From Sediminihabitans luteus (GTDB lineage Bacteria; Actinomycetota; Actinomycetes; Actinomycetales; Cellulomonadaceae), in NCBI RefSeq assembly GCF_002797595.1, contig NZ_PGFE01000007.1:62001-126000 (forward strand): a stretch of 64,000 bases of DNA, written 5' to 3'. A program made the translations under genes and the position numbers. Positions 1-64,000 of this stretch are shown one piece after another. Within the stretch, counting starts at the first letter, position 1; each line of letters opens with the position of its first letter. Below the pieces are notes generated by a model, which made no database searches, was not told where the DNA came from, and saw nothing but the letters and a program-made list of their open reading frames with translations.

Positions 1-302
1 GGATGATCCCGGGACGCACCATGCGACGTCTGCTCGACGCGTGCGGCATGCTCGCGCCGCTGAGCGTGCTGACGTTCTCGGACGAGGTCGGCGCGGCCAA
101 GCCAGCGCCGGCGATCTTCGCGGCCACGGTCGAGGGTTTCGCGTGCGCGGCGGGCGACGTCGTGCACGTGGGCGACAACCCGGTCGCGGACGTCGCGGGG
201 GCCCGCGACGCGGGGATGCGGCCCGTGCTGGTGGACGCGAGCGTCACGACGTCCGCGGTGCTCGCGGCGCTCGCCGAACGCGCCCGCGAGACGGCGGCCT
301 GA
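1..302 (+). CDS. HAD-family hydrolase, C-terminal part (5' end outside window)
   Basis: The frame is open from the left edge, so this is the last ~100 residues of a longer protein. It carries the C-terminal HAD signatures: KPAPAIF (motif III lysine) followed by HVGDNPVADV (motif IV acidic loop), then a short cap-less tail. These are typical of haloacid dehalogenase-like phosphatases acting on small phosphorylated metabolites. One base separates its stop from the GTG of the following phosphoribosyltransferase gene, so the two are probably cotranscribed. A phosphatase beside phosphoribosyltransferases suggests dephosphorylation of a ribosylated intermediate (inference). The first catalytic DxD motif is not visible because it lies upstream. 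Confidence 0.8.
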   Translation, partial: MIPGRTMRRLLDACGMLAPLSVLTFSDEVGAAKPAPAIFAATVEGFACAAGDVVHVGDNPVADVAGARDAGMRPVLVDASVTTSAVLAALAERARETAA

Positions 303-303
303 C

Positions 304-1413
304 GTGACGGCGCCCGCGCTCGTCGCGGCGTTCCACCTGACGCGTGCCGGGCGAGGGGTCGGGGGTGCTCCGGGCGGTCCTGGCGGTCCTGGCGGTCCGG
401 GTGCTCCGGGTCTGCAGGGCGCGCCGACGGACCGTGCGCCCCTCGTCGACGCGCGCTCCGGCCTGCCGCTCGACGTCGACGCGTACTCCCGCATGAAGCA
501 CGGCGACGCGCGCGCGGCCCGCGACCTCGCGGACGCCGTCGCCGACGCGCTGCTCGTGCAGCAGCCCGCGCTCGTGACCGACCCGGCACCGCTCGCGCTG
601 CCGGTGGCGTACCTCGCGGTGCGGCCCGCGTGCTGGTATCTCGCGGCGCGCGTGCTCGACCGCCTCGACGCCGAGCGCGCGCGGCACGGGCACGCGCCGG
701 GCCGCGTCGTGCGGGTCGCGAAGGACTCGGTCACGCGCACCGACTACGCGGCGTCGTCGGCCGCCGACCGGCGCGCCGAGATGGACCGCATCGGGTTCCG
801 GCTCACGCAGGACGTCGCCGGGTGCCAGCTCGTCGTGGTCGACGACGTGCGCGTGACCGGCCTCGCCGAGGCGACCGTGCTCGCGGCGCTCGCCGACGCC
901 GGGGCCGTGCGCACCGTGGTCGCGTACGTCGCGACGGTCGACGACGCGCTGCGCGCCGACCCGGCCGTCGAGGCCGAGCTCAACCACGCGACCGTGCGGT
1001 CGGTCGCCGACATGGCCGACGTGGTGCGCGCCGGGGACTTCGTGCTGACCATCCGGTTCCTCAAGCGCCTGCTCGGCGCGCCCGCCGCGGAGCGCGCCGC
1101 GTTCCTCGACGCGTGCCCGCCCGCGCTCGTCGCGCAGATGCATGCGGGCTGCGTCGCGACCGGCCCCGAGTTCTGCGCCGGGTACGCGGACGGCGTCGCC
1201 GACCTCGTCGCGCGGCGGGGGCCCGGGCAGGAGGCAGGGCGAGGGGCGTCGGACGGCGCCGACGTCGAGGACCCTGACGCTGTGCATCCCGACGCCGTGC
1301 ACCCTGACGCCGTGCACCCTGACGCTGTGCATCCCGACGCTGTGCATCCCGACGCCGTGCATCCCGACGCTGTGCATCCCGACGCCGTGCACACCGTCCC
1401 GGCGGGCGCATGA
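304..1413 (+). CDS. Phosphoribosyltransferase-like protein of ter-cluster type (first of two)
   Basis: A 369-residue protein starting at GTG. The PRPP-binding signature of type I phosphoribosyltransferases is visible as VVVDDVRVTG (acidic pair near residue 180). Upstream is a YSRMKHGD motif, shared as YSRFKHGD with the next gene. I recall ComF-like PRTases with this motif from tellurium-resistance gene neighbourhoods, but cannot search. Residues about 20-36 are a Gly/Pro-rich collagen-like stretch. The C-terminus carries eight copies of the pentapeptide PDAVH encoded by a 15-bp tandem repeat, probably a disordered tail. It overlaps the next gene by 4 bases (ATGA), indicating translational coupling. 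The role would be transfer of phosphoribose to an unknown base; substrate unknown. Confidence 0.7.
   Translation: MTAPALVAAFHLTRAGRGVGGAPGGPGGPGGPGAPGLQGAPTDRAPLVDARSGLPLDVDAYSRMKHGDARAARDLADAVADALLVQQPALVTDPAPLALPVAYLAVRPACWYLAARVLDRLDAERARHGHAPGRVVRVAKDSVTRTDYAASSAADRRAEMDRIGFRLTQDVAGCQLVVVDDVRVTGLAEATVLAALADAGAVRTVVAYVATVDDALRADPAVEAELNHATVRSVADMADVVRAGDFVLTIRFLKRLLGAPAAERAAFLDACPPALVAQMHAGCVATGPEFCAGYADGVADLVARRGPGQEAGRGASDGADVEDPDAVHPDAVHPDAVHPDAVHPDAVHPDAVHPDAVHPDAVHTVPAGA
1273..1392 (+). repeat. 15-bp tandem repeat, 8 units, encoding PDAVH
   Basis: Eight exact-length 15-bp units (CC(C/T)GACGC(C/T)GTGCA(C/T)) lie in frame at the end of the first phosphoribosyltransferase gene. Differences between units are only synonymous third-base changes, so the peptide repeat is perfect. 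Confidence 0.95.
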
Positions 1414-2318
1414 GCGCGCGGGCGTTCGCGCTCACGCGGCTCGTCGAGTCGCCCGCGGGGGACCTCGCGCTCGTGCGCGACGTGGTCCGAGGCGGCGACA
1501 CGGGCAGTGCGGGTTGCGGCGTGACGGTCGAGCAGTACAGCCGGTTCAAGCACGGCGACGGCCTCGTCGCGCGCGAGCTCGGCACGGCGCTCGCCGAGGA
1601 GTTCGTCGCGGCGCACGCGCGCACGCTGCGCGGCGACGTCGTCGTGACCTCGTCGGGGTACGACGTCGCGCCGCCCGCGGCCCGGTCGCTGCTCGGGCCG
1701 TTCGTCGGCACGCTGCGCCGGCTCCTCGACGCCCGGGATGCCCGCGGCGCGCGCGGCGTCACGGTGCGCACCGTGACGGTGCACCGGTCCGCGCCGTCCG
1801 ACGGCGACTACGCCGCGATGGGCCGCGACGCCCGGGCCGCCGCGCTGGGGGCGCACGACCTGCACCTGGGGGCAGGGGGCGACGTCCGCCACGCGCACGT
1901 GCTCGCGCTCGACGACGTCCGGGTCACGGGCGTGCACGAGCGGGCCATGGACGCCGCGCTGCGGTCGGCCGGGGCGCGGCGCGTCGACCACCTGTACGTC
2001 GTGGACGCGCACCTGCTGGGCGCCGACCCGACGGTCGAGTCGAGGCTCAACACGGTCGCCGTGCGGGACGTCGACGACCTCGCGCGCCTCGCCGCGAGCC
2101 CCGGGTTCGTGCCCAACGCGCGCGTCACGCGCATGCTGCTCGGGCTCGACGACGCCTCGCTCGCCGCGGTCGCGGCGCGCCTGCCCGTCGAGGTGCTGCG
2201 CTGGTTCTCGCAGGTCGGGCTGCGCGACCGGTTCACCGAGCTGCCGCGGTATCGTCCCGCCGCGGAGAGGTTCCGCGCGCTCGCGGGCGGGCTCGTGCAG
2301 GAGGGAGCGGCACCATGA
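1410..2318 (+). CDS. Phosphoribosyltransferase-like protein of ter-cluster type (second of two)
   Basis: A 302-residue protein homologous to its upstream neighbour. It shares YSRFKHGDG near the N-terminus, LALDDVRVTG (PRPP loop, acidic pair about residue 168-169), and a VESRLNTVAVRDVDDLARL segment matching VEAELNHATVRSVADMADV in the first protein. It lacks the glycine-rich insert and the repeat tail of the first copy. It overlaps both neighbours by 4 bases (ATGA at each junction). Two diverged PRTases in tandem suggest either a heteromeric enzyme or two successive ribosyl transfers. That is inference; neither substrate is known. Confidence 0.7.
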   Translation: MSARAFALTRLVESPAGDLALVRDVVRGGDTGSAGCGVTVEQYSRFKHGDGLVARELGTALAEEFVAAHARTLRGDVVVTSSGYDVAPPAARSLLGPFVGTLRRLLDARDARGARGVTVRTVTVHRSAPSDGDYAAMGRDARAAALGAHDLHLGAGGDVRHAHVLALDDVRVTGVHERAMDAALRSAGARRVDHLYVVDAHLLGADPTVESRLNTVAVRDVDDLARLAASPGFVPNARVTRMLLGLDDASLAAVAARLPVEVLRWFSQVGLRDRFTELPRYRPAAERFRALAGGLVQEGAAP

Positions 2319-3475
2319 CCGAAGGCACGACCGAGGACTCGACCGAGGACCGCGCCGGGGAGCCGACGGACGCCGGGGCCGACGACGGCTTCGCCGCCGC
2401 GAAGCCCGGCGCCGGCCCCCGGGGCGCCCGGGGCGTCGCCGCGGACGCGTCGGCGTGGGTGCTGCGCGCGCTCGCCGCCTACCCACAGCCGCCGCGCCCC
2501 CTCGTGGACGAGTGGGAGATCTCGATCGCGGGACTCGTGCGCACCGTGCCGCGCGTTCCGCGGTTCGCGACCAAGCCGCTCGGGCTGCTCGACGGCCTCG
2601 GTGCGGTGCACGTCGGTCCCGAGGAGGTCGGGTTCGACGGCGACGCGGTGCCGTGGGACCGCGTGCTCGAGGTGCGGACCGAGCCGCTCGCCGCGAGCAT
2701 CTCGGCCGAGGCGCTCGAGCAGGGCATCGCGCAGGTCTCGGCCCGGCTCCCGCTCATGCCGGGCCGCGCGTGGATCTCCCGCAAGCTCGCCGAGCTCTTC
2801 TACACGCTGTACCTGCTCGCGAACCCCGAGACGCGCGACGAGCTGCTCGCGGTGGAACGCGAGCTGGGCGGCCTCGTGCCCGACGGGGCCTACGGGGCGG
2901 ACGACGCCGCGCCGGGCTCTCCCGAGCGCGACGGACGCACCGTGACGCAGATCCTGGTGCGCCGCCGGTTCGGCGGGCCGTCGGAGCGTCCCACGAGCAT
3001 CACCGCGGTGCTGCTCCAGATCGCGGTGCCCGGGGCGACCGAGGCGATCGTGCGCGAGGCGCTCGAGCGTGACATCCCGGTCGTGCACGTGCCCCTCGAG
3101 GAGGGCGACCTCGGCAAGCACGTGAGCCGCGCCGAGTCGTGGCGCACCGCGGCCGGGACCGTGCGGGGCAGGCTCGCGTCGCTGCGCCGCGCGGACGACG
3201 CGGACGGCGCGGGTGCCAAGGGTGCTGCTGTGCAGGACGCCGCTGTGCCGAGTGCCGCCGTGCAGGACGCCGCTGTGCAGGACACCGCGGTCCAGGACTC
3301 CGCCGTGCAGGACGCCGCGTGGGCGGGTACGTCGCGTGCGGTGCCGACCGCGGGGACGTCGTCCGGCACGGGGACGACCGCGGGGACGTCGTCCGACAGC
3401 ATGCCCGGGATCATCACGCGCAAGCGCCGGCGCAAGGGGTCGTCCGACGAGCCGACGATCCCGGGGATGCTCTAG
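2315..3475 (+). CDS. Unrecognised protein cotranscribed with the PRTase pair
   Basis: A 386-residue protein that I do not recognise. The ATG is placed by its 4-base overlap with the preceding stop. The first ~45 residues are acidic and Gly/Ala-rich. Residues ~45-290 look globular (an EWEISIAGLVRTVPRVPRF segment and a KLAELFYTLYLLANPETRDELL helix), with no signal peptide or membrane segment. A run of six VQDAA-type pentapeptides follows, then a Thr/Ser/Gly linker and a strongly basic terminus (TRKRRRKGSSDEPTIPGML). The coupling argues that it works with the two phosphoribosyltransferases, as another enzyme or a nucleic-acid-binding adaptor through the basic tail. No function is assigned. Confidence 0.8.
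   Translation: MTEGTTEDSTEDRAGEPTDAGADDGFAAAKPGAGPRGARGVAADASAWVLRALAAYPQPPRPLVDEWEISIAGLVRTVPRVPRFATKPLGLLDGLGAVHVGPEEVGFDGDAVPWDRVLEVRTEPLAASISAEALEQGIAQVSARLPLMPGRAWISRKLAELFYTLYLLANPETRDELLAVERELGGLVPDGAYGADDAAPGSPERDGRTVTQILVRRRFGGPSERPTSITAVLLQIAVPGATEAIVREALERDIPVVHVPLEEGDLGKHVSRAESWRTAAGTVRGRLASLRRADDADGAGAKGAAVQDAAVPSAAVQDAAVQDTAVQDSAVQDAAWAGTSRAVPTAGTSSGTGTTAGTSSDSMPGIITRKRRRKGSSDEPTIPGML
3230..3319 (+). repeat. 15-bp tandem repeat, 6 units, encoding VQDAA-like pentapeptides
   Basis: Six in-frame 15-bp units give VQDAA, VPSAA, VQDAA, VQDTA, VQDSA and VQDAA. They differ in sequence from the PDAVH array two genes upstream but have the same period and the same GACGCC-type core. Confidence 0.9.
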
Positions 3476-3485
3476 CGTCGGGGGG

Positions 3486-4901
3486 ATGTCCTCCCACCAG
3501 ACCGAGCCCGCGCCCGAGCCCGCGCCCGAGCAGCGTGAGCCGACCGGCGACTCCCTCGCGCACGGGCTGCGTGCGCGGCACCTGACGATGATGGGCCTCG
3601 GCTCGGCGATCGGCGCGGGGCTGTTCCTCGGCAGCGGCCAGGGAATCGCGATCGCGGGGCCGGCGGTGCTGGTGAGCTACTCGATCGCGGGCGTGCTCGT
3701 CGTGCTGCTCATGCGCATGCTCGCCGAGATGGCGACCGAGGTGCCGTCGTCGGGCGCGTTCTCGGTCTACGCGGAGACGGCGCTCGGGCGCTGGGCCGGG
3801 TTCACGATGGGCTGGCTGTACTGGTTCATGCTCATCATGGTGCTGGGCGTCGAGGTCACGGGTGCCGCGCAGATCATGGCGGGCTGGTGGCCGTCGGTGC
3901 CGCAGTGGGTGTTCGCGGGCGTCGTGGTCGCGCTGTTCGCGGTGCTGAACCTCGTGGGCGTGCGCAGCTTCGGGGAGGCCGAGTTCTGGTTCGCGGCGGT
4001 CAAGGTGCTCGCGATCCTCGCGTTCCTCGTGATCGGCGTGCTCGTGGTGCTCGGGTGGCTGCCCGGCACCGAGCCCGTGGGCACCGAGAACCTGCTCGGG
4101 CACGGCGGCTTCGCGCCGACGGGGTGGAGCGGGATCGCGGCGGCGCTGCTCGTCGTGGTGTTCGCGTTCGGGGGCATCGAGATCGTGACGATCGCGGCGG
4201 CCGAGGCGCGCGACCCGCAGCGCGCGATCGGGATCGCGACCCGCTCGATCGTGTGGCGCATCGTGTTCTTCTACCTCGGGTCGATCGCGATCATGGTGCT
4301 CGTGCTGCCGTGGGACTCGCCCGCGCTCGCCGAGTCGCCGTTCGTGGCGGTGCTCGACGTCGCGGGGCTCGAGAACGCGGCCCGGGTCATGTCGGTCGTG
4401 GTGGTCGTCGCGCTGCTCAGCGCGTTCAACGCGAACGTGTACGGGACGTCGCGCATGGCGTACTCGCTCGCGCGCCGCGGGGACGGGCCGCGTGCGCTCG
4501 CACGGGTCTCGCGCACCGAGGTGCCGTGGGTCGCGGTGCTGCTGTCGGTGTTCTTCGGGTTCGTCTCGGTGCTGCTCAACTGGTGGCTGCCCGACGCCCT
4601 GCTCGAGATCCTGCTCAACGCGGTCGGGTCGGCGCTGCTCGTGATCTGGGTGTTCATCGCGGTCTCGCAGCTCGTGCTGCGCCCCCGGCTCGAGGCGGCG
4701 GCGCGCGAGCGCGGCGAGACGCTGCAGCTGCGCATGTGGCTCTATCCGTGGCTCACGTGGGCGACTCTCGCGGGCCTGGCGGCGCTCGTGGTGCTCATGC
4801 TGACCGACCCGTCGGCGCGGGCGCAGCTCGCCGCGACCGCTGTGCTGACGCTCGTGATCTTCGGGATCTACCTCGTGCGCTCGCGCCGAGCACGGGCTTA
4901 G
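3486..4901 (+). CDS. Amino acid permease (APC superfamily)
   Basis: A 471-residue polytopic membrane protein. After a Glu/Pro-rich cytoplasmic N-terminus it shows the TM1 signature GLGSAIGAGLFLGSG, with the unwound GxG region that binds the amino-acid backbone in APC transporters. About 12 hydrophobic segments follow, ending with a short Arg-rich tail. AEMATEVPSSGAFSVYAETALG is the conserved TM2-TM3 region of the AAT family, which covers GABA, aromatic and basic amino-acid permeases. It should import an amino acid by proton symport; the substrate cannot be read from the sequence. The ATG at 3486 lies 10 bases after the upstream stop. Confidence 0.88.
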   Translation: MSSHQTEPAPEPAPEQREPTGDSLAHGLRARHLTMMGLGSAIGAGLFLGSGQGIAIAGPAVLVSYSIAGVLVVLLMRMLAEMATEVPSSGAFSVYAETALGRWAGFTMGWLYWFMLIMVLGVEVTGAAQIMAGWWPSVPQWVFAGVVVALFAVLNLVGVRSFGEAEFWFAAVKVLAILAFLVIGVLVVLGWLPGTEPVGTENLLGHGGFAPTGWSGIAAALLVVVFAFGGIEIVTIAAAEARDPQRAIGIATRSIVWRIVFFYLGSIAIMVLVLPWDSPALAESPFVAVLDVAGLENAARVMSVVVVVALLSAFNANVYGTSRMAYSLARRGDGPRALARVSRTEVPWVAVLLSVFFGFVSVLLNWWLPDALLEILLNAVGSALLVIWVFIAVSQLVLRPRLEAAARERGETLQLRMWLYPWLTWATLAGLAALVVLMLTDPSARAQLAATAVLTLVIFGIYLVRSRRARA

Positions 4902-4967
4902 GCACCGCCGAGCACGGGCCTGTGCACACGCACGCCGCGAATTCGTGTGCGCAACCCCGTGCTCGGC
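4885..4967. repeat. Intergenic GCCGAGCACGGGC repeat, two direct copies and one inverted
   Basis: The 13-mer GCCGAGCACGGGC occurs at 4885-4897 (end of the permease gene) and 4907-4919. Its inverted form CCCGTGCTCGGC is at 4956-4967. The inner pair can fold into a 12-bp stem between the permease and the ArfB-like gene, possibly a terminator or attenuator. Another direct copy lies at 17328-17340. Confidence 0.7.
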
Positions 4968-4982
4968 GAGGAGGATGGGCAC

Positions 4983-5414
4983 GTGCCCGCACCCCATCAC
5001 GCCGGACTGCCGGTGAGCGCCGCGCTGACGATCCCGCGCGCCGAGCTCACCTGGCGGTTCTCGCGCGCCTCGGGGCCGGGCGGGCAGGGCGTCAACACGA
5101 CCGACTCGCGCGTCGAGCTGTCGTGGGACGTCGCGCGGTCGGCCGTGCTCGGCGACGCGCAGCGCGCGCGTCTCCTCGAGCGGCTCGGGCCTCGCCTGGT
5201 GGACGGCGTGCTGACCGTGGTCGCCTCCGAGCACCGTGAGCAGCTGCGCAACCGTGCGGCGGCCTCCCAGCGTCTGGCGGCCATCGTGGCGGACGCCGCA
5301 GCCGCACCTCCGCGCGCCCGCCGGGCGACCCGGCCGACGCGCGGGTCGAAGGAGCGACGGCTCACCGCCAAGAAGCAGCGGTCGGCCACGAAGGCGCTGC
5401 GCCGCATGCCATGA
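4983..5414 (+). CDS. arfB: GGQ-domain ribosome rescue factor (ArfB/YaeJ-like)
   Basis: A 143-residue protein if started at GTG 4983, which has a GAGGAGG Shine-Dalgarno 8 bases upstream (4968-4974). The class I release-factor catalytic motif is clear: SGPGGQGVNTTDSRVEL, the GGQ that hydrolyses peptidyl-tRNA in the peptidyl transferase centre. No codon-recognition domain is present. The C-terminus is a Lys/Arg-rich tail (KERRLTAKKQRSATKALRR), as in ArfB, where it enters the empty mRNA channel of stalled ribosomes. Length and architecture match this family. Confidence 0.9.
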   Translation: MPAPHHAGLPVSAALTIPRAELTWRFSRASGPGGQGVNTTDSRVELSWDVARSAVLGDAQRARLLERLGPRLVDGVLTVVASEHREQLRNRAAASQRLAAIVADAAAAPPRARRATRPTRGSKERRLTAKKQRSATKALRRMP

Positions 5415-5420
5415 TGCGGC

Positions 5421-6155
5421 GTGCCGAAGAGCAAGGTCCGCAAGAAGAGCTCCGGTGGCCGTGGCGTGCCGCAGCCACCGCCCGCGCTGCCGCGCGTCCA
5501 CGGACGTGTGCGCGTGCTGGGCTACCTGCTCGGCGGTCTCGTCTGGACGGCCCTCGCGACCCTGCTCTGGGCGTGCGTGCTCGTGGTGCCGCTGCTGCCG
5601 GCGCTCATGCGCCCGGTGGGAGAGCAGCTGCACGGGGACGACGTGGTGGCGGTGGCGTTCCTGCCCCTCGTCGCCGCCGCGCTGGGCGGGGGCGTGATGC
5701 CGTTCGCGCTGCAGCTCTCGGGCTACGCGCTGCTCCTGTGGCTCGCGCTGTCCCGGTCGGTGCGGCCGGCGTGGGACGGGGAGCCGCTGACGTACGCGGA
5801 GGGGCGCACGCGGTTCGACGCGATGCACCTGCCGTGGCACCGCACCCGGTACAGCGACCGTCTCGCGCGGATGATCGTGGGCGGCTTCTCGGCGGGGCCG
5901 ATGGCCGCCGGGGCGCTCGTGGCGGTCGGTGTGAGCGTGCCGGCGCTCGCGTGGGGGTGGCCGCTCGCGACACTCCTGGTCGTGGTCGCCGCGGCCGTGG
6001 GCGTGGTGCTCGTGGTCGTCGGCGTCCGGGTCGGGGTGCGGCTGGGCGCTGGGCGCGGGTTCGAGCGCTACTGCGCGGACGTCGCGCGGCGGCGTCGTGC
6101 CCGTCCGCAGCTCGACCTGCCGAGACCGCGTCGTCGAGCGGGCGCGGGGTCTTAG
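5421..6155 (+). CDS. Four-TM membrane protein with a CrgA-like N-terminus
   Basis: A 244-residue protein starting at GTG. The first nine residues, MPKSKVRKK, match the conserved opening of the actinobacterial cell-division protein CrgA. The rest does not: CrgA is ~85 residues with two membrane segments, whereas this has four (about residues 33-57, 75-105, 150-170 and 175-200) and an Arg-rich C-terminus. No enzymatic motif is visible. It follows the ArfB-like gene by 6 bases, so the two are probably cotranscribed. Function unknown; a division-related role would rest on nine residues only. Confidence 0.75.
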   Translation: MPKSKVRKKSSGGRGVPQPPPALPRVHGRVRVLGYLLGGLVWTALATLLWACVLVVPLLPALMRPVGEQLHGDDVVAVAFLPLVAAALGGGVMPFALQLSGYALLLWLALSRSVRPAWDGEPLTYAEGRTRFDAMHLPWHRTRYSDRLARMIVGGFSAGPMAAGALVAVGVSVPALAWGWPLATLLVVVAAAVGVVLVVVGVRVGVRLGAGRGFERYCADVARRRRARPQLDLPRPRRRAGAGS

Positions 6156-6192
6156 GAGCCACCGCGCGGGTGAATCGTGCACGACCGGGTTC

Positions 6193-6205
6193 CTTGCGGT
6201 GCAAG
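6193..6205. promoter_or_regulatory. Palindrome CTTGC-GGT-GCAAG upstream of padR
   Basis: A perfect 5+3+5 palindrome 20 bases before the padR ATG, next to a possible -10 element (GATACT, 6205-6210). The position fits PadR autoregulation, but PadR operators vary and this is inference. Confidence 0.4.
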
Positions 6206-6225
6206 ATACTGCTAGCGTGCGAGCC

Positions 6226-6567
6226 ATGACCTCAGCCGTCGAGCGCGCGCAGACCCAGCTCCGCAAGGGCGTGCTCGAGTACTGCGTGCTCGCGAGCCTG
6301 CGAGCCGCCCCCGCGTACGGCCTCGAGCTCGCGACGCTCCTCGGCCGCGACCGCGTGCTCCTCGCGAGCGAGGGCACCCTCTACCCCTTGCTGTCGCGCC
6401 TGCGCACGCAGGGCCTCGTCGCCACGACCTGGCAGGAGTCCACGAGCGGACCGCCCCGGCGCTACTACGAGCTCACCGACGACGGGCACGCCGCCCTCGA
6501 CGCCTTCACCGCGACGTGGCAGCCGTTCCGCGACGCCGTCGACTCACTCCTGGAGGACCCCCGATGA
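6226..6567 (+). CDS. PadR-family transcriptional regulator
   Basis: A 113-residue winged-helix protein with the PadR core: LRKGVLEYCVLASLRAAPAYGLELA (helices 1-2), ASEGTLYPLLSRLRTQGLV (recognition region) and GPPRRYYELTDDGHAAL (wing and dimer helix). PadR proteins are usually repressors of their own operon. The stop overlaps the next ATG (ATGA). The neighbour has a HAAS domain, the classic PadR partner, so the pair likely forms one regulatory unit. The DNA-binding target is probably the palindrome at 6193-6205. Confidence 0.9.
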   Translation: MTSAVERAQTQLRKGVLEYCVLASLRAAPAYGLELATLLGRDRVLLASEGTLYPLLSRLRTQGLVATTWQESTSGPPRRYYELTDDGHAALDAFTATWQPFRDAVDSLLEDPR

Positions 6568-7289
6568 CCACCGACCCCGTCACGCCGGACGGCGGCGCGC
6601 GCACCCCGCAGAGCGGCGCAGCCCTCGTCGCGCAGTACCTCGACGACCTCGAGCGCGCGCTCGCGGACGCGGACCCGGCGGAGCGGGCCGAGACCGTCAC
6701 CGCGGTGCGCGACCACCTCGAGGACGCCCTCGGGACGCGCCCGCCGCTCGACGACGCACGTGACGTCATCGCCGGGCTCGGCCCCGTGGAGCTCATTGCG
6801 GGTGCAGCCACGCCGTTCGCGGCCGCGCACGGATCGGATCCCCGCGCCCGGACGACCGCGCACGGCGGGCCGACCGCGGCTGCGCCGTCCGGCACCGTGG
6901 TCGACCCGACGCCCTGGACCGGGCCGGACCCGCGGTTCGGACCGCCGCCGAGCACGGAGATCCCGCCGCGCCTGCCCGGGGTCGCGCTCGGGCTCGCGAC
7001 GCTGAGCCTGGTGACGTCGCTCGCGTGGATCGTGAGCTGGCCGCTGGCGATCGCGGCGATCGTGTGCGCGGTCGTGCACCTCACGCGGAGCGAGAAGCGC
7101 CGCGGCATGGCGTGGACGGCGATCGGCCTCGGCGTGCTGTCATTCGCGGTCTCGCTCGTGATCGGCCTGTTCTCCGGGTCGACGGTCGTCGAGGAGACGG
7201 GTCAGGGGCTCGCGGTCCCGGTCGTGACCGGCGATGGCCCGGCCGTCGCCGGGCTGGTCGTCGCCGGGAGCCTGCTGCCGGGGGAGTAG
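6564..7289 (+). CDS. HAAS-domain membrane protein, PadR partner
   Basis: A 241-residue protein. The ATG at 6564 overlaps the padR stop and is preceded by TGGAGG. Residues ~15-60 (VAQYLDDLERALADADPAERAETVTAVRDHLEDAL) fit the helical HAAS domain, a HAMP-like signalling module found beside PadR regulators. A Pro-rich linker follows, then a DUF4190-like region with two or three membrane segments (VALGLATLSLVTSLAWIVSW; AIAAIVCAVVH; IGLGVLSFAVSLVIGLF) and a short outer tail. It may pass a membrane or envelope signal to PadR (inference from known pairings). Confidence 0.8.
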   Translation: MTTDPVTPDGGARTPQSGAALVAQYLDDLERALADADPAERAETVTAVRDHLEDALGTRPPLDDARDVIAGLGPVELIAGAATPFAAAHGSDPRARTTAHGGPTAAAPSGTVVDPTPWTGPDPRFGPPPSTEIPPRLPGVALGLATLSLVTSLAWIVSWPLAIAAIVCAVVHLTRSEKRRGMAWTAIGLGVLSFAVSLVIGLFSGSTVVEETGQGLAVPVVTGDGPAVAGLVVAGSLLPGE

Positions 7290-7314
7290 CCCCCGCGGCC
7301 GGTGACCGCCTGCC

Positions 7315-7397
7315 GCCGAACCGGCGATCATGTACGCCCGAACCGGCGATCATGCACGTTCCGAGGCCCGACATCGACCACGATCGCCGGTTCGGCG
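7315..7397. repeat. Inverted-repeat element between convergent genes (copy 1)
   Basis: GCCGAACCGGCGATCATG lies at 7315-7332, a near-identical direct copy at 7337-7354, and an inverted copy (ACGATCGCCGGTTCGGC) ends at about 7397. It lies between the convergent HAAS gene and M20 gene and can fold into a strong stem, so it may be a bidirectional terminator. A second locus with the same design is at 50459-50520. Confidence 0.75.
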
Positions 7398-7450
7398 TCA
7401 GGGTGGGACGTCATGGCGGCGCGGTCGGGCCCGGGGCGCCAGGCAGAGGC

Positions 7451-8728
7451 TCAGCGCAGCCGGTCGACCGCCGCCTCGACGAGCAGCTCCGCCCCGAGCT
7501 CGAGCGTCGGCTCGGGCACAGGGGCGAAGAACGGCGAGTGGTTGGGCGCGACGCCCGCGGGCAGGTCGCCCATCCCGGAGGCGTGCGCGAGGTCGAATCC
7601 CGCGAACGCCTGGGGGTCCCAGCCGCCGAGGTTCCAGTAGACGAGGGGCACGCCGACCGCGGTCGCGAGCTCGCCGACGTCCTCCGAGCCGGCGGCGGGC
7701 GGCAGGCTGATGACGGCGGGCACGCCGCCCGCGCTCTCGATCGTGCCGCGCTGCTCCTCGAGCACGCGGGCGAGCACGGCGCGCGTGCGCTCGGACGCCT
7801 CGGGGTCGTTCGCCATGGCGGAGAAGCTCGCGATGCTCTCGATCTCGGGCGCGGCAGGGGCGCCCGACGCGGCCGACTCGGCCTCGACGATGCGGCGGAT
7901 CGCGCCGAGCACGCGCTCGCGCACCGACGCGTCGAAGGTGCGCACGTTGACGAGCAGCTCGGCGCTCGCGGGGATGATGTTGGCCTGCGTCCCGGAGCGC
8001 AGCGCGCCGACGGTCACGACCGCGCCCTCGTTCGCACCGACCTCGCGCGCGACGACGCCCTGGAGCCGCATCACGGTCGCGGCGGCCATGACGACGGGGT
8101 CGACGGTCGCCTCGGGGCTCGACCCGTGCCCGCCGCGCCCGTGCAGGGTGACGCGCAGCGAGTCGGCGGCGGCCATCGCGGGCCCGGCGGTGAGGTTGAC
8201 GACGCCCACGGGCAGCGGCATGACGTGCTGGCCGAGCACGACGTCGGGCGCGCCGCCGATGCGGTCGTACAGGCCGTCGGCGAGCATGGTGCGCGCGCCC
8301 GAGCCGACCTCTTCGGCGGGCTGGAACAGCGCGATCAGCGTGCCGCTCCAGGTCTCGGGTGCGGCGGCGAGGCGGGACGCGGCACCGAGCAGGCACGTGA
8401 CGTGCACGTCGTGCCCGCACGCGTGCATTGTCCCGGACTCGACGCCGTCGGGCGTGGTCGCGGTGTCGGTCGACGCGTACGGCAGGCCGGTCGCCTCGGT
8501 CACGGGCAGGCCGTCCATGTCGGCGCGCAGCAGCACGCGCGGCCCCTCGCCGTTGCCCAGCACGCCGACCACGCCCGTGCCGCCGACGCCCTCGTGCACG
8601 TCGAACCCCCAGCCGCGCAGTCGCTCGGCGACGATCCCGGCGGTCCGGTGCTCGGCGTACGCGAGCTCGGGGTGCCGGTGCAGGTCGGTGTAGATCTCGG
8701 TGAGGTCGGACGTCGTCAGCGCGGTCAT
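7451..8728 (-). CDS. M20D-type metallopeptidase / amidohydrolase
   Basis: A 425-residue protein. ATG 8728 is preferred over the ATG at 8746 because it has a GAGGA Shine-Dalgarno about 8 bases upstream. Metal-site motifs of the M20D family are visible: HRHPELAYAE, VLLRADMDGLPVTE, MHACGHDVH (Cys and His ligands), FQPAEEVGSGA (catalytic Glu) and GQHVMPLPVG, with a lid domain carrying GRGGHGSSPEATVDP. Relatives cleave N-acyl amino acids, hippurate or IAA-amino acid conjugates in the cytoplasm; the substrate here is unknown. A CelR-like box (8754-8767) lies 26 bases upstream of the start. Confidence 0.88.
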   Translation of the reverse strand: MTALTTSDLTEIYTDLHRHPELAYAEHRTAGIVAERLRGWGFDVHEGVGGTGVVGVLGNGEGPRVLLRADMDGLPVTEATGLPYASTDTATTPDGVESGTMHACGHDVHVTCLLGAASRLAAAPETWSGTLIALFQPAEEVGSGARTMLADGLYDRIGGAPDVVLGQHVMPLPVGVVNLTAGPAMAAADSLRVTLHGRGGHGSSPEATVDPVVMAAATVMRLQGVVAREVGANEGAVVTVGALRSGTQANIIPASAELLVNVRTFDASVRERVLGAIRRIVEAESAASGAPAAPEIESIASFSAMANDPEASERTRAVLARVLEEQRGTIESAGGVPAVISLPPAAGSEDVGELATAVGVPLVYWNLGGWDPQAFAGFDLAHASGMGDLPAGVAPNHSPFFAPVPEPTLELGAELLVEAAVDRLR

Positions 8729-8753
8729 GCGGTCATCCTCGTCCACCCGGGGC

Positions 8754-8767
8754 TGGGAGCGCTACCG
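8754..8767. promoter_or_regulatory. CelR-like LacI-family operator candidate
   Basis: TGGGAGCGCTACCG matches 12 of 14 bases of the published CelR operator TGGGAGCGCTCCCA. It sits immediately upstream of the M20 amidohydrolase start. Confidence 0.45.
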
Positions 8768-8778
8768 GCCCGCACCGG

Positions 8779-10800
8779 TCAGCGGTCCCGCGTCTCGGGC
8801 TCGGTCACGGGCAGGGCGGGGCCGTCGGTCAGCAGGGCCGACGTGAAGTACTCGACGAGCTCGTCGATCGCGGGCTCGGACTCGCCCGGCCACTCGTCGA
8901 CGTACCGGCGCAGGCGCTCGCGCTCGCTCGCGCTCAGCACCTCGGCCTCGGCGAGCCCCGCGTCGGTCGCGGTGACCGTGTCGCCCTCGACGGTCACGAG
9001 TCCGCGCTCGGCGAGCGACTCCGCGACGCCCTGGACCGTGCCCGTCGAGGCGCCGGAGACCTCCGACATCGCCTGGACCGAGCGCGGCCCCTTGATCGCG
9101 GCGCGTGTGAGCATCCAGCACTGCTCGGGCGACAGGTCGACGCCCGTGTCGCGCACGAGCACCCGGTACACGCGCAGCGGGTCCATGACGCCCACGCGCC
9201 GCCACAGGATGAGCCGCAGCTCCTCGAGCGACGTGCGCTGGGACGGGAGGGCGAAGACCTCCCCGGCCGCGGTGCCGGCGTCCGCCCGGTCGGCGCCCGA
9301 GCGCAGCCGCACCTCGGGGATGAGGAACGTCAGGAGGAACGCGAGCAGCGCGACGGGCACCGCGAACAGGAACACGGTGTGGATCGAGAACGCGTAGCCG
9401 TCGAGGAACCAGCCCTGGACCTCGGGCGGGCACTGCCCGAGCGCGATCGCGGACTGCGCGAGCACGTCGCCGCCGCACGGCCCCTGCGCCCCGGCCGGCA
9501 CGTCGGTCGAGAGCTGGTCGGTCAGGGTGCGGGTGAGCACCGAGCCGAACACCGCGACGCCGACCGACGAGCCGATGGTGCGGAAGAACGTCGCGCCCGA
9601 CGTCGCCGTGCCGAGGTCCTTGTACTCGACCGCGTTCTGCACCGCGAGCACGAGCACCTGCATGACCAGGCCAAGGCCGAACCCGAGCACGAACATGTAC
9701 AGCGACGACTCGAGCGTCGACGTGCCGCGGTCCATGGTCGAGAGCAGGAACAGTCCGCCCGCGGTCACGAACGTGCCGATGATCGGGAAGATCTTGTACC
9801 GGCCGGTGCGCGAGATGAGCTGCCCGCTGCCGATCGACGTGAACAGCATGCCGACCATCATCGGGATCATCTGCAGGCCCGACTCGGTGGGCGTCGCGCC
9901 CTTGATCTGCTGCAGGTACAGCGGCAGGAACGTGATCGCGCCGAACATCGCGAACCCGATCACGAACCCGACGGCGGCCGTGGTCGAGAACACGCGGTTG
10001 CGGAACAGGCGCAGCGGCAGCACGGGCTCGGCCGCGCGCTGCTCGACGAGCACGAACGCGACGAGCGCGACCACGCCGAGCGCGATCGTGCCCCACACCT
10101 GCGCGCTGTCCCACTCCCAGGTCACGCCGCCGAGGCTCGTGACGAGCACGATCGACGTCGCGACGGTCGCGAGCAGCAGGATGCCCGCGTAGTCGATCTT
10201 CGGGTGCCGGCCCGAGCGGGTCAGCGGCAGCACCGCGGTCACGACCACGAGCGCGACGATGCCGATCGGCACGTTGATGTAGAAGACCCACCGCCAGTCG
10301 AGGTTGTCCACGAACCAGCCGCCGAGCAGCGGGCCGGCGACGCTCGAGACCCCGAAGACGGCCCCGAAGAACCCCTGGTACTTGCCGCGCTCACGCGGCG
10401 GGACGACGTCCCCGATGATCGCCTGCGCGAGCACCATGAGCCCGCCGCCGCCCGCACCCTGCACCGCGCGCCACGCGATGAGCTGACCCATCGACTGCGA
10501 CGTGCCCGCGAGGATCGAGCCGACCAGGAAGATCACGATGCACGCGATGAACAGGATCTTGCGCCCGTACAGGTCGCCGAGCTTGCCCCACAGCGGCGTC
10601 GTCGCGGTCGAGGCGAGCATGTACGACGTCACGACCCACGACAGGTGCTCGGCACCGCCGAGGTCGGCGACGATCGTGGGCAGCGCGGTCGAGACGATGG
10701 TCTGGTCGAGCGCGGCGAGCAGCATCGCGAGCATGAGCCCGCCGAAGATCGCGTAGATCTTGCCCTGCGGGAGAGCCTCCGGCTCCGTCTGCGTCGTCAT
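8779..10800 (-). CDS. MFS multidrug exporter fused to a C-terminal MarR-like winged helix
   Basis: A 673-residue protein starting at ATG 10800. Residues ~15-525 are a 14-TM EmrB/QacA-type drug:H+ antiporter. Seen are LDQTIVSTALPTIVADLGG (motif D1), GKLGDLYGRKILF (motif A), WRAVQGAGGGGLM (motif B) and GPLLGGWFVDNLDWRWVFYINVPIG (motif C, antiporter). After TM14 a linker leads to ~130 residues resembling a MarR-type winged helix: LSPEQCWMLTRAAIKGPRSV, MSEVSGASTGTVQGVAESL, ERGLVTVEGDTVTATDAGLAEAE. The domain is cytoplasmic, so it could sense substrate or bind DNA from the membrane (inference). A palindrome CCCAC-GG-GTGGG at 10856-10867 lies upstream. Confidence 0.9.
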   Translation of the reverse strand: MTTQTEPEALPQGKIYAIFGGLMLAMLLAALDQTIVSTALPTIVADLGGAEHLSWVVTSYMLASTATTPLWGKLGDLYGRKILFIACIVIFLVGSILAGTSQSMGQLIAWRAVQGAGGGGLMVLAQAIIGDVVPPRERGKYQGFFGAVFGVSSVAGPLLGGWFVDNLDWRWVFYINVPIGIVALVVVTAVLPLTRSGRHPKIDYAGILLLATVATSIVLVTSLGGVTWEWDSAQVWGTIALGVVALVAFVLVEQRAAEPVLPLRLFRNRVFSTTAAVGFVIGFAMFGAITFLPLYLQQIKGATPTESGLQMIPMMVGMLFTSIGSGQLISRTGRYKIFPIIGTFVTAGGLFLLSTMDRGTSTLESSLYMFVLGFGLGLVMQVLVLAVQNAVEYKDLGTATSGATFFRTIGSSVGVAVFGSVLTRTLTDQLSTDVPAGAQGPCGGDVLAQSAIALGQCPPEVQGWFLDGYAFSIHTVFLFAVPVALLAFLLTFLIPEVRLRSGADRADAGTAAGEVFALPSQRTSLEELRLILWRRVGVMDPLRVYRVLVRDTGVDLSPEQCWMLTRAAIKGPRSVQAMSEVSGASTGTVQGVAESLAERGLVTVEGDTVTATDAGLAEAEVLSASERERLRRYVDEWPGESEPAIDELVEYFTSALLTDGPALPVTEPETRDR

Positions 10801-10929
10801 CCGAGTTCCCGTCCTCGTCGTCCGCCGTCGCGCGAGCACGCGCTCAGCGCAGCGTCCCACGGGTGGGCGCGCGCGGCACCGCGAACGGGCGGCGCGGGCC
10901 GGACGGCGTCCGCCTGGCATCATGCGGGG

Positions 10930-11592
10930 ATGACCCCTCCCGGTGAGCTCCTCGCGGTGTGCCGCGTGCACCAGCTGCTGCCCGACGCCGGCACGGTCGG
11001 CGTGACCGCGATCGACAAGCGTCCCGTCGACGGCCCCGTCAAGGCCGGCCGGCTCGGCCTGTACGCCGACGTGCAGGCCGACCGCGCGCACCACGGCGGC
11101 CCCGACCAGGCCGTGTACGCGTACGCGCAGGAGGACGCCGACCACTGGGCCGCCGAGCTCGGCCGACCCGTCGAGCCGGGGCTGTTCGGCGAGAACCTGC
11201 GCACGCGTGGCGTCGAGGTGTCGACCGCGGTCGTCGGGGAGCGCTGGAGGGTCGGCTCCGCCGTCCTCGAGGTGACCCAGCCGCGGACGCCGTGCGCGAC
11301 CTTCGCGCGTCGTCTGGGGGAGGACCGGTGGGTCCGCCGGTTCACCGAGGCGAACCGCACGGGCGCGTACCTGCGGGTCGTGACCCCGGGGCGGCTGGGC
11401 GCGGGCGACGCGGTCGTCGTCGAGCACCGGCCCGAGCACGGCGTCACGGTCGCCGACTGGTTCGGCGGCTGGAGCGCGGGCGGCGACCTCGCGCACGCGC
11501 AGCGGCTGCTCGAGGCGCACGCGCTCGGGGAGGTGCGGCTCACCGACGAGATGCGCGAGCGCGCCGCGACCGTGATCGCGCGACACTCGTAG
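10930..11592 (+). CDS. MOSC-domain protein (YiiM-like)
   Basis: A 220-residue cytoplasmic protein whose MOSC core includes HHGGPDQAVYAYAQEDADHW, GLFGENLRTRG, VGSAVLEVTQPRTPCATFARRLG and RTGAYLRVVTPG. The conserved PRTPC cysteine is the expected sulfur/molybdenum-cofactor ligand. YiiM and related MOSC proteins act with the molybdenum cofactor, for example in 6-hydroxylaminopurine detoxification. No Moco biosynthesis gene is nearby. It is divergent from the MFS exporter and sits 22 bases before the DinB-like gene, probably in the same operon. Confidence 0.88.
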   Translation: MTPPGELLAVCRVHQLLPDAGTVGVTAIDKRPVDGPVKAGRLGLYADVQADRAHHGGPDQAVYAYAQEDADHWAAELGRPVEPGLFGENLRTRGVEVSTAVVGERWRVGSAVLEVTQPRTPCATFARRLGEDRWVRRFTEANRTGAYLRVVTPGRLGAGDAVVVEHRPEHGVTVADWFGGWSAGGDLAHAQRLLEAHALGEVRLTDEMRERAATVIARHS

Positions 11593-11614
11593 CAGCCGCC
11601 ACCGAAGGAGAGCC

Positions 11615-12202
11615 ATGAGCCAGGCACCGGAGTTCGACTGGTCGATCCTGACCGTGCCGACGACCGCCGCGATGGTCCGCGGCCAGCTCGGTTTCTCCTG
11701 GAGCGAGCTCGCGCCCCGCCTCGCAACGCTCACCCAGGCCGAGCTCGACTGGGAGCCCGCCCCCGACGCGCTGCGCGTCGTGCGCCGCGGCACCGAGCGC
11801 TCGCCCCGCACGCTCGGCGCGGGCGACTGGGTCATGGAGTGGCCCGCAGGCCCCGACTCGCCCCAGCCGCGCACGATCGGCTGGCTCGTCGCGCACCTGA
11901 CGGAGGTGTTCACCGAGCGCCACGCGTCCGCGTTCGGCGACGAGCCGGTGCACCGCGACGACGTCACGTTCTCGGGCGAGGTCGCGGACGCCGTCACCGG
12001 CCTCCGGCAGGTCGTGGACCGTTGGCGGGCCGGCGTGGACGCGCTCGACGACGACGCGTTCCTCACCGTCGGCCTCAGCACGGCCACCCCGGTCGACGCC
12101 GCCGCACCGTTCGGCCACCTCGTGCTGCACCTCGACCGCGAGCTGATCCACCACGGCGCCGAGATCATGGTGCTGCAGGACCTCCACCGCGCCCGCGCCT
12201 GA
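11615..12202 (+). CDS. DinB-superfamily protein
   Basis: A 195-residue protein with the four-helix-bundle pattern of the DinB/YfiT superfamily. The first helix is RGQLGFSWSELAPRLATLTQAELDWEP. A histidine in IGWLVAHLTEVFTERH and the C-terminal LHLDRELIHHGAEIMVLQDL supply the usual three-histidine metal site. Some members are thiol-dependent transferases using mycothiol or bacillithiol, plausible in an actinobacterium but not shown here. The start has a GAAGGAG Shine-Dalgarno. Confidence 0.82.
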   Translation: MSQAPEFDWSILTVPTTAAMVRGQLGFSWSELAPRLATLTQAELDWEPAPDALRVVRRGTERSPRTLGAGDWVMEWPAGPDSPQPRTIGWLVAHLTEVFTERHASAFGDEPVHRDDVTFSGEVADAVTGLRQVVDRWRAGVDALDDDAFLTVGLSTATPVDAAAPFGHLVLHLDRELIHHGAEIMVLQDLHRARA

Positions 12203-12248
12203 CCGGTCGCCCGGGAATGCGCCGCCCCCGCCGCCCGTTGCCCCAGGC

Positions 12249-12950
12249 ATGAGCATCGACCAGACCGCGACCCCGAGCGCGCAGCAGACCCCCGTGAAGA
12301 TCGACGTCTGGTCCGACGTCGCGTGCCCCTGGTGCTACGTCGGCAAGCGGCGTCTCGAGACGGCGCTCGCGGACTTCGACGGCCCCGTCGAGATCGAGTA
12401 CCACTCGTTCGAGCTCTCGCCCGACACGCCCGTCGACTTCGAGGGCACCGCCGCCGACTTCCTCGCCCGGCACAAGGGCATGCCGCTCGCGCAGGTCGAG
12501 ACGATGCTCGGCCAGATGACCGAGCTCGCCGCGGCCGAGGGCCTCGACTACGACTTCGAGCACGTGCACCAGACCAAGACGCTCAAGGCGCACGAGCTGC
12601 TGCACCACGCCAAGGAGCACGGCCGCCAGGGCGAGATGAAGGAGCGCCTGCTCAAGGCGTACTTCGTCGAGGGCAAGCACGTCGGGTACGTCGACACGCT
12701 CGTCGAGCTCGCGGCCGAGGTCGGCCTCGACGCGGACGCCGCGCGCGCCGCCCTCGACGCCGGCACCCACGCGGACGACGTCGCCGCGGACATCGCGCAG
12801 GCCCGGGCCTTCGGGATCCAGGGCGTGCCGTTCTACGTGCTCGAGAACCGGTACGGGATCTCGGGCGCACAGTCGCCCGACGTGTTCCGCCAGGCGCTCG
12901 CGCAGGTCGCGGCCGAGCGGGCCGGGCTCGCCGAGGAGCCGGTCGCATGA
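12249..12950 (+). CDS. DsbA-family oxidoreductase, FrnE-like
   Basis: A 233-residue thioredoxin-fold protein without signal peptide, hence cytoplasmic. The redox motif CPWC is at residues 26-29 (WSDVACPWCYVGKRRLETAL). The inserted helical domain is followed by GIQGVPFYVLENRYGISGAQ, which contains the cis-proline (VPF) next to the active site. This is the FrnE type, associated with polyketide biosynthesis or oxidative-stress protection. The stop overlaps the ATG of a small cysteine-containing frame (ATGA). Confidence 0.92.
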   Translation: MSIDQTATPSAQQTPVKIDVWSDVACPWCYVGKRRLETALADFDGPVEIEYHSFELSPDTPVDFEGTAADFLARHKGMPLAQVETMLGQMTELAAAEGLDYDFEHVHQTKTLKAHELLHHAKEHGRQGEMKERLLKAYFVEGKHVGYVDTLVELAAEVGLDADAARAALDAGTHADDVAADIAQARAFGIQGVPFYVLENRYGISGAQSPDVFRQALAQVAAERAGLAEEPVA

Positions 12951-13174
12951 CAGGCGCGACGGGCACGACCGGGGCGCCGGCGTTCGCGATGCTCGGCGCG
13001 CAGGCACCCGTGTGCGTCGACGGCGTGTGCGCGCTCCCGGACCCGGTCGCCACGGACTCGATCGCAGCGGACGCGCCGGAGCACGACGCCTCGAACCGCG
13101 ACGCCTCGAACCGCGATGCCTCAGCCCGCGAAGCCTCAGCCCACGACGATCAGGACGACCGCCCCGAGCGGTAG
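12947..13174 (+). CDS. Small hypothetical protein coupled to the FrnE-like gene
   Basis: A 75-residue frame starting at an ATGA overlap with the FrnE-like gene. It contains a short APVCVDGVCALPDPV segment with two cysteines four residues apart, a possible substrate or partner of the thioredoxin-fold neighbour. Four 15-bp repeat units follow (DASNR, DASNR, DASAR, EASAH) and an acidic tail. Its last 39 bases overlap the convergent DUF1304 gene. The coupling supports it; the low complexity and overlap weaken it. Confidence 0.4.
   Translation: MTGATGTTGAPAFAMLGAQAPVCVDGVCALPDPVATDSIAADAPEHDASNRDASNRDASAREASAHDDQDDRPER
13085..13144 (+). repeat. 15-bp tandem repeat, 4 units (DASNR-like)
   Basis: Four in-frame 15-bp units at the end of the small frame after the FrnE-like gene. 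The last unit runs into the 3' end of the convergent DUF1304 gene. Confidence 0.75.
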
Positions 13175-13537
13175 CAGCCCCTGCGTGAGAGCGGCCCGCG
13201 CGAGCCGCGGGTTGCTCAGCACGAGCACGAGGGCCGCCGCGAGCATCGACCCGACCGCGAGCAGGGCCATGCCCACACCCGCACCTGCCGCGGCTGCGTC
13301 GTCCGACGTCGCGAGCAGCACGCCCACGAGCGCGCCGAGCGCGAGGAACAGGTTGTAGAAGCCCTGGTTGAACGCCATGGGGCGCAGCACCTCGGCCTCG
13401 TCGGGGGTGCCCACCCCGAACCGGCGGTGCACGTCGGGCCGGCGCCACAGCACCGACTCGAGCGTGAAGATCGCGACGTGCAGCAGGCCGGCGAGCACGA
13501 CGAGCACGGTCGCGGCGACGGAGAGGTGGTCGAACAT
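13136..13537 (-). CDS. DUF1304 family membrane protein
   Basis: A 133-residue protein with four hydrophobic segments: ATVLVVLAGLLHVAIFTLE, LFLALGALVGVLLAT, GMALLAVGSMLAAALVLVLS and LLPLGAVVLIVVG. The family signature is RPMAFNQGFYNLFLALGA with an upstream EsvLWRRPDVHRRFG loop. Members are small integral membrane proteins of unknown function. It is preceded (minus strand) by a strong hairpin that separates it from the aldo/keto reductase gene. Confidence 0.88.
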   Translation of the reverse strand: MFDHLSVAATVLVVLAGLLHVAIFTLESVLWRRPDVHRRFGVGTPDEAEVLRPMAFNQGFYNLFLALGALVGVLLATSDDAAAAGAGVGMALLAVGSMLAAALVLVLSNPRLARAALTQGLLPLGAVVLIVVG

Positions 13538-13558
13538 CGTCCGATCGTCCCGCCACGC

Positions 13559-13596
13559 ACGACGGCGCGCGACCCGGGAGGGTCGCGCGCCGTCGT
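13559..13596 (-). terminator. Intrinsic-type hairpin after the aldo/keto reductase gene
   Basis: A perfect 17-bp stem (13559-13575 with 13580-13596) and a 4-base GGGA loop lie just downstream of the reductase stop. There is no U-tract, as is common at this GC content. Confidence 0.8.
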
Positions 13597-13625
13597 CGGT
13601 CGGGAGCCCGTGAGGGCCCGGGCCG

Positions 13626-14477
13626 CTACTTCTTGGGCACCGCGTTCATGGTGTCGGGGTCGGGGCCACGGCGGCCGTCGGCCCGGTCGAGGGCGCCGAG
13701 GTCGGCGAGGTCGCCCTCGGTGAGCTCGAAGTCGAACAGCGCGAAGTTCTCGCGCACGCGCTCGGGCGTGGACGACTTCGGGAACACGACGTCGCCGCGC
13801 TCGACGTGCCAGCGCAGCACGACCTGCGCGGGCGTGCGGCCGTGCGCCTCGGCGATGCGGACGACCGTCGGGTCGTCGAGCACCGCGCCCTGCGCGATCG
13901 GGGACCACGCCTCGGTCACGATCCCGTGCTCCGCGTTGAACGCGCGCACGTCGTTCTGCGCGAAGTACGGGTGCACCTCGATCTGGTTCACGGCCGGCAC
14001 CACGGTGCCGGACTCGTGGATCTTGCGCAGGTGGTGCGGCTGGAAGTTCGAGACGCCGATCGCCCGGGCCTTGCCCTGACGGTAGATCTCCTCCATGGCG
14101 CGCCACGTCTCGGTGTAGTCGCCGACGTCGGGCAGCGGCCAGTGGATCAGGAACAGGTCGACGTGCTCGAACTCGAGCTCCTCGAGCGTGCCGTCGATCG
14201 CGGCGAGCGCGTCGTCGTACGCGTGGAACCCGTTGTTGAGCTTCGACGTCACGAACACGTCGGAGCGCTCGAGGCCCGAGGCGCGCACGGCCTCGCCGAC
14301 GCCCGCCTCGTTGCCGTACATCTCGGCGGTGTCGATGTGCCGGTAGCCGGCCTCGAGGGCCGTGAGCGTCGCGGCACGCGTCTCGTCCGGCGGGATCTGG
14401 AAGACGCCGAACCCGAGCTGCGGGATCTGGACGCCGTTGTTGAGCATGATGCTGGGGACGGTCGTGTCCGTGGGCAT
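13626..14477 (-). CDS. Aldo/keto reductase
   Basis: A 283-residue (beta/alpha)8 NADPH-dependent oxidoreductase. The start at ATG 14477 has a near-perfect AGGAGGTG Shine-Dalgarno. The catalytic tetrad is visible: Asp and Tyr in YRHIDTAEMYGNE, Lys in VTSKLNNG, His in LFLIHWPLP. Also present are IGVSNFQPHHL and the NADPH-binding VFPKSSTPERVREN near the C-terminus. Relatives reduce 2,5-diketo-D-gluconate, methylglyoxal and other carbonyls; the substrate is not evident. Confidence 0.93.
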   Translation of the reverse strand: MPTDTTVPSIMLNNGVQIPQLGFGVFQIPPDETRAATLTALEAGYRHIDTAEMYGNEAGVGEAVRASGLERSDVFVTSKLNNGFHAYDDALAAIDGTLEELEFEHVDLFLIHWPLPDVGDYTETWRAMEEIYRQGKARAIGVSNFQPHHLRKIHESGTVVPAVNQIEVHPYFAQNDVRAFNAEHGIVTEAWSPIAQGAVLDDPTVVRIAEAHGRTPAQVVLRWHVERGDVVFPKSSTPERVRENFALFDFELTEGDLADLGALDRADGRRGPDPDTMNAVPKK

Positions 14478-14596
14478 GCACACACCTCCTGTGTCTGACT
14501 GCGGTGATTCCACCGTCGCACCGGGGAACGCTGCTCGCACGCCACGGGGGCGCTGTTCGCGGTCCGCGTGAGCGGGAATGCCCGCGAGGTCCGCGG

Positions 14597-15631
14597 TCAG
14601 TGCCGCCGGTGGTCCTGGATCGCGAGGCGCGGGCCGCGCCGGGGCCGTTCGTGCCGCCCCGCGAGCTCGAGCAGCCGCACGACGCGCTGCCGGTGCCCCG
14701 CGTAGGGCGCGAGCAGCTCGAGCATGCGCGCGTCGGCCGTGGTCAACGCCCCGGGGGCGTGCTCCTCGCGGGGCACGTGCTCGCCCGCGAGCGCCCACAC
14801 CACGGCGTAGGCGAGGTGGTAGTCGCCCACGGAGACGGCGTCGGGGTCGCCGAGCGCGCGGCGGGCGACCTCGGCGCTGGTCCATGCGCCGACGCCGGGC
14901 AGGGCCTGGAGCCGGGCGTGCGCCTCGGGCAGGGGCAGGGTCGCGGCGGACTCGACGGCGCGGGCGCGGCGTGCGGCCTCGCGCAGCACGCGCGCCCGGC
15001 CGGGGTCGACGCCGGCGCGGTGCCAGTCCCAGGTGGGGATCGTGGCCCAGCCCTCGGCGTCGGGCAGGACGCGCAGGCCCGCGGGGACGGGGTAGCCCGC
15101 GGGGACGGGGTGGGCGGCGGACTCGGGGTGAACGGTGGTGTCGGACGCCGCGTGCCCGGGTCCGGGGACGATCTCGCCGTGGTGGTCGAGCAGCCAGGCC
15201 CACGAGCGGAACGCGACGACGGACTGCACGCGCTGGTCGAGCACGGCGCCGGCGAGGGCTTCGAGGACCCGACCGGTGCGCGGGATCCGGACCCCGGGGT
15301 GGCGGCGGTACGTGTCGCGCAGGGTCGCGGGCGGCTCGAAGCCCTCGGGGTCGTCGTGCTCGCCGAGCAGGTCGGGCAGGGTCGTGGCGGCGTCGTGCGC
15401 GCCGGGACCCCACAGGCGCGCGACGACGTCGTGCGGCCCGGTCTGCTCGAGCCGGTACGTCACGGGGCCGGCGGGCGTGCGGCTCGTGCGCCAGACCGCG
15501 CCGTCGGGGGTGCGGCGGTGCGCGGGGTCGTACGGCCCGCGGGCCAGGGGCGCGAGGGTGCGGTGCAGGTCGAGCGGGCGTCGCGACGTGAGCGGCACGA
15601 CCAGTGCGTCGGCGGACCGGTCGGGCGTCAC
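14597..15631 (-). CDS. HhH-GPD DNA glycosylase (AlkA-like)
   Basis: A 344-residue protein. The helix-hairpin-helix motif LQALPGVGAWTSAEVARRAL is followed by VSVGDYHLAYAV, whose Asp is the expected catalytic residue of the 3-methyladenine/oxidised-base glycosylases. The N-terminal ~110 residues fit the small beta domain of AlkA-like enzymes. A short repetitive VPAGYPVPAG insert lies in the middle. It should excise alkylated bases in base-excision repair. Its ATG overlaps the stop of the upstream SnoaL-like gene by 4 bases. Confidence 0.85.
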   Translation of the reverse strand: MTPDRSADALVVPLTSRRPLDLHRTLAPLARGPYDPAHRRTPDGAVWRTSRTPAGPVTYRLEQTGPHDVVARLWGPGAHDAATTLPDLLGEHDDPEGFEPPATLRDTYRRHPGVRIPRTGRVLEALAGAVLDQRVQSVVAFRSWAWLLDHHGEIVPGPGHAASDTTVHPESAAHPVPAGYPVPAGLRVLPDAEGWATIPTWDWHRAGVDPGRARVLREAARRARAVESAATLPLPEAHARLQALPGVGAWTSAEVARRALGDPDAVSVGDYHLAYAVVWALAGEHVPREEHAPGALTTADARMLELLAPYAGHRQRVVRLLELAGRHERPRRGPRLAIQDHRRH

Positions 15632-16077
15632 GGCAGGGCGGGCCGGGCCCCGGCGGCGCGGGCGGCGTCGAGCTGCGCGGTGATGCCGGCGCGGTCGATC
15701 TGGATCCAGTACTCGACGATCGCGCCGTCGGCGACGCGGTACGTGCAGCTCGCGACCTCGACCACGGGCTCGCCCGTGGGTGCGTGCCCGTCGACCTCGC
15801 CGACGTGCCGCCCGTGCTGGGTCCAGCGCACGTACACCTTGTCGCCCGCGGCGAGCACCTCGTCGACGTCGAGCGTGAACGGACCCCAGGCCGCGAGCAT
15901 CTCGGCGACGTGCTCGGCGTACTGCGCGGGGGTGCGCTCGACCGTGGTGGGGTTCTCGGCCTGCACCTGGTGCGCCTGCACGCGCGGTGCCATGAACTCG
16001 GCGGCCCGTGCGGGCTCGCGCCCGGACCGCACGACGGCGAAGAACTCGCGGACGACCTGCTCGGGGGTGGGAGTCAT
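15628..16077 (-). CDS. SnoaL-like (NTF2-fold) protein
   Basis: A 149-residue protein with the NTF2 alpha+beta pattern: PEQVVREFFAVVRSG first helix, FMAPRVQAHQVQAEN, AWGPFTLDVDEVLAAGDKVYVRWTQHGRHVG strands, and YRVADGAIVEYWIQIDRAGI closing the cone. SnoaL-like proteins are small isomerases, hydrolases or ligand binders; no specific reaction can be read. It is translationally coupled to the DNA glycosylase, so it may protect or process a damage-related small molecule (weak inference). Confidence 0.8.
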   Translation of the reverse strand: MTPTPEQVVREFFAVVRSGREPARAAEFMAPRVQAHQVQAENPTTVERTPAQYAEHVAEMLAAWGPFTLDVDEVLAAGDKVYVRWTQHGRHVGEVDGHAPTGEPVVEVASCTYRVADGAIVEYWIQIDRAGITAQLDAARAAGARPALP

Positions 16078-16124
16078 GCCCTCATCCTCTCGCGCCGGTC
16101 GACTCGCGCCGGTCCGGTCGCGGG

Positions 16125-16742
16125 TCAGTCCCAGAGCGTGCCGTTGGACCACGCCGGCTCGGGTGCGCGCACGGGCGCTGCCGCGGGGGCGGCGTCCGGC
16201 ACGGGCGAACCTGTCGCGGGGGTGCCGGCGCGGGCGGCGCGCGGGCGGCGCGAGGTCGCGCCCGCGACGACGGGCGACGCCTCGCCGAGCACGGCCTCGA
16301 TGTCGCCGCGGCCCGCGGCCCAGTCCTGCGCGGCGAGGCCGGCGAGCTGGTCGGCGCGCTCGTTGAACGTGTTGCCCACGTGCCCGCGGACCCACCGGAA
16401 CCGCACGGGCCCCTCGCGGTCGCTGATGGCGCGGTCGATCGACTGGACGAGCTCGAGGTTCTTGACGGGGCTGCCGCTCGCGGTCTTCCACCCCTTGCGG
16501 CGCCAGCCCTCGAGCCACTCGGACGCGCACTTGATGGCGTACTGGGAGTCGGACTCGATCATGAGGGGCTCGGCGCCGGGGTGGGCGCGGACGGCCTCGA
16601 GCAGGGCGGTGAGCTCGGCGATCTGGTTGGTGCCGGACGCGGCGCCGCCCGAGTCGAAGGTGCCGTCGTGGTTGATCCAGGCCCAGCCGGTCGCGCCACC
16701 GGGGTTGCGCAGGCAGGAGCCGTCGGTGCTGACAGTGATCAC
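16125..16742 (-). CDS. rnhA: Ribonuclease HI
   Basis: A 205-residue protein. The RNase H acidic residues are present: Asp in STDGSCLRNPGGATGWAW, Glu in IAELTALLEAV, Asp in IESDSQYAIKC and Asp in FNERADQLAG. The basic handle KKGWKTASGSPVKN equivalent (RRKGWKTASGSPVKNLELV) is also there, with WVRGHVGN carrying the conserved His. It cleaves the RNA strand of RNA-DNA hybrids. An Ala/Pro-rich tail of about 50 residues extends beyond the usual ~150-residue domain. Confidence 0.95.
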   Translation of the reverse strand: MITVSTDGSCLRNPGGATGWAWINHDGTFDSGGAASGTNQIAELTALLEAVRAHPGAEPLMIESDSQYAIKCASEWLEGWRRKGWKTASGSPVKNLELVQSIDRAISDREGPVRFRWVRGHVGNTFNERADQLAGLAAQDWAAGRGDIEAVLGEASPVVAGATSRRPRAARAGTPATGSPVPDAAPAAAPVRAPEPAWSNGTLWD

Positions 16743-16845
16743 GTGCGACCTCGCGAGTCCGTAAGTGTTCCCGGGCGCCCGTCGGAGACGTTCGCCTGGC
16801 TCATTGTGCCCGACGGCCCTGACAACTCGTGAACCGCCGCAAGGC

Positions 16846-16886
16846 GACGGGCCCGGTCGGTCAGCGCCTGACCAGCCGGGCCCGTC
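16846..16886 (-). terminator. Bipartite hairpin downstream of the FKBP gene
   Basis: The outer 11-bp stem pairs 16846-16856 with 16876-16886. The inner 6-bp stem pairs 16859-16864 with 16868-16873. It lies 17 bases after the FKBP stop (minus strand). Confidence 0.75.
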
Positions 16887-16902
16887 GGGGCGTGCGGGAC
16901 GG

Positions 16903-17271
16903 TCAGCGCGTTCCGAGCAGGTCGATCACGAACACGAGGGTCCTGCCCGAGAGGCGGTGACCCGCACCGGCGGGGCCGTACGCGAGCGCAGGCGGGCACA
17001 CGAGCTTGCGGCGCCCACCGACCTTCATGCCGGGCACGCCCTGCTGCCAGCCCGGGATCAGACGGGGCAGGGGGAACTCGATGGGCTCGCCGCGGCTCCA
17101 CGAGGAGTCGAACTCCTCGCCGGAGTCGTACTCGACGCCCATGTAGTGGATCTTGACGGTCGCGCCGGGCTGCGCCTCGTCGCCGTCGCCGACGGTGATG
17201 TCGACGATCTGGAGCTCCTCGGGCGCGGGGCCGTCGGGCGGGTCGATCTCGGGAGGGGTCAGGTTGGTCAT
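16903..17271 (-). CDS. FKBP-type peptidyl-prolyl cis-trans isomerase
   Basis: A 122-residue single-domain FKBP starting at ATG 17271 (a TTG 12 bases upstream is less likely). The core matches the family: VKIHYMGVEYDSGEEFDSSW, IPGWQQGVPGMKVGGRRKL, PALAYG and LVFVIDLL. There is no signal peptide, so it acts in the cytoplasm on proline peptide bonds in folding proteins. Confidence 0.93.
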   Translation of the reverse strand: MTNLTPPEIDPPDGPAPEELQIVDITVGDGDEAQPGATVKIHYMGVEYDSGEEFDSSWSRGEPIEFPLPRLIPGWQQGVPGMKVGGRRKLVCPPALAYGPAGAGHRLSGRTLVFVIDLLGTR

Positions 17272-17327
17272 GCGCCGATCCAACCACGCGGGCGCCCGAC
17301 CTGCCGGGACGTGCGGTCGCCCGCGCC

Positions 17328-17340
17328 GCCGAGCACGGGC
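17328..17340 (+). repeat. Isolated copy of the GCCGAGCACGGGC intergenic repeat
   Basis: The exact 13-mer seen three times around 4885-4967 recurs here, 57 bases upstream of the FKBP start and 75 bases from the GT2 stop. Confidence 0.6.
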
Positions 17341-17415
17341 TGGGGCACCCTCGCGCGGCGACGTGGAGTGCCTGATCGCGTGCTCGGGCGCGCCTGATCG
17401 CGTGCTCGCGACCGC

Positions 17416-18129
17416 TCAGGTCGCGAGGCGCTCGAGGTCCTCGCGCAGGTACCGCGCGTACCCGCCCGGGGTGCGGCCCACGAGCCGCGCCGAGGTCAGG
17501 ACCCACGCGTCGGCGGTGGGCACGACGCGCGCTCCGAGCCGGCGCGCGGCCTCGACCAGCGCGACGTCCTCGTGCTCGGGCACGGGCGGGTAGCCGCCCG
17601 CGGCGAGGTGGACGTCGGCCCGCACGCCCAGGTTCGCGCCGTGCACGTGCCCGTTGGCGACGCCCGGCACGTACCGGCGCAGCCACGCGCGGGCGCGACC
17701 TTCGCTCAGCGCGGCGAGGTCCGGGCGCACGCCGCCGACGACGACGTCCGCGCCGTCGTCCGCGAGGTCGAGGTGGTGGGTGACCCAGTCGGGCGGCACC
17801 ACGGAGTCGGCGTCGGTCGAGGCGATCCAGACCTGCGCGGCGGGGGCGTCGAGCAGCCCGAGCGCGTGCCGCGTGCCCGCGGTCCGCGCGAGGCCCACGG
17901 TGCGCGCGGTGATCTCGACGCGCTCGACGTCGGGCGGCACCGCCCGGGCGCTCGCGTCGGTGCAGTCGTCGAGCACGACCACCGTGACGACGTCGAGCCA
18001 CGGCCGCGTCGCTCGCGCCTGGTCGACGCTCGCGCGCAGCGCCGCGAGGCACGCGGGCAGCAGCTCCTCCTCGTCGTGCACGGGCACGACGACGGCGACG
18101 GCCTCGACGCGTGGCCGGGCGGGCGTCAC
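17416..18129 (-). CDS. Family 2 glycosyltransferase, third gene of an ACAD/PIG-L-MT/GT2 operon
   Basis: A 237-residue GT-A protein. GTG 18129 overlaps the upstream stop by 4 bases. Motifs: VVVPVHDEEELLPACLAAL (nucleotide-sugar binding), VVVLDDCTDAS, and ASTDADSVVPPDW, with the DxD that binds the metal and sugar nucleotide. PEHEDVALVEAARRLG is the likely acceptor-site acidic motif. No membrane segment is seen. Its tight coupling to a PIG-L deacetylase/methyltransferase suggests glycosylation of a small amino-sugar-type product, but donor and acceptor are unknown. Confidence 0.85.
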   Translation of the reverse strand: MTPARPRVEAVAVVVPVHDEEELLPACLAALRASVDQARATRPWLDVVTVVVLDDCTDASARAVPPDVERVEITARTVGLARTAGTRHALGLLDAPAAQVWIASTDADSVVPPDWVTHHLDLADDGADVVVGGVRPDLAALSEGRARAWLRRYVPGVANGHVHGANLGVRADVHLAAGGYPPVPEHEDVALVEAARRLGARVVPTADAWVLTSARLVGRTPGGYARYLREDLERLAT

Positions 18130-19508
18130 AGCAGACCCTCGGCGCGTGCGACCGAGACCGCGGGCGCGGGGACGAGGACGTCGAGCAGGAAGTCCTCCTC
18201 GACGTGCCGGGCCAGCAGCGCGAGCCGGTCGTGCGCCCGCAGCGCGCGGTGCACCGCGTCGCCCGTCGTGGGGTACTCGCGGACCGGGTGGCGCCAGTGG
18301 CACGCGACGAGCACGCCGTCGTCGGCGAGCGACGCGACCGCACGGTCGACGCCCCGCGCGAGGTCGTGCGCGTCCCAGTAGTAGCCGACCTCGGAGAGCA
18401 CGACGAGGTCGAACCGACCCTCGGGCCAGTCCGCGGGGGTCGCGTGCTTCTCGAGCCGGACGCGCTCGCCCAGGCGGGCGCGCGCGGCCGCGAGCGGCGC
18501 GTCGGTGATGTCGACACCGAGCAGGGAGTCGCACCGCTCCGCGAGCCGCGCGGTCAGCACGCCCGTCGAGCACCCCACCTCGAGGCCGCGCCCGAACCGC
18601 GCGCGCGGCAGGACGGCGAGCGTGAGGTCGCGCTTGCGCTCCTCGTACCAGCGGGTCTCGAACCCCCAGGGGTCGGCACGCCTGGCGTAGAACCGGTCGA
18701 AGAACTCCTGCGGCAGGGAGGCCGCGGGTCCGGGCGTGACGTCGGGGGCGTCGTCCGCCACGAAGAGCTCGACGTCGCGCGCGAAGTGCTCGAGCATCCC
18801 GGCGTGCAGCACGGGCTCGTCGCCGGGGCGGTCCGAGAGCGGCTCGACCTGCGTGCGGTGCGCGGCGAGCGCGCGGCGCTTCAGGTCGGCCTCCTCGACG
18901 CCGAGGCGCAGCGCGAGCAGCCGGTCCCAGGGCAGGTCGTCGCCGTGGGGGTCGGCCCAGTGCCACGCCCACACGGGGTACTCGACGAGCCGTGCGTCCA
19001 CGCGCAGCGCGACCGCCGCGGCCGCGACCTCGCCGAGCACGCGGTGGTCGCGGTGGCCGTCGCCCCGCCAGGGCGCGGCGACGAGCACCGGCCCGTCGAG
19101 CGCGTCGAGCACCGCGTCCACGTGCTGCGCGAGCGCGGCGCGGTGCTCGCGCAGCCCACCGTCGGGCAGCCCGAGCAGGTGCAGCGTGGCGCCCGGCGCG
19201 ACGATCCCGGTCGCCTCGACGAGCTCGAGCCGGCGCGCGAGCGCGATCTCGCGTGCCGTCGACGTGCCGGACGTCGGGTGGGAGCCCTCGCCGTCGGACG
19301 CGACCACGACGGCCGTGGGCACGCCCGTGCCGGCGGCGCGCGCGAGCAGTCCGCCCGCGCCGAGCGTCTCGTCGTCGGGGTGCGCGGCGAGCACGACGAC
19401 GTGCCGCACGTCGTCGTCGAGGGTCCAGGGCGTCGCCCGGTCGCGCAGGCCTGCGGCCTCCCACTCGGCCTCGGGCGTGCCCGGGTCGCGGTGGTCGAAG
19501 CTCACCAC
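18126..19508 (-). CDS. Bifunctional PIG-L deacetylase / class I SAM methyltransferase
   Basis: A 460-residue two-domain protein (GTG 19508; GTG 19505 would give a 4-base overlap). Residues ~30-240: PIG-L/LmbE zinc deacetylase with VVLAAHPDDETLGAGGLLAR (His-Asp-Asp metal/base motif), SDGEGSHP and GDGHRDHRVLG (third zinc histidine). Residues ~265-460: methyltransferase with LEVGCSTGVLTARLAERC (SAM loop), LLGVDITDAPLAAARARLG and DLVVLSEVGYYWD. PIG-L enzymes remove N-acetyl groups from amino sugars, as in mycothiol and GPI synthesis. Fusion to a methyltransferase suggests deacetylation followed by methylation of one compound. Confidence 0.92.
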   Translation of the reverse strand: MVSFDHRDPGTPEAEWEAAGLRDRATPWTLDDDVRHVVVLAAHPDDETLGAGGLLARAAGTGVPTAVVVASDGEGSHPTSGTSTAREIALARRLELVEATGIVAPGATLHLLGLPDGGLREHRAALAQHVDAVLDALDGPVLVAAPWRGDGHRDHRVLGEVAAAAVALRVDARLVEYPVWAWHWADPHGDDLPWDRLLALRLGVEEADLKRRALAAHRTQVEPLSDRPGDEPVLHAGMLEHFARDVELFVADDAPDVTPGPAASLPQEFFDRFYARRADPWGFETRWYEERKRDLTLAVLPRARFGRGLEVGCSTGVLTARLAERCDSLLGVDITDAPLAAARARLGERVRLEKHATPADWPEGRFDLVVLSEVGYYWDAHDLARGVDRAVASLADDGVLVACHWRHPVREYPTTGDAVHRALRAHDRLALLARHVEEDFLLDVLVPAPAVSVARAEGLL

Positions 19509-20551
19509 GGCGCGCTCCCGTGCTCGAGCAGGTGGCGGCCGTGGTTCGCGGCGTCCCGTTCGGCGTGGTGCTGGCGCACGTACAGCTCGAGGTCGGCGCA
19601 GCGTCGGGCGTGGGCCTCGTCGGTCGTGAGCGGCCCCGGTCCGAGCGACCGGGCGGACCGTGCGAGGACGTCCTGGACGACGTCGGCCGCGACGGCCCGC
19701 GCTCGCCGCGCCGTGGCGCCGTCAGCCGTCCCGGCGTCGACCTCGGCGGCGGCGCGCGCGAGAACTGTGCGCGCCGCGTGCAGCCCGGTGTCGACCGCGC
19801 CCAGGTGCGCGAGCGCGACCTGGTCGGGCTCGCGCGCGGTCGCGGCGGCGAACATCGTGCGGGCGACGCCCACGGCGCCGCCCCACCAGCAGGCCGCGAC
19901 GCCGATCCCGCCCCACGCGAACCCCGGACGGCGCAGGTACCAACCGGCGTCGCCGACCGGGACGGCGAGGGCGTCGTCGAACGCCACGGGTGCGCTGACG
20001 ACCTGCCGCAGCCCGCGCGGGTGCCACGGGCCGTCGGCGGCGCGCACCGCGTCGGTGCGCAGGTCGACCGCGAAGAGCCGCCGCCCGTCCGGGGTCCACG
20101 CCGTGACGAGGGCGTGCGACAGCGTGGCCGCGAGCGAGCACCACGGCTTGGTGCCGGTGAGCCGCCATGCGCCGTCGGCGGCCGTGGCCTCGAGACGCAC
20201 GCCCGGCCCCTCGGCCGCGTACACGCCCCACGTGCTCGTCGCGTCCGCGCCGACCCGGTCGAGGTCGACGTCGAGCCCGGCGTCGTCCGCCTGCGCGAGC
20301 ACCGCGAGCGCGTCGAGGTGCGGCTCGACCATGCGGGCCGCACCGACGTCGGTCGCGGCGAGCGTCGCCAGCAGGCCCCACAGCTCGGCGGTGCGCCCGG
20401 TGCCGGGCAGGGGGGCGCGGGCGCCGAGCCGTGCGGCGAGCGCGACCGCGTCGCCGGGCTCGGGGGAGATCGACTCGTGCGCGAGGAGCGACGCGGCGGC
20501 GTGGTCGTCGTCGACGCCGGCCCAGGCCGGCGGGCGTGCGGAATCTGTCAT
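19502..20551 (-). CDS. Acyl-CoA dehydrogenase-like flavoprotein, first gene of the operon
   Basis: A 349-residue protein starting at ATG 20551, shorter than typical acyl-CoA dehydrogenases (~380). The three-domain order is recognisable: N-terminal helices with LLATLAATDVGAARMVEPHLDAL, a middle beta domain (GVRLEATAADGAWRLTGTKPWCS), and a C-terminal helical domain (RTMFAAATAREPDQVALAHLGAVD onward). I cannot identify the catalytic glutamate with confidence. Some such proteins oxidise unusual substrates or amino groups rather than acyl-CoAs. Its stop overlaps the PIG-L/methyltransferase start, so the three genes form one operon. Confidence 0.8.
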   Translation of the reverse strand: MTDSARPPAWAGVDDDHAAASLLAHESISPEPGDAVALAARLGARAPLPGTGRTAELWGLLATLAATDVGAARMVEPHLDALAVLAQADDAGLDVDLDRVGADATSTWGVYAAEGPGVRLEATAADGAWRLTGTKPWCSLAATLSHALVTAWTPDGRRLFAVDLRTDAVRAADGPWHPRGLRQVVSAPVAFDDALAVPVGDAGWYLRRPGFAWGGIGVAACWWGGAVGVARTMFAAATAREPDQVALAHLGAVDTGLHAARTVLARAAAEVDAGTADGATARRARAVAADVVQDVLARSARSLGPGPLTTDEAHARRCADLELYVRQHHAERDAANHGRHLLEHGSAPW

Positions 20552-20644
20552 GGTGCGTCTCCGGCGGGCGTCGGGCCGGGCGCGGTTCTCGACCCGGGCG
20601 AGGCGAGTGTGGCACTGGCGTACCGCACTCGCACGCGCTCGGCG

Positions 20645-20658
20645 CGGGAGCGCTCCCG
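20645..20658. promoter_or_regulatory. Perfect palindrome matching the CelR operator core
   Basis: CGGGAGCGCTCCCG is a perfect 14-bp palindrome. Its inner 12 bases are identical to the CelR operator TGGGAGCGCTCCCA. It lies in the divergent promoter region between the acyl-CoA dehydrogenase operon and the ADH-catalase operon, so it could control both. Confidence 0.55.
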
Positions 20659-20717
20659 GGCTGCGAGCGGGCGCGGGCGTGCGCACGATGCGAGCCCGAC
20701 GAGACGAGGAGCGCACC

Positions 20718-21919
20718 ATGCGAGCACTCACGTGGCAGGGCCACGAGGACGTCCGGGTCGAGGACGTCCCCGACCCGTCGATCGTGGAACCGACCGACGC
20801 GATCGTCCGGATCACCTCGACCGCCGTGTGCGGGTCCGACCTGCACCTGTACGGCGTCATGGGCGCGTTCGTCGAGCCGGGCGACGTGCTCGGGCACGAG
20901 CCCATGGGCGTGGTCGAGGAGGTCGGGGCGGACGTGACGAACCTGCGCCCGGGCGACCGCGTGGTCGTGCCGTTCAACATCTCCTGCGGCGCGTGCTGGA
21001 TGTGTCGGCGCGGCCTGCAGAGCCAGTGCGAGACCACGCAGACGCGCTCGCAGGGCACCGGCGCGGCGCTCTTCGGCTACACGACCCTGTACGGGCAGGT
21101 CGCGGGCGGCCAGGCCGAGCTGCTGCGCGTGCCGCACGCCGGGTACGGGCCCGTCGTCGTGCCGGACGACGGCGAGCCCGACGAGCGGTACCTGTACCTC
21201 TCGGACGTCGTCCCCACCGCGTGGCAGGCCGTCGAGTACGCGGACGTCCCGCCCGACGGCACGGTGCTCGTGCTGGGTCTCGGGCCCATCGGCCAGATGG
21301 CGGCACGCGTCGCACGCCACCGCGGCGCCGCCCGCGTGATCGCGGTCGACGGCGTCGCGGAGCGGCTCGCGATGGCACGGCGTCACGGTGCCGAGGTGAT
21401 CGACGCGAGCGTGGTCGACGACGTGGGTGCGGCGGTGCGCGAGCTCACCGAGGGCCGGGGGCCGGACTCCGTGATCGACGCGGTCGGCATGGAGGCGCAC
21501 GGCTCGCCCGTCGCGCAGGCCGTCCAGCGCGGGGCGGCGCACCTGCCCGGCGCGGTCGGCCGCCCGATGACGCGCGCGGCCGGCGTGGACCGGCTGGCGG
21601 CCCTGCGCACCGCGATCGACGCGGTGCGTCGTGGCGGGACCGTGTCGGTCGCCGGGGTGTACGGCGGTGCGGTGGACCCGCTGCCGATGATGCAGATGTT
21701 CGACAAGCAGCTCACGTTCCGCATGGGGCAGGCCAACGTGCGCCGGTGGATCGACGACGTGCTGCCCCTCGTCTCGGACGCCGCGGACCCGCTCGGCGTG
21801 CTGGACCTGCGCACGCACCGCATGGCGCTCGAGGACGCCCCGCGCGCCTACGAGATGTTCCAGAAGAAGCAGGACGGCTGCATCAAGGTCGTCCTCGACC
21901 CGTCACTCGAGGAGGCATC

Positions 21920-21923
<4 letters not shown>
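20718..21923 (+). CDS. Zinc-dependent medium-chain alcohol dehydrogenase
   Basis: A 401-residue MDR protein. The catalytic zinc ligands are visible in VCGSDLHLYG (Cys) and LGHEPMG (His-Glu). The structural zinc loop is CGACWMCRRGLQSQCE (four cysteines). NAD binding is at VLVLGLGPIGQMAARVAR. It resembles formaldehyde/threonine/glutathione-independent aldehyde dehydrogenase-type MDRs. The stop overlaps the catalase ATG (ATGA), so the two are coupled and it may belong to a stress response rather than to carbon metabolism (inference). The substrate is unknown. Confidence 0.9.
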
Positions 21924-24001
<2,078 letters not shown>

Positions 24002-24008
24002 GGACGCC

Positions 24009-24063
24009 GGGCCCCGGACGTCCGGACGTACGAGTTGGGCGGTCCGAACCCCGTCCGGGGCCC
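24009..24063 (+). terminator. Hairpin after katE
   Basis: GGGCCCCGGAC (24009-24019) pairs with GTCCGGGGCCC (24053-24063). The 33-base interval can fold further. It starts 8 bases after the katE stop. Confidence 0.6.
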
Positions 24064-24083
24064 GTCGTCGGCATCATGGTGGG

Positions 24084-25181
24084 GTGACGACCCCACCCGA
24101 GCCTGCGCCGTCCGAGCGCGCCCGCACGCCCCGCGACGTCCGACGCTGGCGCGGACACCTCGCCGACGAGCGGGCCGAGGCCGCGGCGTACCGCGACCTC
24201 GCGCGCCGGCGCACGGGCGAGGAGCGCGAGATCCTCCTCGCGCTCGCCGAGGCCGAGCGCCGCCACGAGCAGCACTGGCTCGACCTGCTGGGCGACGACG
24301 CCGGGGCCCCGCTGCGCGGCGACTGGCGCACCCGGTCGCTGGGCTGGCTCGCGCGGCGGTTCGGCGGGGTGTTCGTGCTCGCGCTCGCCCAGCGCGCCGA
24401 GGCCCGCTCGGAGTACGACGACGACGTGGACGCGACCGCCGCGATGGCCGCGGACGAGCGCATCCACGAGGAGGTCGTGCGCGGGCTCGCGACGCGCGGG
24501 CGCAACCGGATGTCGGGCACGTTCCGCGCGGCCGTGTTCGGCGCGAACGACGGACTGGTCTCGAACCTCGCGCTCGTGCTGGGCATCGGCGCGACGGGCG
24601 CGTCGACCACGACCGTGCTGCTCTCGGGCGTGACCGGCCTGCTCGCGGGCGCGCTGTCGATGGGGGCGGGGGAGTACGTGTCGGTGCGCTCGCAGCGCGA
24701 GCTGCTCGAGGCGTCGAGCCCGAGCCCGCTCGCGTCGGCCGCGCTGCCCGACCTCGACGTCGAGGCGAACGAGCTCGCCCTGGTCTACCGGGCCCGCGGC
24801 ATGAGCGCCCCCGACGCCGAGGCGCACGCCGCCGAGGTGCTCGCGACCTACACGTCCGCGACCGAGATCGCCCCCGCGCTGACCGCCGAGGAGACCGAGA
24901 CGCACGGCACCGCGTGGGGCGCGGCCTGGTCGAGCTTCTGCTTCTTCGCCTCGGGCGCGATCATCCCCGTGCTGCCGTACCTGCTCGGCCTCGAGGGCAT
25001 GACGGCGGTGCTGACCTCGGCGTTGCTCGTCGGGATCGCGCTGCTGGTCACGGGCGCCACGGTCGGCCTGCTGTCCGGGACGCCGCCCGTGAGCCGCGCG
25101 CTGCGCCAGCTCGCGATCGGCTGGGGCGCCGCGGCCGTGACGTACGCGCTGGGCCTGGTCTTCGACGTCACCGTGACGTAG
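24084..25181 (+). CDS. Erythrin-VIT1 fusion metal transporter (MbfA-like)
   Basis: A 365-residue protein starting at GTG 24084. Residues ~20-150 form a ferritin-like (erythrin) four-helix domain with diiron-type ligands: ADERAEAAAYRDL, LAEAERRHEQHW and MAADERIHEEVV. Residues ~160-365 are a VIT1/CCC1 transporter: FRAAVFGANDGLVSNLALVLGIGATGAS, LAGALSMGAGEYVSVRSQRELLE and three C-terminal membrane helices. In Agrobacterium and Bradyrhizobium, MbfA of this architecture exports iron and protects against H2O2 with iron. Placement directly after catalase supports an iron/oxidative-stress role; Mn(II) is an alternative substrate. Confidence 0.88.
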   Translation: MTTPPEPAPSERARTPRDVRRWRGHLADERAEAAAYRDLARRRTGEEREILLALAEAERRHEQHWLDLLGDDAGAPLRGDWRTRSLGWLARRFGGVFVLALAQRAEARSEYDDDVDATAAMAADERIHEEVVRGLATRGRNRMSGTFRAAVFGANDGLVSNLALVLGIGATGASTTTVLLSGVTGLLAGALSMGAGEYVSVRSQRELLEASSPSPLASAALPDLDVEANELALVYRARGMSAPDAEAHAAEVLATYTSATEIAPALTAEETETHGTAWGAAWSSFCFFASGAIIPVLPYLLGLEGMTAVLTSALLVGIALLVTGATVGLLSGTPPVSRALRQLAIGWGAAAVTYALGLVFDVTVT

Positions 25182-25183
25182 CG

Positions 25184-25231
25184 GTCGGTGCGCCCGGCTG
25201 TCGGTACACCCGGCCGTCGGTACACCCGGCG
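25184..25231. repeat. Three tandem 16-bp units between convergent genes
   Basis: Units begin at 25184, 25200 and 25216 (GTCGGTRCRCCCGGCN). They lie between the stop of the VIT1 gene and the stop of the gluconokinase gene. Confidence 0.8.
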
Positions 25232-25258
25232 GCGTTCGCCTGTCGGACGTCGCCCAGC

Positions 25259-25759
25259 TCAGCGCCCCAGGATCGCGGCGACGATCTGCGGCGGGGTCGC
25301 GGCGACGTCGAGCCGCACCCCGTCCTCGTCGGCCTCGAGCGGGTCGAGGGTCGCGAGCTGCGAGTCGAGCAGCGACGCGGGCATGAAGTGGTCGGTGCGC
25401 GCGCCGATCCGTGCGGCGAGGAGCTCGCGCGTGCCGTCGAGGTGCACGAACCGCACGGTGCCGGCGGCCTCGCGCAGCACGTCCCGGTAGGCGCGGCGCA
25501 GCGCCGAGCAGGTGACGACCGTGCGGACCCCGGCCGCGTGCTGCGCGCTCATCCAGTCGCGCAGCGCGGCGAGCCACGGGGCGCGGTCGGCGTCGGTCAG
25601 GGCGACGCCCGCGCGCATCGCCGCGACGTTCGCGGCGGGGTGGAAGTCGTCGGCCTCGGCGTAGGTGCGGCCGGTGCGTTCGACGACGAGCCGGGCGACC
25701 GTCGTCTTGCCGGAGCCGGCGACGCCCATGAGCACGAGGTGGTCGGGGGTGGTGAGCAT
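25259..25759 (-). CDS. gntK: Gluconokinase
   Basis: A 166-residue P-loop kinase of the GntK family. The Walker A motif LMGVAGSGKTTVARL is at residues 10-24. EADDFHPAANVAAMRAGVALTDADRAPWL is the highly diagnostic gluconate-binding segment, and TCSALRRAYRDVLRE and RTDHFMPASLLDSQLATLDPL follow. It phosphorylates D-gluconate to 6-phosphogluconate, feeding the pentose-phosphate or Entner-Doudoroff route. No gluconate permease is adjacent. A CelR-like box lies 34 bases upstream of the start. Confidence 0.95.
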   Translation of the reverse strand: MLTTPDHLVLMGVAGSGKTTVARLVVERTGRTYAEADDFHPAANVAAMRAGVALTDADRAPWLAALRDWMSAQHAAGVRTVVTCSALRRAYRDVLREAAGTVRFVHLDGTRELLAARIGARTDHFMPASLLDSQLATLDPLEADEDGVRLDVAATPPQIVAAILGR

Positions 25760-25793
25760 CTCCCCTGGATAGCACGCCGACGCGCACGCGCGG

Positions 25794-25807
25794 TGGGAGC
25801 GCTCGCC
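25794..25807. promoter_or_regulatory. CelR-like operator candidate between gntK and an MFS gene
   Basis: TGGGAGCGCTCGCC matches 12 of 14 bases of the CelR consensus. It sits in the divergent region between gluconokinase (start 25759) and the MFS gene (start 25822), where it could block both promoters. Confidence 0.5.
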
Positions 25808-25821
25808 TATCGTGGACGTCC

Positions 25822-27252
25822 GTGCCCCTCCTCCCGCGCGGCCTGCTGGTCGACACGACGCCCCTGCGCGTCTCGCCGGCGTACCGGCGGCTGTGGTGGA
25901 GCCTGGGCCTGTCGAACCTCGGGACGCAGCTCACGGTCGTCGCGGTGGGCCTGCAGGTCTACGCGATCACGGGCTCGTCGCTCGCGGTCGGGGTGCTGGG
26001 GATCTTCGCCCTCGTGCCCCTGGTGCTGCTCGGCCTGTACGGCGGGGCGCTCGTCGACCTGTACGACCGCCGCCGTGTCGCGCTCGTCTCCGCGTTCGTG
26101 CTGTGGGGCGTCACGGGCCTCGTCGCCGCGCAGGCGTGGCTCCACCTCGACTCGGTCGGGGTGCTCTACGGGCTCGTCGCGGTGCAGTCGGCCGCGTCGG
26201 CGGTGCACAACCCGGCGCGGCAGGCCATCGTCCCGCGCCTGCTCGAGCCCCGGCTCATCCCGGCCGCGAACGCCCTGAGCACGCTCACCTGGAACGTCGC
26301 CCTGACCGTCGGGCCGCTCGCCGCGGCCGCGCTCATCGCGGTCTGGGACTACGCCGAGGCGTACACGATCGACGCGGTGCTGTTCACCGCGGCCCTGTGG
26401 GCCGTGTGGAAGCTGCCCGCGCTGCCGCCCGAGCCGGCAGACCCGCAGCCCGCAGACCCCCAGCCCGCCGACCCCCAGCCCGCCGACCCGCAGCCCGCGG
26501 ACCCGCAGCCCGCCGACTCCGGACGGCCCGCACCCCCCGCGACCGCGGTGCCGGCGTCCGACACGGGGGGCAAGCCCCGGCCCCGCCGCCCGAGCGGCCT
26601 CGCCTCGGTGGTCGACGGGCTGCGCTACCTCGGTACGCAGCGCAACGTGCGCACGACGTTCGTGGTCGACCTGGTCGCGATGGTTCTCGCGATGCCGCGC
26701 GTGCTGTTCCCGGCCGCGGGCGTGCTGTACCTCGGCGGCGGTGAGGTCACCACGGGCGTGCTGACCGCGGGCATCGCGATCGGCGGCATCGCGGCCGGGC
26801 TGTTCTCGGGCGGGCTCTCGCGCGTGCGCTGGCAGGGCCGGATCATCGTGTGGGCCATCACTGCGTGGGGCCTGAGCGTCGCGCTGTTCGGGGGCGTGCT
26901 CGTCACGGCCGGGCGGACGACGCCGGACTCGGTGCTGGGCGTCGCCCTGACCTTCGCGTTCCTGGCCCTTGTCGTGGCCGGTGCGTCGGACGCGATCAGC
27001 GCGGTGTTCCGCCAGACGATCCTGCAGACCGCGACGCCGGACGCGATGCGCGGGCGGCTCCAGGGCGTGTTCACGGTCGTCGTCGCGGGCGGCCCGCGCC
27101 TGGGCGACGTGGCGCTCGGGGCGGGCGCGAGCAGGGTCGGCGAGGGCTGGGCGGCCGTGATCGGCGGCCTGCTGTGCGTCGTCGTGCTGTGGTTCGTGGT
27201 GCGCCGCACGCCGCGGTTCTGGGCCTACGACTCGCACCACCCGGAGCCGTAG
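25822..27252 (+). CDS. MFS transporter (EntS/MFS_3 type) with PADPQ repeat loop
   Basis: A 476-residue protein starting at GTG. It has twelve predicted membrane segments. Family features are YRRLWWSLGLSNLGTQLTVVAVGLQVYAITGSSLAVGVLG and DLYDRRRVALVSA (motif A-like), NPARQAIVPRLLEP and ATPDAMRGRLQGVFTVVVAGGPRLGD. This is the EntS-like exporter family, which includes siderophore and macrolide exporters. The central cytoplasmic loop contains five perfect PADPQ pentapeptides. Substrate unknown. Confidence 0.87.
   Translation: MPLLPRGLLVDTTPLRVSPAYRRLWWSLGLSNLGTQLTVVAVGLQVYAITGSSLAVGVLGIFALVPLVLLGLYGGALVDLYDRRRVALVSAFVLWGVTGLVAAQAWLHLDSVGVLYGLVAVQSAASAVHNPARQAIVPRLLEPRLIPAANALSTLTWNVALTVGPLAAAALIAVWDYAEAYTIDAVLFTAALWAVWKLPALPPEPADPQPADPQPADPQPADPQPADPQPADSGRPAPPATAVPASDTGGKPRPRRPSGLASVVDGLRYLGTQRNVRTTFVVDLVAMVLAMPRVLFPAAGVLYLGGGEVTTGVLTAGIAIGGIAAGLFSGGLSRVRWQGRIIVWAITAWGLSVALFGGVLVTAGRTTPDSVLGVALTFAFLALVVAGASDAISAVFRQTILQTATPDAMRGRLQGVFTVVVAGGPRLGDVALGAGASRVGEGWAAVIGGLLCVVVLWFVVRRTPRFWAYDSHHPEP
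26434..26508 (+). repeat. 15-bp tandem repeat, 5 units, encoding PADPQ
   Basis: Five in-frame 15-bp units lie in the central loop of the MFS transporter. Only synonymous differences separate the units. Confidence 0.92.
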
Positions 27253-27257
27253 CCCGA

Positions 27258-27302
27258 GGCACCGATGGCGCCCGCTCGCCAGCGGGGAGCGTCCCCGGTG
27301 CC
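27258..27302 (+). terminator. Probable hairpin after the MFS gene
   Basis: GGCACCG (27258-27264) pairs with CGGTGCC (27296-27302), enclosing a CCCGCT/AGCGGG hairpin (27271-27286). It begins 6 bases after the stop. Confidence 0.4.
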
Positions 27303-27368
27303 CGTCGCGACCGTCACACGTCCTCCACCGGGCGGGCGCATCACCGCGCCGATACTGTGCCAATGAAC

Positions 27369-27388
27369 GGGCGCCGCGGCCGGCGCCC
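27369..27388. promoter_or_regulatory. Palindromic hairpin in the sugar porter leader
   Basis: GGGCGCCG-CGGC-CGGCGCCC, an 8-bp stem just upstream of the GGGAGG Shine-Dalgarno. A possible -10 (GATACTGT) precedes it. It could be an operator or an mRNA leader hairpin. Confidence 0.35.
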
Positions 27389-27408
27389 CCGGACTCAGGG
27401 AGGCACCG

Positions 27409-28893
27409 GTGAGCGACTCACCAGGAAAGCCCGCACCGATCGCGGACTCACGGCTCAACCGCCGCGTCATCGGCATCAGCGTCGGAGCAGCGCTCGGAGG
27501 GTTCCTCTTCGGGTTCGACTCGTCGGTCATCAACGGTGCCGTCGACTCGATCCGCGACGAGTTCGGCCTCGACAACGACACGTTCGCCGGGTTCGTCGTG
27601 GCCGCGGCGCTGCTCGGCTGCGCGGTCGGCGCCTGGTTCGCCGGCGGCCTCGCGAACAAGTACGGGCGCATCCGCGTCATGGTCATCGCCGCGATCCTGT
27701 TCTTCATCTCCGCGTTCGGCTCCGGCTTCGCGTTCGGCGTGTGGGACCTCGTCGCCTGGCGCATCATCGGTGGCCTCGCCATCGGTGCCGCGTCGGTCAT
27801 CGCCCCCGCGTACATCGCCGAGGTGTCACCCTCGAAGTTCCGCGGTCGACTCGGCTCGCTCCAGCAGCTCGCGATCGTGCTCGGCATCTTCGCCGCACTG
27901 TTGTCCGACCAGCTCCTGCAGCAATCTGCCGGCGGTGCGTCCGAGGACCTCTGGTTCGGGCAGGAGGCGTGGCGCTGGATGTTCATCGTCGCCGCCGTCC
28001 CCGCGCTGATCTACGGGTTCGCCGCGCTCAAGCTGCCCGAGTCGCCCCGCTACCTCGTCGGCAAGGGACGTGACGACGAGGCCGCCAAGGTGCTGCGCGA
28101 ATTCTCCGGCGAGCACGACGTCCAGCACAAGATCGACGACATCAAGGCGACGATCAACACCGAGGAGCAGCAGTCGCTCCGCGACCTCAAGGGGTCGGCG
28201 CTCGGCCTCAAGCCGATCGTCTGGACCGGCATCCTGCTCTCGGTGTTCCAGCAGTTCGTCGGGATCAACGTGATCTTCTACTACTCGACGACCCTCTGGC
28301 AGTCCGTCGGGTTCGACGCGAGCGACGCGTTCCTCACCTCGACCATCACGTCGGTCACGAACATCGTCGTCACGATCGTCGCGATCCTGCTCGTCGACAA
28401 GATCGGCCGACGGCGCCTCCTGCTCATCGGTTCGACGGGCATGTTCATCTCCCTCGGCCTCATGGCCGTCGCGTTCTCCAACGCCAGCGGTTCGGGCGAC
28501 AGCGTCTCGTTCAGCGGCTCCTGGGACACGGTCGCCGTGGTCGGTGCCAACGCGTTCGTCGTGTTCTTCGGCGCCACCTGGGGCCCGGTCGTGTGGGTCC
28601 TGCTCGGCGAGATGTTCCCCAACAAGATCCGCGCCTCGGCGCTCGCGGTCGCCGCGGCCGCGCAGTGGATCGCGAACTTCGCCATCACCATGTCGTTCCC
28701 GGTCTTCGCGGACATCGGGCTCACGTTCGCCTACGGCTTCTACGCCGTGATGGCTCTGCTGTCGCTGCTCTTCGTGTACTTCCGGGTGCCGGAGACCAAG
28801 GGCATGGAACTCGAGGCCATGGACTCCGACGCGAAGGTCAAGCGCGGGCACTTCGTGGCCGAGACGATGGGCGAGGCGGCCGGGAAGGCCTGA
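27409..28893 (+). CDS. Sugar porter family MFS transporter (XylE/GalP-like)
   Basis: A 494-residue, 12-TM sugar:proton symporter starting at GTG with a GGGAGG Shine-Dalgarno. Signatures of the family are all present: GGFLFGFDSSVINGAVDSI in TM1, KYGRIRVM (motif A), PESPRYLVGKGR at the central loop, QQFVGINVIFYYSTTLW in TM7 (sugar-binding QQ...N), DKIGRRRLLLIGS and PETKGMELE at the C-terminus. It should import a monosaccharide such as xylose, galactose, glucose or arabinose; which one cannot be told. A strong terminator follows. Confidence 0.95.
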   Translation: MSDSPGKPAPIADSRLNRRVIGISVGAALGGFLFGFDSSVINGAVDSIRDEFGLDNDTFAGFVVAAALLGCAVGAWFAGGLANKYGRIRVMVIAAILFFISAFGSGFAFGVWDLVAWRIIGGLAIGAASVIAPAYIAEVSPSKFRGRLGSLQQLAIVLGIFAALLSDQLLQQSAGGASEDLWFGQEAWRWMFIVAAVPALIYGFAALKLPESPRYLVGKGRDDEAAKVLREFSGEHDVQHKIDDIKATINTEEQQSLRDLKGSALGLKPIVWTGILLSVFQQFVGINVIFYYSTTLWQSVGFDASDAFLTSTITSVTNIVVTIVAILLVDKIGRRRLLLIGSTGMFISLGLMAVAFSNASGSGDSVSFSGSWDTVAVVGANAFVVFFGATWGPVVWVLLGEMFPNKIRASALAVAAAAQWIANFAITMSFPVFADIGLTFAYGFYAVMALLSLLFVYFRVPETKGMELEAMDSDAKVKRGHFVAETMGEAAGKA

Positions 28894-28908
28894 CCGCCCG
28901 CCGTCCGA

Positions 28909-28949
28909 CACGAACGCCCCTCCCGGCCCGGCCGGGAGGGGCGTTCGTG
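28909..28949. terminator. Strong bidirectional hairpin between convergent genes
   Basis: A perfect 19-bp stem (28909-28927 with 28931-28949) and a 3-base loop lie between the sugar porter stop and the esterase stop. Confidence 0.9.
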
Positions 28950-28960
28950 CGTGCGGCCCC

Positions 28961-29791
28961 TCAGAACGTCCGGGCGAACGCCTCGACCGTGGCGGACGAC
29001 GCGTGCCCGGCCGGGTCGTGGTTGAGGTACCCGTGCCCGGCGTCGGCGACGTGCAGCCGCGCCTCGACGCCGTCCGCGACGGCCCGCGCCACGAGGTCCT
29101 CGGCCGAGGTGCGCAGGTCGTCGAGCAGCGCGGCGTGCACGAGCATCGGCGGCATCCCGGTCAGGTCGCGACCGTCGACGCTCAGGTACGGCGCGGGGTC
29201 GACGCCGTTCGCGTACGTGCCGAACATGCTCGCCATGCGCTCGTCGTCGAACCGGCTCACCGGGTCGGGGCCCTGCGCGGGCGGCGCGAGCGACGGGTCG
29301 CGGCGCAGCACACGGTGCGCCGCGGGGTACGCCAGCAGCAGGCGGGCGGGCAGCGGCAGCCCGTCGTCGAGCAGGGAGAGCGTCGCCCCGAGGACGACGC
29401 ACGCGCCCGCGCTGGCACCGCCCGCGGCCACCGTGGCCGGGTCGGCGCCCCAGCCGGCGGCCTGCGCCCGCGTCCACGCGAGGACGTCGCGCAGCTGGGT
29501 GTGCGGCACCGGGTAGCCGCGCCCGTCGCCCGCGAGCTCGTAGTCGACCGCGACGACCACGACCCCGGCCTGCGCGGCGATGCCCCGGGCGAGCGCGTCC
29601 GACTCGGGCATGTCGAGGCCGCCGTGCACGAACCCGCCGCCGTGCGCCCACACGAGCACGCCCGGTGGTGCGCCCGCGGGCTCGGGGACGTAGACGCGCA
29701 CCGGGACGTCGACGACGGACGGGACCGTCGCCTCGTGGGTGCGGACGGTCGGACGGTCGGTCGGGGGGATGGCCGGAGCCTCGTCGCTCAT
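28961..29791 (-). CDS. Alpha/beta hydrolase (hormone-sensitive-lipase-like esterase)
   Basis: A 276-residue alpha/beta hydrolase. The oxyanion-hole motif is WAHGGGFVHGG, the nucleophile elbow GGASAGACV (Ser of GASAG), and the later catalytic residues are probably the Asp in HAALLDDLRTSAE and the His in DAGHGYLNHDPAG. There is no signal peptide, so it is intracellular. HSL-family enzymes hydrolyse short-chain esters; the natural substrate is unknown. Confidence 0.9.
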   Translation of the reverse strand: MSDEAPAIPPTDRPTVRTHEATVPSVVDVPVRVYVPEPAGAPPGVLVWAHGGGFVHGGLDMPESDALARGIAAQAGVVVVAVDYELAGDGRGYPVPHTQLRDVLAWTRAQAAGWGADPATVAAGGASAGACVVLGATLSLLDDGLPLPARLLLAYPAAHRVLRRDPSLAPPAQGPDPVSRFDDERMASMFGTYANGVDPAPYLSVDGRDLTGMPPMLVHAALLDDLRTSAEDLVARAVADGVEARLHVADAGHGYLNHDPAGHASSATVEAFARTF

Positions 29792-29811
29792 GCGCCGACC
29801 CTACCGACGTC

Positions 29812-29838
29812 GGGGCGGGGGCAGTGCGCCCCCGCCCC
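29812..29838 (-). terminator. Hairpin after the flotillin gene
   Basis: An 11-bp stem GGGGCGGGGGC/GCCCCCGCCCC with a 5-base loop lies about 60 bases downstream of the flotillin stop (minus strand). Confidence 0.6.
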
Positions 29839-29899
29839 GTGCGTGCCGGCCGGGCCGCCGTGCCGGCCGTGCCGCCGTGCCGTTCGCGCCCGCCGTGCG

Positions 29900-31342
29900 T
29901 CAGTTGAGCGAGTCGGTGCTCCGCCCGCCCGCGAGGTTCGCGATGAGCTGGTTGATGTCGACGCCCGTGAGCTGCTTGACGACCTCCTGGCCCTCGCCCA
30001 GCACCGCGGCGACGTTCTTCGTGATCGCGCTTGCGCCGTCGGTCGAGACGACGGTCATGCCCTGGATCGACGCGATCGGCTCGGCGGCCGCACGCACGAT
30101 CTCGGGCAGCCGCTCGATGAGCTCCTGCACGAGCGCCGCCTCGCCGTACTTCTTGAGCGCCTCGGCCTTGGCGTCGGTCGCGTGCGCCTCGGCGAGGCCC
30201 TCGGCCTCGATCGCGGCCGCGCGGGCCTCACCCTCGGCGCGGATACCCGCCGCGTGCGCGACCTGACGGTCGCGCTCGGCCTCGCCCGCACGGCGCACGG
30301 CCTCGGCGGACGCCTCCGCGTCCTGGATCGCGGCCGTCTTGTTCGCCTGCGCGATCGTCGTGCGCTTGAACGCCTCGGCCTCGGTCGCCGCGTTGGCGGC
30401 GTCACGGGCGGCGTTGGCCGCCTGCACCTTCGCGTACGCGTCGGCCTCGGCGGGCTTGCGCACCTCGATGTCGAGCTTCTCCTGCGTCACGCGCGCGACC
30501 TCGGCGAGCGCCTCACGCTCCTGCTCGGCCACGAGGCGCTCCTGCTCGGCGCGCGCGAGCTGGCCCGCTGCCTGCGCCTCGGCGTTCGCGCGGTCCGTCT
30601 CCGCCTTGATCACGGCACGCTTGAGGTCGAGGGCCTTCTGGCGCTCGGCGATCTGCTCGGCCGCGTCGATCGCGGCGAACTCGGACGCGCGCTGCGCCTC
30701 GGCCTCGGAGACCTCGGCGACCTGGCGCGCGCGGGCCGCCTCGGCGCGCCCGAGGTTCGCGAGGTAGTCGGAGCCGGGCGTCGAGATGTCGGAGATGTTG
30801 AGCAGGTCGACCTGGAGGCCCTGCTCCGAGAGGTCGGTCTTGGTCGAGGCGACCACGCGGTCCGAGAGGCCCTTGCGGTCCGAGATGATCTGCTCGATCG
30901 TCATGTCGCCCACGATCGAGCGCAGCGAACCCTCGAGCGACTCCTTGATGATCTCGGTCAGGGTGCCCTGCTGGGACAGGAACCGTTGGGCCGCGCGCCG
31001 CACGCCCTCCTCGTCGCCGCGCACCTTGAAGTTGATCGACGCCTTGATCGCGATCTTGATGCGGTTGCGGTCGACGCCCTCGACCGTGATGCCGATCTGC
31101 CGCTGCTCGAGCGAGATCGAGAACCCCTGCTGCAGGATCGGCCACACGAACGCACGGCCGCCCGTGACGACGCGCTGCCCCGCGGCGTCCGTGTCCTTGG
31201 CGCCCGCGCCGCGGCCGACGATGATGAGCGCCTCGTTCGGCGGGACGCGCCGGATCCGGTGCGCGACGAACGCGATCAGGCAGACGAGGACGACGACGAT
31301 CGCGGCGCTCGCGATCACTCCGACGGTGGTGGTGTCGTTCAT
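29900..31342 (-). CDS. floT: Flotillin-family SPFH protein (FloT/YuaG-like)
   Basis: A 480-residue protein. An N-terminal membrane anchor (residues ~8-28) is followed by the SPFH/band 7 domain (VPPNEALIIVGRGAG; SLEQRQIGITVEGVDRNRIKIAIKASINFKV; IVGDMTIEQIISDRKGLSDRV). A long alanine/glutamate-rich coiled coil runs from about 210 to 420, and the C-terminal LPEIVRAAAEPIASIQGMTVVS is the conserved flotillin terminus. Flotillins organise functional membrane microdomains and influence secretion and signalling. The upstream NfeD-like gene is its usual partner (yuaF-yuaG arrangement). Confidence 0.94.
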   Translation of the reverse strand: MNDTTTVGVIASAAIVVVLVCLIAFVAHRIRRVPPNEALIIVGRGAGAKDTDAAGQRVVTGGRAFVWPILQQGFSISLEQRQIGITVEGVDRNRIKIAIKASINFKVRGDEEGVRRAAQRFLSQQGTLTEIIKESLEGSLRSIVGDMTIEQIISDRKGLSDRVVASTKTDLSEQGLQVDLLNISDISTPGSDYLANLGRAEAARARQVAEVSEAEAQRASEFAAIDAAEQIAERQKALDLKRAVIKAETDRANAEAQAAGQLARAEQERLVAEQEREALAEVARVTQEKLDIEVRKPAEADAYAKVQAANAARDAANAATEAEAFKRTTIAQANKTAAIQDAEASAEAVRRAGEAERDRQVAHAAGIRAEGEARAAAIEAEGLAEAHATDAKAEALKKYGEAALVQELIERLPEIVRAAAEPIASIQGMTVVSTDGASAITKNVAAVLGEGQEVVKQLTGVDINQLIANLAGGRSTDSLN

Positions 31343-31456
31343 GGTTGACGCGCCCGCGGCGCGGCTCCTTCCGGTGGGTGGCGCCCGACGGCGCCCGTGC
31401 GGGCGCCCCGTGCACCGGGGGAGGCGACGGCCCCTGCGACCGCCGCCCGGGGTGGG

Positions 31457-31927
31457 TCAGTCGTTCGGGAAGTGCCGTCGCACGCGCACACGCGTGCCCG
31501 ACTGCTCGAGGACGACGACGCGCGCGCCCTCGGGGATCGGCTCGTCGGCCCAGGCCATGCGGCGCTCGAGCTCGTGCGCGGCGTCGAGCGAGACCTCGCC
31601 GCTCGCGTCCGCGATGTCGGACGTCGCGACGCCCTGCACGCCCACGAGCGACGGCGCCGGGGCGTCCTGGGTCGCGTGCAGGCGCATCGTGAGGCGCTGC
31701 ACGAGCAGCACCACGAGCAGCGCGACGGCCGCAGACCCGACCCAGGCGAGCCACGCGGGCAGGTCGTTGACCGTGACCACGGCACCCACGGCGCCGAACA
31801 CGGTCGCACCCGCGCCGAGCGCGGTGCCGGAGAGCAGACCGTCACCGATGTCGACGATCTCGCCGAGCAGCACGGACACCAGGAGCAGGACGAGGCCGAC
31901 CGCCCCGACGACGACGAAGACTGTCAC
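31457..31927 (-). CDS. NfeD-like membrane protein (YuaF-like)
   Basis: A 156-residue protein. Three hydrophobic segments (VVGAVGLVLLLVSVLL; TALGAGATVFGAVGAVVTV; LAWVGSAAVALLVVLLVQRL) are followed by a C-terminal OB-fold with VGVQGVATSDIADASGEVSL and EGARVVVLEQSGTRVRVRRH. Short NfeD proteins of this kind work with flotillins in membrane microdomains. It precedes the flotillin gene by ~115 bases on the same strand, consistent with one operon. Confidence 0.87.
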   Translation of the reverse strand: MTVFVVVGAVGLVLLLVSVLLGEIVDIGDGLLSGTALGAGATVFGAVGAVVTVNDLPAWLAWVGSAAVALLVVLLVQRLTMRLHATQDAPAPSLVGVQGVATSDIADASGEVSLDAAHELERRMAWADEPIPEGARVVVLEQSGTRVRVRRHFPND

Positions 31928-31997
31928 GGGGTGGACAGTAGCGGTCCGCCGGGCCCCGCGACAGGGTGTCCACAGGGGAGTTCTCCCCGGTCGTCAG

Positions 31998-33797
31998 CTA
32001 CGGCCGGGGGACGTTGCGCAGGTTCGACCGGGCCATCGACACGGCCTCGCCCATCCCGTTGCCGAGCACCTCCTTGGTCAGGGCCGCGGCGAACCCGCGC
32101 ACCTGCCCGGCGGTGATGTTCGGCGGGATCGACAGCGCGCGCGGGTCGGTCACGACGTCGACGAGCGCGGGGCCGGGCGCCGCGAGGGCGGCCTCGAGCG
32201 CCTCGCGCACGTCCTTCGGGTCGGTCACGCGCTGCGACCGGATCCCGAGCGCGGCCGCGACGGCCGCGTAGTCGACCGCGGGGGAGTCGGTGCCGAACGA
32301 GGGCAAGCCGTCGACGAGCATCTCGAGGCGCACCATGCCGAGGCTCGCGTTGTTGAACAGCACGACGGTCACGGGCAGGTCGTAGTGCCGGGCGGTGATG
32401 AGCTCGCCGAGCAGCATGGACAGCCCGCCGTCGCCCGCCATCGCGACGACCTGACGGTCGGAGCCTGCGGTGCGGGCCGCGAAGGCCGCGCCGATCGCGT
32501 GCGGCAGGGCGTTCGCCATCGACCCGTGCAGGAACGACCCGATCATGCGGCGTCGACCGTTGGGCGAGATGTACCGGGCGCCCCACACGTTGCACATGCC
32601 GGTGTCGACCGTGAACACGGCGTCGGGGCCAGCGACCTGGTCGAGCTGGTCGGCGACGAACTCGGGGTGGATGGGGACGGCCTTCTCCACCTTCTTGGTG
32701 TAGGCGCCGACGACGCCCGACAGGGCCTTGCGGTGCTTGGTGACCATCGTGTCGAGGAACTTCCGGGACCGCTTCTCCGCGACCTGCGGCAGCAGGAGCC
32801 GCAGCGTCTCGCCCACGTCGCCGACCACGGCGACGTCGAGGCGCGTGCGCCGGCCCAGGCGCGAGGGCTCGACGTCGACCTGAGCGGTGGTGACGTCGTC
32901 CGGCAGGAACTGCGGGTACGGGAAGTCGGTGCCGAGCAGCAGGAGCAGGTCCGCGTCGTGCATCGCGTCGAACGCGGCGCCGTAGCCCAGCAGGCCCGAC
33001 ATCCCCACGTCGAACGGGTTGTCGTACTGGATCCACTCCTTGCCACGCAGGGAGTGGCCCACGGGCGCGGCGATCTTGTCGGCGAGCTCGAGCACCTCGT
33101 CGCGCGCGTGCCGCACGCCCGCGCCCGCGAAGATCGTGATCTTCTCGGCCGCGTCGATCGCCTCGGCGAGCCGGCGCACCGCGTCCGGGTCGGGGACGAC
33201 GCGCGGCCGGGCCGGGGGCAGCGCGACGTCGCGGACGGCGCGGGGTGCGTCCAGGTCGGCGACGTCGCCCGGGATGGTCAGCACCGAGACGCCGGGGCCC
33301 GCGAACGCGTGGTGGATCGCGGAGCTGATGACGCGCGGCGCCTGCTCGGCCGACGAGATCATCTCGGAGTACACCGAGCACTCGGTGAACAGGCGGTCCG
33401 GGTGGGTCTCCTGGAAGAACCCGGTGCCGATCTGGGCGCTCGGGATGTGGCTCGCGATCGCGAGCACCGGGACGCGCGAGCGGTTCGCGTCGTACAGGCC
33501 GTTGATGAGGTGCAGGTTGCCCGGCCCGCACGACCCCGCGCACACGGCGAGGCCGCCCGAGACCTCGGCCTCGGCCGCCGCGGCGAACGCCGCCGACTCC
33601 TCGTGCCGCACGTGCACCCACTCGATGCCGCCGCCGTCGACCGCCGAGCGGCGCACCGCGTCGACGACCGGGTTGAGGCTGTCGCCGACGATCCCGTAGA
33701 TCCGGGTGACCCCGGCCTCGACGAGCTGGGCGACGAGCAGGTCGGCGACCGTGCGGTTGCGCGAGTCCTGGGGCGGGCGACCGATTCCGAACGGCAC
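31998..33797 (-). CDS. poxB: Pyruvate dehydrogenase (quinone) / ThDP-dependent oxidase
   Basis: A 599-residue ThDP enzyme starting at GTG with an AGGAGGT Shine-Dalgarno. Domain order: PYR domain with VRHEESAAFAAAAEAEVSGG (the catalytic Glu that activates ThDP), central FAD-type domain (DAAEKITIFAGAGVRHARDEV), and PP domain with MAGDGGLSMLLGELITARHYDLPVTVVLFNN (GDG...NN ThDP/Mg motif). The C-terminal VRGFAAALTKEVLGNG helix is like the membrane-binding tail of PoxB. It converts pyruvate to acetate and CO2, passing electrons to quinone at the membrane. Pyruvate oxidase is a close alternative. Confidence 0.9.
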   Translation of the reverse strand: MPFGIGRPPQDSRNRTVADLLVAQLVEAGVTRIYGIVGDSLNPVVDAVRRSAVDGGGIEWVHVRHEESAAFAAAAEAEVSGGLAVCAGSCGPGNLHLINGLYDANRSRVPVLAIASHIPSAQIGTGFFQETHPDRLFTECSVYSEMISSAEQAPRVISSAIHHAFAGPGVSVLTIPGDVADLDAPRAVRDVALPPARPRVVPDPDAVRRLAEAIDAAEKITIFAGAGVRHARDEVLELADKIAAPVGHSLRGKEWIQYDNPFDVGMSGLLGYGAAFDAMHDADLLLLLGTDFPYPQFLPDDVTTAQVDVEPSRLGRRTRLDVAVVGDVGETLRLLLPQVAEKRSRKFLDTMVTKHRKALSGVVGAYTKKVEKAVPIHPEFVADQLDQVAGPDAVFTVDTGMCNVWGARYISPNGRRRMIGSFLHGSMANALPHAIGAAFAARTAGSDRQVVAMAGDGGLSMLLGELITARHYDLPVTVVLFNNASLGMVRLEMLVDGLPSFGTDSPAVDYAAVAAALGIRSQRVTDPKDVREALEAALAAPGPALVDVVTDPRALSIPPNITAGQVRGFAAALTKEVLGNGMGEAVSMARSNLRNVPRP

Positions 33798-33887
33798 GGG
33801 GACCTCCTGCGGTAGACGGTCCCTCCACTGTGCGCCGGGACGGGCGGTCTCGCAGTCGGGCGCCGGGTGAGGCCCGCCACGTACCCG

Positions 33888-35132
33888 TCACGCCGTGGTG
33901 GTGGTGATCTCCTCGCGCGAGCGGTCGCGGCGCAGGCTGCGCACCGCGAGGAGAGTCACGACGACCGCGAGCGCGGCCCCGCCCATGACGACCTCGAACC
34001 CGCCGTGCGCCCCGACGGCGTCGACGCGCGACCCGGCGAGCGAGGCCCCGACCGAGACGCCGAGACCGAGCGCGGTCGAGACCCACGTGAGGCCCTCGGT
34101 GAGCTGGGCGGGGCGCACGAGGGACTGCACGAGGGCGTTGCCGTTGATGAGGGTCGGCGCGATGGCGAACCCGGTGACGAACATGACGGCGGCGAGCACC
34201 CCGGTCGAGTCGACCAGGAAGAACAGCGACGCCCCGGCGCCGAGCAGCAGCATGCCGATCACGAACCTCTTCCACAGGGCCATGACCCAGTGGCGTGCGC
34301 CGTAGAACAGGCCGGAGAGCAGCGACCCGAACGCGAAGGTCGCGAGCAGCAGGCCCGCGAGCCCGGGGGCGCCCTTCTCGTCGGTGAACGCGATGGTCGA
34401 CACGTCGGTCGCGCCGAACACGACGCCCATGCCGACGAACGCGAGCACGAGCACGAGCATGCCGGGCTCGCGCATCGCGGTGCGGTGCCTGGTCCCGGGC
34501 TCGTGCACGACGACGGGTGGCTCGGTCGCCCGCTGGGACACGAACCACAGCCCGCCGACGACCGCGGCGACGAGCGGCACGAGGAGCCCGGCGGACGGCG
34601 TCACGGTCGTCGCGAGCAGCGTGACCACGGCGGGGCCGACGACGAACACGGCCTCGTCGAGCGCGGACTCGAGCGAGTAGGCGGTGTGCACGAGCTTGGG
34701 GTCGCTCAGCGCGTGGGACCAGCGTGCGCGGACCATCGACCCGTAGGAGACGGACGACGCGCCGGCGAGGATCGCGAACACGTACAGCAGCGGTTCGGGT
34801 CCGTGCGTCACGCCCGTCGTGATGAGCCCGCCGAGGCCGACGGCCGCGGTGAAGACGAGCGGCAGGGTCGTGCGGCGCTGACCGATCCGGTCGACGAGTC
34901 GCGCGACCTGCGGCGAGACGACGGCCTGCGCGACGATCAGGGTCGCCGAGACGCGGCCCGCGAGCGCGTACGACTCGTAGACGGCCTCGACGAGCAGGAT
35001 CGTGCCGATCCCGAGCATCGACATCGGGAGGCGGGCGAGCACCGCGGCGGCGGAGAACCGCGCGGCCCCCGGCGTCCGCAGGACGACGGCGTACGGGTTG
35101 GGTCGACGCGATCGCCCGGTTTTCTGCACCAC
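33888..35132 (-). CDS. MFS transporter
   Basis: About 414 residues if started at GTG 35132. The GTG at 35150 overlaps the likely GGTGGGAG Shine-Dalgarno, so it is less probable. Twelve hydrophobic segments are visible, with LARLPMSMLGIGTILLVEAVY at the N-terminus and QVARLVDRIGQRRTTLPLVF matching MFS motif A. The sequence resembles efflux-type MFS_1 proteins; substrate unknown. A TetR-like palindrome lies 22 bases upstream of the start. Confidence 0.85.
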   Translation of the reverse strand: MVQKTGRSRRPNPYAVVLRTPGAARFSAAAVLARLPMSMLGIGTILLVEAVYESYALAGRVSATLIVAQAVVSPQVARLVDRIGQRRTTLPLVFTAAVGLGGLITTGVTHGPEPLLYVFAILAGASSVSYGSMVRARWSHALSDPKLVHTAYSLESALDEAVFVVGPAVVTLLATTVTPSAGLLVPLVAAVVGGLWFVSQRATEPPVVVHEPGTRHRTAMREPGMLVLVLAFVGMGVVFGATDVSTIAFTDEKGAPGLAGLLLATFAFGSLLSGLFYGARHWVMALWKRFVIGMLLLGAGASLFFLVDSTGVLAAVMFVTGFAIAPTLINGNALVQSLVRPAQLTEGLTWVSTALGLGVSVGASLAGSRVDAVGAHGGFEVVMGGAALAVVVTLLAVRSLRRDRSREEITTTTA

Positions 35133-35154
35133 CGTGCAAGTATCTCCCACCTGC

Positions 35155-35166
35155 TACCGGTCGGTA
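35155..35166. promoter_or_regulatory. TetR-type operator candidate TACCG-GT-CGGTA
   Basis: A perfect 5+2+5 palindrome lies between the divergent MFS and GNAT-like genes. The sequence type is common among TetR-family operators, but no regulator gene is adjacent. Confidence 0.4.
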
Positions 35167-35222
35167 ACGTCGGACGACGCGTGGCGCGGGATGATCTCGG
35201 GCTCCCTGCGCCTTGACCAGGT

Positions 35223-35522
35223 ATGACCACCCCGCTGCAGTACGACGTCGTCCACCGCCCAGGGCACGAGCGCTACGAGGCGCGCACGCCCGACGGCGAG
35301 GTCGTCGGCACGCTCGAGTACGTGCGCCGGGAGGACGGCCTCGTCGAGATGCCGCACACCGTCGTCCCGCCCGAGCACGGTGGGCAGGGCATCGCCGGCG
35401 CGCTCGCGCGGCGCGCGCTCGACGACGCGCGTGCCGAAGGGCTGCGCGTCGTGCCGACCTGCTGGTACGTCGACGGCTGGATCGCGCGGCACCCCGACTA
35501 CCAGGACCTCGTCGCGCGCTGA
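35223..35522 (+). CDS. Small GNAT-like N-acetyltransferase
   Basis: A 99-residue protein of the NATD1/YjdJ-type short GNAT family. It shows GEVVGTLEYVRREDGLVEMPHTVVPPEHGGQGIAGALARRAL, where EHGGQGIAGALA is the acetyl-CoA pyrophosphate loop, and ends with VVPTCWYVDGWIARHPDYQDL, the conserved C-terminus of this family. The acceptor is unknown. The ATG follows a region with a possible TetR operator shared with the divergent MFS gene. Confidence 0.9.
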   Translation: MTTPLQYDVVHRPGHERYEARTPDGEVVGTLEYVRREDGLVEMPHTVVPPEHGGQGIAGALARRALDDARAEGLRVVPTCWYVDGWIARHPDYQDLVAR

Positions 35523-35550
35523 GGCCCGGCCGCCGATCGGCGACCGGGCC
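35523..35550. terminator. Bipartite hairpin between convergent genes
   Basis: GGCCCGG (35523-35529) pairs with CCGGGCC (35544-35550), enclosing the palindrome GCCGATCGGC. It starts directly after the GNAT stop and precedes the lipoprotein stop. Confidence 0.65.
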
Positions 35551-35571
35551 CCGGTCAGGCGCTCCGCACGA

Positions 35572-36324
35572 TCACTGGATCGTGGTGTCGCCCGAGGTCT
35601 CCTCGAGGGGCTGGACGAGGTCGCCCGCGTCGTCCGACTCGTACAGCGTCGCGTCGAACGTGATGGGCGAGCCCGCCTGGTACCGGAAGTTGTCGGCGAT
35701 CGAGAACGACGTGCCCGGCTCCCACTGCTGCGTGTACGTCTCCTCGTCACCCGTGCCGGGCTGGGCCGCGGTCTGGTTGATGCCCAGCTTCTCGTTCATG
35801 TCGAAGTCGGTGACCGAGTCCATGCCCTGCAGGTACGGCCAGTCCGCGTAGCGACCGTCGACCGAGACCAGGGATGCGCCGATCGTGAGCGTCTCGTCCG
35901 AGGTGTTCGTGACGACGTAGTTCACGACCACGATGTCGTCGCCGACGTCGATGATCGGCTTGTTGGTCTCGGGGTCGACGAAGTTGCCCGTCTTCGAGGC
36001 CTTCTCGACGCCGACCTGGTAGACGTCAACCGAGAACCGGTCGCTCTTCAGCGTCGTCAGGAGCGTGCCCGGGTTCGTCACCGGGTACGCCCACGCGGCC
36101 GTCGTGTAGTCGCCCGAGCCTGCATCGGCCGGCTCCGCGTCGTCGGTGGCCTCGTCGCTGGGCTCCTCGGTGGCCTCGTCGCTCGGGGTCGCCGTCTCGT
36201 CCTCGGCCGCTGCGGCGGTCGAGGTGGATGCGTCGGCCGAGGCGTCGTCGTCCGACGAGCAGGCGGCGAGGCCGAGGATCGAGGCGAGGACGAGGGCTGC
36301 CGCCCCGGTGCGGGTGATGCGCAT
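35572..36324 (-). CDS. DUF4352-like secreted lipoprotein
   Basis: A 250-residue lipoprotein. A signal peptide (MRITRTGAAALVLASILGLAAC) ends in the lipobox LAAC with Cys at residue 22. An acidic Asp/Glu/Ala/Ser linker reaches about residue 75, and an Ig-like beta domain follows (DVGDDIVVVNYVVTNTSDETLTIGASLVSVDG), which is the pattern of DUF4352 and related extracytoplasmic domains. It should be anchored on the outer face of the membrane. Function unknown; such proteins often bind ligands or sit near transporters and kinases. No operon partner is present. Confidence 0.82.
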   Translation of the reverse strand: MRITRTGAAALVLASILGLAACSSDDDASADASTSTAAAAEDETATPSDEATEEPSDEATDDAEPADAGSGDYTTAAWAYPVTNPGTLLTTLKSDRFSVDVYQVGVEKASKTGNFVDPETNKPIIDVGDDIVVVNYVVTNTSDETLTIGASLVSVDGRYADWPYLQGMDSVTDFDMNEKLGINQTAAQPGTGDEETYTQQWEPGTSFSIADNFRYQAGSPITFDATLYESDDAGDLVQPLEETSGDTTIQ

Positions 36325-36517
36325 GGTGCTCCTAGGGTCAGGTTCCGGTGGATACGGGACCACCGTAGGGGGCGCGCGCCCGTAGACGCGCATCCGAGAC
36401 AGGGGAGAAGTCCCCTCCCAGGTCAGAGGCTCGCAGGAGGTCCGGTGTGCGGACGGCCGGACCCGCGGTGCTCCCCGGACGGTGAAGGTTCCGCCGCGCT
36501 CTGGGGCGGGTGGTTTG

Positions 36518-36620
36518 TGACATCTGTCATAGCAAATGGGTGACTTTCACCCATCCTGAGGCTGTGAAGAAGCTGTGATGGACGATTAAATTAGGCTCGC
36601 TTCGTAAGACCCAGCCTAAT
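36518..36620 (+). promoter_or_regulatory. AT-richer leader with three inverted repeats upstream of the CapD-like gene
   Basis: This lies in the 309-base gap between the lipoprotein and CapD-like genes. TGACA-TC-TGTCA is at 36518-36529, ATGGGTGA-CTT-TCACCCAT at 36536-36554, and ATTAGGCT (36590-36597) pairs with AGCCTAAT (36613-36620). The surrounding GATTAAATTAGG is the most AT-rich stretch nearby and may hold a -10 element. The last repeat would place a hairpin immediately before, or over, the start codon. The remainder of the gap (36325-36517) shows nothing I can name. Confidence 0.55.
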
Positions 36621-36633
36621 GAATTGGTGCCGC

Positions 36634-37698
36634 ATGTCGCTCATCCCCTTCGCCGGTCTCGTGCGCCCCGAGGATCTCCTCGGCCGGACGAGCACCCCCG
36701 TCCACGGCGACGCAGCCGTCAGGATGCTGCGAGGAGCGTCAGTCCTCGTGACGGGCGCCGGAGGTTCCATCGGCTCGGAGATCGTCAGGCAGGTCGAGGC
36801 TCTCGGCGCCTCCTCCGTGCACTTCGTCGACAACGACGAGTTCGCCCTGTACTCGCTCGAGCTCAGCTCACGGGGTTCGGCGCTCCTCGCCGAGGAGACG
36901 TATCGGCTCGCCGACATCCGCGACGTCGACCTCATGGACCGGATCTTCCGCGAGGTTCGTCCCGACGTCGTCTTCCACGCTGCCGCGCACAAGCACCTGC
37001 CGCTGCTCGAACGAGCGCCGGAGGCCGCCGTCAAGACCAACGTGTTCGGCACCGAGTCGGTCGTGCGCGCCTGCGTGCGCAACGAAGTCCCGAAGCTGGT
37101 CAACATCAGCACCGACAAGGCAGCGAACCCGACCTCCGTCCTGGGGTGGTCCAAGCGCCTGGCCGAGCAGATCGTCCGGCGCACGGCGATCGACTACGGG
37201 GTCGACTACTCCAACGTCCGGTTCGGAAACGTGCTCGGGAGCCGGGGGTCGTTCCTGCCGACGCTCGCCCACCAGATCGGGGCGGGGCTCCCCGTGCGCA
37301 TCACCGACCCCGACGTGACGCGCTACTTCATGTCCATCCCCGAGGCCGCGGGACTCGTGATCGAGGCGGGCACCCTGCGGACGGAGGGCTCGACGTTCGT
37401 CCTCGACATGGGCGAGCCGGTCCGGATCCTCCGGCTCGTCGAGGAGTACGTGCGTCTCTCGGGCCTGCCGGCGCCGACGATCGAGTTCACCGGCCTGCGC
37501 CCGGGCGAGAAGCTGCACGAGGAGCTCTTCAGCCTCGCGGAGAACCATGTCGAGACCGAGCACCCGAGGATCCGCAGGGCCAACGTCGAAGACGTCGACC
37601 TGGCGTCGCAGGTCGCCCGGCTTCGTCGACTTATCGCCGACGGCGCCTCGGCCGCGGCGATCCGCAACGTCCTCGCTCCCGCGCCCGCGGTGTCGTGA
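36634..37698 (+). CDS. Short CapD-like nucleotide-sugar dehydratase/epimerase
   Basis: A 354-residue soluble SDR protein (ATG 36634; ATG 36619 is possible, neither has a clear Shine-Dalgarno). It shows VLVTGAGGSIGSEIVRQVEAL (NAD(P) loop, residue ~42), VDNDEFALYSLE, FHAAAHKHLPLLERAPEAA, ISTDKAANPTSVLGWSKRLAEQ and LRPGEKLHEELF, as in CapD/FlaA1/WbpM UDP-GlcNAc 4,6-dehydratases. It lacks the N-terminal membrane domain of long CapD proteins. In the SVLGWSK segment a Leu stands where a catalytic Tyr or Met is usual, so activity may differ. It is coupled by GTGA to a polysaccharide glycosyltransferase. Confidence 0.85.
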   Translation: MSLIPFAGLVRPEDLLGRTSTPVHGDAAVRMLRGASVLVTGAGGSIGSEIVRQVEALGASSVHFVDNDEFALYSLELSSRGSALLAEETYRLADIRDVDLMDRIFREVRPDVVFHAAAHKHLPLLERAPEAAVKTNVFGTESVVRACVRNEVPKLVNISTDKAANPTSVLGWSKRLAEQIVRRTAIDYGVDYSNVRFGNVLGSRGSFLPTLAHQIGAGLPVRITDPDVTRYFMSIPEAAGLVIEAGTLRTEGSTFVLDMGEPVRILRLVEEYVRLSGLPAPTIEFTGLRPGEKLHEELFSLAENHVETEHPRIRRANVEDVDLASQVARLRRLIADGASAAAIRNVLAPAPAVS

Positions 37699-38849
37699 CC
37701 GGGCTCTGGCTGCTGATCCCAGCGATCTGCTGGGTCGGGATCGACCTCGTCGTCGTGGTCCGCGTGCGCCTGGCCTCGAGGGCCAGGCTCCCGCGGGTCC
37801 CACGGTTCGAGGACTTCGACGTCCTCGTGCCGATCTACGGCAACGTGCGCTACCTCGAGAACGTCGAGTACCTGACCCAGTACGGTCGTCGCGTCATCCT
37901 GTGCACCACGTCGGGAGAGAGCGACGAGTTCTACGGAGCGCTCGACGACCTCGGCCGACGGTTCGGGTTCCGGACCCACCGCGCCGACTACGTACCGCCG
38001 CCGTCGACCAAGCGGAACACCGGCGGCACCATCAGGGACCGCGTCGTCCGCTCGGCGCTCCAGCACGAGGTGCGCGCGAGCTACGTCGTGTGCATCGACG
38101 CGGACACCACGACCCCGCGACCGTTGGGTGATCTCGTCGGGATCATGCACGCCAAGGGCACGGAGATCGCCTCGGTGCGTCTCGTGACGCAGCCCGGGCT
38201 CAACTGGCTCGTCGCGCTGCAACGGTACGAGTACCGGCTCGCGATGCGGCTGCGGCTCCTGCTGCCGTGGATGCTGAGCGGCGCCTGCCACGCGGGCACC
38301 GCAGAGGCGCTCCGAGCGGTGATGCGCCGGCACTCCCTGTTCTTCCAGGGGAACGACATCGAGGTCGGCCTGCTCGCCAACGGGTACGGGTTCCGGGTCG
38401 CGCACATCCCGTTCGAGGTGCTGACGATCGTCCCCGACACGTTCAAGCCCTGGTGGCGTCAGCGCGTGGCCTGGGCGGGAGGGGAGTTCCGGCTCTTCAT
38501 CGCCAACATCCGGTTCATCCTCAAGTACCCGCTGCTGTGGATCTACGGCTCCGTGGTCGTCATCGCGCTCATCGCCGTCCGCATCTACTCGGTCGCAGGC
38601 TCGTCGCTCGGCCTCCTGGCCGTCATCGGGCTCTACTTCGCCGTGACGTACGCGGTCCATTGGCGGTATCGCGACCGGTGGCTCGTGATCGTCCCGATCT
38701 ACCGGCTCTTCTACACCCTGGTGATCGTCCCGATCGGCGTGTGGAAGTACTTCCAGATGTCGGTTCCGGAGCGGAACTACGGGGTCATCCGGCTCCCGCG
38801 GCCCCGGAACCACGACGGCCTCCCAGCGGTCCGGCACTCTCGCACCTGA
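37695..38849 (+). CDS. Membrane family 2 glycosyltransferase (cellulose/hyaluronan synthase-like)
   Basis: A 384-residue protein. GTG 37695 overlaps the CapD-like stop by 4 bases. One N-terminal membrane segment is followed by a GT-A domain: FEDFDVLVPIYGNVRYLENVEYL, VVCIDADTTTPRP (DxD near residue 135), FFQGNDIEVGLLANGYGF and WWRQRVAWAGGEFRL (processive-type QxxxW variant, near residue 256). Three or four C-terminal membrane helices follow. This is the layout of processive polysaccharide synthases. With the CapD-like enzyme as likely sugar-nucleotide supplier it may build an exopolysaccharide; the polymer is unknown. Confidence 0.85.
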   Translation: MTGLWLLIPAICWVGIDLVVVVRVRLASRARLPRVPRFEDFDVLVPIYGNVRYLENVEYLTQYGRRVILCTTSGESDEFYGALDDLGRRFGFRTHRADYVPPPSTKRNTGGTIRDRVVRSALQHEVRASYVVCIDADTTTPRPLGDLVGIMHAKGTEIASVRLVTQPGLNWLVALQRYEYRLAMRLRLLLPWMLSGACHAGTAEALRAVMRRHSLFFQGNDIEVGLLANGYGFRVAHIPFEVLTIVPDTFKPWWRQRVAWAGGEFRLFIANIRFILKYPLLWIYGSVVVIALIAVRIYSVAGSSLGLLAVIGLYFAVTYAVHWRYRDRWLVIVPIYRLFYTLVIVPIGVWKYFQMSVPERNYGVIRLPRPRNHDGLPAVRHSRT

Positions 38850-38884
38850 ACCGACGGGAGGCCGTGCACGGCATGGGAAGGACG

Positions 38885-40567
38885 TCAGCCGCCGAGCGCC
38901 GCCGAGACCACGTCCTTCGCCTCGGCCTGCACCTGGGCGAGGTGGTCGGCCGAGACGAACGACTCGGCGTAGATCTTGTAGACGTTCTCCGTGCCGGACG
39001 GACGCGCGGCGAACCACGCGTTCTCGGTCGTGACCTTCAGCCCGCCGATCTTCGCGTCGTTGCCGGGCGCCTCGGTGAGCTTCGCGGTGATCTCCTCGCC
39101 CGCGAGCGAGGTCGCCTCGACCTGCTCGGGCGACAGCTTGGCGAGCGTCGCCTTCTCCTCGAGCGAGGCGGGCGCGTCGACGCGCGCGTACCAGGACGCG
39201 CCGTGCTCGGCCACGAGCTCCGCGTGGTGCTGCGACGGGGTGCGACCCGTCGTCGCGAGGATCTCCGAGCCGAGCAGGGCCAGCAGCAGCCCGTCCTTGT
39301 CGGTCGTCCAGACGCCGCCGTCGGTGCGCAGGAACGACGCGCCCGCCGACTCCTCGCCACCGAACCCGACCGAGCCGTCGAGCAGGCCGGGCACGAACCA
39401 CTTGAACCCGACGGGGACCTCGACCACGCGGCGTCCGAGGCTCGCCCCGACCCGGTCGATGAGCGACGACGACACGAGGGTCTTGCCGATCGCTGCGGCC
39501 TCGCCCCACCCGGGGCGTGCGCCGCCGTACAGGTACGCGATCGACACCGCGAGGAAGTGGTTGGGGTTCATGAGGCCGGCGTCGGGCGTCACGATGCCGT
39601 GCCGGTCGGAGTCCGCGTCGTTGCCCGTCGCGATGTCGAACGTGCCCGACGTCGCCGGGTCCGTCATCTTCGACACGAGCGACGCCATCGCGGACGGCGA
39701 CGAGCAGTCCATCCGGATCTTGCCGTCCCAGTCGAGCGTCATGAACGCCCAGCGCGGGTCGACCTGCGGGTTGACCACGGTCAGGTCGAGGTCGTAGCGC
39801 TCGGCGATCTCGCCCCAGTACTCGACGGCCGCACCACCGAGCGGGTCGGCGCCGATCCGGATGCCCGACGAGCGGATGGCCTCCATGTCGATCACGTTCG
39901 CGAGGTCGTCGACGTAGCTCGTGAGGAAGTCGTGCCTGCGCGTGGTCTCGGCGGCGAGCGCCTCCTCGAGCGAGACGCGGCGCACCGCGCCCACGCCCGA
40001 GCGCAGGATCTCGTTCGCGCGGTCCGCGATCCACCCCGTCGCCTCGCTCCCGGCCGGACCACCGTGCGGCGGGTTGTACTTGAAGCCACCGTCGCGGGGC
40101 GGGTTGTGCGACGGCGTCACGACGATCCCGTCCGCGAGACCCGGACCGGAGGTGCGCACGCCCTCGGACGTCGCCGCGCCGTTGTGCCGCAGGATCGCGA
40201 GCGACACCGCCGGGGTCGGGGTGAAGCTGTCCCGCGCGTCCACGTACGTCTCGACGCCCGCCGCCGCGAGCACCTCGAGCGCGGTCTGCCACGCCGGCAG
40301 GGACAGCGCGTGCGTGTCCCGCCCGATGTACAGCGGGCCGTCCGTGCCCTGGCTCGCCCGGTACTCGACGATCGCCTGCGTCGTGGCGATGATGTGCGCC
40401 TCGTTGAACGCGTGGTCGAGGCTCGACCCGCGGTGCCCCGACGTGCCGAACACGACCTTCTGGGCCGGGTCGTCGACGTCGGGCGTCAGGTCGTAGTAGG
40501 CGCCGACGACGGCGTCCACGTCGATGAGGTCGGAAGGCTGGGCGGGGGTACCGGCGCGGGGATCCAT
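38885..40567 (-). CDS. pgm: Alpha-D-glucose phosphate-specific phosphoglucomutase
   Basis: A 560-residue phosphohexomutase starting at ATG 40567. Diagnostic sites: [19 protein letters not shown], the phosphoserine loop [22 protein letters not shown], the Mg site [12 protein letters not shown], and sugar-binding [10 protein letters not shown] and [14 protein letters not shown]. The C-terminal phosphate loop is [16 protein letters not shown]. Length and motifs match the Pgm type of enterobacteria and actinobacteria. It interconverts glucose 1-phosphate and glucose 6-phosphate, linking glycolysis to glycogen and UDP-glucose. It is convergent with the glycosyltransferase gene. Confidence 0.97.
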
Positions 40568-40666
40568 AGGAACGATCCTGCCACCGGGGGAGGGCGCTCG
40601 CCGGGCGTGTCCGTGCCCGTGCAGCACCGGCCCGCGGTCGGCCGCACCGGCGATAGACTCGCGGAC

Positions 40667-41491
40667 ATGGCCAAGAACTCCACGCCCGACTTCGTGCTGC
40701 GCCCCTTCGAGGGGCTTCCCGGAGAGACCGACTGGGTCGCGATGCGCGAGGTCGTCCCCGCGGCGACCGCGACGGCCCGTACGACCGCCGAGCACGGCGC
40801 GCGCGACGTCCTCATCACGACGGTCCTGCCCGAGGGCTGGGCCGCGCTGCACCGCCAGGACGGCGTGATCCTGCTCGCCCTGCAGACCCTCGCGGGCTCG
40901 GGCGACGCGAGCCGCGACCTCGCCGAGACGCTGCTCGAGGTGCTCGACACCGAGCCCGGCACGTCGATCGAGACCGTCGGCATCCCGGGCGAGGGCCCGC
41001 GCCTGCAGGACGTGCTCGACCTGTCGGTCCCGTTCGAGGTCACCGTCCACGACGACTACGCGTACTGGCTCGACCCGGCGACCGACGTCACCCCCGACGT
41101 CAAGGAGGCCCTCGAGGACTCCGCGTCCGCGATCATCCCGACCGTCAAGCTCGACTCGGTCGAGTCGGCGTACTGGTGCCGCATGAGCCGCGAGTTCCTG
41201 CGCTGGGCGTGGCCGCACGACGAGGAGACGATGATCGACGCGATCGCGCGCCTGCACGCGAAGCGCGACTCGGGCCTCGGCACCGGCAAGTTCATCGGCG
41301 CGTTCCGCTCGAGCGGGATCCTCGTGCCCGTGTGGGAGTTCCCCCGCGGCACCGAGGCGTCCGAGCTCGAGGAGCCCGCCACGGTGTTCGCGACCAAGTT
41401 CGAGGCGGCGCTCGCGGTCACCGAGCCGCTCGACGCGAACGAGCGTCGCGCGCGTGCCGGCATCGTGGCCCGCCAGGTCACGCTCCGCTGA
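40667..41491 (+). CDS. DUF5926 family protein
   Basis: A 274-residue soluble protein of an actinobacterial family without assigned function. Its conserved opening is [27 protein letters not shown], followed by [19 protein letters not shown], the [21 protein letters not shown] segment, and [31 protein letters not shown] near the end. No signal peptide or membrane segment is seen. It stands alone between divergent pgm and a downstream GT2 gene, followed by a hairpin. Assignment rests on recalled family sequence. Confidence 0.85.
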
Positions 41492-41512
41492 CGATTCGTA
41501 GGTCTGCGCGAG

Positions 41513-41546
41513 GGTCGGGGACGCCTCCACAGGATCTTCCCCGACC
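41513..41546 (+). terminator. Hairpin after the DUF5926 gene
   Basis: GGTCGGGGA (41513-41521) pairs with TCCCCGACC (41538-41546), a 9-bp stem with a 16-base loop, followed by CGACGCG rather than a U-tract. Confidence 0.65.
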
Positions 41547-41587
41547 CGACGCGTGGCATTCGTGGACCGAGTCTTTGCCCTACTAGG

Positions 41588-42490
41588 ATGAGCAGCGTGA
41601 ACGCGGACAAGAACTCCCAGGGCTCATCCTCGACCGGTCGGCAGGCCGATGCCGAGCGACCCTCGGGAGCCCGCATCGGCAGCGCGTACGCGACGTCGAG
41701 CGTGCCGAACCCCGTGGCCCGCACGCCGCGCCCCGAGCGCACCGACCGCACGCACCGCCAGCGCGTCGCGGTCGTGATCCCTGCGAAGGACGAGTCGCGC
41801 CGTATCGCGGCGACGGTCCGCGCGGCCAAGGCCATCCCGCACGTCGACCTCGTCCTCGTGGTCGACGACGGCAGCGACGACAACACGCAGGACGTCGCGC
41901 GCGACGCCGGCGCCGTCGTCGTGCGGCACAGCCACAACCGCGGCAAGGCCGCGGCCATGGAGACGGGCGCCGCGGTCGTCGCGATGCGGGACGCCGCGGA
42001 CCGCGCCCCCCGCCTGCTGCTGTTCATCGACGGCGACCTCGCCGAGACCGCGGTCAACACGGCCCCGCTCGTGGCCCCCGTGCTCGACGGCGTCGCGGAC
42101 GTCGCGATCGCGCTGCTGCCGCCGCAGGTCGGCGCGGGCGGGCGCGGCATCGTCGTGGGCGCGGCCCGCCGCGCGATCCACTCGCTCACCGGCTGGACGC
42201 CGACCCAGCCGCTGTCGGGCATGCGCTGCCTGACCCGCCAGGCGTTCGAGGCCGCGACGCCGCTCGCGCGCGGCTGGGGTGTCGAGGCCGGCATGACGAT
42301 CGACCTGCTGCGCCAGGGTTACGTCGCGGTCGAGGTGCCGTGCGACCTGCGGCACCGGCCCTCGGGCACGGACTTCCGCGGGCAGATGCACCGTGCCGCG
42401 CAGTACCGCGACGTGCAGCTCGCCGTCGCGGCCCGCCGCACCAAGGCCGTCGCCGGCCGGGTGAGCGGCAAGAAGTCCGTCACGCGCTGA
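41588..42490 (+). CDS. Family 2 glycosyltransferase (DPM1/GpgS-like)
   Basis: A 300-residue protein from ATG 41588. GTG 41597 has a better placed AGGA Shine-Dalgarno and would remove three residues. A basic, Ser/Pro-rich N-terminus of ~55 residues precedes the GT-A domain: [59 protein letters not shown] and [12 protein letters not shown] (metal-binding DGD). [16 protein letters not shown] and [13 protein letters not shown] resemble glucosyl-3-phosphoglycerate synthase and dolichol-phosphate-mannose-type enzymes. No membrane segments are present. It converges on the large membrane protein gene with an 11-base overlap. Confidence 0.85.
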
Positions 42491-45400
42491 CGTCGCGCCC
42501 GGGGCCTGGACTGACGGCGTCCGCCGGGCCGGACGCCGCGTCGTCCCCCCGCAGGAACGCGACCAGGAGCAGCGGCACCGCGGGCACGAGCGCGATCATC
42601 GCGATCCGGATCCCGAAGTCGTTCACGAGCGACCCCGTCACGGATGCGACCCAGATCGCGAGCACGGCGGGCCGCACGAGCGGCCACGTCGCCTCGGTGC
42701 GCGCGAACCAGCGCGGCGTCAGGCGTGGCACGAACAGCACGAGCGCGACGGCGACGAGCACGGCGAGCGTGATCCACACGGGCACGCCGCCGAGCAGCGA
42801 GCGCAGCGCGAACCCGGCCTTGCGCAGCAGCGTCGACCACGCCTCGCCGTCGATCACCTGACCCACGAACCGGCCCAGGTGCGAGCGTTCGGCCGGGGGG
42901 CGCAGCCAGTCGAGCACGCCGACGGCGGCGACCGCGAGCACCCCGACCGCGCCGACGAGCACGAACCGGCGCAGGGTCACGCGGGCGCCGCTCGCGGCGA
43001 GCACGAGCACCGCGAACGTGGGGGCGAGAACGAGCCCGCCGCCGAGGTCGGCGCCGAGGGTCGGCCCGACGTCGACGTACATGGCCACGAGCCCGAGTGC
43101 GGCGACGGTCACGGCCGCGGTGCGACGGCGTCCGCGCTGCACGAGCCACTGCGCGAGCGCGGCCGAGGCGATCACGGCGGCGACCGCGTAGACGGAGAAG
43201 GTCGGGTTGCCGAACCCGTAGAACCGGGCGCCGTACGTGGGTGCGGAGCCGAGCGGGCTCGCACGGTTGAGCGGGGTGCCCACGAGGGCGTCGAGCGTGA
43301 GCATCGCGAACGTGAGGCCGGCGAGCAGCGCGGGCCCGGCCCACACGGGCCGTCGGGGGGCGAGCAGCGCGAGTCCGGCGGTCGCGGCGACCATGACGAG
43401 GGTCGAGAGCAGCAGCGCGATCCCGGCCTGGTCGAACCGCCACCACGCGGTGAGCGAGACGAGGAACGCGGCGGTGGGCACGGCGGCGACGACGAGCGCG
43501 GCGGCCTCGACGGCACGGCGTGGTCGTCCGACGAGCGGCGCGAGCCCGCGCCTGCGCCGCCACGCGCCGGCGAGCAGGCAGCCGAGCGCGAGCGCGATCC
43601 CCGCATAGAACGGAAGGTCGACGTACGACGTGTACGCGGAGCGTCGCACGACGTCGAGCGCGGTGAGGTCGGCGATCTCGTCGGCCGCGGTCACGGCGTC
43701 CGGCGGGCGGGGCGAGCCGTAGGTGATCGGGGTGTCCTCGAGCGGCGCGACGGCGTCGGTGCCGGTCGCGGCCAGGACCGTCGCGGGCACGTCGAGCAGG
43801 CGGACGACGCCGTCGGTGCGGGTCGCGGCGCTCGTGAGGTAGGCGGGGGAGTCGGGGTGCGTCACGCCGGGCCGCAGCACGGTCACGCCGAGCGCGGGCG
43901 GCTCGCCGGGGGTGTTGGCGACGTCGACGACGAGCACGGTCGTCGAGGCGGGCACCGCGTCGAGCACCTTCGCGACGACGGCGTCGATGCCGGCGACCGC
44001 CGCGGCGTGCGTCGTCGGGTCGGTCGCGTCGCCCGCGTCGACGACCGTCACGGGGCAGCCGAACGCGGAGCCGGTCGAGCCGTCGAACGCGTCGGCGAGC
44101 TCGGTGTACCGGTCGACCGTGCCCTCGCTCGTCGCGAGCGCGACCGCGGCGCCCGGCCCGACCGCCGAGGTGCACGCGACCCCGTCGAGCTGGTCTCCGA
44201 GGCGGCCCAGGTGCGCCTGGTACCGCGAGCCGTCCTGGAGCGCGACGAGGTCGTCCCACTGGTCGACGCGCTCGCCGGTGACGCTCAGGTCGGGGCAGTC
44301 CCACACGCCGTCGGTGCTCGTGGCCGTCGCGTCGGCGAGAACGCCGGCCGAGATCGCGAGCCAGCCGCCCTCGGGGCACCGCGCCGCGGTGCCGGTGGGC
44401 AGCGAGTCGCCCGCCGCGCCCGCGTCCTCGGAGAGCATCGACCGGATCGTCGGGGCCAGGCCCGTGCTCACGTCGTCCCACCGCACGCCCGCGGTGCCGA
44501 CCACCACGAGGTCGCCCCCGGCGGGCACGGCGGCCTGCTCGTCGGACGGCGCGACCTGGGTCCCGGCGCCCGTGGGCCCGGTCCCGGGCGCGACGAGCGT
44601 CGCGAGCAGCATGGTGACGAGCAGCCCGCCGGCGAGGGTCACGAGGGTGCCCGTCATGGAGCGGACGCCGGGCGCTGTGGTCGGGAGAACACGCGGTGTC
44701 CCCGCCGGGCCGGCCGGGGTCGCGTCGTCCACGAGCGACGGCACGAGCATCGCGACCGCCACGACCAGGACGAAGCCGCCGACCACGATGCCCGAGTCGT
44801 TGAGCACCGACCCGACGACGCCGGTGGTCGCGAGCGCGAGGGCGAGCGGCCGCAGCAGGGGCCAGCGGCGGTACGCCTCGGCGAGCTCGGTCATCCGCAG
44901 CCGCTCGGGTCGCAGCACCGCCCAGACGGCGAGCACGAGCAGCGGCAGCACGACCACGCCCGCCGGGTTCGCGACGGTCGACCACGCGCCCGCGGCCTTG
45001 CTCGCGACGAGCGACAGCGCCTCGCCGTCGACGATCCGCTGCACGAACCCGCCGAGGTGCGAGGGCTCGCCCGGCCCGGCCCAGTCGAGCACCGCCACGG
45101 TGCCGACCACGAGGAGCGTCACGAGGGCGAGCGCAGCGACCCGACGCCAGGTGATCCGCACGCCCGCGACGAGCAGCACGAGCACCGCGAACCCGGGCAC
45201 GAGCGCGAGGATCCCGCCGAAGTCGGCACCGAACTGCGGCCCCCCGTCGATCACGGTCGTGACCACCCCGACCGCCGCGATCACGACGAGGGCCCAGCTG
45301 CGGCGTCCGGCACGCGCGAGCGACGACGCGAGCCCGGCCGCGAGCGTGAGCCCGGCGACCGCGAAGATCGCGAACGTCATGTTGTTGAACCCGTAGAACC

Positions 45401-47051
45401 GCGCCCCCTGCGCGAGCGACGAACCCAGGAGCGACCCCTGCTGGAGGGTCGTCCCGGTCAGCCCGTCGATCACGAGGACGAGCCAGGTGATGCCGGCGAC
45501 GCAGGTCGCGAGCCGCCACGGGCTCGCGGGGAGCACGCGGCTCAGGAGCCACGACGCGACCGCGACAGCGGCCGTCGCGACGCAGATCGCGAGCACGAGC
45601 ACGAACGTCGGGGCGGGCAGCACCCACCACCGGCTGAGGGCCGCGAGCGGCGTGCCCACGGGCGCGGACGCGACCACGAGCGTCGTCGCGACGAGCAGAC
45701 GACGCCCGCCCGGCCCGGGCGGGAGCACCGCGGCGCCGTGACGGGCCGCGCGCCGTCGGGCCCACAGCGCGCCGACCACGCACCCGGCGAGCGCGAGGCC
45801 GAGGATCGTCACGAGCACGGGCATGAGCTGCGGGATCGTCGTGGTCAGCACGTTGACGTAGCGCCGGTTCTCGACCGTCCCGCTGACGTCGCTGCGCCGC
45901 TCCTCGCCGTCCTCGAGTGGGTGGCCGTCGAGCTGCGCGGTCTCGACCCCGGCGTCGGCCGCGATGGTCGCCGTCAGGTCCGCGAGCTGCACGAGCCCGG
46001 GGCGTCGCGTGCCCTCCGAGGTCGACCAGCGGGCGTCGTCCTCGCCGCTCGTCCAGTCGACCACGACCTGCAGGTCGGGCTGCGCGAGCGGTGCGCCCGT
46101 GACCCCCGCGACCAGCACGCGCGACCCCGGGGGCAGCGCCGCGCGCAGCCGCACGAGCGTCGCGTCGAGCGAGTCGAGCGCCGCCATGCGCTCGGGCCCG
46201 GCCTCGGGCAGGTCGCCGAGGTCGACCACGAGGGTGCCGCACGAGGCGATCTGGTGGTCGTCGACCTCCGCGAGGTCGGCCGCGTACCGGTCGACGTGCC
46301 CGGTCGCGTCGGCGAGCATGACCGCCGCGCCCGGCCCGACCGCGGTGCGGCACGCGTCGGCCGTCGCGAACGACTCGCCGAGCTCGCCCGGCAGCACCGC
46401 CGTCTCGGTCTCGAGGATGCCCTCCTCGGCGGGCCGTGTGAGCGCCGTCCACCCGGGCACGGTCACGGGACCGGGCTGCTGCGCGGGCGCCGTGACCTGG
46501 GGCACGTCGAGGCAGGTCGCGGGCGCGGCGACGTCGTCGGTCGCGTCGTCGGACGGCTCGACCGTCTGCTCGGGCACGGCCTGCGTGCGGCGGCCCGCCG
46601 AGAGCGTGAGCCACGCGTCGAGCGGGCAGGTGAGCGGGTTGGCCGTGCGCACGTTGATCGACGCGACCGAGCCCTGGTCGATCATGCGCCACAGGCTCGG
46701 GGTGGTGGACGCCGAGACGTCGTTCCAGCGTAGGCCGCCGAGCCCGACCAGGACGGTCGGGGGCTCGACCTCGAAGTCCTCGGCGGTCGGGGCGTCCGTG
46801 CTGGGGGTGCCCGTGGCCGGTGTGCCCGTGGCCGACGTTTCCGTCGGCGCCGTCGTCGGGCCGGCCGTCGTCGGGCCGGCCGTCGCCGCGCGGGCCTGGC
46901 CCGCGGCGAGCAGCGCGCCCACGGGCGCGACGGCGAGCGCGAGCAGCAGGCCCACGAGCAGCGCCACGAGCGCCCGGGGGAACCCCGGGAGCGACGTCCC
47001 GACGCGGGGTCGGGGCGCGGGCGGGCTCGTCGGCGCGGCGGGGCTCGTCAC
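42480..47051 (-). CDS. 1523-residue membrane protein with internal tandem duplication
   Basis: GTG start at 47051. One membrane anchor (residues ~25-50) leads to an outer domain (about 95-395), then about 11 membrane helices. The whole pattern then repeats from about residue 825. Paired motifs, first and second half: GGLRWNDVS/AGVRWDDVS; CPLDAWLTLSAG/CPEGGWLAISAG; AVGPGAAVMLA/AVGPGAAVALA; VDRYAADLA/VDRYTELAD; ARFYGFNNMTF/ARFYGFGNPTF; FGADFGGILAL/LGADLGGGLVL; SVLNDSGIVV/SLVNDFGIRI. The offset is 725-746 residues. The outer domains vaguely resemble alkaline-phosphatase-like folds but lack clear catalytic residues. It follows a lipid kinase gene by 26 bases on the same strand. Function unknown. 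Confidence 0.9.
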   Translation of the reverse strand: MTSPAAPTSPPAPRPRVGTSLPGFPRALVALLVGLLLALAVAPVGALLAAGQARAATAGPTTAGPTTAPTETSATGTPATGTPSTDAPTAEDFEVEPPTVLVGLGGLRWNDVSASTTPSLWRMIDQGSVASINVRTANPLTCPLDAWLTLSAGRRTQAVPEQTVEPSDDATDDVAAPATCLDVPQVTAPAQQPGPVTVPGWTALTRPAEEGILETETAVLPGELGESFATADACRTAVGPGAAVMLADATGHVDRYAADLAEVDDHQIASCGTLVVDLGDLPEAGPERMAALDSLDATLVRLRAALPPGSRVLVAGVTGAPLAQPDLQVVVDWTSGEDDARWSTSEGTRRPGLVQLADLTATIAADAGVETAQLDGHPLEDGEERRSDVSGTVENRRYVNVLTTTIPQLMPVLVTILGLALAGCVVGALWARRRAARHGAAVLPPGPGGRRLLVATTLVVASAPVGTPLAALSRWWVLPAPTFVLVLAICVATAAVAVASWLLSRVLPASPWRLATCVAGITWLVLVIDGLTGTTLQQGSLLGSSLAQGARFYGFNNMTFAIFAVAGLTLAAGLASSLARAGRRSWALVVIAAVGVVTTVIDGGPQFGADFGGILALVPGFAVLVLLVAGVRITWRRVAALALVTLLVVGTVAVLDWAGPGEPSHLGGFVQRIVDGEALSLVASKAAGAWSTVANPAGVVVLPLLVLAVWAVLRPERLRMTELAEAYRRWPLLRPLALALATTGVVGSVLNDSGIVVGGFVLVVAVAMLVPSLVDDATPAGPAGTPRVLPTTAPGVRSMTGTLVTLAGGLLVTMLLATLVAPGTGPTGAGTQVAPSDEQAAVPAGGDLVVVGTAGVRWDDVSTGLAPTIRSMLSEDAGAAGDSLPTGTAARCPEGGWLAISAGVLADATATSTDGVWDCPDLSVTGERVDQWDDLVALQDGSRYQAHLGRLGDQLDGVACTSAVGPGAAVALATSEGTVDRYTELADAFDGSTGSAFGCPVTVVDAGDATDPTTHAAAVAGIDAVVAKVLDAVPASTTVLVVDVANTPGEPPALGVTVLRPGVTHPDSPAYLTSAATRTDGVVRLLDVPATVLAATGTDAVAPLEDTPITYGSPRPPDAVTAADEIADLTALDVVRRSAYTSYVDLPFYAGIALALGCLLAGAWRRRRGLAPLVGRPRRAVEAAALVVAAVPTAAFLVSLTAWWRFDQAGIALLLSTLVMVAATAGLALLAPRRPVWAGPALLAGLTFAMLTLDALVGTPLNRASPLGSAPTYGARFYGFGNPTFSVYAVAAVIASAALAQWLVQRGRRRTAAVTVAALGLVAMYVDVGPTLGADLGGGLVLAPTFAVLVLAASGARVTLRRFVLVGAVGVLAVAAVGVLDWLRPPAERSHLGRFVGQVIDGEAWSTLLRKAGFALRSLLGGVPVWITLAVLVAVALVLFVPRLTPRWFARTEATWPLVRPAVLAIWVASVTGSLVNDFGIRIAMIALVPAVPLLLVAFLRGDDAASGPADAVSPGPGRDVSA

Positions 47052-47077
47052 CGCCCCAGCCTACGTGCGCGCCGCGC

Positions 47078-48190
47078 TCAGGCGGTCCGCACCACGAGCG
47101 CCTTCGGCTCGACCCAGGCCTCGAGCTCGGCCGCGCGCCCGATCACGTCGCCGTCGACCTGCGCCTGCTCGCCGCCCTCGACCTCGACGACGACGCGCTG
47201 CGCGCGCGTGTGGTCGATGCGGCCGATCTTCGCGGGCAGGTCGTTGCGCATCCCGAACCCCTGCATCACGACCTCGCCGAACAGCTGCGCCCACCCCGCG
47301 AGGCCGCCGCGCGTGTCGATCGCGGCGAGGTCGAGGATCCCGTCGTCGATCACCGCGTCGGGGATGAGGTTGATGCCGCCGGGCAGGCGGCCGCAGTTGC
47401 CGATGAGGATGGTGCGCAGCCGTGCGACGACGGTCCCGCGGTCGTCGACCGTGATGCGGGTGCGCATGCGCTTGCCGTGCAGGTGCTTGACGCCGGCCAC
47501 GAAGTACGCGACCCAGCCCATCTTTGCCTTGAGGTCGTCGTCGGCGTCCGCGACCATCGCGGCGTCGAACCCGAGGCCCGCGATGACGAGGAAGATGTGC
47601 TTGTCGCCCTCGCCGCCCGGCGTCGCGCCGTCGTCGGCGGCGTCGCCGGGCTCGTCGGCCCAGCGCGTCACGCGCGCCCACCCCACGTCGATCGTGCGGT
47701 CGACCCCGCCCACGAGGATCCGCAGCGCCGCGGCGCGGTCGCCCACGGGGATGTCGAGGTTGCGCGCGAGCAGGTTGCCGGTGCCCGACGGCACGAGGGC
47801 CATGGGCACGCCCGTGCCCGTGAGGGCCTCGGCGACCGCGCGCACGGTCCCGTCGCCGCCGACCGCGACGACGACGTCCGCGCCGCGCTCGATCGCCTCG
47901 CGGGCCTGGCCCACGCCCGGGTCGTCGACGGTCGTCTCGATCCACAGCGGGTCGGGCAGGGCCGCCTCGCGGCACGCGCGGCGGGCGACCTCCTCGAAGG
48001 CCGCGACCTCGGGCTTGGAGGGGTTCGCGACGAACGCCACGAGGTCGCGGTGCGTGTCGACGTCCGCGGCGGGGGAGACCGGGTCGGCGGGGCCGCTCGT
48101 GTGCAGCCTCCGGTAGATCAGCAGTGCCACCACGAGAGCCGCCGCAGCGAGCACGACGGCGACGATCCCCAACCACAGTTCCCAGGTCAT
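47078..48190 (-). CDS. Diacylglycerol kinase-family lipid kinase (YegS/DgkB-like)
   Basis: A 370-residue protein starting at ATG 48190 (a TTG lies 9 bases upstream). An N-terminal membrane helix ([22 protein letters not shown]) precedes the DAGK catalytic domain: [30 protein letters not shown] (GGDGT ATP site), [17 protein letters not shown] and the C-terminal beta domain with [25 protein letters not shown]. It phosphorylates a lipid such as diacylglycerol at the membrane. It is followed closely by the duplicated membrane protein gene and is divergent from serS. Confidence 0.92.
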
Positions 48191-48254
48191 GGCCGTCAAC
48201 CTAACGGGCGGACCACCTGCACGCGCCCCGGGCGTGGTTCGTTACGCTGCAGGG

Positions 48255-49547
48255 GTGATCGACCTCAAGATGCTGCGCAGCGACCCCGACACGATCCGAG
48301 CGAGCCAGGAGGCCCGGGGCGACGACCCCGCGCTCGTGGACGCCGCGCTCGACGCCGAGGCGCGGCGCCGCTCCGCGCTCACCGAGTTCGAGCAGCTGCG
48401 CGCCGAGCAGAAGTCCCTCGGCAAGGAGGTCGCGCGCGCCCAGGGCGACGAGAAGCAGGCGCTGCTCGCGCGCACCAAGCAGATCGCGGCCGACGTCAAG
48501 GGTCTGCAGGCCGAGGCCGACGCCGCCGAGGCGCAGCTCAAGGAGCTGCTCTACAAGATCTCGAACGTCATCGAGGGCGCGCCCCCCGGGGGCGAGGACG
48601 ACTACGTGGTGCTGCGCCACGAGGGCACGATCCGCGACTTCGCTGCCGAGGGCTTCGCGCCGCAGGATCACCTCGCGATCGGCGAGGGCCTGCGCGCGAT
48701 CGACACCGAGCGCGGCGCGAAGGTCTCCGGCGCGCGCTTCTACTACCTCACGGGCATCGGAGCGCGCCTCGAGCTCGCGCTCCTGAACGCCGCGGTCGAC
48801 CAGGCCACGCGCGCCGGGTTCACGCCCGTGATCACCCCGACGCTCGTGCGCCCCGAGATCATGCAGGGCACCGGGTTCCTCGGCGCGCACGCCGACGAGA
48901 TCTACCGCCTCGAGGCCGACGACCTCTACCTCGTGGGCACGAGCGAGGTCGCGCTCGCGGGCTACCACTCGGGCGAGATCCTCGACCTGAGCGACGGCCC
49001 CCGCCGGTACGCCGGCTGGAGCGCGTGCTACCGCCGCGAGGCCGGCTCGTACGGCAAGGACACCCGCGGGATCATCCGCGTGCACCAGTTCCACAAGGTC
49101 GAGATGTTCAGCTACTGCGCCCCCGAGGACGCCGCTGCCGAGCACCAGCGCCTCCTGGCCTGGGAGGAGGAGATGCTCGCGAAGTGCGAGCTGCCGTACC
49201 GCGTGATCGACACCGCGGCGGGCGACCTCGGCTCGAGCGCGGCGCGCAAGTTCGACTGCGAGGCGTGGCTGCCCACGCAGGAGCGCTACCTCGAGCTCAC
49301 GTCGACCTCGAACTGCACCACGTTCCAGGCGCGCCGCCTCAACGTGCGCGAGCGCGTCCCGGGCGAGAACGGCGAGAAGTCGGAGACCCGCACCGTCGCG
49401 ACGCTCAACGGCACGCTCGGCACGACCCGCTGGATCGTCGCGATCCTCGAGAACCACCAGCAGGCCGACGGCTCGGTGCGGGTGCCCGAGGGCCTGCGCC
49501 CCTACCTGGGCGGGCTCGAGGTCCTCGAGCCGGTCACGTCCGCGTGA
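48255..49547 (+). CDS. serS: Seryl-tRNA synthetase
   Basis: A 430-residue class II synthetase starting at GTG. The N-terminal coiled-coil arm ([27 protein letters not shown] through [13 protein letters not shown]) contacts the long variable arm of tRNA-Ser. Catalytic motifs are present: [59 protein letters not shown] (motif 2) and [23 protein letters not shown] (motif 3). It charges tRNA-Ser with serine; one cognate tRNA gene lies at 63086. The stop overlaps the next GTG (GTGA). Confidence 0.98.
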
Positions 49548-50365
49548 CGCCCGGCCCGGCGGCGTCCGACGACGGACCGCTCCTCGTCGCGCTCGACATC
49601 GACGGCACCCTCATCACGTACGACGAGGTCATGTCGGACGACGTGCGCGACGCGGTCGCGGCCGTGCGGGCCGCCGGGCACCACGTGGTCCTCTCGACCG
49701 GTCGCTCGGTCATCGCGGTCACACCGATCGCGGCCGAGCTCGGCATCGACGAGGCCTGGGCGGTCACCTCGAACGGCGCGGTCACGGTGCGGCTCGACCC
49801 GCGCGAGCCGCAGGGGTTCGTGGTCGACGACGTCGTGACGTTCGACCCCGGCCCCGTGCTGCGCGTGCTCGGCGAGAAGCTCCCGGACGCGCGCTACGCG
49901 GTCGAGGAGATCGGCGTCGGGTTCCGCATCAGCTCGCCGTTCCCCGAGGGCGAACTGGGCGGCGAGCACGAGGTCGTGCCGTTCCACGAGCTGTGGGACC
50001 GCGAGGTCACGCGCGTCGTGGTGCGCAGCCCCGAGCGCACGAGCGACGACTTCCACGAGGTCGTCTCGCACCTGGGTCTCTCGGACGTCACGTACGCCGT
50101 GGGCTGGTCGGCATGGATGGACCTCGCGCCGCTCGGGGTGTCGAAGGCGACCGCTCTCGAGCGCGTGCGCCGGGCCCTGCACGTGCAGCCGCACCGGACC
50201 GTCGCGGTCGGCGACGGCAACAACGACCTCGAGATGCTCGAGTGGGCCGCGCGCGGGGTCGCGATGGGCCATGCGTCGTCCGCCCTCAAGGCCGTGGCCG
50301 ACGAGGTCACCGGGACGATCGAGGAGGACGGCGCGGTCGCCGTCCTGCGCAGCCTGCTCCCCTGA
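49544..50365 (+). CDS. Cof-type HAD phosphatase
   Basis: A 273-residue protein. GTG 49544 overlaps the serS stop by 4 bases. HAD motif I is [14 protein letters not shown] (nucleophile DxD), motif II VLSTGRS, motif III a Lys in [13 protein letters not shown], and motif [18 protein letters not shown]. The inserted C2B cap between motifs II and III places it in the Cof/sugar-phosphatase group. Substrates of relatives include sugar phosphates, FMN and pyridoxal phosphate. Coupling to serS is common in actinobacteria and does not reveal the substrate. Confidence 0.93.
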
Positions 50366-50458
50366 CGACGACCCACCCCCCGGCACGACCCGCTGCCTGC
50401 GCGACCGCCTACCTGCCTGCCTGCCCACGTGCCTGCCTGCCCACGTGCCCGTGTGACC

Positions 50459-50520
50459 GCCGAACCGGCGATCATGGTCGGTCGGGAGCCCTGGAACGAC
50501 CACGATCCCCGGGTCGGCGA
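50459..50520. repeat. Inverted-repeat element between convergent genes (copy 2)
   Basis: GCCGAACCGGCGATCATG begins at 50459 and continues into GGTCGG. An inverted, slightly diverged copy (CGACCACGATCCCCGGGTCGGC) closes the element about 20 bases later. The same arrangement occurs at 7337-7397, also between convergent genes. A 16-bp duplication (GCCTGCCTGCCCACGT) lies just before it, around 50415-50446. Confidence 0.75.
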
Positions 50521-50607
50521 ACCGGAACCGCCGGGTCGTCGGCGAACCGGAACCGCCGGGTTGGCGACGAACGAGAACCGCCGGGTCGGCGAACCGGAAC
50601 CGCCGGG
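50514..50607. repeat. Tandem array of four 22-25 bp units abutting the map stop
   Basis: Identical 22-bp units occupy 50514-50535, 50539-50560 and 50586-50607, each built from TCGGCGAACCGGAACC plus GCCGGG. A diverged 25-base version lies at 50561-50585. The array ends directly at the stop codon of the methionine aminopeptidase gene. Confidence 0.88.
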
Positions 50608-51399
50608 TCAGCCCTCGCCGCCGCCGCGCGCGGTGAGCACGAGCGGCCCGTCCTCGGTGATCGCGACGGTGTGCTCGGAGTGCGCGCCGCGCGAGCCGTC
50701 GGCGCTGCGCAGGGTCCAGCCGTCCGGGTCGGTCCAGATCTCGTCGGTGCCGGAGCAGAACCACGGCTCGATCGCGATCACGAGGCCCGGCTTGAGCGGG
50801 AACCCGCGTCCTGCGCGGCCGTCGTTCGGCACGTGCGGCTCGCCGTGCATGGTGCGCCCGACGCCGTGTCCACCGAAGTCGGTGTTGATGCGGTAGCCCG
50901 CGGCGTGCCCGACGGCGGCGATCGCGGCCGAGATGTCGCCGATCTTGCCGCCGGGCTGCGCGGCCGCGATGCCGGCCTCGAGCGCACGCTCGCTGACCTC
51001 GATGAGGCGCTGGTCCTGCTCGCCGCGCTCGCCCTGCGCGCCGCCGACGACGAACGACAGCGCCGAGTCCGCGACCCAGCCGTCGACCGCGCACGCGAAG
51101 TCGAGGCTCAGCAGGTCGCCCTGGCGCAGCACGTAGTCGTGCGGCAGGCCGTGCAGCACGGCGTCGTTGACCGAGGTGCAGATGACCTTGCCGAACGGGC
51201 TCGCGCCGAACGACGGGTGGTAGTCGATGTAGCACGACTCGGCCCCGCGCTCGCGGATCATGCGGTGCACGAACGCGTCGATCTCGAGCAGGTTCGTGCC
51301 CACGCGCGTGAACGCCTTGGCCTCGGTGAGCACCTGCGCGACGAAAGCCCCGGCCGCGCGCATCTGCTCGATCTCGCGGGGCGTGCGGAGCTCGATCAT
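50608..51399 (-). CDS. map: Type I methionine aminopeptidase
   Basis: A 263-residue protein starting at ATG 51399 with a GGAGG Shine-Dalgarno. The five metal ligands are visible: two Asp in LLSLDFACAVDGWVADSA, His in GGHGVGRTMHGEPHVPN, Glu in LVIAIEPWFCSG, and Glu in GAHSEHTVAI. The substrate-side histidine is in YHPSFGASPFGKVICTSVNDAVLHGLP. It removes N-terminal methionine from nascent proteins in the cytoplasm. It is not next to ribosomal-protein genes here, so it may be a second isoform; the rest of the genome would decide. Confidence 0.95.
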   Translation of the reverse strand: MIELRTPREIEQMRAAGAFVAQVLTEAKAFTRVGTNLLEIDAFVHRMIRERGAESCYIDYHPSFGASPFGKVICTSVNDAVLHGLPHDYVLRQGDLLSLDFACAVDGWVADSALSFVVGGAQGERGEQDQRLIEVSERALEAGIAAAQPGGKIGDISAAIAAVGHAAGYRINTDFGGHGVGRTMHGEPHVPNDGRAGRGFPLKPGLVIAIEPWFCSGTDEIWTDPDGWTLRSADGSRGAHSEHTVAITEDGPLVLTARGGGEG

Positions 51400-51507
51400 G
51401 GGGTCCTCCAGGGGTGGCGTGGCGCGGTGGGCCGTCGGGTCGCGGCCCTGTCCAGCGTAGTCGGCCGGGGTCCGCCCCCGGGTGTCGGACGCCGCGACCG
51501 GCCACCC

Positions 51508-51537
51508 GCGTCCGTGACCGTCGCGTCCGTGACCGTC
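51508..51537. repeat. Two tandem 15-bp intergenic units
   Basis: GCGTCCGTGACCGTC occurs twice in direct tandem (51508-51522, 51523-51537), followed by a partial third copy. It lies in the 385-base gap between map and the ABC importer. A run of nine G residues follows at 51608-51616. Confidence 0.85.
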
Positions 51538-51706
51538 ACGTCCGGGCCCCTTCGCGAGCCCACGACGGGGCCGGGACGTGACGCTCGGCATCGGGGGCGG
51601 CGACGTCGGGGGGGGGCGACGGCGCCCCGGGCAACGATCCCCGGGCCTATGCGCGATCGTTACGGCTTTCTCGCGGATCGGGTCCGCAGCGGTTGCCGAT
51701 CGTTCG

Positions 51707-51720
51707 TGGAAGCGTTCACA
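51707..51720. promoter_or_regulatory. LacI-family operator candidate upstream of the ABC importer
   Basis: TGGAAGCGTTCACA, an imperfect palindrome around a central CG, matches 11 of 14 bases of the CelR consensus. It lies 65 bases upstream of the binding-protein start. Upstream, two CGATCGTT copies (about 51653 and 51697) flank the probable promoter. The rest of the 51400-51784 gap shows only the repeat and G-run. Confidence 0.5.
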
Positions 51721-51784
51721 TGGAACGGTCAGCACCTCGGCGTGCGGACGAAGTGAGCACCACGACGCAGTGGAGGGACCCACG

Positions 51785-53161
51785 ATGACCAGAATGATGT
51801 CGCGTCCGCGGACGCGAGGCGCCGTGCTCGTCGCAGGGGGCCTGAGCGCTGTCCTCGCGCTCGGCGCGTGCAGCAGCGACGACGACGGCGACGGCGGCTC
51901 GGCGGACGGCGGGTCGACCGACTGCGCCGACTTCGAGTCGTACGGCGACCTGTCGGGCAAGACCGTCACGGTCTACGCGGGCATCGTCGCCCCCGAGGAC
52001 CAGCCGTACATGGACTCCTACAAGCCCTTCGAGGACTGCACGGGAGCGACGATCGACTACACGGCCGACAAGAACTTCGAGCAGCAGATCCTCGTGCAGG
52101 CGCAGGCGGGCAACGCGCCCGACATCGCGATCGTGCCGCAGCCGGGCCTGCTCCAGCAGCTCGTCGCGACCGGTGCCGCGGTCGAGCCGCCGGCCGAGGT
52201 CGGCGCCAACGTGGACGAGTTCTGGGGCGAGGACTGGAAGGCCTACGGCACGGTCGACGGCACGTTCTACGCCGCCCCGTCCGGTGCGAGCGTCAAGTCG
52301 CTCGTCTGGTACTCCCCGACGCAGTTCGCCGACAACGGCTGGGAGGTGCCGACCACGCTCGACGAGCTTCAGACGCTCACCGACGACATCGTCGCCAAGG
52401 GCGACAACAAGCCGTGGTGCGCGGGCATCAGCTCGGGCGAGGCGACGGGGTGGCCGATCACGGACTGGATGGAGGACATGATGCTGCGCGTCGGCGACCC
52501 CGACGTCTACGACCAGTGGGTCGCCCACGACATCCCGTTCAACTCCGAGGTCCCGACCGAGGCGCTCGACGCGGTGGGCAACTACCTCAAGAACCCGGAC
52601 TACGTGAACGGCGGCATCGGCGACGTCTCGTCGATCGCCACCACGACGTTCCAGGACGGCGGCCTGCCGATCCTCGACGGCGCGTGCTCGCTGCACCGCA
52701 TGGCGTCGTTCTACGCGTCGAACTTCCCCGAGGGCACCGACGTGTCGGAGGACGGCGAGGTGTTCGCGTTCTACCTGCCGGGCAAGACGGCGGACGACCA
52801 CCCGGTGCTCGGCGCGGGCGAGTTCAACCTCGCGTTCGCCGACCGTCCTGAGGTGCAGGCGTTCCAGACGTACCTGTCGACCGACCTGTGGGCGAACAAC
52901 AAGGCCTCGGCGAGCTCGGAGGCCACGGGCGGCGGCTGGATCTCGGCCAACAAGGGCCTCGACCCGGCGAACCTGGTGAACCCGATCGACAAGCTGTCGG
53001 TCGACCTCCTGCAAGACCCGAACACGGTCTTCCGCTTCGACGGCTCCGACCAGATGCCGGCCGCGGTCGGGTCGAACGCGTTCTGGAAGCAGGCGACCGC
53101 CTGGATCACGGGCCAGTCCACCAAGGACACGCTCGACAAGATCGAGGCCTCCTGGCCGTAG
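51785..53161 (+). CDS. aglE: ABC transporter solute-binding lipoprotein (alpha-glucoside type)
   Basis: A 458-residue lipoprotein. The signal peptide MTRMMSRPRTRGAVLVAGGLSAVLALGAC ends in lipobox LGAC, then an Asp/Gly/Ser-rich linker. The mature part has the extracellular sugar-binding fold of cluster D/CUT1 proteins: GKTVTVYAGIVAPEDQPYMDSYKPFEDCTGATIDY, APDIAIVPQPGLLQQLV and the TGWPITDWMEDMMLRVGD segment. With the two permeases it most resembles AglE of alpha-glucoside importers. It captures an oligosaccharide outside the membrane. The gene symbol is an inference from family likeness. Confidence 0.87.
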   Translation: MTRMMSRPRTRGAVLVAGGLSAVLALGACSSDDDGDGGSADGGSTDCADFESYGDLSGKTVTVYAGIVAPEDQPYMDSYKPFEDCTGATIDYTADKNFEQQILVQAQAGNAPDIAIVPQPGLLQQLVATGAAVEPPAEVGANVDEFWGEDWKAYGTVDGTFYAAPSGASVKSLVWYSPTQFADNGWEVPTTLDELQTLTDDIVAKGDNKPWCAGISSGEATGWPITDWMEDMMLRVGDPDVYDQWVAHDIPFNSEVPTEALDAVGNYLKNPDYVNGGIGDVSSIATTTFQDGGLPILDGACSLHRMASFYASNFPEGTDVSEDGEVFAFYLPGKTADDHPVLGAGEFNLAFADRPEVQAFQTYLSTDLWANNKASASSEATGGGWISANKGLDPANLVNPIDKLSVDLLQDPNTVFRFDGSDQMPAAVGSNAFWKQATAWITGQSTKDTLDKIEASWP

Positions 53162-53170
53162 ACGGACCCG

Positions 53171-53220
53171 CGTGGGGTGCGGCGGCGCGTCGTCGAGGCG
53201 GCGCGCCACCGCACCCCACG
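53171..53220 (+). terminator. Intra-operon hairpin between binding protein and permease
   Basis: CGTGGGGTGCGG (53171-53182) pairs with CCGCACCCCACG (53209-53220), extended inside by GGCGCG/CGCGCC after a one-base bulge on each side. It lies 10 bases after the binding-protein stop and 55 bases before the permease start. It could partially terminate or stabilise the upstream message. Confidence 0.7.
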
Positions 53221-53274
53221 CCCGTACTGCGGCACGGCCGCAGCATCTGACCGGTCCTGGAGGCAGGAGTTCTG

Positions 53275-54255
53275 ATGGAGATCGCTGACAAGCTCCTCTC
53301 GATGGTCTACGCGTTGGTCGCGTTCGCCGTGGTGCTGGGGCTCATCCTGTTCCTCGCGTCGCGGTACGAGCGGCGCGGCGGGCGGAGCATCGCGTGGTGG
53401 TTCATCGCGCCGACGCTGCTGCTGCTCGCGGTGGCTCTCGTCTACCCGGCGTTGCGCACGATCTGGTACTCGTTTTTCGACGCCTCGGGCGCGAGCTTCG
53501 TGGGTCTCGACAACTACGGGACGGTGTTCACGCAGTCCGACCAGCTCGTGGTGCTGCGCAACACGGTCCTGTGGACGCTCGTGACGCCGTTCGTCGCGAC
53601 CGCGGTCGGGATGCTCTACGCGATCCTGGTCGACGGTGCCAAGGGCGAGGGCGTCGCGAAGGCGCTCGTGTTCCTGCCGATGGCGATCTCGCTCGTGGGT
53701 GCGTCGATCATCTGGAAGTTCATGTACGACTTCCGCGACCCTGCCGCGGGCACGGAGAAGAATCCGGTCGAGCAGATCGGTCTGCTCAACCAGGTGATCC
53801 TGTGGTTGGGCGGGGACGCGAAGAACTTCCTGCTCGACTCACCGGGCAACACGTTCTGGCTGATCCTGGTGATGATCTGGATCCAGGCCGGGTTCGCGAT
53901 GACGATCCTGTCGGCGTCGATCAAGGCGATCCCGTCCGAGATGGTCGAGGCGGCCCGGCTCGACGGCGTGCACGGGTTCAAGATGTTCCGGTTCATCACG
54001 TTGCCGAGCATCCGCCCGTCGGTCGTGGTGGTGCTCACGACGATAGCCATCGCGTGCCTCAAGGTGTTCGACATCGTCCGGACCATGACGGGCGGGCAGT
54101 TCAACACGAGCGTCGTGGCGAACGAGTTCTACACCCAGACCTTCAGTGCGGCGAACCAGGGGCTGGGTGCGGCGCTGGCCGTGGTCCTGTTCATCCTGGT
54201 CGTGCCGATCATCGTGTACAACGTCCGCCAGCTGCGCGCATCGGAGGGACGCTGA
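53275..54255 (+). CDS. aglF: ABC sugar permease (MalF-type)
   Basis: A 326-residue permease with a Shine-Dalgarno GGAGGCAGGAG upstream. It has a leading membrane helix, then the six-helix binding-protein-dependent permease core. The EAA loop is EMVEAARLDGVHGFKMFRFITLPSIRP, the contact with the ATPase. WYSFFDASGASFVGLDNY is the usual periplasmic start of CUT1 permeases. It forms a heterodimeric channel with the next protein. The TGATG overlap couples them. Confidence 0.92.
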   Translation: MEIADKLLSMVYALVAFAVVLGLILFLASRYERRGGRSIAWWFIAPTLLLLAVALVYPALRTIWYSFFDASGASFVGLDNYGTVFTQSDQLVVLRNTVLWTLVTPFVATAVGMLYAILVDGAKGEGVAKALVFLPMAISLVGASIIWKFMYDFRDPAAGTEKNPVEQIGLLNQVILWLGGDAKNFLLDSPGNTFWLILVMIWIQAGFAMTILSASIKAIPSEMVEAARLDGVHGFKMFRFITLPSIRPSVVVVLTTIAIACLKVFDIVRTMTGGQFNTSVVANEFYTQTFSAANQGLGAALAVVLFILVVPIIVYNVRQLRASEGR

Positions 54256-55226
54256 TGTCCGAGTCCACCGCCCACCCCACACCTGCCAACCCGGTCCCGG
54301 GGGCGACGTCCGCGACCATGCAGGACGTCGACGTCGCGGGCGCCGTCCCGGACAAGCCCGGGCCCCCGCTCGCCGCGACGGCCAAGCGTCGCCTGACCTC
54401 GCCGTGGGCGTCGCTGTTCGCGGTGATCCTCGCGGTGCTGTGGACGACGCCGACGCTCGGTCTGCTCATCACGTCGTTCCGCCCGCAGGAGGACATCAAC
54501 GACACGGGCTGGTGGACGGTCCTGTCGAACCCGTCGTTCACGATGGAGAACTACCAGACCGTCCTGGACCCGGACAAGTCCTCGGCGCTCGGCCCGTACT
54601 TCATCAACTCGATCGTCATCACGATCCCGGCGGTGATCGCGCCGGTGCTGCTGGCGACCCTCGCGGCGTACGCGTTCGCGTGGACGAGCTTCCGCGGCAA
54701 GAACATCCTGTTCGTCGCGGTGTTCGCGCTCCAGGTCGTGCCGATCCAGGTCACGCTGCTGCCGCTGCTGACGCTGTACGTCGACGCGGGCATCTCGGGC
54801 ACGTTCTGGGCGATCTGGATCTCGCACACGGCGTTCGGCCTGCCGCTCGCGGTGTTCCTGATGCACAACTTCATGCGGGAGATCCCGGGCGAGCTCATCG
54901 AGGCGGCCCGCGTCGACGGTGCAGGTCACGTGACGATCTTCTTCCGGATGATGCTGCCGATGCTCAAGCCCGCGATCGCGGCGTTCGGGATCTACCAGTT
55001 CCTGTGGGTGTGGAACGACCTCCTGGTCGCGCTGACCTTCGCAGGCCCGGGCGCGGCCACGGCCCCGCTGACCAAAGCCCTGTTCGACCTCGCCGGGACG
55101 CGCGGCAACGCCTGGTACCTGCTCTCGGCGGGCGCGTTCGTCTCGATGATCGTGCCCGTGATCGTGTTCCTCTCGCTCCAGCGGTACTTCGTGCGCGGCC
55201 TGCTCGCCGGCTCGGTCAAGGGGTAG
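54255..55226 (+). CDS. aglG: ABC sugar permease (MalG-type)
   Basis: A 323-residue permease starting at ATG 54255, one base overlapping the previous stop. An Ala/Pro-rich cytoplasmic N-terminus of ~45 residues precedes six membrane helices. The EAA loop is ELIEAARVDGAGHVTIFFRMMLPMLKPAIAAFG. The C-terminus ends with SLQRYFVRGLLAGSVKG, the classic MalG-type terminus. It completes the importer channel. No ATPase gene follows, so a shared MsmK/UgpC-type ATPase elsewhere is presumably used. Confidence 0.93.
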   Translation: MSESTAHPTPANPVPGATSATMQDVDVAGAVPDKPGPPLAATAKRRLTSPWASLFAVILAVLWTTPTLGLLITSFRPQEDINDTGWWTVLSNPSFTMENYQTVLDPDKSSALGPYFINSIVITIPAVIAPVLLATLAAYAFAWTSFRGKNILFVAVFALQVVPIQVTLLPLLTLYVDAGISGTFWAIWISHTAFGLPLAVFLMHNFMREIPGELIEAARVDGAGHVTIFFRMMLPMLKPAIAAFGIYQFLWVWNDLLVALTFAGPGAATAPLTKALFDLAGTRGNAWYLLSAGAFVSMIVPVIVFLSLQRYFVRGLLAGSVKG

Positions 55227-55241
55227 GCATAGGCTCGTCGG

Positions 55242-56102
55242 GTGCCGTCCGGTCGCGCGCTCGACGCGGTTCCCGCCCCCGCGCTGTTCGTCGCGTCCGG
55301 GATCACGCAGTACCTGGGCGCGGCGATCGCGGTCGGCCTGTTCGCGACGGTCGGTGCGCCCGAGGTCGCCTGGCTGCGGATCCTCGTCGCGGCCGTCGTC
55401 CTCGTCCTGTGGCGGCGGCCGTGGCGCTCGCGCTGGACCCGCCGCGACCTGGCGTGGGTCGCGGTCTTCGGGGTGTTCCTGGCCGCGATGAACGTCGCGT
55501 TCTATGTCGGCATCGCGCACCTGCCGCTCGGCACGGCGGTCGCGATCGAGTTCCTCGGGCCGGTCGGCGTCGCGGCCGTGACGGGCCGCGGCTGGCGCGA
55601 ACGGGTCGCGATCGTCCTGGCCGCGGGCGGCGTCGTCCTGCTCGCCGGGGTCACGCTCGAGTCGGACCTCCCGCGCGCCGACGTCCTGCTGGGCCTGGCC
55701 GCGGTCCTGACCGCGGCCGCGTGCTGGGCCGGGTACGTCGTCCTCGGACGCCGCGTGGCGGTCTCGGGCTCGGGCGTGACCTCGCTCGCGGTCGCGATGA
55801 GCGCCGGCGCGCTCGTCTTCGCGCCGTTCCTCGCCCCGGGCTCCGCCGTCGTCCTGTCGGACGCCGCGCTGCTGGCCGGGGTCGTGGGCGTCGCGCTGCT
55901 CTCGTCCGTGGTCCCGTACGTGATCGACCAGGTGGTGCTGCGCCGGCTGAGCACCGCGACGTTCGCGGTGCTGCTCGCGCTCCTGCCCGCGTCGGCGACG
56001 CTCGTGGGGGCGGTCGTGCTCGGCCAGGTCCCGACGCTCGGGGAGGTCGCGGGCCTCGTGCTGGTCTCGGGCGCGATCGCGCTCACCGGGCGCACGCGCT
56101 GA
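55242..56102 (+). CDS. EamA-family (DMT) transporter, RhtA-like
   Basis: A 286-residue protein starting at GTG, with ten hydrophobic segments in two EamA halves. Landmarks: YLGAAIAVGLFATVGAPEVAWLRILVAAVVL, NVAFYVGIAHLPLGTAVAIEFLGPVGVA (the conserved first-half end) and PYVIDQVVLRRLSTATFAVLLALLPASATLVGAVVLGQ in the second half. RhtA-like members export threonine/homoserine or other small metabolites. It starts 15 bases after the ABC permease and may share its transcript. It ends 3 bases from the convergent oxidoreductase stop. Confidence 0.9.
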   Translation: MPSGRALDAVPAPALFVASGITQYLGAAIAVGLFATVGAPEVAWLRILVAAVVLVLWRRPWRSRWTRRDLAWVAVFGVFLAAMNVAFYVGIAHLPLGTAVAIEFLGPVGVAAVTGRGWRERVAIVLAAGGVVLLAGVTLESDLPRADVLLGLAAVLTAAACWAGYVVLGRRVAVSGSGVTSLAVAMSAGALVFAPFLAPGSAVVLSDAALLAGVVGVALLSSVVPYVIDQVVLRRLSTATFAVLLALLPASATLVGAVVLGQVPTLGEVAGLVLVSGAIALTGRTR

Positions 56103-56105
56103 GCC

Positions 56106-57083
56106 TCAGGTCGTGAGCAGGACCTTGCCGAACGCCTCGCCGGACTCGAGCATCGTGTGCGCGCGCGCCGCCTCGGCGAGCGGGACGCGGGCGTGGACGA
56201 CGGGGCGGATCCGCCCGGCCTCCACGTGGGGCCACACGTGGGCCCGGACGGCGGCGACGATCGCGGCCTTCTCGTCGAGGGGACGCGCGCGCAGCGTCGT
56301 GCCGGCGACGCTCGCGCGCTTGGTCAGGAGCGCGCCGAGGTCGAGCTCGCCGCGCCGGCCCTTCTGCATGCCGATCACCACGAGGCGTCCGCCCGTCGCG
56401 AGCACGCGCACGTTGTCGCCGAGCGCCGCGGCACCGACGACGTCGAGCACGACGTCGGCCCCGCGGCCGTCGGTCGCGGCGCGGACCGCGGCGACGGCGT
56501 CCTGCGTGCGGTGGTCGATCCCGACCGCGGCGCCGAGGTCGCGGCACCGCGCGACCCGCTCGGGGCCGCCCGCGGTCGTCGCGACGCGGGCGCCCAGGGC
56601 CACGCCGAGCTGGATCGCGAACGACCCGACGCCGCCGGACCCGCCGTGCACGAGCAGCGTCTCGCCCGGCTGGAGCCGCGCGACGTCGACGAGGTTGCTC
56701 CACGCGGTGCACGCGGCCTCGGGCAGCGCCGCGGCGTCGACCAGGTCGATCCCCGCGGGCACGGGCAGGAGCTGCGCGGCCGGGACGTCGACGCGTTCGG
56801 CGTACCCGCCGCCGTCGAGCAGGGCGCACACGGCGTCCCCGGGCGACCAGTCCGTGACCCCTGGTCCCACATCCTGGACCACGCCCGAGACCTCGAGGCC
56901 GAGGATCTCCGAGGCTCCCGGGGGCGGCGGATAGTGGCCGGCGCGTTGCAGCAGGTCAGCGCGGTTCACGCCCGCCGCGGCGACCGCGACGCGCACACGA
57001 CCTGCGGCAAGGGGGTTCTCAGGGACGTCCGCAACGGTTAGGTTTCGGTGAGCGTCCTCGTCGTCCACGGTGATCGCACGCAC
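56106..57083 (-). CDS. NAD(P)H:quinone oxidoreductase (zinc-free MDR, TP53I3/QOR-like)
   Basis: A 325-residue medium-chain reductase starting at GTG 57083. Features: VAAAGVNRADLLQRAGHYPPPPGASEILGLEVSG, GGYAERVDVPAAQLLPVP, LVHGGSGGVGSFAIQLGVALGARV (NADPH loop with a glycine-rich AxxGVG-type motif) and GRGADVVLDVVGAAAL. Zinc-binding cysteines are absent, as in quinone oxidoreductases. GAGHYPPPPGAS-type motifs point to the PIG3/QOR2 group that reduces quinones with NADPH. Substrate unproven. Confidence 0.9.
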   Translation of the reverse strand: MRAITVDDEDAHRNLTVADVPENPLAAGRVRVAVAAAGVNRADLLQRAGHYPPPPGASEILGLEVSGVVQDVGPGVTDWSPGDAVCALLDGGGYAERVDVPAAQLLPVPAGIDLVDAAALPEAACTAWSNLVDVARLQPGETLLVHGGSGGVGSFAIQLGVALGARVATTAGGPERVARCRDLGAAVGIDHRTQDAVAAVRAATDGRGADVVLDVVGAAALGDNVRVLATGGRLVVIGMQKGRRGELDLGALLTKRASVAGTTLRARPLDEKAAIVAAVRAHVWPHVEAGRIRPVVHARVPLAEAARAHTMLESGEAFGKVLLTT

Positions 57084-57276
57084 GTCAGCCACCCTACGGG
57101 CTCGTCGGGAGCGCGTCGCGTGCACACCACGTGGCCGTGACCAGCGGATTAGGTGGAGACGCCAAGACCCCCGATAGTTAGTACGCACGCCGAAGGGATC
57201 CGACGGCACACCGACGTCCGCGCGAAGGCCCGGGAAGCGTGCACGACGTCGGTTCAGAAGGACGAGAGAGGTACCT

Positions 57277-60200
57277 ATGCTCCGCAGGTTGAGCGTCCGC
57301 GGGAAGATCCTTGCGGCCATCGCGGTGCCCGTCATCGTCCTGTTCCTCGCTGCCGCGTACATCTCGGTCGGCGCGGTCGGCGACGCGCGGCGCGCGTCCC
57401 AGACCGCCGCGCTCGTGGACGCGCTCGCGACGCAGGACGCCGCCGGCAAGGCCCTCGCCGCCGAGCGAGGCCTGACCCTCGCAGGAGCGCGCGTCGACGG
57501 TCAGTCCGCGGACGAGCTCAAGGCCGCACGACAGGTCACCGACCGCGCGCTCCGCGCGCGCGACGCGGCGTTCGAGGACCTCTCGGTCTCGGCGCTCGAC
57601 GACCGCGTCGGGGCGGCGATCGACCGCACGATCTCCGACGGCGACCAGCTGCTCAACCTGCGGCGCACGATCGACGACGACGTCACGCCCGAGCTCTACT
57701 CGACCGCGCTCTACACCGCGTTCATCGAGCGCGCCATCGGCGTGCAGGACGAGCTCGCCAACACGACCGCCGACCGCGAGCTCGCGCGCTACCTCGAGGC
57801 GTACACGCTCCTCGACGAGTCGATGGCCCAGGACACGGTCGAGCTGCCGCTCGTCGGTGCCCTGCTCGGCATGGACTCCGAGAGCGACGCCTACCCCGCC
57901 GCGACCGCCCGTATCGCGCTGCTCGTGGCGCAGGACGACGACCTCTACGCCGAGACGCAGCGCGCGGTGCGCGACCTCAACGACTCGGACCTCTCCTACC
58001 CGGCGACGTCTGCCGCGTTCGCGAACATCCGGTCGCTGCTCGCGGCGTCGAACCCCGGTGCCGTGACCGCCGACATGGCGACGAACTGGGGCAAGACCTC
58101 CGCGGAGCACCTCGCCAACCTCACCAAGGTGCGCGACGCCACCCGCAACAGCGCTGGCGACATCGCCGAGGCCGACTCGACCGCGGAGACCACGACCGCG
58201 GTCGTCACGACGCTCGTCACGCTCGCGGCCATCATCGGCTCGATCCTCCTCGCGGGCTTCATCGGCTCGCGCATCGTGAACCCGCTGCGCCGCCTGACCG
58301 CGGCCGCCGCGGACGTCCGCGACCAGCTGCCGACCCTCGTCGAGCAGGTCGCCGTGCCGGGCCAGGGGCCGAGCATCGACATCGCCCCGATCGAGATCGA
58401 GTCCTCCGACGAGGTCGGTCAGCTCGCCCGCGCGTTCAACGACGTGAACTCGACGACCATCCAGACCGCGCGCGAGCAGGCCGCGCTGCGTGGCTCGATC
58501 GCCGAGATGTTCGTCAACGTCGCGCGTCGCGACCAGGTGCTGCTCAACCGCCAGCTCGCGTTCCTCGACGACCTCGAGCGGGCCGAGGAGGACGCGTCGA
58601 CGCTGTCGAACCTGTTCCGCCTCGACCACCTCGCGACCCGGATGCGCCGCAACGCGGAGTCGCTCCTCGTGCTCGCCGGCATCGACTCGGGCCGCCGCGT
58701 GCGCCAGCCCATGCCGGCCTCGGACGTCATCCGTACCGCGTCGTCCGAGATCGAGCTCTATGACCGCGTCCGGCTCAACCTCGCGGTCGACCCGCAGATG
58801 CTCGGCCACAACGCGCTCAACGCGGCGCACCTGCTCGCCGAGCTCCTCGAGAACGCGACCAACTTCTCCGAGCCGCACACGCCCGTCGAGGTCTCGATCG
58901 CCCAGGACGACCGCGGGGTGCACGTCTCGATCCGCGACCACGGCCTCGGCATGACCAACGAGGAGATCGTCGAGGCGAGCCGCAAGGTCAGCGTCCACGC
59001 GGCGACCGAGGTCGTCGGCGCCCAGCGCCTCGGCCTGTTCGTGGTCGGCCGGCTCGCCGACCGCCTCAGCGCCAACGTCTCGTTCTTCGCGTGCCCCGAC
59101 GGCGGCACCGAGGTCACGGTCACCTTCCCGCCCGCGCTGTTCGTGGCCGCTTCGAGCGTGCCGCTGCCGCAGCCGACGGACCCGCTCGACCAGCGCACGC
59201 AGACCGCCGCGGGGCAGCTCGCCGCGGGCCCGCAGAGCGCGGCCCTGCCGGTGCGCGGTGGCGGACCGGTCACAGGGGCGATGCCCGCGGCGACGGGGTC
59301 GACGCCCACCGTCGACGAGGCGCCGCTCGTCAAGGCCGTCGACCTCGACGCGCTGACCGACGGCACGACCGCGGGCGGCATGCCGCGACGCCGGTCGCGC
59401 TCGGTCGACACCGGCACGTCCGCGCCCAGCGCGTCGCTCGCCTCGGGCCCGACGACCGGCTCGATCGTGCTGCCGCCGCTCGCGGCCCCCTCGCTGCCGG
59501 ACGACCTCCCGTCGTCCGACCAGGACGAGGCCTGGGCGCCGCCGGCTGAGGTCCAGCCCTCGGCGAGCGGACTGCCCAGCCGTGCCGCACGTCGCACCGC
59601 CGAGCCCACGGTCGCGCTCGAGGCCGAGGTCTCGAACCCCGTGAGCCTTCCCGGCGCCGAGGCCGTCGAGTCGATCGAGGTGCCGGTGCTCGAGGTCTCG
59701 GAGCGCTCGGCGATGTTCTCGAGCTTCCGCTCGATGGGTGCCATGAGCACCGAGGTCAGCGAGCAGGCCCACGACTTCGAGGCGGCGGCCGAGCAGGCCG
59801 GACCGCTCGGGGGCGAGCTCCGCGAGGTCGCCGCGACGTCCGAGACCGACCTGACCCGCGAGTTCGACGAGGTCGCACGCCCGCTGACCGATGCCGTCCC
59901 GACCGTCGGCGGCTTCGGCGACGGGCGCACGTGGGCCCCGCAGCCCGCGGAGACGCAGCCCGCCCCGGCGCAGCCCGCCGAGGCGTGGGCCCCGGCCGGC
60001 GTCGAGCAGTGGGCACCCCAGGGCACGCCGTCGGCGTCCGGCGAGCAGAGCGGCTGGGCCCCGGCCCAGCAGCCGGCGTCCGAGCAGCCGGCCGTCGAGC
60101 AGACGGCGATCCAGCCCGCGGTCGCGCAGCCCGCGGCGCAGGCCGCACCTGCCGAGCAGCAGGCCGGACCGGCGGACGCCTCGCAGGGCGAGGAGGTGCC

Positions 60201-61044
60201 CGAGGCGCTCCGCTTCGACGCGCTGCCGCGCTTCGAGGAGCTCATGACCGACCTCCCGACCCGCCGGTCGCTGCGCGAGAGCTCGGCGGCCCGTCGCCGA
60301 GGACTGTTCGGCCGGCGCCCGCGCACCGAGGAGACCCCGGTCGTCCCCGCCGCGAGCGTGGTGCGCGAGGCTCCTGCCGAGCAGGTCGCGTCCGCGCCCG
60401 TCGCGCTCAACGTGCCGGCGCAGCCCGAGCCCGCAGCGCCCGTGAGCGTCTGGTCGCCGCAGCCCGCGGCCACGGACGCGCCCCTGGCCCAGCGTGAGTC
60501 GCTCGTCCAGCGCGAGGCGCCGGCCCAGCCGCTGGTCCGTCGCGAGTCGGCGTTCAGCGCCCAGGTCGCGGTCGACGACACGCCTCAGCCCGCCGCGTGG
60601 AACCCCCCGGCCCCGCTCCAGCGCCGCACGCCGCAGGAGCAGGCGCTCGAGGTGCCCATCGACCCGGACTACATCCACGACTCGGTCGAGGCCCGGTCGG
60701 AGTGGATGGCTTCGGCCGTCCTGTACGAGGAGATGACCGCACTGATGCGCGCGAACGAGCGTGGCGACGGTCCGCTCTCGTCGTCGGCCCACGAGGAGTA
60801 CCGACCCCAGGTCGAGTACTCGCAGGACGCGAACCTGCGTCGCCGTGGCGGACGTCCGCAGGCCGCGCCCGCAGGGCCGTTCAGCGCGCAGATCGAGCGC
60901 GACCCGGAGCAGCTCCGCTCGCGCCTGTCCGCGTTCCAGTCGGGGATGTCCCGCGGGCGCGCCGAGCTCGGCGGGGACCAGGACTCGACAGCGCCCGGTA
61001 TGACCATGAATGATGTGCCCGACTCAGCGGCGTCGACTCGATGA
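57277..61044 (+). CDS. cvnA: Conservon sensor CvnA: nitrate-sensor-like histidine kinase with long tail
   Basis: A 1255-residue membrane sensor. TM1 is at residues ~10-32 and an extracellular NIT (nitrate/nitrite sensing)-like helical domain runs to about 305. TM2 is at 308-334, then HAMP. The LDHLATRMRRNAESLLVLAG helix (about 449-468) precedes the HATPase domain: N box LLAELLENATNF (~519-530), G1 DHGLGMT (~554), G2 LGLFVVGRLAD (~585). From ~628 to the end the protein is Ala/Pro/Gln/Ser-rich low complexity with AQPA, EQPA and QRE repeats. In Streptomyces, CvnA-D form a membrane signalling complex. The Shine-Dalgarno is GAGAGG. Confidence 0.92.
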   Translation: MLRRLSVRGKILAAIAVPVIVLFLAAAYISVGAVGDARRASQTAALVDALATQDAAGKALAAERGLTLAGARVDGQSADELKAARQVTDRALRARDAAFEDLSVSALDDRVGAAIDRTISDGDQLLNLRRTIDDDVTPELYSTALYTAFIERAIGVQDELANTTADRELARYLEAYTLLDESMAQDTVELPLVGALLGMDSESDAYPAATARIALLVAQDDDLYAETQRAVRDLNDSDLSYPATSAAFANIRSLLAASNPGAVTADMATNWGKTSAEHLANLTKVRDATRNSAGDIAEADSTAETTTAVVTTLVTLAAIIGSILLAGFIGSRIVNPLRRLTAAAADVRDQLPTLVEQVAVPGQGPSIDIAPIEIESSDEVGQLARAFNDVNSTTIQTAREQAALRGSIAEMFVNVARRDQVLLNRQLAFLDDLERAEEDASTLSNLFRLDHLATRMRRNAESLLVLAGIDSGRRVRQPMPASDVIRTASSEIELYDRVRLNLAVDPQMLGHNALNAAHLLAELLENATNFSEPHTPVEVSIAQDDRGVHVSIRDHGLGMTNEEIVEASRKVSVHAATEVVGAQRLGLFVVGRLADRLSANVSFFACPDGGTEVTVTFPPALFVAASSVPLPQPTDPLDQRTQTAAGQLAAGPQSAALPVRGGGPVTGAMPAATGSTPTVDEAPLVKAVDLDALTDGTTAGGMPRRRSRSVDTGTSAPSASLASGPTTGSIVLPPLAAPSLPDDLPSSDQDEAWAPPAEVQPSASGLPSRAARRTAEPTVALEAEVSNPVSLPGAEAVESIEVPVLEVSERSAMFSSFRSMGAMSTEVSEQAHDFEAAAEQAGPLGGELREVAATSETDLTREFDEVARPLTDAVPTVGGFGDGRTWAPQPAETQPAPAQPAEAWAPAGVEQWAPQGTPSASGEQSGWAPAQQPASEQPAVEQTAIQPAVAQPAAQAAPAEQQAGPADASQGEEVPEALRFDALPRFEELMTDLPTRRSLRESSAARRRGLFGRRPRTEETPVVPAASVVREAPAEQVASAPVALNVPAQPEPAAPVSVWSPQPAATDAPLAQRESLVQREAPAQPLVRRESAFSAQVAVDDTPQPAAWNPPAPLQRRTPQEQALEVPIDPDYIHDSVEARSEWMASAVLYEEMTALMRANERGDGPLSSSAHEEYRPQVEYSQDANLRRRGGRPQAAPAGPFSAQIERDPEQLRSRLSAFQSGMSRGRAELGGDQDSTAPGMTMNDVPDSAASTR

Positions 61045-61081
61045 GAGCGAACGAACCGATGAGACATGACGAGGAGGAAGT

Positions 61082-61531
61082 GTGAACGCGCTCAGCACCG
61101 AGGCGACCAATTTCGGTTGGCTGCTCGACAACTTCGTGCGGACGGTTCCCGGGAGCCGCCACACCCTCGTGGTGTCGGCCGACGGGCTCCTGATGGCGAT
61201 GTCCGACCAGCTCGACCGGACCAGCGGCGACCAGCTCGCGGCGATCGTGTCCGGCATGTCCAGCCTGACGCGCGGCGCTTCCCGCCAGCTCAACGGCGGG
61301 AACGTGCGCCAGGCGATCGTCGAGATGGACAACGGCTTCCTGTTCCTCATGAACGTCTCGAACGGCTCCGTGCTCGGTGTCGTCGCCGAGTCGAGCTGCG
61401 ACATCGGGCTCATCGGTTACGAGATGGCCCTGCTCGTCTCGCGCACCGAGGCGACCCTCACGCCGCAGCTCATCTCCGAGATGCGCGGTAGCCTGCCGGT
61501 CGACGGTGCGACGCGCACCCCGGTGGGATGA
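61082..61531 (+). CDS. cvnB: Conservon CvnB: roadblock/LC7 domain protein
   Basis: A 149-residue roadblock/LC7 (MglB-like) protein starting at GTG. The fold pattern is complete: NFGWLLDNFVRTVPGSRHTLVVSADGLLMAMSDQLDR, DQLAAIVSGMSSLTRGASRQLNGG, FLFLMNVSNGSVLGVVAESSCDIGLIGYEMALLVSR. MglB-type proteins act as GTPase-activating or scaffold partners of MglA-like GTPases, here presumably CvnD. It lies 37 bases after cvnA. Confidence 0.95.
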   Translation: MNALSTEATNFGWLLDNFVRTVPGSRHTLVVSADGLLMAMSDQLDRTSGDQLAAIVSGMSSLTRGASRQLNGGNVRQAIVEMDNGFLFLMNVSNGSVLGVVAESSCDIGLIGYEMALLVSRTEATLTPQLISEMRGSLPVDGATRTPVG

Positions 61532-61541
61532 GGTAGAGACC

Positions 61542-61949
61542 ATGAATGCAGCCTTCGGCGGGACGCACCGCGCTGACTCGTACGAGTCCTCGACGGTCCG
61601 TCCGTACGCAGTGACCGGCGGACGTGTGCGCTCCGCGACGTCCGACCTCCCGCTCGAAGCGCTCGTCGAGGTGCTGCCGGGCGCAGTCAACAGCTACGGG
61701 CTCCCGCCCGAGAAGCGTGCGATCCTCCAGCACGCGGCGCACAACTACGTCTCGGTCGCAGAGCTCTCCGCTCTGCTGCGGCTTCCGCTCGGTGTGGTGC
61801 GGATCCTCGTGGCGGACCTCGCGGACGAACGGTACGTGACCGTCCACACCTCGACCCCCGTCAACGTGCACACCGGTCACGGTGGTAGCAGCTCGGGCAT
61901 GTCCCTGAGCGTCTTGGAGAGTGTTCTCAATGGCATTTCCGCCCTCTGA
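61542..61949 (+). CDS. cvnC: Conservon CvnC: DUF742 protein
   Basis: A 135-residue protein of family DUF742, third member of conservons. VRPYAVTGGRVRS is the conserved opening, and a winged-helix-like part follows: LPPEKRAILQHAAHNYVSVAELSALLRLPLGVVRILVADLADERYVTVH. It is a predicted adaptor in the CvnA-D complex. Its end overlaps the start of cvnD by 20 bases, indicating translational coupling. Confidence 0.94.
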   Translation: MNAAFGGTHRADSYESSTVRPYAVTGGRVRSATSDLPLEALVEVLPGAVNSYGLPPEKRAILQHAAHNYVSVAELSALLRLPLGVVRILVADLADERYVTVHTSTPVNVHTGHGGSSSGMSLSVLESVLNGISAL

Positions 61950-62871
61950 CGGCCAGGGACGGCCCCACGGCTTCCCGGCGACGGACTCCCCGGTGCGCCA
62001 GAGCGTGCTCGGCAGCACCCCGGCCTGGGCCAGCACGACCGGTGGCGCCGGCGCGTCGCAGCCGACGCCGCCCGCGCAGCAGACCGGCTTCGCACCGGCC
62101 GTGACGGTCGCCGCGCCGAGCACCGCGCCGCAGCCCGTCGCGCCGCAGGCCTCGCAGTCGCAGCAGTTCGCCCCGCAGTCGTCGGCGCAGCAGCCCTCGG
62201 CCCCGCAGGCGGCCCCGCAGCAGTCGCAGCCCTCGCAGGCGCCGGCCCAGCAGCAGGCGCCGGTGCGTCCGGCGACGCAGGCCGCACCCGGCCAGGCTCC
62301 CGCGCGCACTGCGCCCACGGTCGTCAAGATCGTCGTCGCCGGCGGGTTCGCGGTCGGCAAGACGACCTTCATCGGGTCGATCTCCGACATCGAGCCGCTC
62401 AACACCGAGGCCGCGATGACCGAGCACTCGGTCGGGGTCGACGACGCGGGCGGCCAGACCGAGCGCAAGACCTCGACCACGGTCGCGATGGACTTCGGAC
62501 GCATCGAGCTCCCCGGGTCGCTGTGGCTCTACCTCTTCGGCACCCCGGGCCAGGACCGCTTCCTGTTCATGTGGGACGACCTCGTGCGCGGCGCGATCGG
62601 CGCCGTCGTGCTCGTCGACACCGAGCGCCTCGAGCAGTGCTTCCCGGCGATCGACTACTTCGAGTCGCGGAACATCCCGTTCGTCGTGGGCGTCAACTGC
62701 TTCGACGGCGTCGCCAAGCACCGCCTCGAGGACGTCCGCGAGGCGCTGCAGATCCCCGCGCACGTGCCGATGCTCTACACGGACGCCCGCTCGCGCGCCG
62801 CGACCAAGCAGACGCTCATCTCGCTCGTGCAGCTCGCGATGCGCCAGCTGCGGGCCGGCGCCGCGTCCTGA
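61930..62871 (+). CDS. cvnD: Conservon CvnD: MglA-like small GTPase with N-terminal extension
   Basis: A 313-residue protein. ATG 61930 is chosen because GGAGAG lies 8 bases upstream (GTG 61921 is the alternative). The first ~125 residues are Gln/Pro/Ala-rich low complexity, unlike typical CvnD (about 190-200 residues, P-loop near the N-terminus). The GTPase domain follows: P-loop GGFAVGKTTFIGS at ~138, switch region DFGRIELPG, G3 FGTPGQDRFLFMWDD and G4-like VNCFDGVAKHRLEDV. It is the output GTPase of the conservon. A terminator follows. Confidence 0.94.
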   Translation: MAFPPSDGQGRPHGFPATDSPVRQSVLGSTPAWASTTGGAGASQPTPPAQQTGFAPAVTVAAPSTAPQPVAPQASQSQQFAPQSSAQQPSAPQAAPQQSQPSQAPAQQQAPVRPATQAAPGQAPARTAPTVVKIVVAGGFAVGKTTFIGSISDIEPLNTEAAMTEHSVGVDDAGGQTERKTSTTVAMDFGRIELPGSLWLYLFGTPGQDRFLFMWDDLVRGAIGAVVLVDTERLEQCFPAIDYFESRNIPFVVGVNCFDGVAKHRLEDVREALQIPAHVPMLYTDARSRAATKQTLISLVQLAMRQLRAGAAS

Positions 62872-62890
62872 CGCACCCAGCACCACCGCC

Positions 62891-62924
62891 GACGGCGGGT
62901 CACCCATCCGGGTGGCCCGCCGTC
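62891..62924 (+). terminator. Terminator after the cvn operon
   Basis: GACGGCGGG/CCCGCCGTC (62891-62899 with 62916-62924) and CACCC/GGGTG inside it, joined by a G-U wobble, with a 4-base ATCC loop. It starts 20 bases after the cvnD stop. The following stretch to 63085 shows only a CGACGTCCGACACCG-like partial repeat. Confidence 0.8.
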
Positions 62925-63085
62925 CGCGTCTCCCGGGCCGGCCACGCCGGAACCGCGCGGCGTCCGACGTCCGACACCGCGCGACGTCCGACACCGGAAC
63001 CGCACGGCGACCACAGGTGACACCGCGCGGCGTCCGCCCTGCGGGAAGTCGGTAGACTGGGCGACCGCGCGCCACGGGCGCGCGA

Positions 63086-63170
63086 GGAGGGCTGACAGAG
63101 CGGCCTAATGTGACGGTCTTGAAAACCGTTGTGCGGCAACGCACCGGGGGTTCGAATCCCTCGCCCTCCG
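63086..63170 (+). tRNA. tRNA-Ser (anticodon TGA)
   Basis: An 85-base class II tRNA. The acceptor stem GGAGGGC pairs with GCCCTCC and the discriminator is G. The anticodon stem ACGGT/ACCGT encloses CTTGAAA with anticodon TGA at 63120-63122. A long variable arm follows (TGTGCG/CGCA region), typical of tRNA-Ser, then the TTCGAAT loop. The 3' CCA is not encoded. It reads UCA and, with wobble, other UCN codons. Confidence 0.95.
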
Positions 63171-63221
63171 CCGTGCGGCCCTCGTGGCCGCGAGACCACG
63201 AGCCGGAGGGAGCGCGAGCGG

Positions 63222-64000
63222 GTGAGCGGGCAGCGCCTCAAGATCGCGTTCGTGTTCGACGACTCGCTCGACGCCCCCGACGGCGTGCAGCAGTACGTGC
63301 TGATGCTCGGGCGGGCTTTCCGTGCGCTCGGGCACGAGGTGCACTACCTGGTCGGGGAGACCGCACGTACCGACATCGAGCACGTGCACCCGATGTCGAG
63401 GAACGTCGGCGTGCGGTTCAACCAGAACCGCATGCGGATCCCGCTGCCTGCCTCGCGCCGGCGCATCCGTGAGCTGCTCGCGCGCGAGCAGTACGACGTG
63501 CTGCACGTCCAGGTGCCGTTCTCACCCATGATGGCCGCGCGCGTGGTGCTCGCCGCGGCCCCGACGGCGACGGTCGTGGGCACCTTCCACATCGCGCCGC
63601 ACTCGCGGCTCGTCGCGTTCGCGAACACCCTCCTGGGCGTGTGGACGCGGCGTGCGCTGCGTCGGTTCGACGAGATCGTCGCGGTCTCGCCGGTCGCGGC
63701 CGACTTCGCACGCGCGACGTTCCGCGTCGAGTGCCGCGTGGTGCCCAACCCTGTCGACCTCGCGCGATTCCGGGCCGCTGCGGGCGCCGAGCCGTGGCGT
63801 CGTGGTGAGGCGGGGCGCGCACGGCGCGTCGTGTTCCTCGGGCGGCTCGTCGAGCGCAAGGGCGCGGCCCAGCTGCTCGCCGCGCTCGAACGTGCCGAGC
63901 AGGCACCCGACTGGCCGCGCGTCGAGGTCGTGGTCGCCGGCGACGGGCCCCTGCGCGCGGCTCTCGAGGCGCACGCGGCACGGCTGCGCACGCCCGTCGA
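63222..64000 (+). CDS. Family 4 glycosyltransferase, N-terminal part (3' end outside window)
   Basis: The frame starts at GTG 63222 with a GGAGGGAG Shine-Dalgarno and stays open for 259 codons to the window edge. Opening: LKIAFVFDDSLDAPDGVQQYVLMLGRAFRALGHEVHYLVGE, the N-terminal Rossmann domain of GT4 enzymes (PimA-like). Then come FHIAPHSRLVAFANT, VPNPVDLARF (linker) and VVFLGRLVERKGAAQLLAAL, the conserved start of the nucleotide-sugar-binding half, followed by VVAGDGPLRAAL. It transfers a sugar from a nucleotide donor, perhaps to a lipid or glycan acceptor. The C-terminal EX7E motif is beyond the edge. Confidence 0.9.
   Translation, partial: MSGQRLKIAFVFDDSLDAPDGVQQYVLMLGRAFRALGHEVHYLVGETARTDIEHVHPMSRNVGVRFNQNRMRIPLPASRRRIRELLAREQYDVLHVQVPFSPMMAARVVLAAAPTATVVGTFHIAPHSRLVAFANTLLGVWTRRALRRFDEIVAVSPVAADFARATFRVECRVVPNPVDLARFRAAAGAEPWRRGEAGRARRVVFLGRLVERKGAAQLLAALERAEQAPDWPRVEVVVAGDGPLRAALEAHAARLRTPV

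Follow-up and report, generated by a model that had tools for sequence, protein, structure and literature searches.

A duplicated membrane protein with phosphatase-like outer domains in Cellulomonadaceae and its possible role in envelope-glycan assembly

In the GPI ethanolamine-phosphate transferases (PIG-N/O/G), an anchor helix is followed by a phosphatase-like outer domain and then by many helices. In phosphotransferases of the LtaS/EptA/BcsG type, the helices precede the outer domain, and there is an active Thr.

A membrane protein of Sediminihabitans luteus, encoded in the window analysed here (a single stretch of 64,000 nucleotides), can be compared with each of these systems. In predicted models, its two modules have the PIG-N-type order of parts and, like LtaS, EptA and BcsG, combine membrane helices with an outer domain of phosphatase fold. 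The fold of the outer domain, common to both halves, is that of the alkaline phosphatase superfamily (NPP, sulfatase, phosphoglycerate mutase, phosphopentomutase), but the modules differ from that superfamily in lacking the first metal Asp, the nucleophile motif and the SDHG His and in being joined to ~12 membrane helices. Unlike PIG-N/O/G, the window protein has neither a listed PigN family match nor the usual catalytic residues of the cap, as we call the outer domain, and it is duplicated and fused. Single-module relatives in Actinomycetota (e.g., Streptosporangium saharense, locus L007) share the same module and a GT2 relative nearby. However, they occur as one module per chain or as two adjacent genes, in contrast to the fused double described here.

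Neither Pfam nor NCBIfam provides a curated family name for the window protein, its matches lying far below cut-off, and a PDB sequence search with the full-length protein gave no match. Scanned family members yielded weak matches at best, the top ones being Phosphodiest and SGSH_C. Judged from titles and the beginnings of abstracts, we recognised no publication on the protein, its architecture or its neighbourhood. A family that is widespread in the phylum, yet without a curated name, points to an uncharacterised envelope step.

Architecture and internal duplication

The gene and its predicted parts are as follows.

42480..47051, minus strand: two-module membrane-protein gene, stop included, 1523 aa
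46887..46961, minus strand: anchor helix of the N module, ~residues 31-55, predicted with low confidence
45903..46769, minus strand: outer domain of the N module, ~residues 95-383, alkaline-phosphatase-like fold without the usual catalytic residues
44724..45887, minus strand: membrane domain of the N module, ~residues 389-776, ~12 helices, based on the model
N module, residues at positions conserved among single modules: D529, R551, Y553, N557, D610, D656, H665, K685, N751, D752
44601..44657, minus strand: anchor helix of the C module, ~residues 799-817, predicted with low confidence
43710..44525, minus strand: outer domain of the C module, ~residues 843-1114, same alkaline-phosphatase-like fold as in the N module
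42534..43697, minus strand: membrane domain of the C module, ~residues 1119-1506, based on the model and on conservation
C module, residues at positions conserved among single modules: D1254, R1276, Y1278, N1282, D1335, D1381, H1391, K1411, N1477, D1478

The 1523-aa frame begins with GTG, three codons past an in-frame stop, and the source genome (3.42 Mb) holds one copy of the gene. No promoter- or terminator-like sites were found at the locus with a consensus that may not suit so GC-rich a genome.

AlphaFold2 models, one per half and built from ten-row alignments, reached a moderate mean pLDDT of 72.7 for the N half and 72.8 for the C half. Each predicted half consists of one anchor helix, an outer alpha/beta domain and 12 long helices interspersed with short ones. 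This bears out the first-pass annotation, which had proposed an outer domain followed by ~11 helices in each half.

The two halves are diverged copies of one module. Local alignment of residues 1-790 with residues 791-1523 (BLOSUM62) gave a score of 907 at an offset of 725, with 275 of 705 aligned residues identical (39%). The maximum score in the shuffle controls was 112 for 200 whole shuffles and 199 for 200 shuffles within 20-residue blocks, which preserve local hydrophobicity. Exact 5-mer matches concentrate at offsets 725 (six matches) and 726 (four), close to the 725-746 residues at which motif pairs had been said to recur. The halves are alignable over their length, at a near-constant offset and beyond chance, and the tandem duplication of a ~730-residue module, together with the divergence of its copies, is thus confirmed. 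Identity between N and C amounts to 89 of 283 residues (31%) in the outer domains and 140 of 355 (39%) in the membrane domains.

Outer domain and membrane domain

The C half aligned with the sulfatase 6hr5 (Z 17.3, 229 aligned residues, 3.3 Å) and with Xac NPP (Z 16.9), and the N half with the phosphoglycerate mutase 4nwj (Z 17.2, 212 aligned residues, 3.1 Å). The core alpha/beta fold of the alkaline phosphatase superfamily is accordingly present in both predicted halves, with Z ~17 over 212-229 residues. With Foldseek alone, E values for the C half were no better than 0.034, and BcsG and EptC appeared as weak matches (E 0.14 and 0.33). Because Foldseek alone was weak, the assignment of the cap fold rests on VIA alignments, profile alignment and weak sequence matches.

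In the profile alignment, all modules or the singles matched Phosphodiest proteins with E ~2e-5 and a probability of 76-78. The N and C halves alone were aligned with the Phosphodiest template, made of 9 of 12 loci chosen by a motif filter, over just 31 and 25 columns. Three of 16 singles matched Phosphodiest weakly, with a best E of 0.00046, and a profile of the 16 singles found Xac NPP in the PDB at 8.9e-5 over ~65 positions. When 19 genomes were searched with PF01663, the module loci were not among the matches listed.

The residues on which catalysis in this superfamily depends, i.e., the metal Asp/His set and a Thr, Ser or Cys nucleophile, are largely replaced. When the singles are aligned by profile with nine Phosphodiest proteins, they show P, G, S, A, T or R where those have the metal Asp of VDG, and CPxDGW in place of the PSTT nucleophile loop. 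The first metal Asp is absent from all 25 singles and occurs in one of 7 distant modules; at this position, letters were available for 18 of 19 C halves, since the six commonest letters per column were considered. Likewise, none of the 25 singles has the SDHG-like His. Given that the usual metal and nucleophile residues are missing, the outer domains are probably non-catalytic, although an altered, non-standard active site in the cap is conceivable. The earlier description of the halves as transporter- or enzyme-like units therefore holds for the enzyme fold of the outer domain but not for its usual catalytic residues. Two Cys residues, C46 and C72 in the numbering of the reference single, are retained and could be linked by a disulfide.

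Such an altered site would be used if the protein were an active phosphotransferase similar to the GPI ethanolamine-phosphate transferases or NPP. The PIG-N-type order of parts agrees with this, as does the VVD-strand Asp, since both halves and 24 of 25 singles retain it. The Asp of the SDHG-like loop is also present in 24 of 25 singles, but it is missing in 19 of 19 C halves, in 5 of the 16 N halves with a residue there and in both halves of the window protein. A match to the PigN membrane domain was listed neither for the window protein (E up to 5) nor for the 16 singles (E up to 1). Together with the missing metal Asp and His, this makes an active phosphotransferase very unlikely.

To describe conservation in the membrane domain, we used as reference the 116 positions with a conservation of 85% or more among 25 singles; locus L028 was left out as a repeat of L003, and gaps of truncated loci were not scored as losses. 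N halves retain 69 of these positions and C halves 71, with 56 retained by both. The corresponding numbers are 29, 31 and 26 for the 47 outer positions, and 40, 40 and 30 for the 69 membrane positions. Among the membrane positions kept by both halves are D425, R447, Y449, N453, D506, D552, H562, K582, N649 and D650 (reference-single numbering), of which R447, H562, N649 and D650 are present in 7 of 7 distant modules. The polar site in the membrane thus looks functional still in both halves, as far as residue conservation can tell. Modules of unfused tandem pairs (n = 12) show substitutions at some of these positions: D506 is replaced by K in eight, N649 by T in four and D425 by E in two. The motif that reads NDS in the singles reads NDF or NDY in 17 of 17 C halves with a residue there, compared with NDS in 15 and NDT in 2 of 17 N halves.

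The conserved charged residues in the membrane part and the ~12 helices per half would also suit a transporter, in which the membrane domain itself carries a lipid-linked or small substrate, the cap is a lid or docking surface and each half forms a transport unit. Transporters often show a two-fold duplication, and the two halves fit this pattern. However, no transporter family was listed for the window protein or for the 16 single modules, and in many distant lineages a MurJ-like flippase already adjoins the module. We consider a transporter of this kind unlikely. Foldseek searches and structure alignments of whole halves gave no convincing match for the helices, the result lists being filled by the outer domain.

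Distribution, fusion and exchange of modules

Within the family Cellulomonadaceae, the protein occurs in 81 of 81 sampled genomes, including that of the window. Counted by hand from the table, 36 of these have the double, 41 a single and 4 the C-type half only. Both halves are listed in frames of at least 1400 aa in 31 of the 36 doubles, four of which (G118, G056, G020 and G131) have one stop inside a match; the other five (G002, G121, G125, G157 and G138) are frame-broken, at contig edges or truncated. The 41 singles include two fragments, G113 and G155. Relatives were detected in 63 of 99 genomes of the order and, across the phylum, in 71 of the 198 genomes sampled. None was found in the 12 listed members of the class that belong to other orders.

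The proposed fusion into one chain is shared by relatives, the double being common to Antribacter, Isoptericola, two Oerskovia, Paraoerskovia and further genomes; the Paraoerskovia sediminicola copy is split among frames in its record, and one Oerskovia double runs into a contig end. The search for single-module and two-gene versions, suggested with the first-pass annotation, found both kinds. Unfused tandem gene pairs are present in G106, G088, four genomes of genus g16, and G272 and G293 of another class.

A tree built from 87 modules separates the 19 N halves from the C halves, each set being a clade with a support of 1.00 and the two clades being sisters (1.00). An IQ-TREE analysis of 59 of the 87 modules, from which distant, redundant and fragmentary ones as well as L062 and L069 were left out, included 14 N-type and 16 C-type modules (one of them C-only) and gave bootstrap values of 100 for N, 100 for C and 100 for both together. 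As the N and C clades are sisters, a single duplication-fusion produced all doubles placed in the trees. A recent or local duplication was rejected, since the two clades span many genera.

The module of genus g67, which in 4 of 4 genomes is a single C-type module, lies inside the C clade, and the N half was therefore lost in this genus. The tandem pairs of G106 and G088 are sister copies in the IQ-TREE analysis (94 and 100), and independent duplications are supported for these two; the G018 pair was grouped by FastTree but formed no clade in IQ-TREE. The existence of C-only genomes and singles shows that the fusion is not required.

The double and the single also replace one another at the same chromosomal slot. 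In a tree of neighbouring genes (SerS, GT2, lipid kinase and PGM), G003 is sister to the window (0.93) within its genus (1.00). Between the same neighbours as those of the double in the window, however, it has a single, which the IQ-TREE analysis places with G100 (99). Being close by its neighbours but carrying a module from another lineage, G003 appears to have had its double replaced by a single. Conversely, G159, G072 and G152 carry doubles that are inverted relative to their neighbours and stand at the place of a single. In the neighbour tree, G159 is placed beside the single-bearing G011 (1.00), and G072 and G152 beside G164, with weak support (0.55). One genome, G138, holds both forms side by side, a single and a double with a shortened C-terminal end. 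Some nodes of the neighbour tree are weak, and the exchange is surer than its direction. As the simplest reading of such replacements, the double and the single perform the same job.

These exchanges bear on the suggestion, made earlier from the divergence of the halves, that the two may have different roles. A division of labour, with specialised N and C halves that are both needed and a fusion that created a new two-step machine, would be in line with the ten singles-conserved membrane positions kept by N only and the ten kept by C only, and with the distinct NDF/NDY and NDS/NDT motifs. Yet genus g67 has a C-type module only, a single took the place of the double in G003, and doubles stand at that of a single in G159, G072 and G152. 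Given also the similar retention of the 116 reference positions, the case for different roles is weakened, and we regard a division of labour as rather unlikely. Genomes with a single, a double, a C-only form or both forms represent a natural trial of whether two units are needed, and this set makes the need for two membrane units directly testable by swapping.

Gene neighbourhood and possible function

The double gene is flanked by the following genes.

47078..48199, minus strand: diacylglycerol-kinase/YegS-like lipid kinase (PF00781 1e-18, YegS_C 4e-12)
41588..42490, plus strand: GT2-family glycosyltransferase, GpgS/AglJ/PpgS-like by family matches
38885..40528, minus strand: phosphoglucomutase/phosphomannomutase (PGM), a further neighbour, by family match

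On the strand of the double gene, the lipid kinase gene precedes it by 26 bases. The GT2 gene is convergent with the double gene, overlapping its 3' end by 11 bases. The GT2 protein resembles GpgS, AglJ and PpgS, each below the curated cut-off, as well as GpgS-type structures.

Neighbours were counted from the best tblastn match per fetched stretch at 63 loci, with some query start positions approximate. These comprise 38 non-distant and 25 distant loci, the latter hand-picked among 67 genomes that had a match and lie beyond the order. L058 repeats L005 and did not enter the synteny count. In the non-distant loci, the order is SerS, lipid kinase, sometimes prephenate dehydratase and GDT1, the module, GT87-type genes (4 loci), GT2 and PGM. 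A GT2 relative was found at 34 of the 63 loci, of which 32 belong to the 38 non-distant stretches and 2 to the 25 distant ones; among the non-distant ones it is missing in L003, L004 (at a contig end), L071, L102, L103 and L104. A PGM relative was present in 15 of 63 stretches. Two of the GT87-type proteins, which occur at 4 of the 63 loci, resemble mannosyltransferases: one is PimE-like (PRK13375, which we take to be PimE; 165 bits against a cut-off of 413) and the other weakly MptA/MptB-like.

The first-pass annotation had taken the adjacent lipid kinase as a hint to function. It is indeed a regional neighbour, with a relative in 31 of 38 non-distant stretches, but it was found in 0 of 25 distant ones, which weakens its candidacy as key partner. 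The GT2 and MurJ-like genes are better functional clues.

The distant setting consists of SteA, MctB, a MurJ-like gene, the module and PyrG. MurJ-like genes were found at 15 of 25 distant loci, PyrG at 16 and SteA at 13, and no tested neighbour was found at nine of the 25 (L106, L125, L127-L132 and L137). The 15 loci with MurJ-like genes share ancestry and are not independent. At L101 and L136, the MurJ-like gene and the module stay together though PyrG is inverted; the L101 MurJ-like protein scored 154 bits, under the curated MurJ cut-off of 236. No MurJ-like matches were found in the 38 non-distant stretches, and the source genome has SteA, MurJ-like and PyrG genes in a row without the module. 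Two distant loci, L126 and L138, have a GT2 relative (44-45% identical) within the distant setting and thereby link the two gene settings, although these relatives may be paralogues.

All 13 SteA relatives among the 63 loci belong to the distant set. In Corynebacterineae, steA and steB are reported to act in cell separation (PMC6705760). The module could accordingly be a cell-division or cell-separation factor allied to SteA/MctB(SteB)-type genes and not to glycan synthesis. In the order of the window, its own genome included, the module is however not close to SteA but to GT2, and at a few loci to GT87 genes, and we consider a role in cell separation very unlikely.

The company of GT2, GT87, MurJ-like and PGM genes points instead to lipid-linked envelope glycans. 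With a probably dead cap above a conserved membrane site, the working part would be the membrane domain, and the cap would bind or gate; the repeated origin of pairing suggests that two modules act together. The glycan role, drawn from the gene neighbourhood, is an inference, as are catalysis or transport at the membrane site and the dimer. Taken together, it is quite possible, if still short of probable, that the module is an envelope-glycan assembly protein working in pairs and that the double is a built-in pseudo-dimer.

In such a scheme, the neighbouring GT2 enzyme would make a lipid-linked sugar or glycan that is handled by the module, and in distant lineages the nearby MurJ-like flippase would move the lipid-linked glycan across the membrane. 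The polar site in the membrane would carry out a transfer, polymerisation or hand-over step, beneath a probably non-catalytic, alkaline-phosphatase-like cap that would cover the ~12-helix domain outside the cell. Paired modules could be provided by two copies of the single, by a tandem gene pair or by fused halves as pseudo-dimer. A bolder and doubtful version is that of an actinobacterial family of obligate dimers, in which a 12-helix catalytic core capped by a dead phosphatase would complete a lipid-linked glycan handed over by the MurJ-like flippase; this would explain the repeated duplication, the single fusion and the slot swaps.

A glycosyltransferase gene is also located at ~37.7 kb in the window, outside the neighbour counts.

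Loci that join the two gene settings

At two loci outside the window's class (L126 and L138), a GT2 relative, the module, SteA and PyrG all occur together, which links the GT2/lipid kinase setting to the SteA/PyrG setting. The window's own genome has retained a SteA row; the equivalent row in many of the distant loci includes the module.

Contig C2, about 804-811 kb (L142): SteA - MurJ-like - PyrG gene order in the genome of S. luteus

Split and shortened forms of the two-module gene

Two fetched loci carry altered forms of the double gene.

L005, 8743-13859: double gene split across several frames, Paraoerskovia sediminicola record
L093, 8702-14542: double with a shortened C-terminal end and a single module, convergent (genome G138)

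Considering that the matching genome (G002) has a listed completeness of 87%, the split frames in the P. sediminicola record suggest sequencing error or decay. In G138, the 3' ends of the shortened double and the convergent single overlap, and the arrangement looks as if a replacement had been caught in progress.

Other frames in the window

Two very long open frames overlap the double-gene region, where the coding frame is GC-rich; in all likelihood they are shadow frames of it.

42879-46733 (+): open frame, 1284 aa
42319-46692 (-): open frame, 1457 aa

Close to the double's locus, frames read from translation may represent additional polysaccharide-type genes.

36619-38849 (+): nucleotide-sugar dehydratase-like frame, then glycosyltransferase-like frame
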